Position numbers and translations under genes: made by a program | In this document: piece after piece, positions 1 through 39,881 of the stretch | How positions within the stretch are numbered: position 1 is the first letter of the stretch | Layout of the letters: every line of letters starts with the position of its first letter | Assembly: GCA_026985735.1 (NCBI GenBank) | Contig: JALSPW010000160.1 | Location: forward strand, 1-39,881 | Reading direction: 5' to 3' | Length of the DNA stretch: 39,881 nt | From: Saprospiraceae bacterium | GTDB lineage: Bacteria; Bacteroidota; Bacteroidia; Chitinophagales; Saprospiraceae | Notes under the pieces: generated by a model | Databases searched by the model: none | What the model was told of the DNA's origin: nothing | What the model saw: only the letters and a program-made list of their open reading frames with translations

Positions 1-217
1 CATAAATATAAAGCCCTTTGAATAGCTCTTTTTTACCTTCGAAAACATCCTTAAGTGTATCCAAAAACAAACTTTTACCAAAACGGCGGGGACGGGACAG
101 AAAATAATACTCACCACCTTGAATTAAATCATAAGCAATTTTTGTCTTATCTACATATATATAATTTCTTTCTATTATTTTGCTCAATGTCTGTATCCCG
201 ATTGGCAGTCTTTTCAT
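1..217 (-). CDS. AAA-ATPase-like / DUF1703 family protein, 5' part (runs off the window)
   Basis: Partial gene: only the first 72 codons lie in the window. The protein begins [11 protein letters not shown], then has a YVDKT motif and the segment [17 protein letters not shown], which contains the P-loop-like RRFGKS. This is the N-terminal signature of the AAA-ATPase-like family (PF09820) that normally carries a C-terminal PD-(D/E)XK nuclease-like domain (DUF1703). These proteins are abundant, often multi-copy and variable in Bacteroidota; their cellular role is not established and many are thought to be selfish or defence related. The ATG at 215-217 is supported by a TATCTTTGC -7 box 19 nt upstream. 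The C-terminal nuclease part cannot be seen, so whether the gene is intact is unknown. Confidence 0.85.
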
Positions 218-235
218 AACGGCTTGCTTTTATAC

Positions 236-244
236 GCAAAGATA
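236..244 (-). promoter_or_regulatory. -7 promoter box of the AAA-ATPase-like gene
   Basis: Read on the minus strand this is TATCTTTGC, an exact match to the Bacteroidota -7 consensus TAnnTTTG. It ends 19 nt before the ATG at 217. No clear -33 TTG is visible at the usual distance. Confidence 0.6.
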
Positions 245-363
245 CAATATTTTTTTCTTTTTGTTAAGGTGTTTAAGCGGATTCCATACTGTTTTTCAGC
301 AATTCAAAGTGAATTGTTAAAAAATAGGATAAATAAGTTGTATTAGCTTTATAATTGGGTGCA

Positions 364-1281
364 TCATTTTACAATAAACTTTCCTATTGCATATCTCCCT
401 TTCCCATTATTCACATGGATAAAATAAAGTCCTGACTGCAATTTGGACACATTAATATTCAGATTATTTTGTGATTTTATATTATTTGACAAAATAACTT
501 TTCCCGAAATGTTTGTAATAAGGTAATCAGTCCAGAACTCTTCTTCAGGTATTACGACAGATAAATAATTATCTACAGGATTAGTGAGTATTTTTAGTTT
601 TTTATACCCAATTTCGTCTATTGCATTTGAATTTTCTTCACATGATTCATAATCGGGATTCATATATGCCAACTCATTATTTTTTTTAAAGCAAAGTAAT
701 TCTGACCATAAATCATCACATGAAATTCCAATTTTTTGCTTTGGATTTATTCCATAAAAAGTTCCCATTCCTTCTATCCAATTTCCACAGGGATGAAACT
801 CTGATTCCCAAATAGGCCTACAACTATAATAAAACTCTCTGGTTTTAAAACCTGTTCCTATGCTTATATCTCTAATACTATCTACTCTAATCACATAATG
901 AATATCTCCGTTTTTCTGGTTACTATAGTAAACCATTGTATCATTAGGTTTCATACTAAAATCATATAATAGTTCATCCCAAACATCTCCATTGATATCA
1001 TGCCTGAAATATACCTTTTTTTCTAATGTGTCTTCATGAATTAAGAAATATGAATTGTCACCAAATTTAATTTTTTGATAGAAGACACTATCTATTAAAA
1101 CTTTAGTACCCACGTTGTATTTTACTGTTTCCCAAGTTTTTTCAGGATGTTCTGGACTAAATGAATCATCAATATATAAGACATTCCATTGATTTCCTTC
1201 TACAATCATCTGAATATATGATTGCCCCAAAAGTAAATTTGTACTTATTAATACTATAATTGCTATAAATTTAATTTTCAT
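364..1281 (-). CDS. T9SS type A sorting domain-containing secreted protein
   Basis: 305 aa. An N-terminal signal peptide of about 20 residues (hydrophobic core FIAIIVLISTNLLLG, ending near GQS) directs Sec export. The central 200 residues match nothing I recognise; they contain four Cys that may form disulfides. The last 75 or so residues are a typical Por/T9SS type A sorting domain: a KILTNPVDNYLSV start, then LITNISGKVI, LNINVSKLQSGLYFIHV and the end GKFIVK. The protein is therefore predicted to cross the outer membrane by the type 9 system and be released or anchored at the surface. The ATG is followed directly by the signal peptide, so the start is firm. Eleven nt upstream lies a decayed piece of another T9SS tail. 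Confidence 0.85.
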   Translation of the reverse strand: MKIKFIAIIVLISTNLLLGQSYIQMIVEGNQWNVLYIDDSFSPEHPEKTWETVKYNVGTKVLIDSVFYQKIKFGDNSYFLIHEDTLEKKVYFRHDINGDVWDELLYDFSMKPNDTMVYYSNQKNGDIHYVIRVDSIRDISIGTGFKTREFYYSCRPIWESEFHPCGNWIEGMGTFYGINPKQKIGISCDDLWSELLCFKKNNELAYMNPDYESCEENSNAIDEIGYKKLKILTNPVDNYLSVVIPEEEFWTDYLITNISGKVILSNNIKSQNNLNINVSKLQSGLYFIHVNNGKGRYAIGKFIVK

Positions 1282-1292
1282 GATTTAATATT

Positions 1293-1568
1293 TTAATTTT
1301 TAATAAATTTACCAATTCCAATTTGACCTTTTTTATTTAAAGCAATAAAAAAGTAAATGCCTTTATTTAATTTGCTTATTTTAATATTTTCAAAATTATA
1401 CTTATTATTTGCAATGCCAGATTTTACCTTATTACCTAAAATATCCAGTATCTTAATTTTACTAACGTATTTTAGACCGGTTTTGTCCACCAATTGCAAA
1501 AAATAAATTCCCGACTTAAATACTGATACAGTATAATCTAGATATGCTGTAATGCTTTTAGGATTTAT
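1293..1568 (-). pseudogene. Decayed fragment: two partial T9SS sorting domains joined in frame
   Basis: From a stop at 1569-1571 the frame is open for 91 codons to the stop at 1293, with no ATG at its head (a TTG at 1497-1499 is the only start-like codon in a reasonable place). The first half reads INPKS, then SVFKSGIYFLQLVDKTG and KYVSK, which is the end of one T9SS type A tail. It runs straight into IKILDILGNKVKSG, ISKLNKGIYFFIAL and IGIGKFIKN, the last two thirds of a second tail. There is no signal peptide or cargo domain. I read it as the remnant of one or two T9SS cargo genes, fused by deletion, next to an intact T9SS gene. A short expressed peptide cannot be excluded. Confidence 0.6.
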
Positions 1569-1594
1569 TTATTATTTATAAAAGCTCATACTTT

Positions 1595-2713
1595 CTAAGA
1601 ATAAATATCAAAATATCGTAATTCTGCATCTAGTTTTCCATTCATCAATTTGACTTTTTTTGCCGGTTTTAGACCAAACTGTTTGAGTGCAGGAATGTTT
1701 CCAGAGAAGATCCAAGCATCACAAGGTGCACAGTCTTGCTTTAATTTATCTCCGATCCTTTTATAAAATTCTGTAATTTCATTTTCTTTCAATCTAATAT
1801 CATATGGAGGGTTCATTATGATAAAGGAATTTTCTTGGCATTTATTAATTTTGAAAAAATCTTTTTTGTTCACTATCACATCATTGCCATAAGGCAGGAT
1901 AGAAAGATTTTTTTTAGTTGCAAAGACAGCTTTGCGAGAAATGTCAGTTCCAACAAATTTAATACTTGGATCTATTATTGAATTTTTTGCATTTTCTTTG
2001 ATATCTTTCCACATCCTATCTTCATAATTGGTCCAATTCATAAAACCAAATTCCTCTCTCATAAAATTAGGAGGCATATTGATATTAATCATTAGCGCTT
2101 CAGTTATTAAGGTACCACTTCCACACATTGGATCCATAAAATATTCTTTTTCACTAAAATTTGTATTTAAAAGTATCCCGGCAGCCAAGACTTCACTTAA
2201 CGGGGCATCCAAACTATCTACTTTGTATCCTCTTTGGTGCAATGAAGTTCCTGAACTATCCAATGATATTTCAACACTTGTATTGTGTATTCTGACATTA
2301 AACTTTGCATTTGGATTGTATGTATTTACGTTTGGTCTTCTTCCTTTTGCTTTAGTGAATTTATCGGCAATTGCATCTTTTACTTTATACGCGACATATT
2401 TTGAATGTCTAAAAATATCAGAAGTCACGTTAGTATCTATAGCAAATGTTTGGTTTAATTTCAGGTATTTGAACCAGTCTATTTCTTTCGCTTTCTTATA
2501 GAGTTCATCTTCATTTTTAGCTTCAAAACTTGTAATACCGACCAATACTCTTATTGCAGATCTTAGGTATAGGTTTGATTTGTAAAGCAATTCCAAATCT
2601 CCATCATAAATAACAGCTCTTTTTGCTATTTTTATATTTTCTCCACCGAGTTTCTTTATCTCTTCACTCAGTACGGACTCCAATCCCATTAATGTTTTTG
2701 CTATAAATTTCAC
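1595..2713 (-). CDS. THUMP domain class I SAM-dependent RNA methyltransferase (RlmL N-terminal/Trm14 type)
   Basis: 372 aa. Residues 1-55 form the ferredoxin-like N-terminal part (KTLMGLESVLSEEIKKLGG), residues 60-160 a THUMP RNA-binding domain, and residues 165-370 a Rossmann methyltransferase. Visible motifs are DPMCGSGT (SAM binding), GTDIS and NPPYDIR (the NPPY catalytic motif of N-methylating enzymes). The family (COG0116) methylates guanine N2 in 23S rRNA or tRNA; in E. coli the equivalent domain of RlmL makes m2G2445. This is the short form without the RlmK domain, usual in Bacteroidota. Start is GTG at 2711-2713, kept because the KFIAKTLMGLE beginning matches the family. It lies 55 nt downstream of the acyl-CoA carboxylase gene on the same strand and may be co-transcribed. 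Confidence 0.9.
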   Translation of the reverse strand: MKFIAKTLMGLESVLSEEIKKLGGENIKIAKRAVIYDGDLELLYKSNLYLRSAIRVLVGITSFEAKNEDELYKKAKEIDWFKYLKLNQTFAIDTNVTSDIFRHSKYVAYKVKDAIADKFTKAKGRRPNVNTYNPNAKFNVRIHNTSVEISLDSSGTSLHQRGYKVDSLDAPLSEVLAAGILLNTNFSEKEYFMDPMCGSGTLITEALMININMPPNFMREEFGFMNWTNYEDRMWKDIKENAKNSIIDPSIKFVGTDISRKAVFATKKNLSILPYGNDVIVNKKDFFKINKCQENSFIIMNPPYDIRLKENEITEFYKRIGDKLKQDCAPCDAWIFSGNIPALKQFGLKPAKKVKLMNGKLDAELRYFDIYS

Positions 2714-2768
2714 TTATATATTTTTTTATTCATATTCCACAATTGTCTTCATTAGCTGATACAATATT

Positions 2769-4403
2769 TTAAGTTTGTATAACCCCAACATTAAATTTTT
2801 CGATTTTGGCATTATTTGCGGCTTCAAGAGCTTTGGAAATATACAATCTGGTTTCCAAGGGATTGATAATTTCATCCACCCACATCCTTGCTGCGGCATA
2901 ATAAGGGGATGTTTGTCTATCGTAATTAGTCTTAGTCTTTTCAAATAATTTTTTTTCCTCTTCCGGTCTAGGCTCTGCTCCTTGCTTTTTTAATGCAGAA
3001 ACTTGAATTTGAGTCAACACTTTAGCTGCTTGAGTACCTCCCATTACAGCTATTTTAGCACTCGGCCAAGCGTAAATAAACCTAGGATCATATGCTTTGC
3101 CGCACATTGCATAGTTACCCGCGCCATACGAGTTTCCTAAAATAATAGTTATCTTAGGAACAGTCGAATTTGAGACAGCATTAACCATTTTTGCACCGTC
3201 TTTGATAATACCTCCGTGTTCTGATCTTTTACCAACCATAAACCCGGTGACGTCATGTAAGAATATAAGTGGTATCTTCTTTTGATTGCAATTTAAAATA
3301 AATCTAGCAGCCTTATCAGCTGAGTCCGAATAAATAACTCCTCCGAATTGAAGTTCTCCATTTGCTGATTTTACTACTTTCCTTTCATTTGCCACTATTC
3401 CAACGGCCCAACCGTCAATTCTGGCATAAGCTGTAATTAAGGTTTTTCCAAACCCATCTTTGTAATATGTCAATTCAGAGTCATCAACCAGTATTTCAAG
3501 CAATTCCTTCATGTCATATGGTTTTGTACGATCCTCAGGAAATATTTTAAAAATATCTTTAATGTTTCTTTTAGGTTTTTTTGGTTCTATTCTGTCAAAA
3601 CCTGCTTTTTCTTTTTTACCTGTTTTATTAATTAAACTTCGGATTAAATCAAGAGCCTCGTGATCAGTTTTTACTTTATAATCGACAACTCCTGATATGT
3701 CTGTTTGAGTTTTTGCCCCACCTAAAGTCTCTTGATCTACATTCTCTCCAATAGCAGCTTTTACAAGAAATGGACCGGCAAGAAAAATTGAGCCGGTTGT
3801 TTCAATTATTATTGACTCATCAGACATTATAGGGAGGTAAGCTCCTCCTGCAACGCAACTTCCCATGATAGCAGCAATTTGCAATATACCTTTGGAGGAC
3901 ATTACGGCATTGTTTCTGAATATTCGTCCAAAATGCTCCTTGTCCGGAAAAATTTCATCTTGCATCGGAAGATATACTCCTGCACTATCTACCAAATAAA
4001 TAATAGGAATGTGATTTTCCATTGCAATTTCCTGTGCTCTAAGATTTTTTTTGCCTGTCATTGGAAACCATGCACCTGCTTTAACAGTTGCATCATTGGC
4101 AACAATTACACACAATCTACCTTCGACGTATCCCAATCCGGTCACAACACCTGCAGCTGGGCATCCGCCGTGTTCCTGATACATCTCATCAGCAGCAAAA
4201 AGCCCAAATTCAAAAAACTTTGTATTTTTATCTATTAGGTATTGCACTCGTTCTCTGGCTGTAAGTTTTCCCTTGCTGTGTTGTTTGTCAATTTTGGTTT
4301 TGCCTCCACCCAACTTTATTTTATTTGCTTTATGATTAAGCCTACTTAATAAAAGTTTATTAGCATCATTATTGATTTTATAGTCTAAGTTTTGCTCTTT
4401 CAT
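2769..4403 (-). CDS. Acyl-CoA carboxylase, carboxyltransferase (beta) subunit, methylcrotonoyl-CoA type
   Basis: 544 aa, the usual length for the family. It transfers CO2 from carboxybiotin to an acyl-CoA. Both halves of the carboxyltransferase fold are present: an N-terminal crotonase-like half (about 45-280, with LTARERVQYLID, GVVTGLGYVEGR, ANDATVKAGAWFP, YLVDSAGVYLP, GSCVAGGAYLP) and a C-terminal half (about 290-530, with HDVTGFMVGKRSE and the Gly-rich GNSYGAGNYAMCGKAYDPR). The ANDATVKAGA and DSAGVYLPMQDEIFPD segments resemble MccB (leucine breakdown) more than propionyl-CoA carboxylase, but substrate cannot be fixed from sequence alone. The biotin-carboxylase/BCCP partner is not in this window. 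The upstream 160-nt gap shared with the dynamin-like gene carries a MITE-like repeat end. Confidence 0.92.
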   Translation of the reverse strand: MKEQNLDYKINNDANKLLLSRLNHKANKIKLGGGKTKIDKQHSKGKLTARERVQYLIDKNTKFFEFGLFAADEMYQEHGGCPAAGVVTGLGYVEGRLCVIVANDATVKAGAWFPMTGKKNLRAQEIAMENHIPIIYLVDSAGVYLPMQDEIFPDKEHFGRIFRNNAVMSSKGILQIAAIMGSCVAGGAYLPIMSDESIIIETTGSIFLAGPFLVKAAIGENVDQETLGGAKTQTDISGVVDYKVKTDHEALDLIRSLINKTGKKEKAGFDRIEPKKPKRNIKDIFKIFPEDRTKPYDMKELLEILVDDSELTYYKDGFGKTLITAYARIDGWAVGIVANERKVVKSANGELQFGGVIYSDSADKAARFILNCNQKKIPLIFLHDVTGFMVGKRSEHGGIIKDGAKMVNAVSNSTVPKITIILGNSYGAGNYAMCGKAYDPRFIYAWPSAKIAVMGGTQAAKVLTQIQVSALKKQGAEPRPEEEKKLFEKTKTNYDRQTSPYYAAARMWVDEIINPLETRLYISKALEAANNAKIEKFNVGVIQT

Positions 4404-4474
4404 CCCTTGTATTATTTTTAAAAATGTAAATATACAAATAAAACTTTTAAAAAATGATTCTTAACTTATTTGAG

Positions 4475-4514
4475 GATTATTTTTAAATTTTAATGACTTT
4501 ATGGACAGACACTA
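4475..4514 (-). repeat. Solo end of the MITE-like element (copy A)
   Basis: Read on the minus strand from the flanking TA (4513-4514), the sequence GTGTCTGTCCATAAAGT continues into 22 further bases identical to the left end of the complete element at 10682. Over 39 nt, 35 positions agree. No matching opposite end is found before the carboxylase gene, so this is a truncated or internally rearranged copy. It lies between two divergent genes. Confidence 0.75.
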
Positions 4515-4537
4515 TATAGAAGTATTCCAACTATTAT

Positions 4538-4545
4538 TATCTTAG
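4538..4545 (+). promoter_or_regulatory. -7 promoter box of the dynamin-like gene
   Basis: TATCTTAG, one mismatch from TAnnTTTG, ending 18 nt before the ATG at 4564 and starting 23 nt after the repeat-element end. No good -33 TTG is visible, so this is tentative. Confidence 0.4.
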
Positions 4546-4563
4546 CGCAAAAATTGAAACAAT

Positions 4564-6297
4564 ATGCTATTTACAGATCAAGAATTACAAGATATAAAAG
4601 ATAGAATTAAAGATTCCGCTAAAGATTTAAATAATATTCTTCATAAAATAAATTATTCTGAAGAGGAAAGAATTACAGCAGATATCGTCTCAAGGTTAAA
4701 TGAACCCTATATGTTTGTAGTAGTAGGGGAGGTTAAATCAGGTAAAAGTTCTTTCATAAACGCACTTTTAGATCCTGGAAAAGAGATTTGTAAAGTTGCA
4801 GTATCTCCCATGACAGATACGATACAGCAAATTGTTTATGGTAAACCTGAAAGAGAAGAGTATAGCTCGCCTTATGTTAAAAAAATATATCAAGACAATG
4901 AAATTCTTAAAGAGATAGCTGTTGTTGATACTCCGGGTACAAATACAATTGTTGATCATCACCAGGAGGTAACTGAAAAGTTTGTACCGGTTAGCGACTT
5001 AATAATTTTTGTTTTTGAAGCAAAAAATCCTTATAGACAGTCGTCTTGGGAATTTTTTGATTTTATAAAAGATGAGTGGAGAAAAAATATAATTTTCGTT
5101 TTGCAGCAAAAAGATCTTCTGGAATTGAAAGATTTGGAAACAAATATCATTGGTGTAAAAGAAAATGCTAAGAAAAAAGGGATTGTGAGTCCGGTTGTTT
5201 TTGCTGTATCAGCAAAAGATGAAATTGAAGGTAATACTAATATCAGCGGATTCAGTATTCTTAGAGAATATATTGAAAATCATATAACAAAGGGTAAGTC
5301 TCCTCTTCTTAAGCTTGAAGCCTCTATTAAAACTCTTGAAAGTATTAATACAAAACTTCAAGAAGGAATGAAATTGAGAATAGAGCAATTTAATCATGAT
5401 AATTCCTTTAGAACTGATATAAAAAATATACTTACCAAGCAAGAGGTAAAAACCAATAACCAAACTGATGTATTAGTAGAAAGCTTGATTGCTAAATATG
5501 ATAAAATTTCAGAAAAGTATGAAAGTGTATTAAGTAAGCGACTTGGCTTTTTCTCTTTGCTTACCAATTCTTTTAAATCAATTTTTGATAAAAGTGAGAA
5601 TTTGAATAAATGGCTTTCCAATTTTACAGAAAGTCTTGAGAGGGAATTGAAGGACACTATGGGAAAAAGTCTTAATACTGGAATAAAAGACATTGCTGAT
5701 AATATACAAATGATGGCTAAATTAGTAGACGCAAAACTTCATACAAACAGGACAATACTGACTAAAGATCATCAAATATTTAGTAATTTAGCTGAAAAGA
5801 GATCTAATATTTTAAGAGATTTGATGGATGCTTTTGCGAATTTTATCAATAGAGAAGAAAATTTTTATGACAAAAAGCTTATGAGTAAATACGGTGATAT
5901 ATCGCCTGATTTACTCAAAGGTAGTGGAATTGCAGCTATTGGTATCATACTTGCCGCATTGACACACGGCATTGTATTTGATATTACTGGAGGAGTACTT
6001 ACTACTATTGGTTTTATCTTTGCAGGTTTTGGAATTGGCTTAAAAAGAAAGAAAATAATTAATGGATTTAAGACAGAATTGGAGAAAGGACGAAATAAAC
6101 TTAAAGAAGAAATTGCGGAAAAAATGAAAAAATACGTTAGTAATATTAAAGGTAGGATAGACGACAACTTTGTTAGGTTTGACGATTATTTGGAAATTGA
6201 AAAAAAAGAAATAGACTTTATTGAATCGGCTCAAAAAAATATTGTTAATTCTTTTTTAAGTATAAAATCAGAATTACGTAATAAGCTAAATGCCTAG
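4564..6297 (+). CDS. Bacterial dynamin-like GTPase
   Basis: 577 aa. The GTPase domain occupies about residues 45-255: G1 P-loop GEVKSGKSS (55-63), G2 region PMTDT (82-86), G3 DTPG (122-125), a degenerate G4 LQQKD (180-184, where N/TKxD is usual) and G5 VSAKD (215-219). A long helical, charged region follows (about 255-440, coiled-coil-like), then a hydrophobic Gly-rich hairpin (about 453-495, with GIAAIGIILAAL and TTIGFIFAGFGIG) and a basic helical tail. This matches bacterial dynamin-like proteins, in which the hydrophobic paddle inserts into membrane and GTP hydrolysis drives remodelling or fusion. Many bacterial dynamins occur as tandem pairs; this one is alone. The DUF4340-like gene follows after 36 nt and may be in the same transcript. 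Confidence 0.88.
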   Translation: MLFTDQELQDIKDRIKDSAKDLNNILHKINYSEEERITADIVSRLNEPYMFVVVGEVKSGKSSFINALLDPGKEICKVAVSPMTDTIQQIVYGKPEREEYSSPYVKKIYQDNEILKEIAVVDTPGTNTIVDHHQEVTEKFVPVSDLIIFVFEAKNPYRQSSWEFFDFIKDEWRKNIIFVLQQKDLLELKDLETNIIGVKENAKKKGIVSPVVFAVSAKDEIEGNTNISGFSILREYIENHITKGKSPLLKLEASIKTLESINTKLQEGMKLRIEQFNHDNSFRTDIKNILTKQEVKTNNQTDVLVESLIAKYDKISEKYESVLSKRLGFFSLLTNSFKSIFDKSENLNKWLSNFTESLERELKDTMGKSLNTGIKDIADNIQMMAKLVDAKLHTNRTILTKDHQIFSNLAEKRSNILRDLMDAFANFINREENFYDKKLMSKYGDISPDLLKGSGIAAIGIILAALTHGIVFDITGGVLTTIGFIFAGFGIGLKRKKIINGFKTELEKGRNKLKEEIAEKMKKYVSNIKGRIDDNFVRFDDYLEIEKKEIDFIESAQKNIVNSFLSIKSELRNKLNA

Positions 6298-6333
6298 GTT
6301 GACTTATTTATTTGGAATATAAAATAGTATATA

Positions 6334-7365
6334 ATGAAGAAAAATTTATTGATGTTGTTTGTGCTTTTGGTACTAGGAGCTTTTGCTTACTATTTGGTTA
6401 CTAATGATAAAAAAGAAAAGATTAGAACTAATGAAGATTATGATTTGTCATATCGTGATTTTGCTGTAGAAGATATAAGTGAAGTGAATAAAATTGTGGT
6501 TGTCAACAGAACGAAAGGAGTTTTTGTTTTTAAAAAGAATAAAAATATCTGGTATGTTAATGATACTTTTATAGCAAATCAGTCACTAGTTAAAAATATG
6601 TTGTCAGTTATAAAAAATGTTAAAATTGATTATGTGCCAACAGAAGCTGCAGAAAAAAATATTATGAGAAATATGCTGCTTGATGGGATTAAAGTAGAAG
6701 TTTATGACAAATCAAACAAGCCGTTAAAGGAATACTATGTTGGAGGTTCTCCACAAAATAGTATTGGTACTTATTTTGTCATGGACGGCTATAGTAAACC
6801 TCTTGTGATGACAATCCCAGGATTTAAAGGAAATCTTAGAGTAAGATTCTCGTATTCTCTTAATAATTGGAGGGATCGGACAGTATTAAGAGAGAATATT
6901 GACGAGATAAAGAGGATAAAGGCGAAATATTTTATTGATAAAAAATCATCATTTGAATTAGTGAAAAACGGAAATGAATTTGAAATTTTGCCAGCATTTG
7001 AAGATCAAAAGAAAATCAATAAACCTTTAGATCAAAAATTCGCAAAAGCTTATTTAGTAGGTTTTAAGGAAAAAGTTGCTGAAGGTATCATTGAAGATAA
7101 ATCTTTGATTGAGGATGTGGTTGCGCAGAAAATAATAGCATCTTTTGATATAGAAAGATTAAATGGGACAAGAAAAAGCCTTAAAATATTTCTAGCTCCG
7201 GATTTTGATCAAGAAACTTTTCCTGATAATGAAGGAATTTATAAGTACTTTAACAATAAAGTTCATCGTTATTTTGCTTTGAATGAAAAAGGAGATTTAT
7301 TTCAAATACAATACTTAGTATTTAAGGACATTATAATTCCTTACAATATATTTTTTAAGAAATAA
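6334..7365 (+). CDS. DUF4340-like membrane-anchored protein
   Basis: 343 aa. One N-terminal hydrophobic segment (about residues 4-24, LLMLFVLLVLGAF) is followed by a long extracytoplasmic domain, so it is a single-pass anchored or exported protein. The segments WYVNDTFIANQSLVKNMLSVI, VEVYDKSNKPLKEYYVGGS and GTYFVMDGYSKPLVMTIPGF follow the pattern of DUF4340, a repeated beta-rich domain that in other bacteria is encoded next to ABC transporters of the gliding type (GldG-like). No transporter gene is nearby here, so function is not assigned. The gene follows the dynamin-like GTPase by 36 nt; its last 11 bases overlap the end of a convergent small gene. Confidence 0.65.
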   Translation: MKKNLLMLFVLLVLGAFAYYLVTNDKKEKIRTNEDYDLSYRDFAVEDISEVNKIVVVNRTKGVFVFKKNKNIWYVNDTFIANQSLVKNMLSVIKNVKIDYVPTEAAEKNIMRNMLLDGIKVEVYDKSNKPLKEYYVGGSPQNSIGTYFVMDGYSKPLVMTIPGFKGNLRVRFSYSLNNWRDRTVLRENIDEIKRIKAKYFIDKKSSFELVKNGNEFEILPAFEDQKKINKPLDQKFAKAYLVGFKEKVAEGIIEDKSLIEDVVAQKIIASFDIERLNGTRKSLKIFLAPDFDQETFPDNEGIYKYFNNKVHRYFALNEKGDLFQIQYLVFKDIIIPYNIFFKK

Positions 7366-7549
7366 TGTCTATTTTATTTTCACAAGAAGAAGGTTCATCC
7401 TCATCACTTGTGCAACTACATTTTTCACCCGTAGTTGAACAGGATTTTTTGAATTCTTCTCCTCTTAAAATGAATTTTACATTAAATAGTATAAAAGACA
7501 ACATTACTACTATAAAAATAATGATTAAAGTATATATAAATTCGTTCAT
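7355..7549 (-). CDS. Small Cys-rich single-pass membrane protein
   Basis: 64 aa. Residues 4-29 form one transmembrane helix (FIYTLIIIFIVVMLSFILF). The tail starts FKKSC and carries four Cys (37, 44, 46, 56) in a C-x6-C-x-C-x9-C arrangement with an acidic, Ser-rich stretch. Small proteins of exactly this design (one helix, then EFKKSCSS and a Cys cluster) are widespread in Bacteroidota, often beside ApbE or Na+-translocating NADH:quinone reductase genes; that association comes from memory of the family and is not seen here. The overlapping plus-strand frame is a shadow. The Cys cluster suggests metal binding or redox work at the membrane, but this is inference. It is convergent with the DUF4340-like gene and overlaps it by 11 bp. 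Confidence 0.7.
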   Translation of the reverse strand: MNEFIYTLIIIFIVVMLSFILFNVKFILRGEEFKKSCSTTGEKCSCTSDEDEPSSCENKIDIIS

Positions 7550-7606
7550 TATGCTTTCTTTGCGTTATATAAATCAATATATATAATTAACAATGTATAC
7601 AAATTA

Positions 7607-8386
7607 ATGTTTGATATTATGAAAAGAAAATTAAAAGCTTTTAAAGAATTGCTACATATAATGGACGATCTTAGATCTCAATGTCCTTGGGACATGAAGC
7701 AAGACATTCATTCTCTGCGAAATTTATCTATAGAAGAGGTGTATGAATTAGCTGATGCTATTGTAGATGAGGACTGGGAAGGAATGGAAGAAGAATTGGG
7801 AGATATATTATTGCATATAGTATTCTATGCAAAAATTGGGGATGAAAAATCCGAGTTTGATATCGCTAGTATAATAGAGAAATTGAACAAGAAAATGATA
7901 AATAGGCATCCTCATATCTATGGAAATGTCAAAGTCAATAGCTCAGACGAGGTAAAGAAAAATTGGGAACAATTAAAAAAACAAGAAGGCAAAAAATCTG
8001 TGCTTTCAGGAGTACCCAACAGTTTGCCTGCTTTGATAAAAGCATATAGAATGCAAGATAAAACGGCTCAAGTTGGTTTCGAATGGGATACAAGAGACCA
8101 AGTTTGGGAAAAGGTGGTGGAAGAGATTGGCGAACTAAAACAAGAGGTCGATAATAATTCGCCTAAAGATAGATTAGAGGATGAATTTGGGGACATTTTG
8201 TTTGCTTTGGTCAATTACGCTCGTTTTATTGGGGTAGATCCGGAGACTGCATTGGAGAGAACCAACAAAAAATTTAAATCCAGGTTTGAATTTATTGAAA
8301 AGGAAGCTCCTAAACCTCTTGAAAAAATGACTTTACAGGAAATGGATGACTTGTGGAACAAAGCTAAGATAATATCAAGAGAATAA
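7607..8386 (+). CDS. mazG: Nucleoside triphosphate pyrophosphohydrolase MazG
   Basis: 259 aa, the usual two-domain length. It hydrolyses (d)NTPs to NMP and PPi, cleaning the nucleotide pool. The N-terminal domain has CPWDMKQDIHSL and the metal-binding set EEVYEL...EEELGDILLH; the second, catalytic-type domain has EKVVEEIGELKQEV and EDEFGDILFALVNYAR. The end (LEKMTLQEMDDLWNKAK) matches the family. Two starts are possible: ATG at 7607 and ATG at 7619; the second (MKRKLKAFKELLHIMDDLR) is closer to related proteins. It is a single gene with 77 nt before the next start. Confidence 0.95.
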   Translation: MFDIMKRKLKAFKELLHIMDDLRSQCPWDMKQDIHSLRNLSIEEVYELADAIVDEDWEGMEEELGDILLHIVFYAKIGDEKSEFDIASIIEKLNKKMINRHPHIYGNVKVNSSDEVKKNWEQLKKQEGKKSVLSGVPNSLPALIKAYRMQDKTAQVGFEWDTRDQVWEKVVEEIGELKQEVDNNSPKDRLEDEFGDILFALVNYARFIGVDPETALERTNKKFKSRFEFIEKEAPKPLEKMTLQEMDDLWNKAKIISRE

Positions 8387-8410
8387 AAAGATTTATTGTA
8401 TCAATTTGTA

Positions 8411-8440
8411 TTGGTTAATTGGATAAAATATGTACTTTTG
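8411..8440 (+). promoter_or_regulatory. Promoter of the DUF5916 gene (TTG / 19 nt / TACTTTTG)
   Basis: A TTG at 8411-8413 and TACTTTTG at 8433-8440, 19 nt apart, match the Bacteroidota -33/-7 pair. The position decides the start of the next gene: the frame is open from a TTG at 8419, but that codon lies inside the promoter, so translation must begin at 8449 or later. Confidence 0.7.
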
Positions 8441-8463
8441 AGGCACAAATGATGTACAGGGAA

Positions 8464-10653
8464 ATGAAGCGAAATTCAAAAGTCATATATGTAGTAATAT
8501 TAGCATTTTTATCAATGCAAATAGTGGGGTATTCTCAAATAAATAAACCTGATTCTATCTATGCACATGAAATTCACAAAAATATTGTTTTTGATGGAAA
8601 ATTGAATGATGAAAGTTGGATAAATGCAATATCTATTACTAATTTTCGTCAAAGAGAGATGGAAGAAGGTGCTGCTCCAACGGAAAAAACAAAAGTGGCC
8701 ATTCTTTATGATAAAAATAATTTGTATATAGGCTTTTGGGGATTTGATTCCAATCCTGAAAAATTGGTTTCAAAAGAGATGAAAAGAGATTTTAAATGGG
8801 GTGGGGAAGACAATTTTGAATTTATACTCGGTACATACAATGACAGTAGGAATGGATTTTTGTTTGTAATTAATCCTAATGGTGCTAGAGCTGACGCTTT
8901 AGTTGGTAATGAGGGCAATGAATTCATTAAAGATTGGAATGGAGTTTGGGATGTGAAGACAACTATAAATAACAAAGGATGGTTTGCTGAAATTATTATC
9001 CCATTTTCTACTTTGAGTTTTCAAAAGAAAAGTATTCAGAATTGGCAAATAAATTTTGAAAGAAATATTAGGAGAAAAAACGAGCAATTGCTTTGGCAAG
9101 GATACCTGAGACAATTTGAAATAGAAAATATATCTCATGCAGGCACATTGGTCGGATTAAATGGTATAAAATCAAATACTAATATTGAAGTCAAACCATA
9201 TATCACTACGGGCATTGAATTAGATGATATAAATAATTTGGAAAAAATCATAAAAACCGGAGGTGAAGCTAATATTAATATAACTCCAACGATAAAATTG
9301 AACCTAACAGTCAATACTGATTTTGCTCAAGTAGAAGCTGATGATGCTAAAGTTAATTTGTCTAGGTTTAATTTATATTATAAAGAGAAACGCCAATTTT
9401 TTTTAGAAGGATCAAATTATTTTCAATTTAAAACAAGCCATAGAAATTATGTTTTTTATTCGAGAAGAATTGGATTGGAAAATGGTGCTAAAATACCCGT
9501 TTATGGAGGAGTGAGATTATTTGGGAAAATAGGAAAAAACAATATAGGGTTTATGTCATTGCAGACCGGTAAGGTCAAAGCCGATTTTACTGATGACAGC
9601 TTGGATATAAAATCTACAAATTTCTCTGTTTTAAGATATAGACGAGATATATTGAATAAATCAAGTGCAGGTTTTATCATAACCTCCAAAATCCGAGAAG
9701 ATGGTCGTAAGAATATCGTATATGGAGGAGATTTTAATTATACAACCTCCAAGTTTTTAGGAGATAAGAATTTTGCATTTGGTCTTTCTTTAGCAAAGTC
9801 CTTTACAGATGGCATGGACAATGCGAAGTCATTAACCTATAATTCATATATAGCTTATTTCAATGATGATGTAAAAGCTATTGGCTCAATTACCGGTGTG
9901 CAAGAGAATTATAATGCAGAGATGGGCTTTTCCAGACGAACTCAATACCGTTCATACTTTACAACCCTAGAATTTAATCCGCGATTTAAAGCAGTAGACT
10001 TTGTTCGTAATTTTACTTTTATTCCATATGAATTTGTGACTTATGTGGATGATAAGACAGGTGACTTACAAACGCTGTGGTACGAGTTTACTCCTTTGGG
10101 AATCGTATTACAGTCCGGTGATGAAATAGCTTTTAGATATCAAAAAACTTATGAAAATATTGACGAAAGTTTTGAAATATTTCAAGATATTAATGTACCC
10201 CGGGGACAATATTGGAATAACGGTTATGAAATAGAGATAAGTTCTTTTAAAGGAAGACGAATTACCGGAGATTTTCAGATTAATTATGAAGGGTTTTATG
10301 ATGGTAAGAGAACATCTACTCAATGGGGTATGAATATAAATGTAAATAAACACATGAACTTTAATTTTAATTGGAACAGGAATTATATTGAATTTTCTAA
10401 AGAAAAATTTGTTGTTCATGAATTGGGGGGTAAGATTGTGTATGCATTAAATCCTAAGTTAAATACTAGTCTTTTTGGACAATGGAATAATGAGGATAAA
10501 GAGATTATTCTCAATTACAGGGTTAATTGGATACCAAAAATAGGAAGTAATTTTTATTTTGTTATTAATCAATTATTGGATCATGAGACAGGTCGTTATA
10601 AACTTAAAAAAACTACGTTATTGGTTAAATTCGTTTGGAGATTTACCGCCTAA
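8464..10653 (+). CDS. DUF5916 outer-membrane protein with N-terminal CBM9-like domain
   Basis: 730 aa from ATG 8464, which gives a clean signal peptide (MKRNSKVIYVVILAFLS, ending near GYSQ). ATGs at 8449 and 8452 are alternatives; earlier codons fall inside the promoter. Residues about 35-220 are a carbohydrate-binding family 9-like domain (VFDGKLNDESW, VAILYDKNNLYIGFWGFDS, DDNFEF-type metal loop, GWFAEIIIPFSTL). The rest is DUF5916, marked by LTVNTDFAQVEADDAKVNLS and YYKEKRQFFLEGSNYFQF, a predicted outer-membrane beta-barrel ending in the aromatic strand LVKFVWRF. The family is common in Bacteroidota; a substrate is not known and a role in glycan or envelope handling is only a guess. A MITE-like element starts 27 nt after the stop. 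Confidence 0.9.
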   Translation: MKRNSKVIYVVILAFLSMQIVGYSQINKPDSIYAHEIHKNIVFDGKLNDESWINAISITNFRQREMEEGAAPTEKTKVAILYDKNNLYIGFWGFDSNPEKLVSKEMKRDFKWGGEDNFEFILGTYNDSRNGFLFVINPNGARADALVGNEGNEFIKDWNGVWDVKTTINNKGWFAEIIIPFSTLSFQKKSIQNWQINFERNIRRKNEQLLWQGYLRQFEIENISHAGTLVGLNGIKSNTNIEVKPYITTGIELDDINNLEKIIKTGGEANINITPTIKLNLTVNTDFAQVEADDAKVNLSRFNLYYKEKRQFFLEGSNYFQFKTSHRNYVFYSRRIGLENGAKIPVYGGVRLFGKIGKNNIGFMSLQTGKVKADFTDDSLDIKSTNFSVLRYRRDILNKSSAGFIITSKIREDGRKNIVYGGDFNYTTSKFLGDKNFAFGLSLAKSFTDGMDNAKSLTYNSYIAYFNDDVKAIGSITGVQENYNAEMGFSRRTQYRSYFTTLEFNPRFKAVDFVRNFTFIPYEFVTYVDDKTGDLQTLWYEFTPLGIVLQSGDEIAFRYQKTYENIDESFEIFQDINVPRGQYWNNGYEIEISSFKGRRITGDFQINYEGFYDGKRTSTQWGMNINVNKHMNFNFNWNRNYIEFSKEKFVVHELGGKIVYALNPKLNTSLFGQWNNEDKEIILNYRVNWIPKIGSNFYFVINQLLDHETGRYKLKKTTLLVKFVWRFTA

Positions 10654-10679
10654 GCTTTTTGCTATTTGACTTTTGTATA

Positions 10680-10843
10680 TAGTGCCTGTCTGCAAAGTCA
10701 TTAAAATTTAAAAATAATCTTTTTGCGATATTTTTACTTTTTTCAAATTACTGATGCTAAGGCATCACTAATCCTCAGAAAGACAAAAATCTCATCAAAA
10801 ATCTTTATTTTTCAAAAATCAAGCACTTTATAGACAGACACTA
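10680..10843. mobile_element. Complete MITE-like element with TA target duplication (copy B)
   Basis: A 160-bp non-coding unit (10682-10841) bounded by terminal inverted repeats GTGCCTGTCTGCAAAGT (left) and, on the other strand from the right, GTGTCTGTCTATAAAGT: 14 of 17 bases agree. Both ends are flanked by TA (10680-10681 and 10842-10843), the target duplication typical of IS630/Tc1-mariner elements. Inside is a small hairpin, TGATGC/GCATCA (10752-10767). There is no ORF, so it is non-autonomous. Related ends occur at 4475-4514, 15326-15360 and 15534-15553. The pruA promoter starts 6 nt after the right TA. Confidence 0.75.
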
Positions 10844-10848
10844 ATTAA

Positions 10849-10880
10849 TTTGGATTGTAATTCTTATTTTGATATCTTCG
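10849..10880 (+). promoter_or_regulatory. pruA: Promoter of pruA (TTTG / 20 nt / TATCTTCG)
   Basis: TTTG at 10849-10852 and TATCTTCG at 10873-10880 with a 20-nt spacer fit the Bacteroidota promoter pattern with a single change (TTCG for TTTG). The same TATCTTCGC box precedes the isocitrate dehydrogenase gene. The leader is about 36-41 nt. Confidence 0.6.
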
Positions 10881-10921
10881 CGAAATAATTTTTTTATAAA
10901 AACACAATAAATATATAAATT

Positions 10922-12547
10922 ATGGCTAATGCAATATTTAGGGTGCCGAACCCCACTAATGAACCGGTATTGACTTATGCGCCGGGTACAGTAGAAAGAG
11001 ATGAAGTACAGGCAATGCTTAAAAAATTAAAATCGGAAAAATGGGATATTCCTATGATTATAGGAGGGAAAGAAATAAAAACTGGCAAAACAGCTAAAAT
11101 TCACCCGCCTCATGAACTTTCTCATACACTTGGAGAGTATCATTTAGGTACTTCAGAGCATGTCCAAATGGCAATTGATGCAGCTATGAAAGCAAAAAAG
11201 AATTGGGAGAATATGCCTTGGGAGGATAGAGCAGCTATATTTTTAAAAGCAGCTGATTTACTATCCGGACCTTTCAGAGCTAAAATGAATGCCGCGACAA
11301 TGTTGGGTCAATCAAAAAATGTATTCCAGGCAGAAATTGATGCTGTTGCAGAATGGGCAGATTTTCTACGATATAATGTGTTGTATATGACACAGATTTA
11401 TCAAGAGCAACCGTTTAGCCCGAAAGATACATGGAATAGAGTTGAGTATAGACCTCTTGAAGGATTTGTCTTCGCACTAACTCCATTTAATTTTACTTCA
11501 ATAGCAGGAAATTTACCCGGAGCACCTGCATTAATGGGCAATACTGTTGTATGGAAGCCTGCAAGAACTCAAATATATTCAGCTAGAGTAATAATGGAAA
11601 TATTCAAAGAAGCAGGATTGCCGGATGGTGTTATTAATATGATAAACGTGGGAGGTGCCACCGCAGGTAAAGTTATTTTTGAGCACAAAGATTTTGGAGG
11701 ACTCCACTTTACAGGTTCGATGGAAACATTTCAATACCTATGGAAAAAAATCGGTGAGAATATAAGTAAGTATAAATCTTTTCCGCGAATAGTCGGTGAA
11801 ACAGGAGGTAAAGATTTTGTAATGGTACATAATAGCGCGGATGCTAAACAAGTTGCTACGGCACTTACAAGAGGAGCATTTGAATACCAAGGACAAAAGT
11901 GTTCAGCTGCTTCAAGAGCATATATACCAAAAAGCATGTGGGATGATGTACTTAAATATCTTAAAGAAGACCTGGATTCATTTAAAAAAGGAACGGTAGA
12001 AGACTTTTCAAATTTCTTCAATGCTGTAATTGATGAAAGTGCTTTTGACAATATTACTTGGTATATAGAAGAAGCAAAAAAAGATAAAGGAGCAGAAGTG
12101 ATTATTGGCGGATCTTATGATAAATCTAAAGGCTATTTTATTGATCCTACTGTTATAAAAACAGATGATCCCCATTACAGAACAATGGAAGAAGAAATTT
12201 TCGGACCTGTTTTGACAATATATACTTATGATGATAAAGATTATGAGAATACTTTGCAAATACTGGATAATACATCGCCATATGGATTGACCGGAGCAAT
12301 TTTTGCAAAAGATAGAGACGCTATACTTCTTGCTGTAGATAAACTTAGAAATGCCGCAGGTAACTTCTATATCAATGATAAACCAACCGGGGCAGTCGTA
12401 GGACAACAGCCTTTTGGAGGAGCCAGAGCTTCAGGAACAAATGACAAGGCAGGTTCATCATTAAACCTATATAGATGGATATCTCCTCGTACTATTAAAG
12501 AGAATTTTGTCACACCAACAGATTACAGATATCCGTTTTTGGGATAA
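10922..12547 (+). CDS. pruA: L-glutamate gamma-semialdehyde (1-pyrroline-5-carboxylate) dehydrogenase
   Basis: 541 aa, the full length of the stand-alone enzyme. It oxidises glutamate semialdehyde, from proline or ornithine breakdown, to glutamate with NAD+. Clear aldehyde dehydrogenase motifs are TPFNFTSIAGNLPG, GNTVVWKPA, FTGSMETFQ, the general-base Glu in VGETGGKDF (E293), the catalytic Cys in GQKCSAASR (C327), EEEIFGPVL and PFGGARASGTND. The N-terminus (NAIFRVPNPTNEPV, YAPGTVER) is that of the P5C dehydrogenase branch. No proline dehydrogenase (PutA-like) gene lies in the window. The gene has its own promoter and is closed by a strong terminator at 12589, so it is monocistronic. Confidence 0.97.
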   Translation: MANAIFRVPNPTNEPVLTYAPGTVERDEVQAMLKKLKSEKWDIPMIIGGKEIKTGKTAKIHPPHELSHTLGEYHLGTSEHVQMAIDAAMKAKKNWENMPWEDRAAIFLKAADLLSGPFRAKMNAATMLGQSKNVFQAEIDAVAEWADFLRYNVLYMTQIYQEQPFSPKDTWNRVEYRPLEGFVFALTPFNFTSIAGNLPGAPALMGNTVVWKPARTQIYSARVIMEIFKEAGLPDGVINMINVGGATAGKVIFEHKDFGGLHFTGSMETFQYLWKKIGENISKYKSFPRIVGETGGKDFVMVHNSADAKQVATALTRGAFEYQGQKCSAASRAYIPKSMWDDVLKYLKEDLDSFKKGTVEDFSNFFNAVIDESAFDNITWYIEEAKKDKGAEVIIGGSYDKSKGYFIDPTVIKTDDPHYRTMEEEIFGPVLTIYTYDDKDYENTLQILDNTSPYGLTGAIFAKDRDAILLAVDKLRNAAGNFYINDKPTGAVVGQQPFGGARASGTNDKAGSSLNLYRWISPRTIKENFVTPTDYRYPFLG

Positions 12548-12588
12548 TATTAGTGAAAAAAATGTAAAATTCTATAATGGTATTATAC

Positions 12589-12624
12589 AATAGCCGTCAA
12601 GTGTACTCTTGATGGCTATTTTGT
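12589..12624 (+). terminator. Intrinsic terminator of pruA
   Basis: Inverted repeat AATAGCCGTCAAG / CTTGATGGCTATT (one G-T pair) around a 6-nt loop TGTACT, followed by TTGTT. It lies 41 nt after the pruA stop. Confidence 0.85.
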
Positions 12625-12726
12625 TACATATTCTACATATTATATAAAATTATATATGAAATTGTAAGAATTCGATAAAAATGGATTTGATTTTTATCGC
12701 AATTTTGCATTAGAGATACCTATTAA

Positions 12727-12754
12727 TACCAAATGCTACCAATATGGTTTGGTA
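12727..12754. promoter_or_regulatory. Inverted repeat in the leader of the CsgG/FlgO-like gene
   Basis: TACCAAA (12727-12733) and TTTGGTA (12748-12754) are exact inverted 7-mers, and between them ACCA-ATA-TGGT is a second small inverted repeat. The site lies 45-73 nt before the ATG at 12800. It could be an operator or a leader stem-loop; there is no further evidence. Confidence 0.3.
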
Positions 12755-12799
12755 AAAGGGTTTAATCTAATATTATTATTTAATATAAAATACGAAATT

Positions 12800-13918
12800 A
12801 TGAAAAGTCAAATTATTATTTTGAAGACAATTATTTTGTTTGTGATTTTCAGTTTTGCAACCAATATAAATGCACAAAGTGGAAAATTTAAAAAAAGGAT
12901 AGGGGTTTTGTCGGTAAAAGTAACAAATTTGGGTATAAATAATACCCAAGCAGCTAAACTACTTAGAAATGCTCTCATTGAACTAGATACATTCGAAGTG
13001 ATAGATGAATACGATATGCTTGATGTAATTGATGATTCTGATGTTGATTATACTGACTGTTATAGTACAAAATGTTTAGTCAATATTGGTAAGACAATGA
13101 AAGCGGATTATATGCTGACAGGATCAGTTGAAAAGCTTTTGGATAAAATTATTGTTTCCCTTAGGATTATTGATATAAAAAACAACAGAATTTCAAAGCG
13201 GAAATTGACAGAATTCATTTATGTAGAAGAAAGATTAAAAGATATGTTAAAAATCACTTTGAATGAATTGATGGATAGGCCAGTAGATAAAACGCTAAGA
13301 GAAGCATTGATAAAGGAAAATCAGTATGAAAGTAATATAAATATTCCGAATATTGAAAAACTTTCACTTACCGGACCAAGAATAGGAATAAATATCTTGA
13401 CCGGAGATGAAGCGACTATTTATAAGGATAAGGAAAAAGATGGAGGATTTGATGGAAGACCTATTTTGTTTCAATTCGGGTATCAGTTTGAAGTAAGTTA
13501 TTTAAATGCAGGTAAGCTTCAGGCATTATTTGAAATAATACCGGTGGTTAGTGGAGTAGATCAGGGTAGAATTATTCCTAGTTTGACGCTTTTAAATGGG
13601 ATTAGATTGAATACTAATGGATTTGAATTTGCTGTTGGACCAACTTTTATATTGACTAAGAAAGCGGAAGGGTATATCAATCCTGATGGCAAATGGATTT
13701 TAAAAAAGGATTCTGATTCGGAAAATGTGGATTTTCAAAGTAGACTAGACAGTAGAGGAGAACCGTTTTTAGATACAGGATTAGTATTAGGTTTTGGAAA
13801 AAGCTTTAAATCAGGTAAAGTGAATTTCCCTGTCAATATATTTATGGTCTTGAAGAAGAAGGATATTCAATTTGGACTATCTTTAGGTTTTAATGCAAGT
13901 AGTTTGCATAAAAAATAA
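12800..13918 (+). CDS. Exported CsgG/FlgO-like protein with C-terminal barrel-like region
   Basis: 372 aa from ATG 12800. The frame is open back to 12749, but the 17 extra residues precede a clear signal peptide (core IIILKTIILFVIFSFA, cleavage near NAQ), so 12800 is the better start. Residues about 30-170 resemble the nucleotide-binding-like fold of CsgG/FlgO/TolB N-terminal proteins: KKRIGVLSVKVTNLG, RNALIELDTFEVIDEYDM, DCYSTKCLVNIGKTMKADYMLTGSVEKL. The paired Cys in DCYSTKC could form a disulfide. Residues about 190-372 are beta-rich with alternating patterns (QFGYQFEVSYL, LLNGIRLNTNGFEFAVGPTFIL), consistent with a small outer-membrane barrel or periplasmic beta domain. Its job is unknown. 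It is a single gene, closed by a terminator at 13961. Confidence 0.65.
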   Translation: MKSQIIILKTIILFVIFSFATNINAQSGKFKKRIGVLSVKVTNLGINNTQAAKLLRNALIELDTFEVIDEYDMLDVIDDSDVDYTDCYSTKCLVNIGKTMKADYMLTGSVEKLLDKIIVSLRIIDIKNNRISKRKLTEFIYVEERLKDMLKITLNELMDRPVDKTLREALIKENQYESNINIPNIEKLSLTGPRIGINILTGDEATIYKDKEKDGGFDGRPILFQFGYQFEVSYLNAGKLQALFEIIPVVSGVDQGRIIPSLTLLNGIRLNTNGFEFAVGPTFILTKKAEGYINPDGKWILKKDSDSENVDFQSRLDSRGEPFLDTGLVLGFGKSFKSGKVNFPVNIFMVLKKKDIQFGLSLGFNASSLHKK

Positions 13919-13960
13919 TTCGTTTATCATCGTTTTTATAACACTTATTTGTTAATTCGA

Positions 13961-13995
13961 CTCCGCTAAAACGATCTTTTAGCGGAGATTTTTTA
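13961..13995 (+). terminator. Intrinsic terminator of the CsgG/FlgO-like gene
   Basis: Perfect 11-bp stem CTCCGCTAAAA / TTTTAGCGGAG with a 5-nt loop CGATC, followed by ATTTTTTA. It starts 43 nt after the stop codon at 13918. Confidence 0.92.
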
Positions 13996-14035
13996 TTGAA
14001 TTTAAGAAATATTTAACTATTGGGTTAAAAAGTTT

Positions 14036-14043
14036 TAAGTTTG
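14036..14043 (+). promoter_or_regulatory. -7 box of the lipoprotein gene
   Basis: TAAGTTTG fits TAnnTTTG exactly and ends 59 nt before the ATG at 14103. The nearest TTG (14020) is closer than the usual spacing, so the assignment rests on the -7 box only. Confidence 0.45.
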
Positions 14044-14102
14044 TAACAATTATATTGAGACAAACTACATAATAATATACTATAACCCTTAAATTTAATA
14101 AA

Positions 14103-15278
14103 ATGAAAAACTTAATTTATTTAATCGGTATTTTGATTTTTACCAGCTCTTGTACATCTGTTAGAAAATTAGTTGAACAGGGAAAATACGATGAGGCAAT
14201 CGTATATTCAATTAAAAAAGTACAAGGCAAAAAGAATAAGAAAAAGAAATATGTGGTAGCTATTGAAAAAGCTTTTGCTAAAGTGACCGAAAGAGATCTT
14301 AATAGAATTGCTTTTCTGAAAAAAAGAAGAAAAGGGGCTTATTGGGCAGAGATATATTCTATTTCAAATAAGATGAAATCAAGACAAAATCGAATAGAGC
14401 CTTTACTGCCGCTAGTGAGTAAAGATGGCTATAGAGCAAAATTTAAATTTGTGAGAACAGAACCAATAATAATTGAGGCTGCTGAGAATGCTGCTGCTTA
14501 TTATTACAAAAATTCCAATATGCTATTGAGACGAGCAGAGAAGGGAAATAAAGATGCTGCAAGACAAGCGTACAATGAATTGAAGAAAATAAGCGAATAT
14601 AAATCAAATTATAAAGACACAAAACAACTGATTGCAAAAGCTTACTCATTGGGTCAAGAGTTGGTATTAATAGATGTTGTCAATAGATCACAAATACTTC
14701 TGCCTAAAAGATTTTATAGAGAAATAAAAGATATTAATACTTCATCTTTGGACAGCAAATGGATGAAATTTTTTACAAAAGAAGATGCAGTAAATACAAA
14801 ATATGATTTTAGTATTAAATTGACAATTGGAGAAATTGATATTTCTCCAGAGAGAGAGACGATAAGAGAGTTTGAAGAATCGAAAAAAATAAAAGATGGA
14901 TTTTCATATGTTTATGATTCCAACGGAAATGTTGCAAAAGATTCTTTAGGTAATGATATTAAAGAAGATAGATTTGCCACAGTAAGTGCCAAAGTATTTG
15001 AATTATATCGGTATAAAGCAGCTAATGTCAGAGGAAATTTGATTATAAAAGACATTAATAAAAGAAGTGTTTATAAATCCGTGCCAATTAATGTAGATGC
15101 TGTATTTGAATCTTATGCTTCTAGATTTGAAGGTAATCGCAAAGCTCTTTCTAAAGAAACGATAAGAAGGTTAAGAAGTCATCCTGAGAGTTTCCCTTCA
15201 AATTCAGAACTCTTACTTTTAGCAGTAGATGATCTAAAAAATATATTGCTAAATGAATTAAAATCAAAATTCAAATAA
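14103..15278 (+). CDS. Predicted lipoprotein, Bacteroidota-type, unknown function
   Basis: 391 aa. A lipoprotein signal peptide (IYLIGILIFTSSC, lipobox TSSC with Cys 17) predicts lipid anchoring. Just after it, VRKLVEQGKYDEAIVYSIKKV is a TPR-like helix pair, and the first 200 residues are helical and very basic (GKKNKKKKYV, FLKKRRKGAYW). The second half is more beta-rich (YDFSIKLTIGEIDISPERE, VRGNLIIKDINKRSVYKSVPI) and the protein ends in a helix. I recognise the general pattern of Bacteroidota TPR-like lipoproteins but no named family. It is a single gene with its own -7 box; the convergent isocitrate dehydrogenase gene lies beyond a 314-nt non-coding gap. Confidence 0.75.
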   Translation: MKNLIYLIGILIFTSSCTSVRKLVEQGKYDEAIVYSIKKVQGKKNKKKKYVVAIEKAFAKVTERDLNRIAFLKKRRKGAYWAEIYSISNKMKSRQNRIEPLLPLVSKDGYRAKFKFVRTEPIIIEAAENAAAYYYKNSNMLLRRAEKGNKDAARQAYNELKKISEYKSNYKDTKQLIAKAYSLGQELVLIDVVNRSQILLPKRFYREIKDINTSSLDSKWMKFFTKEDAVNTKYDFSIKLTIGEIDISPERETIREFEESKKIKDGFSYVYDSNGNVAKDSLGNDIKEDRFATVSAKVFELYRYKAANVRGNLIIKDINKRSVYKSVPINVDAVFESYASRFEGNRKALSKETIRRLRSHPESFPSNSELLLLAVDDLKNILLNELKSKFK

Positions 15279-15325
15279 TGCCAAACCGTTATCAAGATGG
15301 TAAAATAGAAAAAAATTAGTTGAGT

Positions 15326-15360
15326 GTTTTGAAATTCAAGTACTTTATAGACATACACTA
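15326..15360 (+). repeat. Solo right end of the MITE-like element (copy C)
   Basis: TCAAGTACTTTATAGACATA runs to CAC and a flanking TA (15359-15360). It matches the right end of the complete element (10815-10843) with only a few changes (A for C, T for G). No left end is present. Confidence 0.65.
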
Positions 15361-15473
15361 CATAGTGAAAGAACCGATTCATCAAAATCGGATTAGTGTT
15401 TTTGAAACCGGCTTTGAAGTAATACTAACGCGTGCTATTAAGTCCTACTTTACGTATATATTTGAAATGTAAC

Positions 15474-15516
15474 AAATAAAATTGAAACACCTTTAAAAGG
15501 TGTCTCAATTTTATTT
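15474..15516. terminator. Strong bidirectional terminator hairpin
   Basis: Outer arms AAATAAAATTGA / TCAATTTTATTT (12 bp, perfect), one A-C mismatch, then inner arms ACACCTT / AAGGTGT around a 3-nt loop. T-rich tracts lie in the arms on both strands, so it can stop transcription from the lipoprotein gene (plus) and from isocitrate dehydrogenase (minus). Confidence 0.85.
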
Positions 15517-15533
15517 GCGGTAAAAAAGTCCTG

Positions 15534-15553
15534 TAGTGTCTGCCTGGTGCTTT
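15534..15553 (+). repeat. Degenerate solo left end of the MITE-like element (copy D)
   Basis: TA (15534-15535) followed by GTGTCTGCCTGGTGCTTT. This matches the family terminus GTGTCTGTCTATAAAGTGCTT if five bases are missing after CT. It is weaker than the other copies. Confidence 0.45.
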
Positions 15554-15571
15554 CTTATATCGAATCAATTA

Positions 15572-15599
15572 ATTGTAAGTATTTTTTCATACTTACAAT
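15572..15599 (-). other. Perfect stem-loop spanning the isocitrate dehydrogenase stop codon
   Basis: ATTGTAAGTAT (15572-15582) and ATACTTACAAT (15589-15599) are perfect 11-bp arms around a 6-nt loop TTTTTC. The stop codon (15593-15595) lies in one arm. There is no T tract after it on the minus strand, so it looks more like a 3' mRNA-stabilising or recoding-type structure than a terminator. Confidence 0.6.
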
Positions 15600-17809
15600 A
15601 GTTTTAAAATTTTATTCAATGTCCTACTAGGTCTCATTGCAGCCGATGCCATAGAAAAATCCGGTTTATAATATCCACCTATGTCTTGTGATTTTCCTTC
15701 AATTGCCAACAATTCATTAATAATTGTTTTTTCATTATCAATTAATTCTTTTGAAACCACCTCAAATTCCTTTGCTAATTCTGAGTCTTTCTTTTGGCTC
15801 GCCAATGCATTTGTCCAGTATGAAGCTAGGTAATAGTGACTTGCCTTAGCATCAGGTTCGCAGCATATTCTCGAAGGAGACCGATTTTCGGAAAGGTACA
15901 AATCATTTGCTTCATCCAAAGTTTCTGACAAGATATCAATTTTTTTGTCATCAGTTTTTTGAGCTATAAATCTGAGAGATTCTGCAAGTGCCAAAAATTC
16001 TCCTAATGAATCCCATCTTAGATGCCCCTCAGACAAAAACTGTTGAACGTGTTTAGGCGCAGAGCCACCGGCTCCGGTTTCAAAAAGTCCACCACCAGCT
16101 ATAAGAGGTACTATTGAAAGCATTCTGGCGGAAGTCCCAAGTTCTAATATTGGGAATAAGTCTGTCAAATAATCTCTTAAGACATTTCCTGTAACACTTA
16201 TTGTATCCTTACCTTCTCTCACCCTTATCAATGTGTATTTCATAGCATCAACAGGTGACATAATTGTGATATCCAAGTTTGATGTATCGTGGTCTTTGAT
16301 ATACTCATTAACTTTAAGAATGATATTCTTATCATGCGCACGCTCTTTATCAAGCCAAAAAACGGCAGGATTTCCGGTTAATCTTGCTCTTTCTACAGCG
16401 AGTCTTACCCAATCTTTTACAGGAATATCTTTTGTCCTTGACATTCTCCAAATGTCTCCTTTTTCTACTTCGTGAGACATCAATATAGTACCATCTTCCA
16501 TTATTACATCAACGACACCGTCTTCAGCTATTTCAAAAGTAGTAGGATGTGAGCCATACTCTTCAGCTTTTTGTGCCATTAATCCAACATTGGCAACATT
16601 TCCCATCGTCGCTACATCAAACTGTCCATTTAGTTTACAGTCTTCAACACATTCTTTGTAGAAAGTGGCATAAGTACGGTCAGGAATAACTATTTTTGTT
16701 TCTTGAAGTTTGCCATCCCAATTCCACATTTTACCCCCATCTCTAATCACTACAGGAATAGAAGCGTCTATTATAATATCATTGGAATTATGCAGATTGG
16801 TAATGCCTTTATCACTATTTACCATTGCAATTGAAGCTTGTTTTTTATAAACAGCTAAAATGGCATTTTCTATTTCTTCTCTTTTTGAACTAGATAACTT
16901 CCACAATTTTTTATACAAATCATTTAGACCTAAATTAGGATTAACTTCTATTTCATCAAATTCATCTTTATATTTTTTAAAAACATCTTTGAAGAATGTT
17001 TTAACTGCTATTCCAAACATGATTGGGTCGGACACTTTCATCATAGTAGCTTTAAGATGCAATGAAAATAAAGTACCCTCTCTTTTTGCATCCATAATCG
17101 CTTTGTCGTAAAATGCCATCAAAGCCCTTGAGCTAATAAATGTAGCATCGAGTATTTCTTTGTTTTCAGCCTCTATTGTAGATAAAACTATTTTATTTTC
17201 ATTTTTATCTCTCAATACAATTGAAACACGACTGTCCCTCTTCATAATGATTGATTTTTCATTTCCAAAAAAATCATTTTCATCCATATGAGCAACATTG
17301 GTTTTGCTATTATCACTCCAAGGCTTCAGTTTATGCGGGTTGTTTTTTGCAAATCGTTTTACGGCAGCAGCAGCTCTTCTATCCGAATTACCCATTCTTA
17401 GTACAGGGTTAACGGCGGATCCAAGGCATTTTGCATACCTTTTCTTTAATATGTTTTCTTCTTCTGTTTCCGGATTTTCCGGGTAATCAGGGATTTTGTA
17501 TCCCTTTTCCTGCAACTCTGATATTGCACCTTTGAGTTGTGTCACTGAAGCGGAAATGTTGGGTAATTTAATTATATTTGCGTCACTTTGTTTAACAATC
17601 TTGCCTAATAGAGCCAAATCATCCGAAACGATTTGATCTTCGGATAAATAATCCGGAAAATTTGCCAATATCCTTCCACTTAACGAAATGTTCTTTGTTT
17701 CAATTATTACCCCGGCTTTTTTAGTTATTGCGCTCGCAATTGGAAGCAAAGAATAGGAAGCCAAAGCAGGAGCTTCATCTACCGCTGTCCATAGTATTTT
17801 ATTACTCAT
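15593..17809 (-). CDS. icd: Isocitrate dehydrogenase (NADP+), monomeric type
   Basis: 738 aa, matching the roughly 740-aa monomeric enzyme, unrelated in size to the common 415-aa homodimer. It converts isocitrate to 2-oxoglutarate in the TCA cycle, making NADPH. Recognisable segments are the N-terminal [97 protein letters not shown] and [20 protein letters not shown]. It is monocistronic: its promoter has TATCTTCGC (17854-17862 on the minus strand), and the bidirectional terminator at 15474 lies beyond its end. A perfect stem-loop covers the stop codon. Divergent from leuS. Confidence 0.97.
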
Positions 17810-17853
17810 TTATAGTATATTTAATTTTATAATAATTCTTAATTTTATAATGT

Positions 17854-17862
17854 GCGAAGATA
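17854..17862 (-). promoter_or_regulatory. -7 box of the isocitrate dehydrogenase gene
   Basis: On the minus strand TATCTTCGC, the same variant -7 box seen before pruA, 44 nt upstream of the ATG at 17809. Confidence 0.5.
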
Positions 17863-17969
17863 CAAAAAATGTATATGATAATAAAGCAACTCAATGGAAT
17901 TTTATAAGCTTTATGGGGATATATTAAATTAAAAGAAGATATTTAGTAATATATTTTTCAAAAATTACT

Positions 17970-17977
17970 TATTTTCG
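17970..17977 (+). promoter_or_regulatory. leuS: -7 box of leuS
   Basis: TATTTTCG followed by C, the TTCG variant of TAnnTTTG, 37 nt before the ATG at 18015. No -33 TTG is seen at standard spacing. Confidence 0.4.
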
Positions 17978-18014
17978 CGATATTTTAAAAACTGATAATA
18001 GAAAAACATAAAGA

Positions 18015-20873
18015 ATGAGCTTAGATTTTGCAAGAATAGAGAACTATTGGAAAGAGTATTGGATAGAAAATAATACTTATAAAGTAGATATAGATAAATC
18101 AAAAAAGAAATACTATGTACTCGATATGTTTCCATATCCTTCAGGAGCAGGATTGCATGTTGGACATCCCCTAGGCTATATCGCTTCTGATATATTTAGT
18201 AGATATAAAAGAATGACCGGTTACAATGTATTGCACCCGATGGGATTTGATTCTTTTGGTTTACCTGCTGAACAATACGCTATTCAAACCGGAATTCACC
18301 CGGCAGACTCTACAAGAGAAAATATTAAGATGTATAAAAAACAGTTGTCTAATCTAGGACTTAATTACGACTGGGATAGGGAAGTGCAAACATCTAATCC
18401 ATCTTATTATAAATGGACTCAATGGATATTCTCAAAACTATTTGAGCACTATTACGATTTGGAACAAAACAAAGCAGTGCATATTGATGAACTTATAAAA
18501 GAGTTTAATACTAATGGCAATAAAAATATAAAAGCTTCTACTTCAGAAACATCTTTTTTTAATTCGGAAGAATGGAAGAAGATGGAAGATACCAAAAAGA
18601 ATGAAGTATTGATGAATTATCGCTTGGCATACAGAAAGGTAGGATATGTCAATTGGTGTGAAGCTTTAGGTACTGTTTTGGCAAATGATGAAGTAAAGGA
18701 TGGAATTAGCGAAAGAGGTGGTCATCCTGTTGTTAAGAAACCTATGAATCAATGGTCTCTGCGTATAACTGCATATGCAGACAGATTGCTTAATGATATG
18801 GACAATATAGACTGGTCAGAAAGTTTAAAATCCATGCAAAGAAATTGGATAGGAAGATCGGAAGGGCTTCAAATGTTTTTTGATATTGCCGGTAGTGATA
18901 AAAACCTTGAAATTTATACAACAAGACCTGATACAATTTTCGGTGTGACATTTATGGTATTATCTCCGGAACATCCATATGTGAAAGAATTAACAACTTT
19001 TGAAAATAAGGAAAAAGTTGAAAAGTATATTGAATATGCCGTGAATAAAACTGAAATAGAAAGAACTAGTGAAAAGAAAGTATCCGGAGTTTTCACTGGG
19101 TCTTATGCTATTAATCCTATAAATGGCAAACAAATACCTATATGGATTAGTGAATATGTTTTGATGGATTATGGTACCGGTGCTATTATGGCTGTGCCAA
19201 GTGATGATGACAGAGACAAGGCATTTGCCGAGCATTTTGAACTACCAATTATTAATATCATTGACAAATCCGATTACCCTGATGCTACTTCAAAAGATAA
19301 ATTGGGAGTGATGATAAATTCTGACTTTATTACCGGTATGCAAGTTTCAGATGCTATCAGGACAATGATAAATAAGGTAGAAGAATTGGGCATTGGTAAA
19401 GAACAAGTAAACTATAAATTAAGGGATGCCAATTTTTCAAGACAAAGATATTGGGGTGAACCATTCCCAATAATTTATGATAATGATGGAATTGTTTATT
19501 TATTACCGGAAGATGAATTACCGGTTGAATTGCCTCCAATGACTGAGTTTAAACCAACAGTGGATGGGAAATCACCTTTAGCGAGGAATGCTAAATGGGT
19601 ACGAGATTTTGAAGGGTTTACTAGAGAAACCGATACAATGCCCGGATTTGCAGGTTCTAGTTGGTATTTTTTAAGATACATGGATTCCAAAAACGATAAG
19701 GAGTTTGCTTCTAAAGATGCTTTGGATTATTGGAGGGATGTCGATTTTTATATCGGAGGTACGGAACATGCTGTAGGTCATTTGATGTATTCAAGGTTTT
19801 GGCACAAATTTCTATTTGATTTAGAGCTTGTACCGACTAATGAGCCTTTTAAGAGGCTTGTCAATCAAGGGATGATACAAGGTGTTATTGAGTTTTTGTA
19901 CCTAAAGAAGGAAAAAGAAGAGGGGAAAAATGTATTTGTTTCAAAGGAATTAGTTGATAAGAATAGTTTAGAAGATTATGCAAAAATACCTGTATATATA
20001 AAATTTGTAAAGAATTACGGATCTGAGGATTCTTATTTAGACAAAGAAGGGTTGGATCAATTTAGAGAATGGCGAGAAGAGTATAAAAACTCAAAGTACG
20101 TAACTAGTAATGGCATTTATCAGATGGGTGAGTTTAATGGAGATAATCAAGAAGAAGGAATAAGGTTTATTACACTTTCTGAAGTAGGTAAGATGTCAAA
20201 GAGATATCACAATGTAGTTAATCCTGATGATGTAGTTGATGAATACGGTGCAGATGTATTCAGGATGTATGAAATGTTTTTAGGACCTATTGAACAATCA
20301 AAACCTTGGGACACAAAAGGAATAGATGGAATAAGTAAATTTGTAAAGAGATTTTGGGGAATGTACGAAAGCAGAGACGGAGAATGGCTGTTAACATCCG
20401 ACAAAGCAAATGCCGAAGAATTAAAAATACTGCATAAAACAATAAAAAAGGTTACGGATGATATAAATAATTTGTCATTTAATACCGCGATTAGTTCGAT
20501 GATGGTATTTGTAAACGAAATGAAGAAAATCAATTCTCATAAAGAGGATATCCTTTTACCGATGATTAAGCTTATCGCACCTTTTGCCCCTTTTATAGCA
20601 GAGGAGTTGTGGCGGAAATCGGGTAATACCGAAAGTATTCATCGGGAGAATTATCCGGTATTTGAGGAAAAGTATATGAAGGAATCTACAATCAAATATC
20701 CGATTTGTATCAATGGGAAGAAACGGGGAATAGAAGAATTTTCAGCAGATGCCACACAAGATGAGATCAAAGAGATAGTACGCGAACTGGACTATGTAAA
20801 GAAATGGATAGGAGACAAAGCTATAAAAAAAGAAATTGTGGTGCCGGGTAGAATGGTAAATATTGTTATCTAA
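18015..20873 (+). CDS. leuS: Leucyl-tRNA synthetase
   Basis: 952 aa class I synthetase that charges tRNA-Leu. The HIGH-type motif is HVGH (48-51) within FPYPSGAGLHVGHPLG; the KMSKS-type loop is KMSKR (726-730), with Arg in place of the last Ser. The editing (CP1) domain carries TTRPDTIFGVTFMVLSPEHP and the Asp-containing GTGAIMAVPSDDDRDKAFA. WYFLRYMD and YIGGTEHAVGHLMYSRFWHKF mark the catalytic core, and the C-terminus ends KKEIVVPGRMVNIVI. It is about 90 residues longer than the E. coli enzyme; part of the excess is a Lys/Glu-rich stretch at about 155-200 (HIDELIKEFNTNGNKNIK), as in other Bacteroidota. The last 8 bases overlap the convergent threonylcarbamoyl-AMP synthase gene. Confidence 0.98.
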   Translation: MSLDFARIENYWKEYWIENNTYKVDIDKSKKKYYVLDMFPYPSGAGLHVGHPLGYIASDIFSRYKRMTGYNVLHPMGFDSFGLPAEQYAIQTGIHPADSTRENIKMYKKQLSNLGLNYDWDREVQTSNPSYYKWTQWIFSKLFEHYYDLEQNKAVHIDELIKEFNTNGNKNIKASTSETSFFNSEEWKKMEDTKKNEVLMNYRLAYRKVGYVNWCEALGTVLANDEVKDGISERGGHPVVKKPMNQWSLRITAYADRLLNDMDNIDWSESLKSMQRNWIGRSEGLQMFFDIAGSDKNLEIYTTRPDTIFGVTFMVLSPEHPYVKELTTFENKEKVEKYIEYAVNKTEIERTSEKKVSGVFTGSYAINPINGKQIPIWISEYVLMDYGTGAIMAVPSDDDRDKAFAEHFELPIINIIDKSDYPDATSKDKLGVMINSDFITGMQVSDAIRTMINKVEELGIGKEQVNYKLRDANFSRQRYWGEPFPIIYDNDGIVYLLPEDELPVELPPMTEFKPTVDGKSPLARNAKWVRDFEGFTRETDTMPGFAGSSWYFLRYMDSKNDKEFASKDALDYWRDVDFYIGGTEHAVGHLMYSRFWHKFLFDLELVPTNEPFKRLVNQGMIQGVIEFLYLKKEKEEGKNVFVSKELVDKNSLEDYAKIPVYIKFVKNYGSEDSYLDKEGLDQFREWREEYKNSKYVTSNGIYQMGEFNGDNQEEGIRFITLSEVGKMSKRYHNVVNPDDVVDEYGADVFRMYEMFLGPIEQSKPWDTKGIDGISKFVKRFWGMYESRDGEWLLTSDKANAEELKILHKTIKKVTDDINNLSFNTAISSMMVFVNEMKKINSHKEDILLPMIKLIAPFAPFIAEELWRKSGNTESIHRENYPVFEEKYMKESTIKYPICINGKKRGIEEFSADATQDEIKEIVRELDYVKKWIGDKAIKKEIVVPGRMVNIVI

Positions 20874-21423
20874 AGAATTTTAATTTCCCATTTTTATTAT
20901 ATGTGGCAATTACGGATGGGATAGCTTCACTATAATCGCCTTGTTTATATTTAAAAATATAGTCAACGGCCTTTATTATTTGGGGATCTATTGTCGCGAA
21001 ATTTTGCGGAAATGGTTTATCGCTAATATTTGCGGATGTAGAAACGATAGCTTTGCCAAATAACTTTATTATTTTTGCTATCATTGGTTCTTTTACAATT
21101 CTTATTGCAATACTTCCATTTTTTGTTAGGATATCAGGAACATTTTTTGCATTTTTGTAAATAATGGTCAAAGGGCGTTTGTGATATAATAATAAGGTTT
21201 CAATTCTAGGATGGATATCTTTTACATAGTTTTTAAGCATATCAATATCCGATACCAACACAATAAATGGCTTATGCAGGGGCCTTTTTTTGATATCATA
21301 TATTTTGTAAATCGCTTCAAGACTATTAATATCACAGCCCAGTCCCCAAATAGTATCAGTAGGATAAAGAATAACTCTACCACTTGAAAGGGCATCAATA
21401 ATATTTTGAATACTATCTTCCAT
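20866..21423 (-). CDS. tsaC: L-threonylcarbamoyladenylate synthase (Sua5/YciO/YrdC family)
   Basis: 185 aa from ATG 21421-21423; a GTG at 21457 would add 12 residues, but MEDSIQNIIDALSSGRVILY is the usual start of the family. It makes threonylcarbamoyl-AMP for the t6A37 modification of ANN-decoding tRNAs. Family motifs are GRVILYPTDTIWGLGCD, the KRPLHKPFIVLV ATP/threonine loop (KxR-SxxxP-type, with P in the usual place), SIAIRIVKEPM and VSTSANISDKPFP. This is the single-domain form without the Sua5 C-terminal domain. Bacteroidota often carry more than one YrdC-family protein, so the exact paralogue (TsaC or YciO-like) is less sure than the family. It is convergent with leuS and overlaps it by 8 bp. 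Confidence 0.88.
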   Translation of the reverse strand: MEDSIQNIIDALSSGRVILYPTDTIWGLGCDINSLEAIYKIYDIKKRPLHKPFIVLVSDIDMLKNYVKDIHPRIETLLLYHKRPLTIIYKNAKNVPDILTKNGSIAIRIVKEPMIAKIIKLFGKAIVSTSANISDKPFPQNFATIDPQIIKAVDYIFKYKQGDYSEAIPSVIATYNKNGKLKFFR

Positions 21424-21508
21424 AGAATATTTACAATATATAAATGAATAAAATTGCACTACAAACGAATTTTGGACGTTAAGTATTTTAAAATAAATAA
21501 TTATTTTT

Positions 21509-23782
21509 ATGAGATTTAAAATTATATTTACCCAAATTATTTTTATTACATTTTTTAGCTTGCCTATATCTTATATTAGTGCCAAACATATTGTAGGAGG
21601 TGAAGCAAGGTATAAATTAATTTCTTCTGATAAAAAAATTGGTGGCAAAGCCACTTATCAAATTAGTTTTACTATATATAGAGATGCAAAAAGTGGGGGA
21701 GGAAATTTTGATAATCCTGCTTTTTTTGGAATATTTAAAAAAGATGATAATGATTGGGTATTTTATAATAGAGAAAATATTTCTATTAAGAATAGAGCAA
21801 ATATTAGAAACGTCACAAATCCTTGTTTAGTCGCTCCAAAAAAAATTCAATATGAAAGAGGAGAATATGTATTCAATATTACACTTCCGATTATTAATTC
21901 AACATACAAAATAACATATCAAAGGTGTTGCAGAACAAATTTTATCGTTAATATATATTCGCCGGAGGCTACCGGAGCTACTTATTTTGTTGATATTACC
22001 CCTAAGGCTCAACTTGAAGGAAATAGCAGTCCAAAACTTACAGAATTTCCTCCAACTGTATTATGTGCGGATACCTATTTTGAATTTGATCACTCTGCCA
22101 AAGATACAGATGGTGACTCTTTGGTATATGAATTTTTTACGCCTTTAAATGGAGGAGGATTAGCGGGAAGTATTCCCGGTACAGAGAGCCAAACAAATGC
22201 CTGTAATGGTATAATTCCTTTACCAGATAACTGTCCACCACCATATCCTACAGTCAAATTCAAGCCTCCATTTACTTATTTTGAGCCAATTAAAGGCAAT
22301 CCAAATATCACTATTAATAAATCAACCGGCTTTTTGAAGGGAAAACCTACTGGTTTTGGTCAATATGTAGTAGGAGTAAGAGTAAAAGAGTACAGGGATG
22401 GTGTTTATATCGGAGCTGTACAAAGAGATTTTCAGTTTCAAGTAGCATCTTGTACGCCTGCTGTAAATGCCAGAATTGAAAATAGTAATCAAGTTGATAT
22501 TGATGCATTTGATGTTTTTGCTTGTGGAAAAGGTTCGTTTACATTTAAGAACATTAGCTTTTACAAAGATAAAATTAAAACTGTCTATTGGGAATTTGAT
22601 ATTAATGGTGAAAAAGTCATAGATACGGAATGGAATGGTACTATCACTTTTCCCGATACCGGTGTTTATTATGGAAAATTATTATTAAATAAAGATATCA
22701 ATTGTGAAGATTCCGCTTTTATTAAAATCAAAGTATTTCCGGGAATAAATGCAGATTTTGATTATAATTATGATACTTGTGCCGTAGATTCAGTTCGATT
22801 TGTAGACAAGTCTGTGTCAGGAGCAGGACCGATTCAAAATTGGAATTGGATATTTGGAGATGGTAACAAAACAGATATAGCTAATCCTATTAATTTATTT
22901 GATATTCCGGGAGTTTATAATACCAGACTTATTGTAGAAGATATAAATAAATGTAAAGATACGGCTTCTGCTCTGATAAGCTATTATCCACTACCTGAGA
23001 AAATTGATTTCAAACCGTCTGATCGTTATGGTTGTACGCCACTATCTGTTTATTTTGATGATAAAACCAAAGGGTTAACAGGAGATTATAATATACTTTG
23101 GGATTTTGGAGATGGTGAAACGGATTCCGGTTTCAGTCCTACACACATTTATTCTAATCCGGGTACATTTTCAGTTAATGTACTTTTGTCATCACCTTTA
23201 GGTTGTGTTATAGAAAGCAATAATTCCAATTTAATAGAGGTAAAAAAGAGCCCAAAAGCAGATTTTGATTTTACTCCCATCGCTCCAAATATTGTAAATC
23301 CAAAAGTTAGTTTTATCAATAAATCTGAAGGGGGTAGTCAATACCAATGGGAATTTGGGACAGGTGATATAAGTACAATGTTTGAGCCAAGCTATACATA
23401 TAGTGATACTGGTTTATTTAAAGTATTACTACGAACAACTGCAGAAAATAATTGTGCCGACTCTATAATGAAATCGATCTTTATTAATTCAGATATCAAT
23501 ATTTATTTTCCTAATGCTTTTACACCTAATGGGGATGGAAAAAATGATGAATTTTTTGGAAAGTTAGTATTTCCCAACTTCATTGAAAACTTTACTATTA
23601 GAGTTTGGGATAGATGGGGAGGGCTCGTTTTTGAATCAGACAATCCATTGGAAAAATGGTATGGCAGTAAATTCAATTCCGGAGAGATATTACCACAAGG
23701 TGTCTATGTCTACAAATACAATTACAATAGTCCTTCAGGTAAAATATTTAAAGGAAATGGTTTTATAACGCTGATTAAGTGA
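21509..23782 (+). CDS. Large PKD-repeat surface protein with T9SS type B (gliding motility-associated) C-terminal domain
   Basis: 757 aa. A signal peptide (FKIIFTQIIFITFFSLPIS) ends near SAKHIVGGEARY, the HIVGG start common in Bacteroidota adhesin-like proteins. Residues about 30-310 form a beta-rich head with Cys pairs. Four PKD-like Ig folds follow, best seen in WNWIFGDGNKTD, ILWDFGDGETDSG with HIYSNPGTFSV, and YQWEFGTGD with YTYSDTGLFKV. From about residue 667 comes the type B sorting domain: YFPNAFTPNGDGKNDEF, IRVWDRWGGLVFES, LPQGVYVYKYNY and GNGFITLIK. It is predicted to be exported by the type 9 system and to stay on the surface, in adhesion or gliding. It is a single gene, divergent from the YrdC-family gene. 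Confidence 0.92.
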   Translation: MRFKIIFTQIIFITFFSLPISYISAKHIVGGEARYKLISSDKKIGGKATYQISFTIYRDAKSGGGNFDNPAFFGIFKKDDNDWVFYNRENISIKNRANIRNVTNPCLVAPKKIQYERGEYVFNITLPIINSTYKITYQRCCRTNFIVNIYSPEATGATYFVDITPKAQLEGNSSPKLTEFPPTVLCADTYFEFDHSAKDTDGDSLVYEFFTPLNGGGLAGSIPGTESQTNACNGIIPLPDNCPPPYPTVKFKPPFTYFEPIKGNPNITINKSTGFLKGKPTGFGQYVVGVRVKEYRDGVYIGAVQRDFQFQVASCTPAVNARIENSNQVDIDAFDVFACGKGSFTFKNISFYKDKIKTVYWEFDINGEKVIDTEWNGTITFPDTGVYYGKLLLNKDINCEDSAFIKIKVFPGINADFDYNYDTCAVDSVRFVDKSVSGAGPIQNWNWIFGDGNKTDIANPINLFDIPGVYNTRLIVEDINKCKDTASALISYYPLPEKIDFKPSDRYGCTPLSVYFDDKTKGLTGDYNILWDFGDGETDSGFSPTHIYSNPGTFSVNVLLSSPLGCVIESNNSNLIEVKKSPKADFDFTPIAPNIVNPKVSFINKSEGGSQYQWEFGTGDISTMFEPSYTYSDTGLFKVLLRTTAENNCADSIMKSIFINSDINIYFPNAFTPNGDGKNDEFFGKLVFPNFIENFTIRVWDRWGGLVFESDNPLEKWYGSKFNSGEILPQGVYVYKYNYNSPSGKIFKGNGFITLIK

Positions 23783-23820
23783 TAAATGAGATTTGTTTAA
23801 AAATTCATATAATAATTATT

Positions 23821-23849
23821 TTGATATATCATTTAGAGTGTTAAATTTG
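23821..23849 (+). promoter_or_regulatory. pyrR: Promoter of pyrRB; predicts a leaderless mRNA
   Basis: TTG at 23821-23823 and TAAATTTG at 23842-23849 (followed by CGC) with an 18-nt spacer match the Bacteroidota promoter closely. Only 4 nt separate the -7 box from the pyrR ATG (23854), so transcription should begin at or next to the start codon. Confidence 0.7.
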
Positions 23850-23853
23850 CGCT

Positions 23854-24414
23854 ATGAAAGAATCCAGTCTTAATAAAATTATTCTCGAGAAAAAGAAATT
23901 CCTATTTACTATACAGAGAATTGTAAGGCAGTTAATTGAAAATCACGGTGATTTTGACAACACATGTCTCATTGGAATTCAGGATAGAGGTGGTTTTTTT
24001 GCAGACAGGATTTATGAAAGTTTAAAAAAAGATATTCCTGAATTAAAGTTGCAATTCGGAAAAATTGATATCACTTTTTACCGAGATGATTTCAGAACTA
24101 GTAGTAGCCCATTGTCAGCGAGCAAAACCGAAATAGATTTTTTAGTAGAAGGAAAAAAGGTTATTCTGTTTGATGATGTGCTTTATACAGGGCGAACGAT
24201 TAATGCAGCTCTCGCGGCTTTGCAGCATTATGGCAGACCTAGTAGGGTAGAGTTGGCTGTGATGGTAGATAGAAGGTTCAATAGAGAACTTCCAATTACT
24301 GCTGATTATATAGGTACGGCTATAGATGCGATTAATGATGCATATGTAGATGTGAAATGGAAGCAGGTTGATGGAGATGATAGAATAATTTTAAGACAAA
24401 AAAAAATTAATTAG
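23854..24414 (+). CDS. pyrR: PyrR: uracil phosphoribosyltransferase / pyrimidine regulator family
   Basis: 186 aa, full length. The PRPP-binding motif VILFDDVLYTGRT (103-115) and the family segments LIGIQDRGGFFADRI, FGKIDITFYRDDF, RVELAVMVDRRFNRELPI and ADYIGTAID identify PyrR. In Gram-positive bacteria PyrR binds UMP and the leader of pyr mRNA to cause attenuation, and it also has weak uracil phosphoribosyltransferase activity. In this window the promoter leaves essentially no leader, so attenuation of its own mRNA looks impossible; a salvage-enzyme role or action on other pyr transcripts fits better. pyrB follows after 28 nt in the same operon. The ATG is fixed by alignment to the family N-terminus (helix with IRRALTRIAHEI-like FLFTIQRIVRQLI). 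Confidence 0.95.
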   Translation: MKESSLNKIILEKKKFLFTIQRIVRQLIENHGDFDNTCLIGIQDRGGFFADRIYESLKKDIPELKLQFGKIDITFYRDDFRTSSSPLSASKTEIDFLVEGKKVILFDDVLYTGRTINAALAALQHYGRPSRVELAVMVDRRFNRELPITADYIGTAIDAINDAYVDVKWKQVDGDDRIILRQKKIN

Positions 24415-24442
24415 TTAATTTAGAATTTTCAGAATTTGGTAT

Positions 24443-25381
24443 ATGAATAAATCACAACTTTCCGTCAAGCACTTGTTAGGAATAAAAGGCATCACAAAAA
24501 AAGATATTTATTTGATCTTTGAGACTGCTAAGGAATTCAAGCAAATTATAAATAGACCTATTAAGAAAGTACCTACATTAAGAGATATAACCATAGCAAA
24601 TTTATTTTTTGAAAATTCAACAAGAACTAAACTGTCTTTCGAACTAGCAGAAAAAAGATTGTCAGCCGATGTAATTAATTTTTCAGCTGCATCATCCTCT
24701 GTAAAAAAAGGAGAAACCCTCCTTGATACAGTAAATAACATTTTGGCAATGAAAGTCGATATGGTTGTAATGAGGCACCCTTCTCCGGGAGCTCATTATT
24801 TTTTATCAAAAAATATTGACGCTTCTATAATAAATGCGGGCGATGGCACTCATGAACACCCAACTCAGGCTCTACTTGATAATTTCTCTATATACGATCA
24901 TTTTGGAGGTAAAATAAAAGGCAAGAAAATAGTTATTATGGGTGATATAATGCATTCCAGAGTAGCTATGAGCAATATTTTTGCACTAAAGAAACTTGGA
25001 GTAGAAGTTAAAGTAAGCGGTCCTTCTACATTGATTCCCAAATACATAAAAACTCTTGGTGTTGATATTGAGTTGGATGTTAAAAAAGCACTGGAATGGT
25101 GTGATGTAGTTAATATATTGCGAATTCAATTGGAGAGGCAAGATATTAAATACTTTCCATCATTGCGAGAGTATTCTCAATATTTTGGAGTCACTAGAGA
25201 TTTACTTGATAAAATGAATAGTAAAAAGGTAATAATGCATCCGGGACCAATTAACAGGGGAGTAGAGATAGAAAGCCAAGTTGCCGACTCACAAAATTCA
25301 ATTATTCTGGAACAAGTCGAAAATGGTGTTGCTGTCAGAATGGCTGTTTTATTTTTACTGGCAAACAGGAGAAATAAATAA
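24443..25381 (+). CDS. pyrB: Aspartate carbamoyltransferase catalytic subunit
   Basis: 312 aa, the normal length. It condenses carbamoyl phosphate with aspartate in the second step of de novo pyrimidine synthesis. Visible motifs are FFENSTRTKLSFE (carbamoyl-phosphate loop, S59-T-R-T62), HPSPGAHYFL, GDGTHEHPTQALLDNF, IMGDIMHSRVAMSN and the aspartate-binding part with MHPGPINRGVEI. It is cotranscribed with pyrR. No regulatory subunit gene (pyrI) is beside it, so it is probably a plain trimer or a PyrB partnered elsewhere. Its stop codon is only 2 nt from the stop of the convergent helicase gene, with no visible terminator between. Confidence 0.97.
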   Translation: MNKSQLSVKHLLGIKGITKKDIYLIFETAKEFKQIINRPIKKVPTLRDITIANLFFENSTRTKLSFELAEKRLSADVINFSAASSSVKKGETLLDTVNNILAMKVDMVVMRHPSPGAHYFLSKNIDASIINAGDGTHEHPTQALLDNFSIYDHFGGKIKGKKIVIMGDIMHSRVAMSNIFALKKLGVEVKVSGPSTLIPKYIKTLGVDIELDVKKALEWCDVVNILRIQLERQDIKYFPSLREYSQYFGVTRDLLDKMNSKKVIMHPGPINRGVEIESQVADSQNSIILEQVENGVAVRMAVLFLLANRRNK

Positions 25382-25383
25382 AT

Positions 25384-26721
25384 CTAAAATCGTCTTTTAT
25401 TTTCTAAAAAATCAATTATCCTTGGATCTACCATAATGTCTTGGGGCTTAATGGGGGTTTTCAGGACAATACCCTCTAATGAAGTGCATCGACTCAGTGC
25501 GACATATGTTTGTCCACTTGCAAAAGCGCCTTTCTTCCCAAGATCAATTATGACATTTTCAAAAGTTTTTCCTTGACTTTTATGAATAGTTATCGCCCAC
25601 GCAAGTTTGAGGGGGTATTGTGTAAATGTACCTATAACTTCTAAATCTATTTTTTGGGGGTTTGAAGTATCTGTATAGTACTTTACCGCTTCCCATTCTT
25701 CCAAATCTACATCTATGTGAATTTTTCTGTCATTTTTGATAATTTCAACGACTATTTTATTTGTTCCTAAGTCAACAACTTTACCAATCGTACCATTTAC
25801 ATATCTTTTATCTATATCATTTCTAATAAACATTACTTGTGCACCTATTTTCAAAGAAAGTTCATAATCTGTAGGAAAAGTATTATTGGGAAAATTCCCT
25901 GATACAGTAGCCGGATATGAATAAATCCTTCTACTAATCTCTTGCAGCTTAATTTCGTTTAGTTTTTGGACTTGAGCGTTTCTAGCTGATAATGTTATAT
26001 AAAAACCTTCTAATATCTCTTCAGGGTTGTATCTTGAGTTCAATTCTTCAAGTAAGTCCCAATCCATTTGGTTTAATCGTATACTCTCCAATAGATTGAT
26101 AAATCTGTGATCATTTTGTCGGAATACCTGATTCAGTTCAATTACATTGAAAAAGAAATCAACAGAGTTAAAAACTGCTGCCGAAAAGAAAAAAGGGGTT
26201 TCATAATTCTCGTGTATGAATTTCTTTTCAAAATCAGTAGAAATAACAGGTGGTATTTGAAATAAATCACCTATAAATATCATTTGAACACCACCAAAGG
26301 GTAGGGGATTAGCCCTATTTAGCCTTAGGAATAAATCTATATTATCAAGCATATCAGCCCTGACCATTGATATTTCATCTATTATGATAGTATCAAGGTT
26401 TTTGTAAACTCGTGAATTTTTTACTTTCTTTATTCCTGCCTTTGCCAAAAAATTAGGAGCAAATTTAAAAAATGAATGGATAGTTTGTCCTTTTACATTT
26501 AATGCAGCGATTCCCGTAGGAGCGAGGATTACAATTTTCTTTTTTGTAGTATCACTAAAGAGTCGTAGTAGGGTAGACTTTCCCGTTCCTGCACGCCCTG
26601 TAATAAAGTAAGATTCATCGGTATTCTCCAATTGTTTAAGAGTATCCCTAAATTCAGAATTCAATACAACTGGAGATTTTAAGCTGCCTCCTATACTTTT
26701 ATTATTTTTGTTTAACGACAT
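25384..26721 (-). CDS. Short PIF1/RecD-like ATP-dependent DNA helicase (AAA superfamily 1B)
   Basis: 445 aa from ATG 26719-26721 (MSLNKNNKSIGG). The open frame reaches 26775, but those 18 codons are inside the upstream gene and encode a string typical of out-of-frame coding. Motifs in order: I/Walker A GRAGTGKST (about 42-50), Ia APTGIAALNVKGQTIHSFF, II IIIDEISMV, III FIGDLFQIPPV, IV IELNQVFRQ, V/VI KLAWAITIHKSQGKTFENV and TYVALSRCTSLEG. These define a PIF1/RecD2-type 5'-3' helicase. Many Bacteroidota homologues carry a long C-terminal accessory (helix-turn-helix/HRDC) part; here the protein stops right after motif VI, so it is a core-only form. The start overlaps the end of the EEP gene by 20 bp, suggesting translational coupling. 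Confidence 0.9.
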   Translation of the reverse strand: MSLNKNNKSIGGSLKSPVVLNSEFRDTLKQLENTDESYFITGRAGTGKSTLLRLFSDTTKKKIVILAPTGIAALNVKGQTIHSFFKFAPNFLAKAGIKKVKNSRVYKNLDTIIIDEISMVRADMLDNIDLFLRLNRANPLPFGGVQMIFIGDLFQIPPVISTDFEKKFIHENYETPFFFSAAVFNSVDFFFNVIELNQVFRQNDHRFINLLESIRLNQMDWDLLEELNSRYNPEEILEGFYITLSARNAQVQKLNEIKLQEISRRIYSYPATVSGNFPNNTFPTDYELSLKIGAQVMFIRNDIDKRYVNGTIGKVVDLGTNKIVVEIIKNDRKIHIDVDLEEWEAVKYYTDTSNPQKIDLEVIGTFTQYPLKLAWAITIHKSQGKTFENVIIDLGKKGAFASGQTYVALSRCTSLEGIVLKTPIKPQDIMVDPRIIDFLENKRRF

Positions 26722-27748
26722 AGATATATACAGGAAAGTGATCACTATAACCATGGATAAATTCCCCACCTGCAAAAGTCCTTTTAGGATAGCCTTTAAA
26801 ATGTCCTTTTTTCTGCACTAAAAAGCTTTTATTGAAAATTTTGGCTTTGAAAAACCTTAATCCTTTTTGATGTTTTGGTAACCAACCGTAAGATAGAATA
26901 ATTTGATCAAACAAACTCCAGGCATCCCTGTAGGCCGTCGTACCATTTCCCTTTCTGAAAAAATTCTCCATGGGATTGTACATATTATCACTACCTGATT
27001 TTACTTTTTTTATTTTACGTTTAGTTTTTAGAACTTTTTTTACACTCGGGTTATTTGGATTATCATTTAAGTCTCCCATGACTATAACCTTAGCCATAGG
27101 ATCAATAGCTGTAAGAGAATCAATCACTTTTTTACATTCAGAAGCAGCTTGCTGCCTCCATGGTGATGTCTTGGATTCTCCTCCTCTTCTAGAAGGCCAA
27201 TGATTCACAAGGATGTGTATCATTTCTCCATACATAAGCCCTGAAACATAGAGGATATCTCTTGTAAATACCCTCTCTTTACCCGAATAAAGATATACCG
27301 GAATAGATTTAGCTGATTTAGGTGTAAAATATTTTGGTTGATACAATAAACCTAAATCAATCCCCCTAAAATCATCAGAATCAAAATGAATGATATTATA
27401 TCTTCGTTTAGCTATAGCAGGTTGTTTTACCAAATCTTCTAAAACAGTTCTGTTTTCTATTTCAGAAACTCCTAAAATGGCTAAGCCATCCTTAGATTTT
27501 TCAGTAGCAACTCTAGAAATAACTTCAGCCATATTTTTTAGTTTTTCCTTGTATTTGCTCGTATTCCAAACTTTTGAACCATTGGGAGTAAATTCCTCGT
27601 CCCAAATGTCCGGCGCGTCAATTGTATCAAAGAGATTTTCTAAATTGTAAAAACCAATAGCAGATATTTTGTACTCAGGTTTTTGAGCTGTAACAAAGTT
27701 CTGAGACAAAAAAAAGATTGCCATTAAGGAAAAGAAAAATTTATTCAT
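26702..27748 (-). CDS. Secreted endonuclease/exonuclease/phosphatase (EEP) family protein
   Basis: 348 aa. A signal peptide (FFFSLMAIFFLSQNFVTAQ) predicts export. The mature part is an EEP-fold Mg2+ phosphoesterase: GFYNLENLFD at the start, the metal Glu in GVSEIENR, HFDSDDFRGIDLGLLY, the catalytic set NHWPSRRGGE, VMGDLNDNP (Asp/Asn) and the final SDHFPV His-Asp pair. All expected catalytic residues are present. Such proteins in Bacteroidota act on nucleic acids or phosphoesters outside the cytoplasm; the substrate is not known. It is first of a two-gene unit with the PIF1-like helicase, an odd pairing of a secreted and a cytoplasmic protein. It has a well-spaced promoter at 27806-27836. Confidence 0.92.
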   Translation of the reverse strand: MNKFFFSLMAIFFLSQNFVTAQKPEYKISAIGFYNLENLFDTIDAPDIWDEEFTPNGSKVWNTSKYKEKLKNMAEVISRVATEKSKDGLAILGVSEIENRTVLEDLVKQPAIAKRRYNIIHFDSDDFRGIDLGLLYQPKYFTPKSAKSIPVYLYSGKERVFTRDILYVSGLMYGEMIHILVNHWPSRRGGESKTSPWRQQAASECKKVIDSLTAIDPMAKVIVMGDLNDNPNNPSVKKVLKTKRKIKKVKSGSDNMYNPMENFFRKGNGTTAYRDAWSLFDQIILSYGWLPKHQKGLRFFKAKIFNKSFLVQKKGHFKGYPKRTFAGGEFIHGYSDHFPVYIYVVKQK

Positions 27749-28095
27749 AGTTATTTATTAAATGATTCTAAAAAGTATATTACCGATTATAAATATTAAA
27801 ACATACAAAAGTAATAAAAAATCCTATTCATTGCAATAATAACTAAATATTAACAGACATGTTATTCTGCAAGCAAACTCCAATAACTTATTTTATGGAA
27901 TACAACATTAAAAATACTAATAGCCCATAATATATATTATGTTTAATAGCGCTTTTGAAATAAGTGTATATTAAGGAATGGCTAATTTCAGAATAACTGT
28001 CTCCCCCAAAAAAAAGATTTATTAATTGTTTGAAAATACGGTAAATTATACTACTAAAAAAGAAAAGAATTTTCTATTATTTTTACTATCTTTAG
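27749..28095. other. AT-rich intergenic region, 347 bp, no gene seen
   Basis: This lies between two minus-strand genes. Apart from the promoter of the EEP gene (27806-27836) I see no ORF, repeat or structured RNA. Near the M23 gene end a weak A/T-only stem (AGAAAA/TTTTCT, about 28060-28076) could act as a poor terminator. Confidence 0.5.
27806..27836 (-). promoter_or_regulatory. Promoter of the EEP-helicase unit (TTG / 20 nt / TACTTTTG)
   Basis: On the minus strand, TTG (27836-27834), a 20-nt spacer and TACTTTTG (27813-27806). Both boxes match the Bacteroidota consensus. The leader would be about 50 nt. Confidence 0.65.
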
Positions 28096-29433
28096 CTAAG
28101 GTTTAACCGTCGCTGAATCAATTTTTTTATAAATCACAAAACTTTGGTGATTAGTAGTATCACTTAAATAATCCAAAGATTTCATCAATTCTAAAATACT
28201 ATCTCTTGCTACATAAAATTTAGTAAGAGCACTATCCGGTAATGGCTCAGGAGAAGGAAAATTCTCTTTTAAATGATTTATAGGTACTCCATTTTTTTTC
28301 ATTCTAAAACAAACGTGAGGGCCTGTAGCGAGTCCTGTCGAACCTACGTACCCTATCACCTGACCTTGAGTCACATGAACACCTTTTTTAATTCCTTTTC
28401 CAAATCTTTGCATGTGCAAATAAGTAGTAGTATAAGTTTTATCATGTCTAATTGTAATAAAATTACCATTACCCTTACCATATCCTTTACGTGCTATTGT
28501 TCCGGCAGCAACTGCGAGAATCGGCGTACCGTAAGGTGCAGCGTAATCAGTACCATAATGTGCTTTAATCCTATGCAGAATTGGATGAAATCTTCTATTA
28601 CTAAATCGTGAAGATATTCTTGAGAATCTGACAGGAGCTCTTAAAAATGCTTTTTTAGTAGCTTGACCCTGATAATTATAATAGCCTTGATAATCTTTTG
28701 ATTCGTAGAAAAATGCAAATTTAGGAGCGGTATTGTAATAATATGCTCCCAGTAACCTACCTATCGCGATTGGTTTGCCATCAATATATTTTCTTTCAAA
28801 TAAAAGCTTATATTGATCTCCTTTTTTTGCATGGTAAAAATCAACTTCAGAGGATAATGCATCCTCCATTTTGTCAATTAAAGAGATACTTAAGTCATTA
28901 TCTTTCATAGAATTCCACAATGATGTATGTACTTCCCCTGTTGCAAATTCCACTTTAGTTTCTACAGGTCTAAACTCTTTTTTGACATAGACCGAATCAG
29001 CAATATTAAATACTATATAGGACAAATCATTGGGTTCATAAATCAAACTTTGCAGATCACCACAACTATCTTTCCTTACAAAGGTAATTTTTTTATTTGC
29101 TCTAATTTGTTTTACATTAAAAACATTCTTTGCTTTTTGAACTAAATCCTCAATTTTACTATAAGGAACATCTTCCCAATACAAGATTGAACCCAATATT
29201 TCATTGGGTTTCACCCTACCCTCTTCAAAGAAATATTTTTTGATATCAAATCCAAATTTTGTTTTGTTAATAGTATTTTTTTCTAAAACAACTTCAATAG
29301 TGGATTCCGTCTTATTTTCAGAATTAAATAAAGATAAAACCTCTTTATTAAAAAACAAAGCTACTATTATTGAAGTACCTAACAGAAGCCCTACACCGAT
29401 ATCTATAAACAGTTCTTTATCTTTTTTACTCAT
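28096..29433 (-). CDS. M23 family metallopeptidase (LysM-less, membrane-anchored)
   Basis: 445 aa. One N-terminal transmembrane segment (about 12-28, IGVGLLLGTSIIVALFF) anchors the protein with its body outside the cytoplasmic membrane. The C-terminal third is a peptidase M23 (lytic endopeptidase) domain: the zinc set H292/D296 in AHYGTDYAAPYGTPI, YLHMQRFGKGIKKG, QGQVIGYVGSTGLATGP and H373. The usual H-x-H motif reads HVCF here (Cys 375 replaces the second His), a variant I recall as common in Bacteroidota M23 proteins. The middle (about 60-270) is a beta-rich region as in MepM-like enzymes, probably a regulatory or OapA/LysM-like part. It probably trims peptidoglycan cross-links. A -7 box TAACTTTG lies 28 nt upstream. 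Confidence 0.92.
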   Translation of the reverse strand: MSKKDKELFIDIGVGLLLGTSIIVALFFNKEVLSLFNSENKTESTIEVVLEKNTINKTKFGFDIKKYFFEEGRVKPNEILGSILYWEDVPYSKIEDLVQKAKNVFNVKQIRANKKITFVRKDSCGDLQSLIYEPNDLSYIVFNIADSVYVKKEFRPVETKVEFATGEVHTSLWNSMKDNDLSISLIDKMEDALSSEVDFYHAKKGDQYKLLFERKYIDGKPIAIGRLLGAYYYNTAPKFAFFYESKDYQGYYNYQGQATKKAFLRAPVRFSRISSRFSNRRFHPILHRIKAHYGTDYAAPYGTPILAVAAGTIARKGYGKGNGNFITIRHDKTYTTTYLHMQRFGKGIKKGVHVTQGQVIGYVGSTGLATGPHVCFRMKKNGVPINHLKENFPSPEPLPDSALTKFYVARDSILELMKSLDYLSDTTNHQSFVIYKKIDSATVKP

Positions 29434-29461
29434 CGCAACACAAAATTTTAAAAATAAACGT

Positions 29462-29469
29462 CAAAGTTA
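29462..29469 (-). promoter_or_regulatory. -7 box of the M23 peptidase gene
   Basis: On the minus strand TAACTTTG, an exact TAnnTTTG match, 28 nt upstream of the ATG. No clear -33 TTG. It separates this gene from the upstream suf operon. Confidence 0.5.
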
Positions 29470-29512
29470 ATAAAATAGTTTAAAATGGGGTATTCTTTAA
29501 CATAAATTTGGT

Positions 29513-29824
29513 CTAAAGTATCCCTAATTGGAGTTGGGCGACTTCTGATGCCATTGAAGAATCCCATGGAGGATCAAAGGTTAGTTGCATGTTTACATCT
29601 ATGATTTCGTCTATTTCTTTTATTTTTACTATTACTTCATTCACAATACTATCGGCCACCGGACAATTGGGACTCGTCAAGGTCATCACAATGTCAGCAA
29701 TGCCATGTTCATCCAAATTTATATCATATATCAACCCCAATTCATAAATATCCACGGGGATTTCCGGATCATATATTCTTTTTAAAACGCTTACTATTTT
29801 TCCTTTTGTTTCGTCAATATCCAT
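29513..29824 (-). CDS. DUF59/MIP18 family Fe-S assembly factor (suf operon)
   Basis: 103 aa, a single MIP18/DUF59 domain: YDPEIPVDIYELGLIYDI, VMTLTSPNCPVADSI with the conserved Cys 54, and LTFDPPWDSSMASE. Members (SufT, PaaD, MIP18) help Fe-S clusters reach target proteins. It is the last gene of the suf operon, 24 nt after sufE, an arrangement usual in Bacteroidota. It lacks the longer N-terminal part of classical SufT, so I leave the symbol open. Confidence 0.9.
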   Translation of the reverse strand: MDIDETKGKIVSVLKRIYDPEIPVDIYELGLIYDINLDEHGIADIVMTLTSPNCPVADSIVNEVIVKIKEIDEIIDVNMQLTFDPPWDSSMASEVAQLQLGIL

Positions 29825-29848
29825 ATTTCTTTATACTTCGTAATGCAA

Positions 29849-30256
29849 TTATAAATACGTTTTTGAAATTTCTTTAATCTTGTTTAGCATTGAAACCAAA
29901 CCATTTGCTCTATTTGGAGATAAATGTTGTTCCAAACCGATTTTATTGATAAATTCAGCTTTATGTTCTATAATTTCTGTCGGTGAATTGTCCGAATATA
30001 CTCTGACCAGTATTTGAGCAATCCCTTTTGGAATCAGAGCATCACTATCCGCTCTAAAAAACATCTTTCCATCATCAAATCTCGCATCTAGCCATACCTG
30101 AGAATTGCAGCCCCTCACAAGATTTTCAGGTTTTCTTATTTCTGAGGTTTGGCAAGAATGCTTTCCCATATCGATTATATAGGTGTATTTGTCCATCCAA
30201 TCGTCGAAAAGTTCAAATTCTTCAATAAGTTCTTTCTCTTTTTCTAATATTGTCAT
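29849..30256 (-). CDS. sufE: Sulfur acceptor protein SufE
   Basis: 135 aa. SufE takes persulfide sulfur from SufS and passes it to SufB. The acceptor Cys is C50 in ENLVRGCNSQVW, the family signature; LFDDWMDKYTYIIDMG and HLSPNRANGLVSML are also typical. It is located 7 nt after sufS and 24 nt before the DUF59 gene in the operon. Confidence 0.96.
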   Translation of the reverse strand: MTILEKEKELIEEFELFDDWMDKYTYIIDMGKHSCQTSEIRKPENLVRGCNSQVWLDARFDDGKMFFRADSDALIPKGIAQILVRVYSDNSPTEIIEHKAEFINKIGLEQHLSPNRANGLVSMLNKIKEISKTYL

Positions 30257-30263
30257 CTCTATG

Positions 30264-31478
30264 TTATTTTAACAAATTTACAGCTTTAATCAATCCTTCA
30301 ACAAAAGTATCTATTTCTTCTAAAGTATTATAAAAAGCAAAGGAAATTCTTGTATTTGAACTGACATTCAATTTCTCAAAAAGAGGTTGAGTGCAATGCG
30401 TTCCACTTCTTGAAGCAACACCTAATTTATCCAATATCATAGACAAATCCATTGGATGAATACCGTTAATAGCAAATGAAATAATCGGATCTTTATCACA
30501 GGATTGTCCGAAAATAAACAGATCGTCTATTTCATTTAATTTTTCGGTGCCATACGCCAACAACTTTTGTTCTTGTTCTTTTATAATATCCAAACCGATA
30601 TTACTAATATAATCAATAGCTTTTGACAACCCAATAGCTCCACTCACATTGGGAGTCCCTGCTTCAAAACGATAAGGAGGTGAATTGTATGTAACAGAAT
30701 CAAAACTTACCTTATTTATCATTCCTCCACCTTTTTGATAAGGATTTAAATTTTTAAGAAATTTCATTTTACCGTAAATAACACCTATTCCCATAGGGGC
30801 GTATAATTTGTGCCCGGAGAAACAATAGAAGTCGCAATCCAATTGTTGAACATCGACTTTTTCATGTACTATTGCTTGTGCACCATCTATTATTGTGACT
30901 ACTCCCCTACTCTTCGCCAACTTTATCAATTTATCTATTGGGTTAATCGTACCTAGGACATTAGAAGAATGAGTAATTGAAAGAATTTTTGTTTTATCCG
31001 TAATGATATCATTAATACTATCCAAAATTAAATTTCCTTTATGATCAATCTCAATAATTTTTATTTTTATATCTTTATTTTTTTTGATATCGACCCAAGG
31101 AACAATATTGGAATGGTGTTCCATTCTTGTCAAAATTACTTCATCACCGGTTTTTAATATTTCTTTATTCAAAACTTCAGCTAAAAAATTGATTGACTCA
31201 GTAGTCCCTTTAGTAAAAATAATCTCTGATGATTCATTTGCATTAATAAAGTCTGCTATATTCTGCCTTGCATTTTCGTATGCCAAAGTGGCTTGTGCGC
31301 TCAAATAATGCCCTGCTCTATGTACATTGCTATTTATTGTAGAATAGTAATCAGAAACGGCATCAATTACAGTTTGTGGTTTCATAGCAGTAGCAGCATT
31401 ATCAAAATATATCAATCTATTATTATTGACAATCTGTGATAATGCCGGAAAATCCTTTCTTATTTCAGAGATATTCAT
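30264..31478 (-). CDS. sufS: Cysteine desulfurase SufS
   Basis: 404 aa PLP enzyme that removes sulfur from L-cysteine as a persulfide. The PLP lysine is K224 in FSGHKLYAPMGIG, the active Cys is C362 in ASRSGTHCTQP (group II type, short loop), and YFDNAATAMKP, SNVHRAGHYLS, TRMEHHSNIVPW and IDGAQAIVHEKVD are family motifs. It is 3 nt after sufD and 7 nt before sufE, so the three are tightly coupled. Confidence 0.97.
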   Translation of the reverse strand: MNISEIRKDFPALSQIVNNNRLIYFDNAATAMKPQTVIDAVSDYYSTINSNVHRAGHYLSAQATLAYENARQNIADFINANESSEIIFTKGTTESINFLAEVLNKEILKTGDEVILTRMEHHSNIVPWVDIKKNKDIKIKIIEIDHKGNLILDSINDIITDKTKILSITHSSNVLGTINPIDKLIKLAKSRGVVTIIDGAQAIVHEKVDVQQLDCDFYCFSGHKLYAPMGIGVIYGKMKFLKNLNPYQKGGGMINKVSFDSVTYNSPPYRFEAGTPNVSGAIGLSKAIDYISNIGLDIIKEQEQKLLAYGTEKLNEIDDLFIFGQSCDKDPIISFAINGIHPMDLSMILDKLGVASRSGTHCTQPLFEKLNVSSNTRISFAFYNTLEEIDTFVEGLIKAVNLLK

Positions 31479-31481
31479 AAC

Positions 31482-32774
31482 TTAGACCTTCAATATTTTG
31501 TTTTCAATCTCTTTAGAAACGATTTCTTTAAACTTTGTGTTTTTGACACCTTTAAGCGCTTCCAAAACAAATGCACTAAGCAGCAACTCCTTTGCTTTAT
31601 CTTTCTGTATGCCCCTAGTTTGTAGATAAAGCATAGCATTGGCGTCAAGGTTACCAACTGAAGCTCCATGGCTACATTTGACATCGTCAGCATATATTTC
31701 CAAAAAGGGATTGGTACTCATAGAAGCATCGTCGGACAATACGATATTTTTATTTGATTGGTATGCATTTGTACGTTGCGAATCTTGTCTCACCAGGACA
31801 TATCCTGTGAATGCACCTTTTGCTTTGTCATCAAGAACACCTCTAAAATTTTGATTGGAATCACAATCAGCCTTAGCGTGATCAATATAAACATTATTAT
31901 CAACCTCATTCATATCGTCCAAAACAAAAGCCCCATTGACATCAGCAAAACAATTTTTTCCATTCAATTTGATATGAACATCGTTTCTTAATTTATTCCC
32001 ACCTATTATTGTGATATTATTATGAAAAGTAGATTTTTTTTCTTGGATGGCAAACGTTGATTCAATGTCGATAGATTTGCCGGAATATTTTTGTAACTTA
32101 TTAAGAGAAAGAGTGCTGTTTTCTCCAATAAATAATTCCGTAATATTATTTGAGAAAGTATTACAATAAGAAGTTGAAGATTCTATTTGAACAATTTCAC
32201 AATTAGAATTTTGTTCTAAAATTACGATATTCCTACTATTAGCCATATGGTATTGATCATCATCATAGCTATTTGTCACTAAAACAGGAAAATCAATATT
32301 AGTGTTTTTAGGAACAAAAAGGAAAAATCCATCTTGTACAAATGCACTATTCAAAGCATTAAAGCCATTCAGATTTTGTTTATTAGCTTTATTAAAATAT
32401 CTCAAAACCAATTCCGGATATTTAGCAGCAGCAGCTTTTATAGAACCAAAAATAACACCGTTTTTATACTCATCCAGTTGCATATTGTAACTGCAATGCC
32501 CATTATGAAAAACGATAGTGTCAGGGCTTTCTAATCCGTTAATCTTAGAGAAAAAGTCCAATTTATTATCTTTATCTTCAAAACAAATTTCGTATTGATT
32601 TTTAAGGAAAGCCTTGGTATTAAAGTTCTTCCATTTTTCCATTTTTATATTTGGAAATCCTATTCTTCCAAAGTCTTTGAGCCCTTGTTTGCGTATATTT
32701 TTCAACAAAATCTGAGTTTCGAGCTCTTCCTTTTTGCTATTAAATAATCTATTATAAAAATCTATCATATCCAC
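31482..32774 (-). CDS. sufD: Fe-S scaffold subunit SufD
   Basis: 430 aa. SufD forms the SufBC2D scaffold with SufB and SufC. The C-terminal right-handed beta-helix shows NVYIDHAKADCDSNQNFRGV, GAFTGYVLVRQDSQRTNAYQ and the family HGASVGNLDANAMLYLQTRG, with DVKCSHGA, which carries the conserved Cys and His. The N-terminal 100 residues are a helical SufD-specific part (FPNIKMEKWKNFNTKAF). It starts 1 nt after the sufC stop. Confidence 0.95.
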   Translation of the reverse strand: MDMIDFYNRLFNSKKEELETQILLKNIRKQGLKDFGRIGFPNIKMEKWKNFNTKAFLKNQYEICFEDKDNKLDFFSKINGLESPDTIVFHNGHCSYNMQLDEYKNGVIFGSIKAAAAKYPELVLRYFNKANKQNLNGFNALNSAFVQDGFFLFVPKNTNIDFPVLVTNSYDDDQYHMANSRNIVILEQNSNCEIVQIESSTSYCNTFSNNITELFIGENSTLSLNKLQKYSGKSIDIESTFAIQEKKSTFHNNITIIGGNKLRNDVHIKLNGKNCFADVNGAFVLDDMNEVDNNVYIDHAKADCDSNQNFRGVLDDKAKGAFTGYVLVRQDSQRTNAYQSNKNIVLSDDASMSTNPFLEIYADDVKCSHGASVGNLDANAMLYLQTRGIQKDKAKELLLSAFVLEALKGVKNTKFKEIVSKEIENKILKV

Positions 32775-32775
32775 T

Positions 32776-33528
32776 TTAATTTTTACTCATTATATCATCA
32801 TAACCCATACTTTCAAGTTCCATTGCGAGTTCTTTGCCTCCTGATTTTACTATCTTACCATCATTCATTATATGAACATAATCAGGAACGATATAATCCA
32901 GTAATCTCTGGTAATGTGTAATAATTAAAAATGCATTATTTTTATTTCTAAGTTTATTTATAGCTTCTGCTACATGTTTTAATGAATCAATATCCAAACC
33001 AGAATCCAGTTCATCCAGTATAGCCAGGTCCGGTTGAAGCATTGCCATTTGAAAAATCTCATTTTTTTTCTTTTCTCCTCCTGAAAATCCTTCATTGACA
33101 GCCCTTCCCTTCATTTTGTCATTAATACCAACCAATTTGCTGCTTTTTTTTACTAGATTCAAAAAGTCAACAGGGGAAATGGGGTCTTCATTATTGTGCT
33201 TTCTTCTTGCATCTACGACAGTCTTCATAAAATTGATCATGCTTACTCCCGGTATTTCCACAGGGTATTGAAATGCTAGAAAAAGCCCCTCTAAAGCTCT
33301 TTCTTCTATCTCCATTTCTAAGAGATCTTTACCTTTAAATATTACTTTCCCCGCTGTTACTTCATAGTCAGGTTTACCTACTAAAGCTGATGCGAGTGTG
33401 CTTTTTCCTGTGCCATTAGGCCCCATGATAGCATGCACCTCTCCCCTATTGATATCGAGATCAAAGCCTTTGAGGATTTCTTTATCATCAATATTAACAT
33501 GTAGATTTTTTATTTCTATTAATTTCAT
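32776..33528 (-). CDS. sufC: Fe-S assembly ATPase SufC
   Basis: 250 aa ABC-type ATPase of the SufBC2D scaffold, soluble. Walker A GPNGTGKST (36-44), Q-loop FQYPVEIPG, signature FSGGEKKKNE (148-157), Walker B LAILDELDSG (168-177, the SufC-typical D-E-L-D-S-G-L-D) and switch His in IITHYQRLLDYI are all present. It is separated from sufB by 162 nt but follows the same direction; sufD starts 1 nt later. Confidence 0.97.
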   Translation of the reverse strand: MKLIEIKNLHVNIDDKEILKGFDLDINRGEVHAIMGPNGTGKSTLASALVGKPDYEVTAGKVIFKGKDLLEMEIEERALEGLFLAFQYPVEIPGVSMINFMKTVVDARRKHNNEDPISPVDFLNLVKKSSKLVGINDKMKGRAVNEGFSGGEKKKNEIFQMAMLQPDLAILDELDSGLDIDSLKHVAEAINKLRNKNNAFLIITHYQRLLDYIVPDYVHIMNDGKIVKSGGKELAMELESMGYDDIMSKN

Positions 33529-33690
33529 TTCTTTATTTTTTATTTTCTGTTTCTAAGAATAGCTCATGGCTCGTTCTTCTATTTATATATAATTTTCTTT
33601 ATTGTATATTTTACAATTTGATTTATCAACAAGCAAAAAGACTACCATCATTTGGTTATATTGCTTTTAGCGCTCTTTGTCCTTATTATT
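33529..33690 (-). other. 162-nt gap inside the suf operon (sufB to sufC)
   Basis: No gene and no TAnnTTTG box are seen here. Two weak stems are visible: AAGCAA/TTGCTT (33631-33666) with an inner ACCA/TGGT, and ATTGTA/TACAAT (33601-33617). The gap is unusual because every other suf junction is 1-24 nt. Confidence 0.4.
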
Positions 33691-35139
33691 CTATCCAACG
33701 CTTCCTTCCATACTAATCGAGAGCAATTTTGTTGCTTCTGCAGCAAATTCCATTGGCAGTTGTTTTAAAACTTCTTTTGCATATCCATTAACAAGGAGGC
33801 TAACAGCTTGCTCTTCGTCAAGACCGCGTTGTTTTAAATAATTCAATTGGTCATCAGCAATTTTTGAAGTTGTAGCTTCGTGTTCTACTATCCCTGTATT
33901 ATTTTCGACCTTAATATACGGATAAGTATGCGCTCCACATCTATCACCCATCAATAGAGAATCGCATTGAGAGTGATTTCTGGAATTATGGGCATTTTTA
34001 CCAAATTTTACCATTCCTCTATAGGTGTTTTGGCTTTGTCCAATTGAAATCCCTTTAGAGACTATAGTACTTTTTGAGTTTTTTCCTAAATGAATCATTT
34101 TCGAACCTGTATCAGCCTGTTGATGATTGTTGGTTACTGCTACTGAATAAAACTCTGCGATTGAATCATCTCCTTTTAGAATTGTACTTGGATATTTCCA
34201 TGTGATTGCAGAGCCTGTTTCGACCTGAGTCCAAGAGACTTTTGAGCCATTTCCTTTACAAATCGCTCTTTTAGTAACAAAATTATAAATACCACCTTTA
34301 CCTTCTTTATTTCCAGGATACCAATTTTGTACTGTACTGTATTTTACTTCAGAATTATTTTCAGCTATTATTTCGACTACAGCAGCATGTAGTTGGTTTT
34401 CATCTCTTTGTGGAGCGGTACATCCCTCAAGATAACTTACATAAGAATCGTCATCAGCTACTATCAATGTTCGCTCAAATTGCCCTGTTCCTGCCGTATT
34501 AATTCGAAAATAAGTCGATAATTCTACAGGACAGCGTACACCTTTAGGAATATAACAAAAAGAACCATCGCTAAAAACTGCTGCATTTAGAGCTGCATAA
34601 TAATTGTCAGTATGGGGTACTACACTTCCAATATATTTTTTTACTAAATCAGGATGTTCTTTTATTGCATCACTCATTGAACAAAATATAATATCCAATT
34701 CTTTAAGTGTCTCTTGGAAAGTTGTTTTGACCGAGACGCTATCAAATACAGCATCAACAGCGATACCGGTAAGTCTTTTTTGCTCTTCTAATGGTATCCC
34801 CAGTTTATTAAATGTTTTTATCAATTCAGGATCTACTTCATCCAAGCTTTCATATTTGGGCATATCTTTAGGTGCAGCAAAGTAGCTCAAATCCTGATAA
34901 TCTATTTTAGGTATTTTTAAATGACTCCAATTCGGCATTTTCATTGTTAACCAATAGCGATAAGCTTTAAGTCTATAATCAAGCATCCATTGAGGTTCAC
35001 CTTTTTTATCAGAAATATAGCGTACTATATCTTCATTTAATCCTTTTGGAGCCAACTCCATTTCTATATCAGTAGTAAATCCAAATTCGTAGTCTTTATT
35101 TGCAAATTCGTCAATTACTTTATTTTTCACTTGTTCCAT
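33691..35139 (-). CDS. sufB: Fe-S cluster assembly scaffold protein SufB
   Basis: 482 aa, first gene of the operon. SufB receives sulfur from SufE and builds the cluster with SufC and SufD. The N-terminal part has [16 protein letters not shown]; the beta-helix carries [20 protein letters not shown] and [20 protein letters not shown]. The persulfide Cys matches C236 in YLEGCTAP, and [19 protein letters not shown] holds C392 and C401, the Cys expected near the SufD interface. [20 protein letters not shown] is the typical C-terminal motif. A 231-nt AT-rich stretch separates it from the divergent unknown gene; no convincing promoter box was found for the operon. Confidence 0.97.
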
Positions 35140-35151
35140 TTATATAGTTTA

Positions 35152-35166
35152 GTTAACAATATTAAC
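35152..35166. promoter_or_regulatory. Small inverted repeat upstream of sufB
   Basis: GTTAACAATATTAAC: 5-bp inverted arms GTTAA/TTAAC around CAATA, 13-27 nt upstream of the sufB start. It could be an operator for the suf operon, but arms this short in AT-rich DNA arise often by chance. Confidence 0.2.
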
Positions 35167-35266
35167 AAATATGAATAAACAAGGTTTTGATATTATTATT
35201 ATTTAATAAATAAATCAGCACTTATAGCTGCCATTAATACTAGGTATACAAACTATATATCAATAT

Positions 35267-35282
35267 GATACACATACGTATC
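35267..35282. promoter_or_regulatory. Inverted repeat GATAC-N6-GTATC in the divergent region
   Basis: GATACACATACGTATC has 5-bp inverted arms and a 6-nt centre. It lies in the middle of the 231-270 nt region between sufB and the unknown divergent gene, where a shared regulator could bind. No other copy was seen in the window. Confidence 0.25.
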
Positions 35283-35337
35283 TAAGCTAAAAGAAATAAT
35301 TAATAAGAAAAAATAATAAATATTATCTTATCAAATA

Positions 35338-35369
35338 TTTTGAAAATACTAAATTTTTATCTAGATTTA
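35338..35369 (+). promoter_or_regulatory. Possible promoter of the duplicated-domain protein
   Basis: TTTTG (35338-35342), a 19-nt spacer and TAGATTTA (35362-35369), one base off TAnnTTTG. If right, transcription starts near 35375, after the GTG at 35371, which supports the ATG at 35410 as the start. Confidence 0.4.
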
Positions 35370-35409
35370 CGTGTCAAATATTCACAAACCATTAAAAATA
35401 ATTGATATT

Positions 35410-36120
35410 ATGAATAGACCTATTGAAACAACGGGATATACAATAAAAGAAGAAAAAGTTGATTTTTTAAAGCATCATATTCTGCCAAACACTTTGGTTG
35501 TGAATGTTAATCATCCATTTCCGGGATATCATGGGCAGCCAATGATTGATAAATTTAGACCAAGATCTATTTTGCTTGTAACAAAAAACAAGTATTCATG
35601 GGAAAAAATAATAAGAGCAGCTCAAAAGATAAACAAATTTACTGATTATGACATAAATTGTTCGGCTGCAACAATTGCAATTGGGAACAATTTCTTTTTT
35701 GGTATTAGGGTGAAAGGTCTTCCTTCGTATGAGGAAATACCTCTCATACAAAATGCATTTCAAGAAGAAGGATTGGTGCTAATGAAAAGAAGAAGGTATA
35801 AGGACGATCTTACTGTTTCAATAAAGGTAAGCAAATATTATAATATTGAAAAAATTGAAGAGAATTTATATAAAGACTCCAAGACAGAACATATGTATTA
35901 CATAGCAATACCAAATCATTTGAATTGGGAATTGTTCAGAAAAATAACTTATGATATTAAAAACAATATTAGTAATCGCAATTATGATGTTTCCGTTGGT
36001 ATTTTCTTTATGGACAATACTATTGTAGATATGGTCAGGGTATTTAAACCAAATATCAAAATTGAATTATTGAGAGAAATTAAAGATAGATATCACAAGG
36101 AGATAGAAAGGTACTTCTGA
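35410..36120 (+). CDS. Unrecognised soluble protein with an internal duplication
   Basis: 236 aa from ATG 35410; GTG at 35371 would add 13 residues but lies at the edge of a possible promoter. There is no signal peptide or membrane segment, so it should be cytoplasmic. I do not recognise the family. Two units of about 68 residues resemble each other: 54-121 (SILLVTKNKYSWEKIIRAAQ, then DYDINCSAATIAIGNNFFF and IRV) and 162-231 (MYYIAIPNHLNWELFRKIT, then NYDVSVGIFFMDNTIVDMVRV). Both share a beta strand, an aligned Trp-Glu pair, a helix, a YD start of a second strand, an Asn turn and an RV strand, then a helix. This looks like a duplicated ferredoxin-like fold. A HPFPGYHGQP segment precedes the first unit. 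It is divergent from the suf operon and convergent with the histidine kinase. Confidence 0.75.
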   Translation: MNRPIETTGYTIKEEKVDFLKHHILPNTLVVNVNHPFPGYHGQPMIDKFRPRSILLVTKNKYSWEKIIRAAQKINKFTDYDINCSAATIAIGNNFFFGIRVKGLPSYEEIPLIQNAFQEEGLVLMKRRRYKDDLTVSIKVSKYYNIEKIEENLYKDSKTEHMYYIAIPNHLNWELFRKITYDIKNNISNRNYDVSVGIFFMDNTIVDMVRVFKPNIKIELLREIKDRYHKEIERYF

Positions 36121-36148
36121 TAAGAGTATCTTGTCGAAGCTATATACT

Positions 36149-39100
36149 TTATTTTGATATATTATAAATGTAATTTTCAGGTATTTTTATTACAACCCTT
36201 GTGCCGTATTTTACATTTTCATCTTCAAAAATATCGTCTTCATAATAACTCTGTATTTTAGCTCGATTTATATCATCATCATTATATATAATATGCAATT
36301 CATTAAGCATTTTTACTCCGGTTTGATTGCCTCTTGATTTTATGTTTTTTGCTGCTGTTCGACCATTTCCATCGTCAGTGATTGTGATTACGATATATTG
36401 GTCTGCAGCAAAAACATCAACTTTCACAAAAGAACTGTTTACTCTATTTCTAATGCCGTGTTCAATTGCATTTTCTACGTGAATCTGTATTTGTAAAACA
36501 ATTATTTCCAAATCCCCAAATTTATTTAAAGATTCCAAGGATGGGGGGATATACTTAAATGTATTTCCGAACCTCAATTGTTGTATTGTAATATAGTTTT
36601 GAATAATTTCTAATTCTTCTTTCAATTTATGAACAGCAGATCCTGACTTAGTTATTTTAAAAATATAATTAATATTATCCGACAATCTTCCTATCATTTT
36701 TGTCATCTCAGGGTCTTTATAATATTTTGACTGTACCCAATGAAGGCTATTATTGATAAAATGCGGGTTAAATGTACTTATTATTGCCTGGACTTTAAGT
36801 TGGGTTTTTTCATTTTCTGTTTTTGCCAAAGATAATTCTTTTTTTGCTATTTGTTTTATTTTCTCTTTACGATAATAGAAAAACCCTGATAATAAGGACA
36901 AAAAGATGACACTCAGGAGTAACCAAATCCAGGGATTTTCCCCAAAAGTGTATGGTACAAATATACTTAAAACAGCCGTATCTTTCAAAATACCATTTTT
37001 ATATGCCTTTACTTTTAATAAATAATTATCCGGATTAAAGTAATCAATTCTTAAACTATTATTCTTACTTCTGCATTGGTTAATTAATGTGTCGTTTTTG
37101 CTATTTGTAAGCATGAAGTCATAATAGATATTATTTAAAAAGGAAGGATTATCCTTTGATGAAAATCTTATATTCAAATTCCTTTTAACTGCATTAATTT
37201 TAATTTTATCATCAGATATTTCCAAATAATTATCAGCATTTTTCACATCATCAAATTTTATATCAATGCCGGTTGTATCGATATGAATAGCCCACATATC
37301 AATTTTTAATACGCCATCTATAGTTGAAACCCATAGATACCTTTCCTTATCATAAAGCATACAGTTTTGCTCTGTTCCTGAACCATTAATATCCTCTCCA
37401 TATATTAACTGATGAATAGGAGATTTGACTTGAGGGTCAAAATATCCTTTTTTCAAAAAGCTTATTCCTGTTTTATTACCTACAACGATAAATTTCCCAA
37501 CTTCTTTAATTGCTGCAACTAATGAATTGTCACCATTTGGCAATTCTATATGTACAGCTTGGTCAAAAATATTTGAATTATAAATATCAAATTTACTTAC
37601 ATCTTTTAATATATAAAGACCTTTATTTGTGCCCAACCACAATTGATCATATCTATCTATATACATAGAGACGACGCCAAAACTTTTCTTTTCATCCAAA
37701 TCATAAATATATTGAATTACTGTATCCGCTTTTGTGTCAAATACCGCTAATCCTGCAGTGAATCTACCAAGCCATATTCGGCTATTATCATCTTGGTCAA
37801 ACACCCATGAATTGCCGTGTTTCATTCCATAATTATCAGCTAAAGCTGTGATATAAACCCTGTTTTTGACTATACTATCCAATACACCAAAATTATCATA
37901 TTGCATGGAAAATGCCAATCTTCCATCGTTGAGTGTATCTATAAAATAGCCTTTAGCCCATGACCTTTGTCCATTAGAGTATATTTCATAAGCCTTGATC
38001 TTATTATTTTTGAGTATATTCAATGTATTATAGCCCTCGTTAAAAAAATAAGCTTCATTTTCATTGAGAGCAAAACCTCCATTTAATATATTTTTATATT
38101 TCCCTTTCTGAAATGGAGCTGACATGAGTACAAAATCATTGTTTTTCAATTTGCAAAATCCTGAACCATATCCTGCCATCAGGATAGTTCCTTTATGCTT
38201 AACTATAGATCTTATATTTTTGTTTATACCAGAATTATGAAGTGAATAATACGTATTATTAGGATTTACTTTAAACATTCCTTCAAAAGATCCTACAAAA
38301 AATAAATCTTCGCTTATTCTTTTGTAATTTGCTCTTGGTATATTAAATGTCCCTCTATAATTGATTCCTGTAAGTGTATCAAAAGAAACAAAATGCAATT
38401 TATTCTCTTGTTCAAATATATTGGAAGTAATTATTTTATTGTGATCATCAAATCTTTGTTTTCCTACTAATCTATAATTTAATGAAGGAGATACTGATTT
38501 ATGCATTTCCGATAAGGGATAAATAGTATCTTTAAAGAAATCCCACTTGATATCTCCCGTTATTTGATTAAGAAAAATATTTTTGCCGTTAAAAGAGCCT
38601 TGGCATTGAAATGAATTGACAGGTATGTAAATAAAAGTATCAGCAACTATATCATAATAACTTTCACCTTTATTATATTCTAATTTGGTCTTGACCCTTT
38701 TTCTATATATTAGTGTTTTTTTATTATTTTTATCCAAATAAATATAAGGATAATGAGTCTTAACGGAAATGTCGGGATTTTTTATTTTCATTAAAAAATC
38801 CCATTTCGCAAAATTCTCATTAAAGTACAATATAGTGTCTGAATTGAACCCCAATAATGTATCGTGAAAAACAATATTGCTATTTGGGGTTTTTATCGTC
38901 ATCCAATCACCACCGACAGGTCTGTACCAATAATTATTCACGGTATTTCGCATAAAATATCCTTTTTTCAGATATTTTATTTCCCTGAACATATATTTAC
39001 TTGGAGGGTGTTTTATTTCTTTAAAATCTATTCCGTTAAAGGTATATAAATTGACTTCATCTGTGGACAAAAACAGAGTATCATTGGCGTAAGCAAGATA

Positions 39101-39217
39101 AAAGTAGTAATAATCCGGCATACCGGTTTCAGTAGTATATTTTTTGTAAGCAGGCTCCTGCCCAAAGAGCATAATAGTTAAAAAAAGAAATAATATGGTC
39201 AAAGTGGTTTTAAACAT
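36149..39217 (-). CDS. Histidine kinase of LytS/YehU type with N-terminal two-component propeller sensor
   Basis: 1022 aa. A signal peptide (FKTTLTILFLFLTIMLFG) precedes a large periplasmic beta-propeller region with regulator-propeller motifs such as DDNSRIWLGRFTAGL, DRYDQLWLGTNKGLYIL and ERYLWVSTIDGVLKI, then a Y_Y_Y Ig-like domain (about 680-755, ending NPDNYLLKVKAYKNG). One membrane helix (about 763-783, WIWLLLSVIFLSLLSGFF) and a coiled linker lead to the His_kinase domain (PF06580) with phospho-His H819 in FNPHFINNSLHWVQ, and an HATPase_c domain with N-box E915-N916 in HVENAIEHGIRNR and G-box DDGNGRTA. It should sense an envelope or glycan signal and phosphorylate a LytTR response regulator, but no regulator gene is beside it in the window. 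The promoter predicts a leaderless mRNA. Confidence 0.93.
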   Translation of the reverse strand: MFKTTLTILFLFLTIMLFGQEPAYKKYTTETGMPDYYYFYLAYANDTLFLSTDEVNLYTFNGIDFKEIKHPPSKYMFREIKYLKKGYFMRNTVNNYWYRPVGGDWMTIKTPNSNIVFHDTLLGFNSDTILYFNENFAKWDFLMKIKNPDISVKTHYPYIYLDKNNKKTLIYRKRVKTKLEYNKGESYYDIVADTFIYIPVNSFQCQGSFNGKNIFLNQITGDIKWDFFKDTIYPLSEMHKSVSPSLNYRLVGKQRFDDHNKIITSNIFEQENKLHFVSFDTLTGINYRGTFNIPRANYKRISEDLFFVGSFEGMFKVNPNNTYYSLHNSGINKNIRSIVKHKGTILMAGYGSGFCKLKNNDFVLMSAPFQKGKYKNILNGGFALNENEAYFFNEGYNTLNILKNNKIKAYEIYSNGQRSWAKGYFIDTLNDGRLAFSMQYDNFGVLDSIVKNRVYITALADNYGMKHGNSWVFDQDDNSRIWLGRFTAGLAVFDTKADTVIQYIYDLDEKKSFGVVSMYIDRYDQLWLGTNKGLYILKDVSKFDIYNSNIFDQAVHIELPNGDNSLVAAIKEVGKFIVVGNKTGISFLKKGYFDPQVKSPIHQLIYGEDINGSGTEQNCMLYDKERYLWVSTIDGVLKIDMWAIHIDTTGIDIKFDDVKNADNYLEISDDKIKINAVKRNLNIRFSSKDNPSFLNNIYYDFMLTNSKNDTLINQCRSKNNSLRIDYFNPDNYLLKVKAYKNGILKDTAVLSIFVPYTFGENPWIWLLLSVIFLSLLSGFFYYRKEKIKQIAKKELSLAKTENEKTQLKVQAIISTFNPHFINNSLHWVQSKYYKDPEMTKMIGRLSDNINYIFKITKSGSAVHKLKEELEIIQNYITIQQLRFGNTFKYIPPSLESLNKFGDLEIIVLQIQIHVENAIEHGIRNRVNSSFVKVDVFAADQYIVITITDDGNGRTAAKNIKSRGNQTGVKMLNELHIIYNDDDINRAKIQSYYEDDIFEDENVKYGTRVVIKIPENYIYNISK

Positions 39218-39221
39218 TACG

Positions 39222-39254
39222 CAAATATAGTCAAATAAACATAGAATGTTACAA
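39222..39254 (-). promoter_or_regulatory. Promoter of the histidine kinase gene; predicts a leaderless mRNA
   Basis: On the minus strand, TTG (39254-39252), a 22-nt spacer and TATATTTG (39229-39222) followed by CG. The ATG at 39217 is only 4 nt past the -7 box, the same geometry as pyrR. Confidence 0.65.
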
Positions 39255-39566
39255 TTTGGTGTTTTTCTATTTCATACAAGCGCCTCAATCAATTATAGGA
39301 GTCATGGGAGAGTATGGCAAAAAAAAACGATATCTTTGACAAAAAATCAGAAGGGCAACTAAACAAAAAAATGACATTCATGCACTGTTCAGCCCTTGTT
39401 TAAATGATTTCGCCCTATGTTCATGCACATTGGGCATTTTGAGGTCTCATAAAAATGGTTGACAAAAACATGTGAACCGTGAATGTATTGTTTAAAAATT
39501 TAAGGTTTCAAGTTTCAAGTTTGAAAGATAAAAGTAAAAAGATAAAAGGGGACAATGGTGATTTTA
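39255..39566. other. Non-coding stretch of 312 bp before the GC-rich repeats
   Basis: No convincing gene. It holds a near-perfect palindrome (39412-39435), a repeated TTCATGCAC (39377-39385 and 39420-39428) and a short micro-repeat region with GTTTCAAGTTTCAAGTTTG (39505-39523). A 29-codon open frame at 39314-39403 is too short to support as a gene. Confidence 0.5.
39412..39435. repeat. 24-bp near-perfect palindrome
   Basis: GCCC-t-ATGT-t-CATG-c-ACAT-t-GGGC: 20 of 24 positions are symmetric, with mismatches only at the four joints. It could be a dimer-binding operator or a short hairpin. It lies in a region without genes, about 200 nt upstream of the histidine kinase start. Confidence 0.45.
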
Positions 39567-39683
39567 GCAACGCTACCCCCTCAAGCAACGCTCAAAGCAC
39601 TGCGCTCCCCCTTATAATTTTCTTTCACTTCGTTGCAGAAAATGATAGGGGGAAGTGGCACTACTTTGGGGGACGTGCGGGAT
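39567..39683. repeat. GC-rich hairpin repeat, copy 1 (117 bp)
   Basis: This copy and the one at 39765-39881 differ at a single base over 117 bp. The unit starts GCAACGCTACCCCCTCA and contains a large stem: CCCCCTTATAATTTTCT (39607-39623) pairs with AGAAAATGATAGGGGG (39637-39652) around a 13-nt loop. Base composition is far richer in G and C than the surrounding genes. Open frames crossing it are spurious. Confidence 0.85.
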
Positions 39684-39689
39684 GCGGTT

Positions 39690-39724
39690 CTCCCGATTTC
39701 GCAGCGTAGCGGAGAAATGGGGAG
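39690..39724. repeat. Second hairpin of the GC-rich unit
   Basis: CTCCCGATTTC (39690-39700) pairs with GAAATGGGGAG (39714-39724), 10 of 11 positions, around a 13-nt loop GCAGCGTAGCGGA. It sits in the 81-bp spacer between the two 117-bp copies and has the same loop size as the first hairpin. Confidence 0.7.
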
Positions 39725-39730
39725 TCAGAG

Positions 39731-39762
39731 GGTAGCTGTGCAAAAAGGTAGTTGTGCAAAAT
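39731..39762 (+). repeat. 16-bp tandem repeat, two units
   Basis: GGTAGCTGTGCAAAAA is followed directly by GGTAGTTGTGCAAAAT (14 of 16 identical), inside the spacer of the GC-rich repeat block. Confidence 0.7.
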
Positions 39763-39764
39763 TG

Positions 39765-39881
39765 GCAACGCTACCCCCTCAGGCAACGCTCAAAGCACTG
39801 CGCTCCCCCTTATAATTTTCTTTCACTTCGTTGCAGAAAATGATAGGGGGAAGTGGCACTACTTTGGGGGACGTGCGGGAT
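39765..39881. repeat. GC-rich hairpin repeat, copy 2 (cut by the window end)
   Basis: Repeat of 39567-39683 at a distance of 198 bp, with one substitution (G for A at the TCAAGC position). The window stops exactly where copy 1 passes into its spacer, so the repeat may continue as a tandem array with a 198-bp period. Confidence 0.85.

What the first reader, a model, noticed from the sequence alone, without database searches (positions are those of the whole stretch)
39567..39881. GC-rich hairpin repeat block with 198-bp period at the window edge
Two 117-bp copies differ at one base, and each carries a long stem with a 13-nt loop; the spacer has a second stem with a 13-nt loop and a 16-bp tandem pair. 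Composition is sharply different from the AT-rich genome. Near-identity of copies implies recent amplification or gene conversion. It may be a REP/BIME-like element, a satellite, or an insertion hot spot. The flanking 300 bp also has no genes.
Basis: partly seen in the sequence, partly recalled or inferred. Interest (0 to 1): 0.55.

Follow-up and report, generated by a model that had tools for sequence, protein, structure and literature searches.

The report
Genus-specific composite hairpin repeat family
The GC-rich repeat at the end of this contig belongs to a family of short, hairpin-packed DNA elements scattered through one genus of Saprospiraceae bacteria; they are built from interchangeable hairpins, in sister species some sit inside small transposon shells, and they are an elaborate variant of a known kind of bacterial miniature mobile DNA.

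Summary
In detail: two 117-bp copies with one difference, period 198, GC 0.524 against 0.318. The block is neither a plain RAYT-REP nor a satellite. It is a copy of a dispersed, modular hairpin repeat found in all five genomes searched from its genus (13-44 model matches each) and in 0 of 148 other family genomes sampled. A unit joins hairpin A, hairpin B and inverted ends; other copies carry extra hairpin modules. In three sister species 20-21-bp inverted ends with 8-bp target duplications (18 of 36 at >=7/8; shuffled mean 0.375) enclose some copies, and one orthologous site differs by presence/absence of such an element. The window's genome shows no such ends and no Y1 transposase match. Stem A covaries, without strand bias (GU 20, AC 22), and one hairpin core is exactly inverted at one site: this fits DNA template switching better than a one-strand RNA. 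The window pair is best read as a recent head-to-tail duplication of a non-autonomous composite element. Closest known: pneumococcal BOX elements and other MITEs. What moved it in this genome is not shown.

The parts
39567..39683 (+). copy 1 of the 117-nt repeated part
39765..39881 (+). copy 2 of the 117-nt repeated part, cut by the contig end
39605..39655 (+). hairpin A, copy 1 (19-nt arms, 13-nt loop)
   Evidence: covariation across copies
39803..39853 (+). hairpin A, copy 2
39690..39724 (+). hairpin B; its 13-nt loop, read on the other strand, matches the loop of A at 9 of 13
39562..39581 (+). left inner inverted end (TTTTAGCAACGCTACCCCCT), pairs with 39727-39746
   Evidence: I2, 80%
39727..39746 (+). 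right inner inverted end (AGAGGGTAGCTGTGCAAAAA)
   Evidence: I2
39731..39761 (+). 16-bp tandem pair: the right end GGTAGCTGTGCAAAA repeated once with one change
36149..39217 (-). neighbouring gene, 1022 aa; the block lies about 350 bp upstream of its start; best relatives in G003 (61%) and G004 (59%), where no block-A match is listed on the contig and none was seen in the upstream stretch held (1.5 kb and 0.4 kb)

Best explanation
The block is a head-to-tail pair of a non-autonomous, composite palindromic element (MITE/BOX-like), known so far from one Saprospiraceae genus. SHOWN: the unit is dispersed in the five genomes searched from the genus, mostly outside ORFs, without orientation preference; it holds two related hairpins (A and B, opposite orientation) between imperfect inverted ends; in three sister species some copies lie in a shell with 20-21-bp inverted ends, shells make 8-bp target duplications, and one orthologous site differs by presence/absence of a shelled copy; further hairpins occur as inserts in some copies, one of them a 36-nt presence/absence difference at an orthologous site. 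INFERRED: a transposase acting in trans spread the shelled copies; copies in the window's genome descend from the same module without the shell; the hairpins stay paired mainly through template switching during replication; the window pair arose by a recent tandem duplication, which may go on beyond the contig end. No host function is needed.
For: Dispersal: 13, 17, 27, 44 and 35 model matches in G000-G004 (150 of 3407-4065 first-look candidates scored per genome; a few matches are opposite-strand or hairpin-B echoes); 0 of 148 other family genomes (stricter filters, 28 candidates scored each); 0 of 55 relatives outside the genus by BLAST. Shell: pattern AGGTGCATTTCATTTTTTCGC (<=3 mismatches) 0, 3, 293, 109, 152 times in G000-G004, backward control 0 in each; 36 distinct pairs, 8/8 duplication in 12, >=7/8 in 18, shuffled flanks mean 0.375, max 2 in 200 runs. 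Of 84 distinct block-A copies, 20 have both shell ends, 14 one, 50 none. Presence/absence: G003:C46 filled, G002:C119 unfilled, joined flanks 86% alike over 700. Hairpin insert of 36 nt at one site, present in L051 (matches G003:C475 by coordinates), absent in G002:C53. Stem A: 97.0% of cells paired, 10 of 16 pairs with changes on both sides; 0 of 500 shuffles as high on four of five measures, 22 of 500 on the fifth; GU 20 vs AC 22. Exact inversion of a 27-nt hairpin core at one site, a described result of template switching (PMC8604942, passages; PMC8794818, abstract and opening, on stem creation and repair). Context: 55 of 64 copies outside ORFs of 100 aa or more although such ORFs cover 0.77 of the loci; tandem 15 co-oriented and 15 opposite, 13 convergent, 11 divergent, much like the background of gaps of 150 bp or more (59, 19, 24). 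Six of six close head-to-tail pairs (see the Full report section for what was left out).
Against: The window's own genome has 0 shell ends, and of 13 unshelled copies tested only 1 shows an 8/8 flanking repeat (shuffled mean 0.63, max 3), so transposition there is not shown. Half of the shell pairs (18 of 36) lack a clear duplication. At the presence/absence site the duplication is 7 of 8 and the unfilled sequence is 3 nt shorter than a clean empty site would be. No autonomous partner of the shell was identified. Only 5 of 12 strictly flanked inserts fold as well as or better than 95% of shuffles. A second empty-site try (L018 in G003) failed because the flank diverges. Covariation was counted on an alignment fitted to the structure, from related rows.
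Confidence: 0.7

Rival explanations
1. RAYT-driven REP/BIME: the hairpins are GTAG-tagged REPs moved as single strands by a Y1 tyrosine transposase.
For: GTAG/GGTAG lies near the hairpins and at the unit's right end; Y1 matches occur in 4 of 5 genomes of the genus; unshelled copies show no target duplication, as this mechanism would give; in G004, 5 of 35 block-A matches have a GTAG REP motif within 500 bp against 0.4 expected; G004:C335 holds both a block-A copy and a Y1 gene, 4.7 kb apart.
Against: No Y1 match in G000. Y1 loci L035, L037 and L038 are flanked by a different short repeat whose motif GGCGACATTATGGTAG (<=1 mismatch) is absent from G000 and G003, while block A is present in both. 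Blast of nine element sequences against the ten Y1 loci (E <= 0.01) hit only L033, at a 90-bp shell element about 850 bp away.
Confidence: 0.12
2. Structured non-coding RNA or a terminator/attenuator with a host function.
For: As RNA the 315-nt block folds better than all 100 shuffles on both strands (z -3.3 and -4.7; as DNA one unit has z -1.9, 7 of 200 shuffles as good); strong stem covariation.
Against: No excess of GU over AC (20 and 22); no preference for one gene orientation; no terminator-like site at 39100-39881; five weak Rfam matches up to E 1, best 0.31 to a microRNA family, all below the gathering score; genus-restricted and variable copy number.
Confidence: 0.1
3. Assembly artefact: one copy, doubled by the assembler at a repeat.
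For: Draft of 321 contigs; the contig ends inside the repeat; several other contigs end at copies too.
Against: The copies differ at one base and have a distinct spacer; the identical run (99) is shorter than the apparent k of 127; other close head-to-tail pairs exist inside contigs of sister genomes.
Confidence: 0.06

Closest known systems
BOX elements of Streptococcus pneumoniae (PMC3049150, passages read)
   Same: composite of modules that fold into hairpins, variable internal modules that can be tandem, inverted ends, target duplications, dispersed, proposed to be moved in trans
   Different: no sequence relation known (not compared here); GC-rich in an AT-rich genome; small hairpins are found inserted inside other modules; many copies lack the inverted-end shell; no IS partner identified
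MITEs in general (named in PMC3733652 and PMC3049150, passages)
   Same: inverted ends, 8-bp duplications, short, no transposase inside (shelled copies in G002-G004)
   Different: the window's copies have no shell and no demonstrable duplication
REP/BIME with RAYT (PMC3733652, passages read)
   Same: palindromic, mostly extragenic, hairpins in opposite orientation, GTAG near the stems
   Different: longer stem (16 modelled pairs; 5-13 bp in that paper's table), units near 170-200 bp, close pairs head-to-tail, no Y1 match in the window's genome
Rickettsia RPE in-frame palindromic elements (mentioned in PMC3733652)
   Same: hairpin A lies inside a repeated open frame in several G001 copies
   Different: that frame has no Pfam match (one copy searched) and is not shown to be a gene

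Membership tests
MITE (shelled copies, G002-G004) | terminal inverted repeats | tested here: met
   36 distinct inverted pairs; 20 of 84 distinct block-A copies have both ends.
MITE (shelled copies, G002-G004) | target-site duplication on insertion | tested here: met
   18 of 36 at >=7/8 vs 0.375 in shuffles; 7/8 at the presence/absence site.
MITE (shelled copies, G002-G004) | moved in trans by an IS with the same ends | not tested
   No autonomous element with these ends was identified; one search lists only part of the matches.
MITE (the window's copy) | terminal inverted repeats | tested here: inconclusive
   No shell end in G000; only an imperfect inner inverted end, 80% over 20 nt.
MITE (the window's copy) | target-site duplication on insertion | not testable with these tools
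   The right end is beyond the contig; 13 unshelled copies elsewhere show no signal.
BOX-like composite element | modules in a fixed order with variable internal modules | tested here: met
   B follows A within 450 bp in 47 of 84 copies; module C between them in some, and three times in tandem in L154/L002.
BOX (Streptococcus) proper | boxA/boxB/boxC sequence | not tested
   No comparison with boxA/B/C was made.
RAYT-REP | 20-40-nt hairpin with GTAG at one end | tested here: inconclusive
   Hairpin A spans 51 nt; GTAG follows it in the consensus of 28 copies but not in every copy, and the window has GTGG there.
RAYT-REP | flanks a Y1 transposase gene | tested here: not met
   No Y1 match in G000; ten Y1 loci of the genus do not carry the unit beside the gene within the stretches held.
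Structured RNA | stem kept on one strand, GU tolerated over AC | tested here: not met
   Covariation yes, GU 20 vs AC 22 (small numbers, related rows).

The most novel reading that the evidence does not exclude
The composite elements grow like nested dolls: hairpins of about 20-70 nt are themselves mobile and insert, without target duplication, into the stems or loops of other hairpins, and the result is then spread by a different shell that makes 8-bp duplications. This would be a two-tier mobile system with an unidentified single-strand or replication-based insertion step.
Probability: 0.25. Interest if true: 0.55.

Novelty: new variant of a known kind. Interest (0 to 1): 0.33.

Why it matters
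It gives a natural case in which strong base-pair covariation is seen without strand bias and together with an exact hairpin-core inversion, that is, covariation that need not mean a functional RNA. It also offers a set of sister genomes in which nested hairpin insertions can be ordered by presence/absence at orthologous sites.

Tried and rejected
Rejected or set aside: Rfam families (five weak matches only); Y1/RAYT as the mover (speaks the other way for G004); phage or plasmid carriage (no match in viral contigs by exact pattern, or in phages or plasmids by blastn); terminator. A first idea, written in note 1, that the contig end marks k = 99 was dropped when two contigs were found to overlap by 127. 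A loose insert survey aligned unrelated flanks and was replaced by a strict one, where 7 of 12 inserts are not clearly hairpins. The empty-site try with L018 was uninformative. No target duplications were found for unshelled copies. Literature: searches listed no paper that names such a family in this group; I judged from the listings (and passages of PMC3733652), and the library holds open-licence papers only.

Full report
What is there. The window is the whole contig G000:C160 of a 3.08-Mb, 321-contig assembly. At its right end, 39567-39683 and 39765-39881 are 117-nt copies with one difference; period 198; GC 0.524 in a contig of 0.318. Each copy holds hairpin A (39605-39655); between them lie hairpin B (39690-39724) and a 16-bp pair (39731-39761), which is the unit's right end repeated with one change. 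The unit's ends pair imperfectly (39562-39581 with 39727-39746, 80%), and the 13-nt loop of B, read on the other strand, matches the loop of A at 9 of 13.

Where else it is. In its own genome the DNA query gave 11 matches, itself included. Of 60 genomes (own and relatives), 5 matched, the five of the genus (at most 12 candidates scored per genome). A covariance model of block A gave 13, 17, 27, 44 and 35 matches in those five (150 candidates scored per genome, so possibly lower bounds, and a few matches are echoes). In 150 family genomes it matched 2, the window's own and G001 (stricter filters). An exact pattern in named genomes hit 11 stretches, each titled a Saprospiraceae bacterium MAG; their contig numbers, lengths and coordinates fit G001-G004, which is why I call the genus Saprospiraceae. 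No match in viral contigs (exact pattern), phages or plasmids (blastn).

Anatomy across copies. From 105 model matches I kept 84 distinct copies (the rows dropped are told in Tried and rejected). B follows within 450 bp in 47 of 84. Some copies hold a module C between A and B, whose hairpin stems differ between copies while the loops TAAAT and ATCA mostly stay (12 true copies of 14 rows); in C249 of the window's genome it occurs three times with period 80. Further hairpins, called D, E and F here, show up as inserts: strictly flanked cases are few (12 inserts, 5 clearly hairpin-forming). The end motif of D (TTTCACGGGGTAAAC, <=1 mismatch) occurs 2, 0, 25, 23 and 42 times in G000-G004, backward control 3 in G002 and 0 elsewhere.

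Mobility. In G002, G003 and G004 a 21-nt end sequence occurs 293, 109 and 152 times (3 in G001, 0 in G000; backward control 0). In inverted pairs it bounds elements of 51-387 bp (20-nt ends); of 36 distinct ones, 12 have perfect 8-bp duplications and 18 at least 7 of 8, against a shuffled mean of 0.375. A frequent small form, 89 bp, holds a mini hairpin B; forms of 257-259 bp hold A+B as in the window. Twenty of 84 block-A copies have both shell ends, 14 one, 50 none. At one site G003 carries a 372-bp shelled A+C+B element where G002 runs on without it; the duplication there is AAATAATA/AGATAATA, and the G002 sequence is 3 nt shorter than a clean empty site would be; the joined flanks are 86% alike over 700. 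That it is an insertion in G003 rather than a loss in G002 is inferred. At another site both species carry the unit, but only L051 (G003:C475 by coordinates) has a further 36-nt hairpin in it, without target duplication; the same alignment shows a 21-nt palindromic stretch upstream that only G002 has. Thirteen unshelled copies show no duplication signal (1 of 13; shuffled mean 0.63, max 3). So movement is supported for the shelled form in sister species and only inferred for the window's genome.

What keeps the stems paired. On 94 distinct rows stem A is paired in 97.0% of cells, with both-side changes at 10 of 16 pairs; no shuffle is as high on four of five measures, 22 of 500 are on the number of pair types. 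If one RNA strand were selected, GU should exceed AC; they are 20 and 22. One hairpin B core of 27 nt is the exact reverse complement of the usual core (L114, the same site as L045; its orthologue L051 differs by one base). Of 40 hairpins B scored, 36 are in the usual orientation, 2 (this one site in two species) inverted, 2 could not be told. Arm homogenisation and spacer inversion are described results of template switching (PMC8604942, passages); template switching as a source and repairer of stems is described in PMC8794818 (abstract and opening). I therefore favour a DNA-level explanation; selection on cruciform or single-strand DNA, or on RNA of both strands, is not excluded.

Context. 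Of 64 copies with 700 bp or more on both sides, 9 overlap a frame of 100 aa or more, though such frames cover 0.77 of these loci; some of those 9 frames may be made by the repeat itself. Of the other 55, 30 lie between tandem genes (15 co-oriented, 15 opposite), 13 between convergent, 11 between divergent, and one could not be classed; background gaps of 150 bp or more are 59 tandem, 19 convergent, 24 divergent. This is what selection against insertions in genes would give, and does not look like a terminator or leader.

REP and RAYT. Y1 transposase matches were found in 4 of 5 genomes, not in G000. L035, L037 and L038 lie among short hairpins ending GACATTATGGTAG. The motif GGCGACATTATGGTAG occurs 0, 16, 6, 0 and 64 times in G000-G004, a distribution unlike that of block A. 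But in G004, 5 of 35 block-A matches have it within 500 bp where 0.4 would be expected by uniform placement: the two kinds cluster, by nested insertion or by sharing the same gaps. So the genus has a REP system that is distinct from this unit, though not without contact with it. For this I raised the RAYT rival from 0.10 to 0.12 and lowered my own reading from 0.72 to 0.70.

The tandem pair. Two contigs of this assembly overlap by exactly 127 bases, a usual sign of a de Bruijn assembly with k = 127 (recalled). The copies share only 99 identical bases up to the contig end, so the path from one to the next is unique at that k. Close pairs (starts under 700 bp apart, both matches whole and above 34 bits): C160 in G000, C9 in G001, C100 in G002, C105 in G003 and two in C598 of G004; 6 of 6 are head-to-tail. 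Left out of this count are weaker opposite-strand matches of 28-33 bits (in C160, C117, C307, C632), which overlap a copy or fall on a hairpin B, the partial matches in C9 and C637, and a weak whole match beside the partial one in C637. The window pair, differing at one base in 117, is read as recent.

Verdict. An elaborate composite MITE-like repeat, most like pneumococcal BOX in plan (PMC3049150, passages); no sequence comparison with BOX was made. Ordinary in kind, unusual in its nested hairpins.

Noticed in passing
L035, L037, L038 (G002:C102, G004:C335, G001:C140): Y1 transposase genes of 153 aa flanked by arrays of short GTAG-type hairpins: a REP/RAYT-like system in this genus.
   Followed up: partly
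G004: C14, C312, C386, C397, C570: GTAG REP motif within 500 bp of a block-A copy at 5 of 35 matches, against 0.4 expected.
   Followed up: partly
L013 7-642 and L021, L025, L166, L167, L168, L170 (G001); L005 (G000): Hairpin A lies inside a repeated open frame of 100-250 codons (some cut by contig ends) with more changes at third positions (207 vs 168 and 122) and synonymous fraction 0.37 vs 0.23 expected, from non-independent pairs of five copies; no Pfam match for the copy searched. Possibly an in-frame palindromic insertion.
   Followed up: partly
L033 555-645: A 90-bp shelled element appears to lie in frame near the start of a predicted protein (read by eye).
   Followed up: no
L028 vs L023 (G002:C70, G003:C605): Seen by eye: L028 holds an extra stretch of roughly 170 bp bounded by CTAGTGC...GCACTAG where L023 has none; perhaps a further miniature element family.
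   Followed up: no
L002 1260-1500 / L154 (G000:C249): Module C three times in tandem, period 80, with CCAAAAGAG-TAAAT-CTCTTTTGG hairpins.
   Followed up: partly
G002: 293 end matches of the shell in a 4.1-Mb genome, a high MITE load; parent IS not identified.
   Followed up: partly
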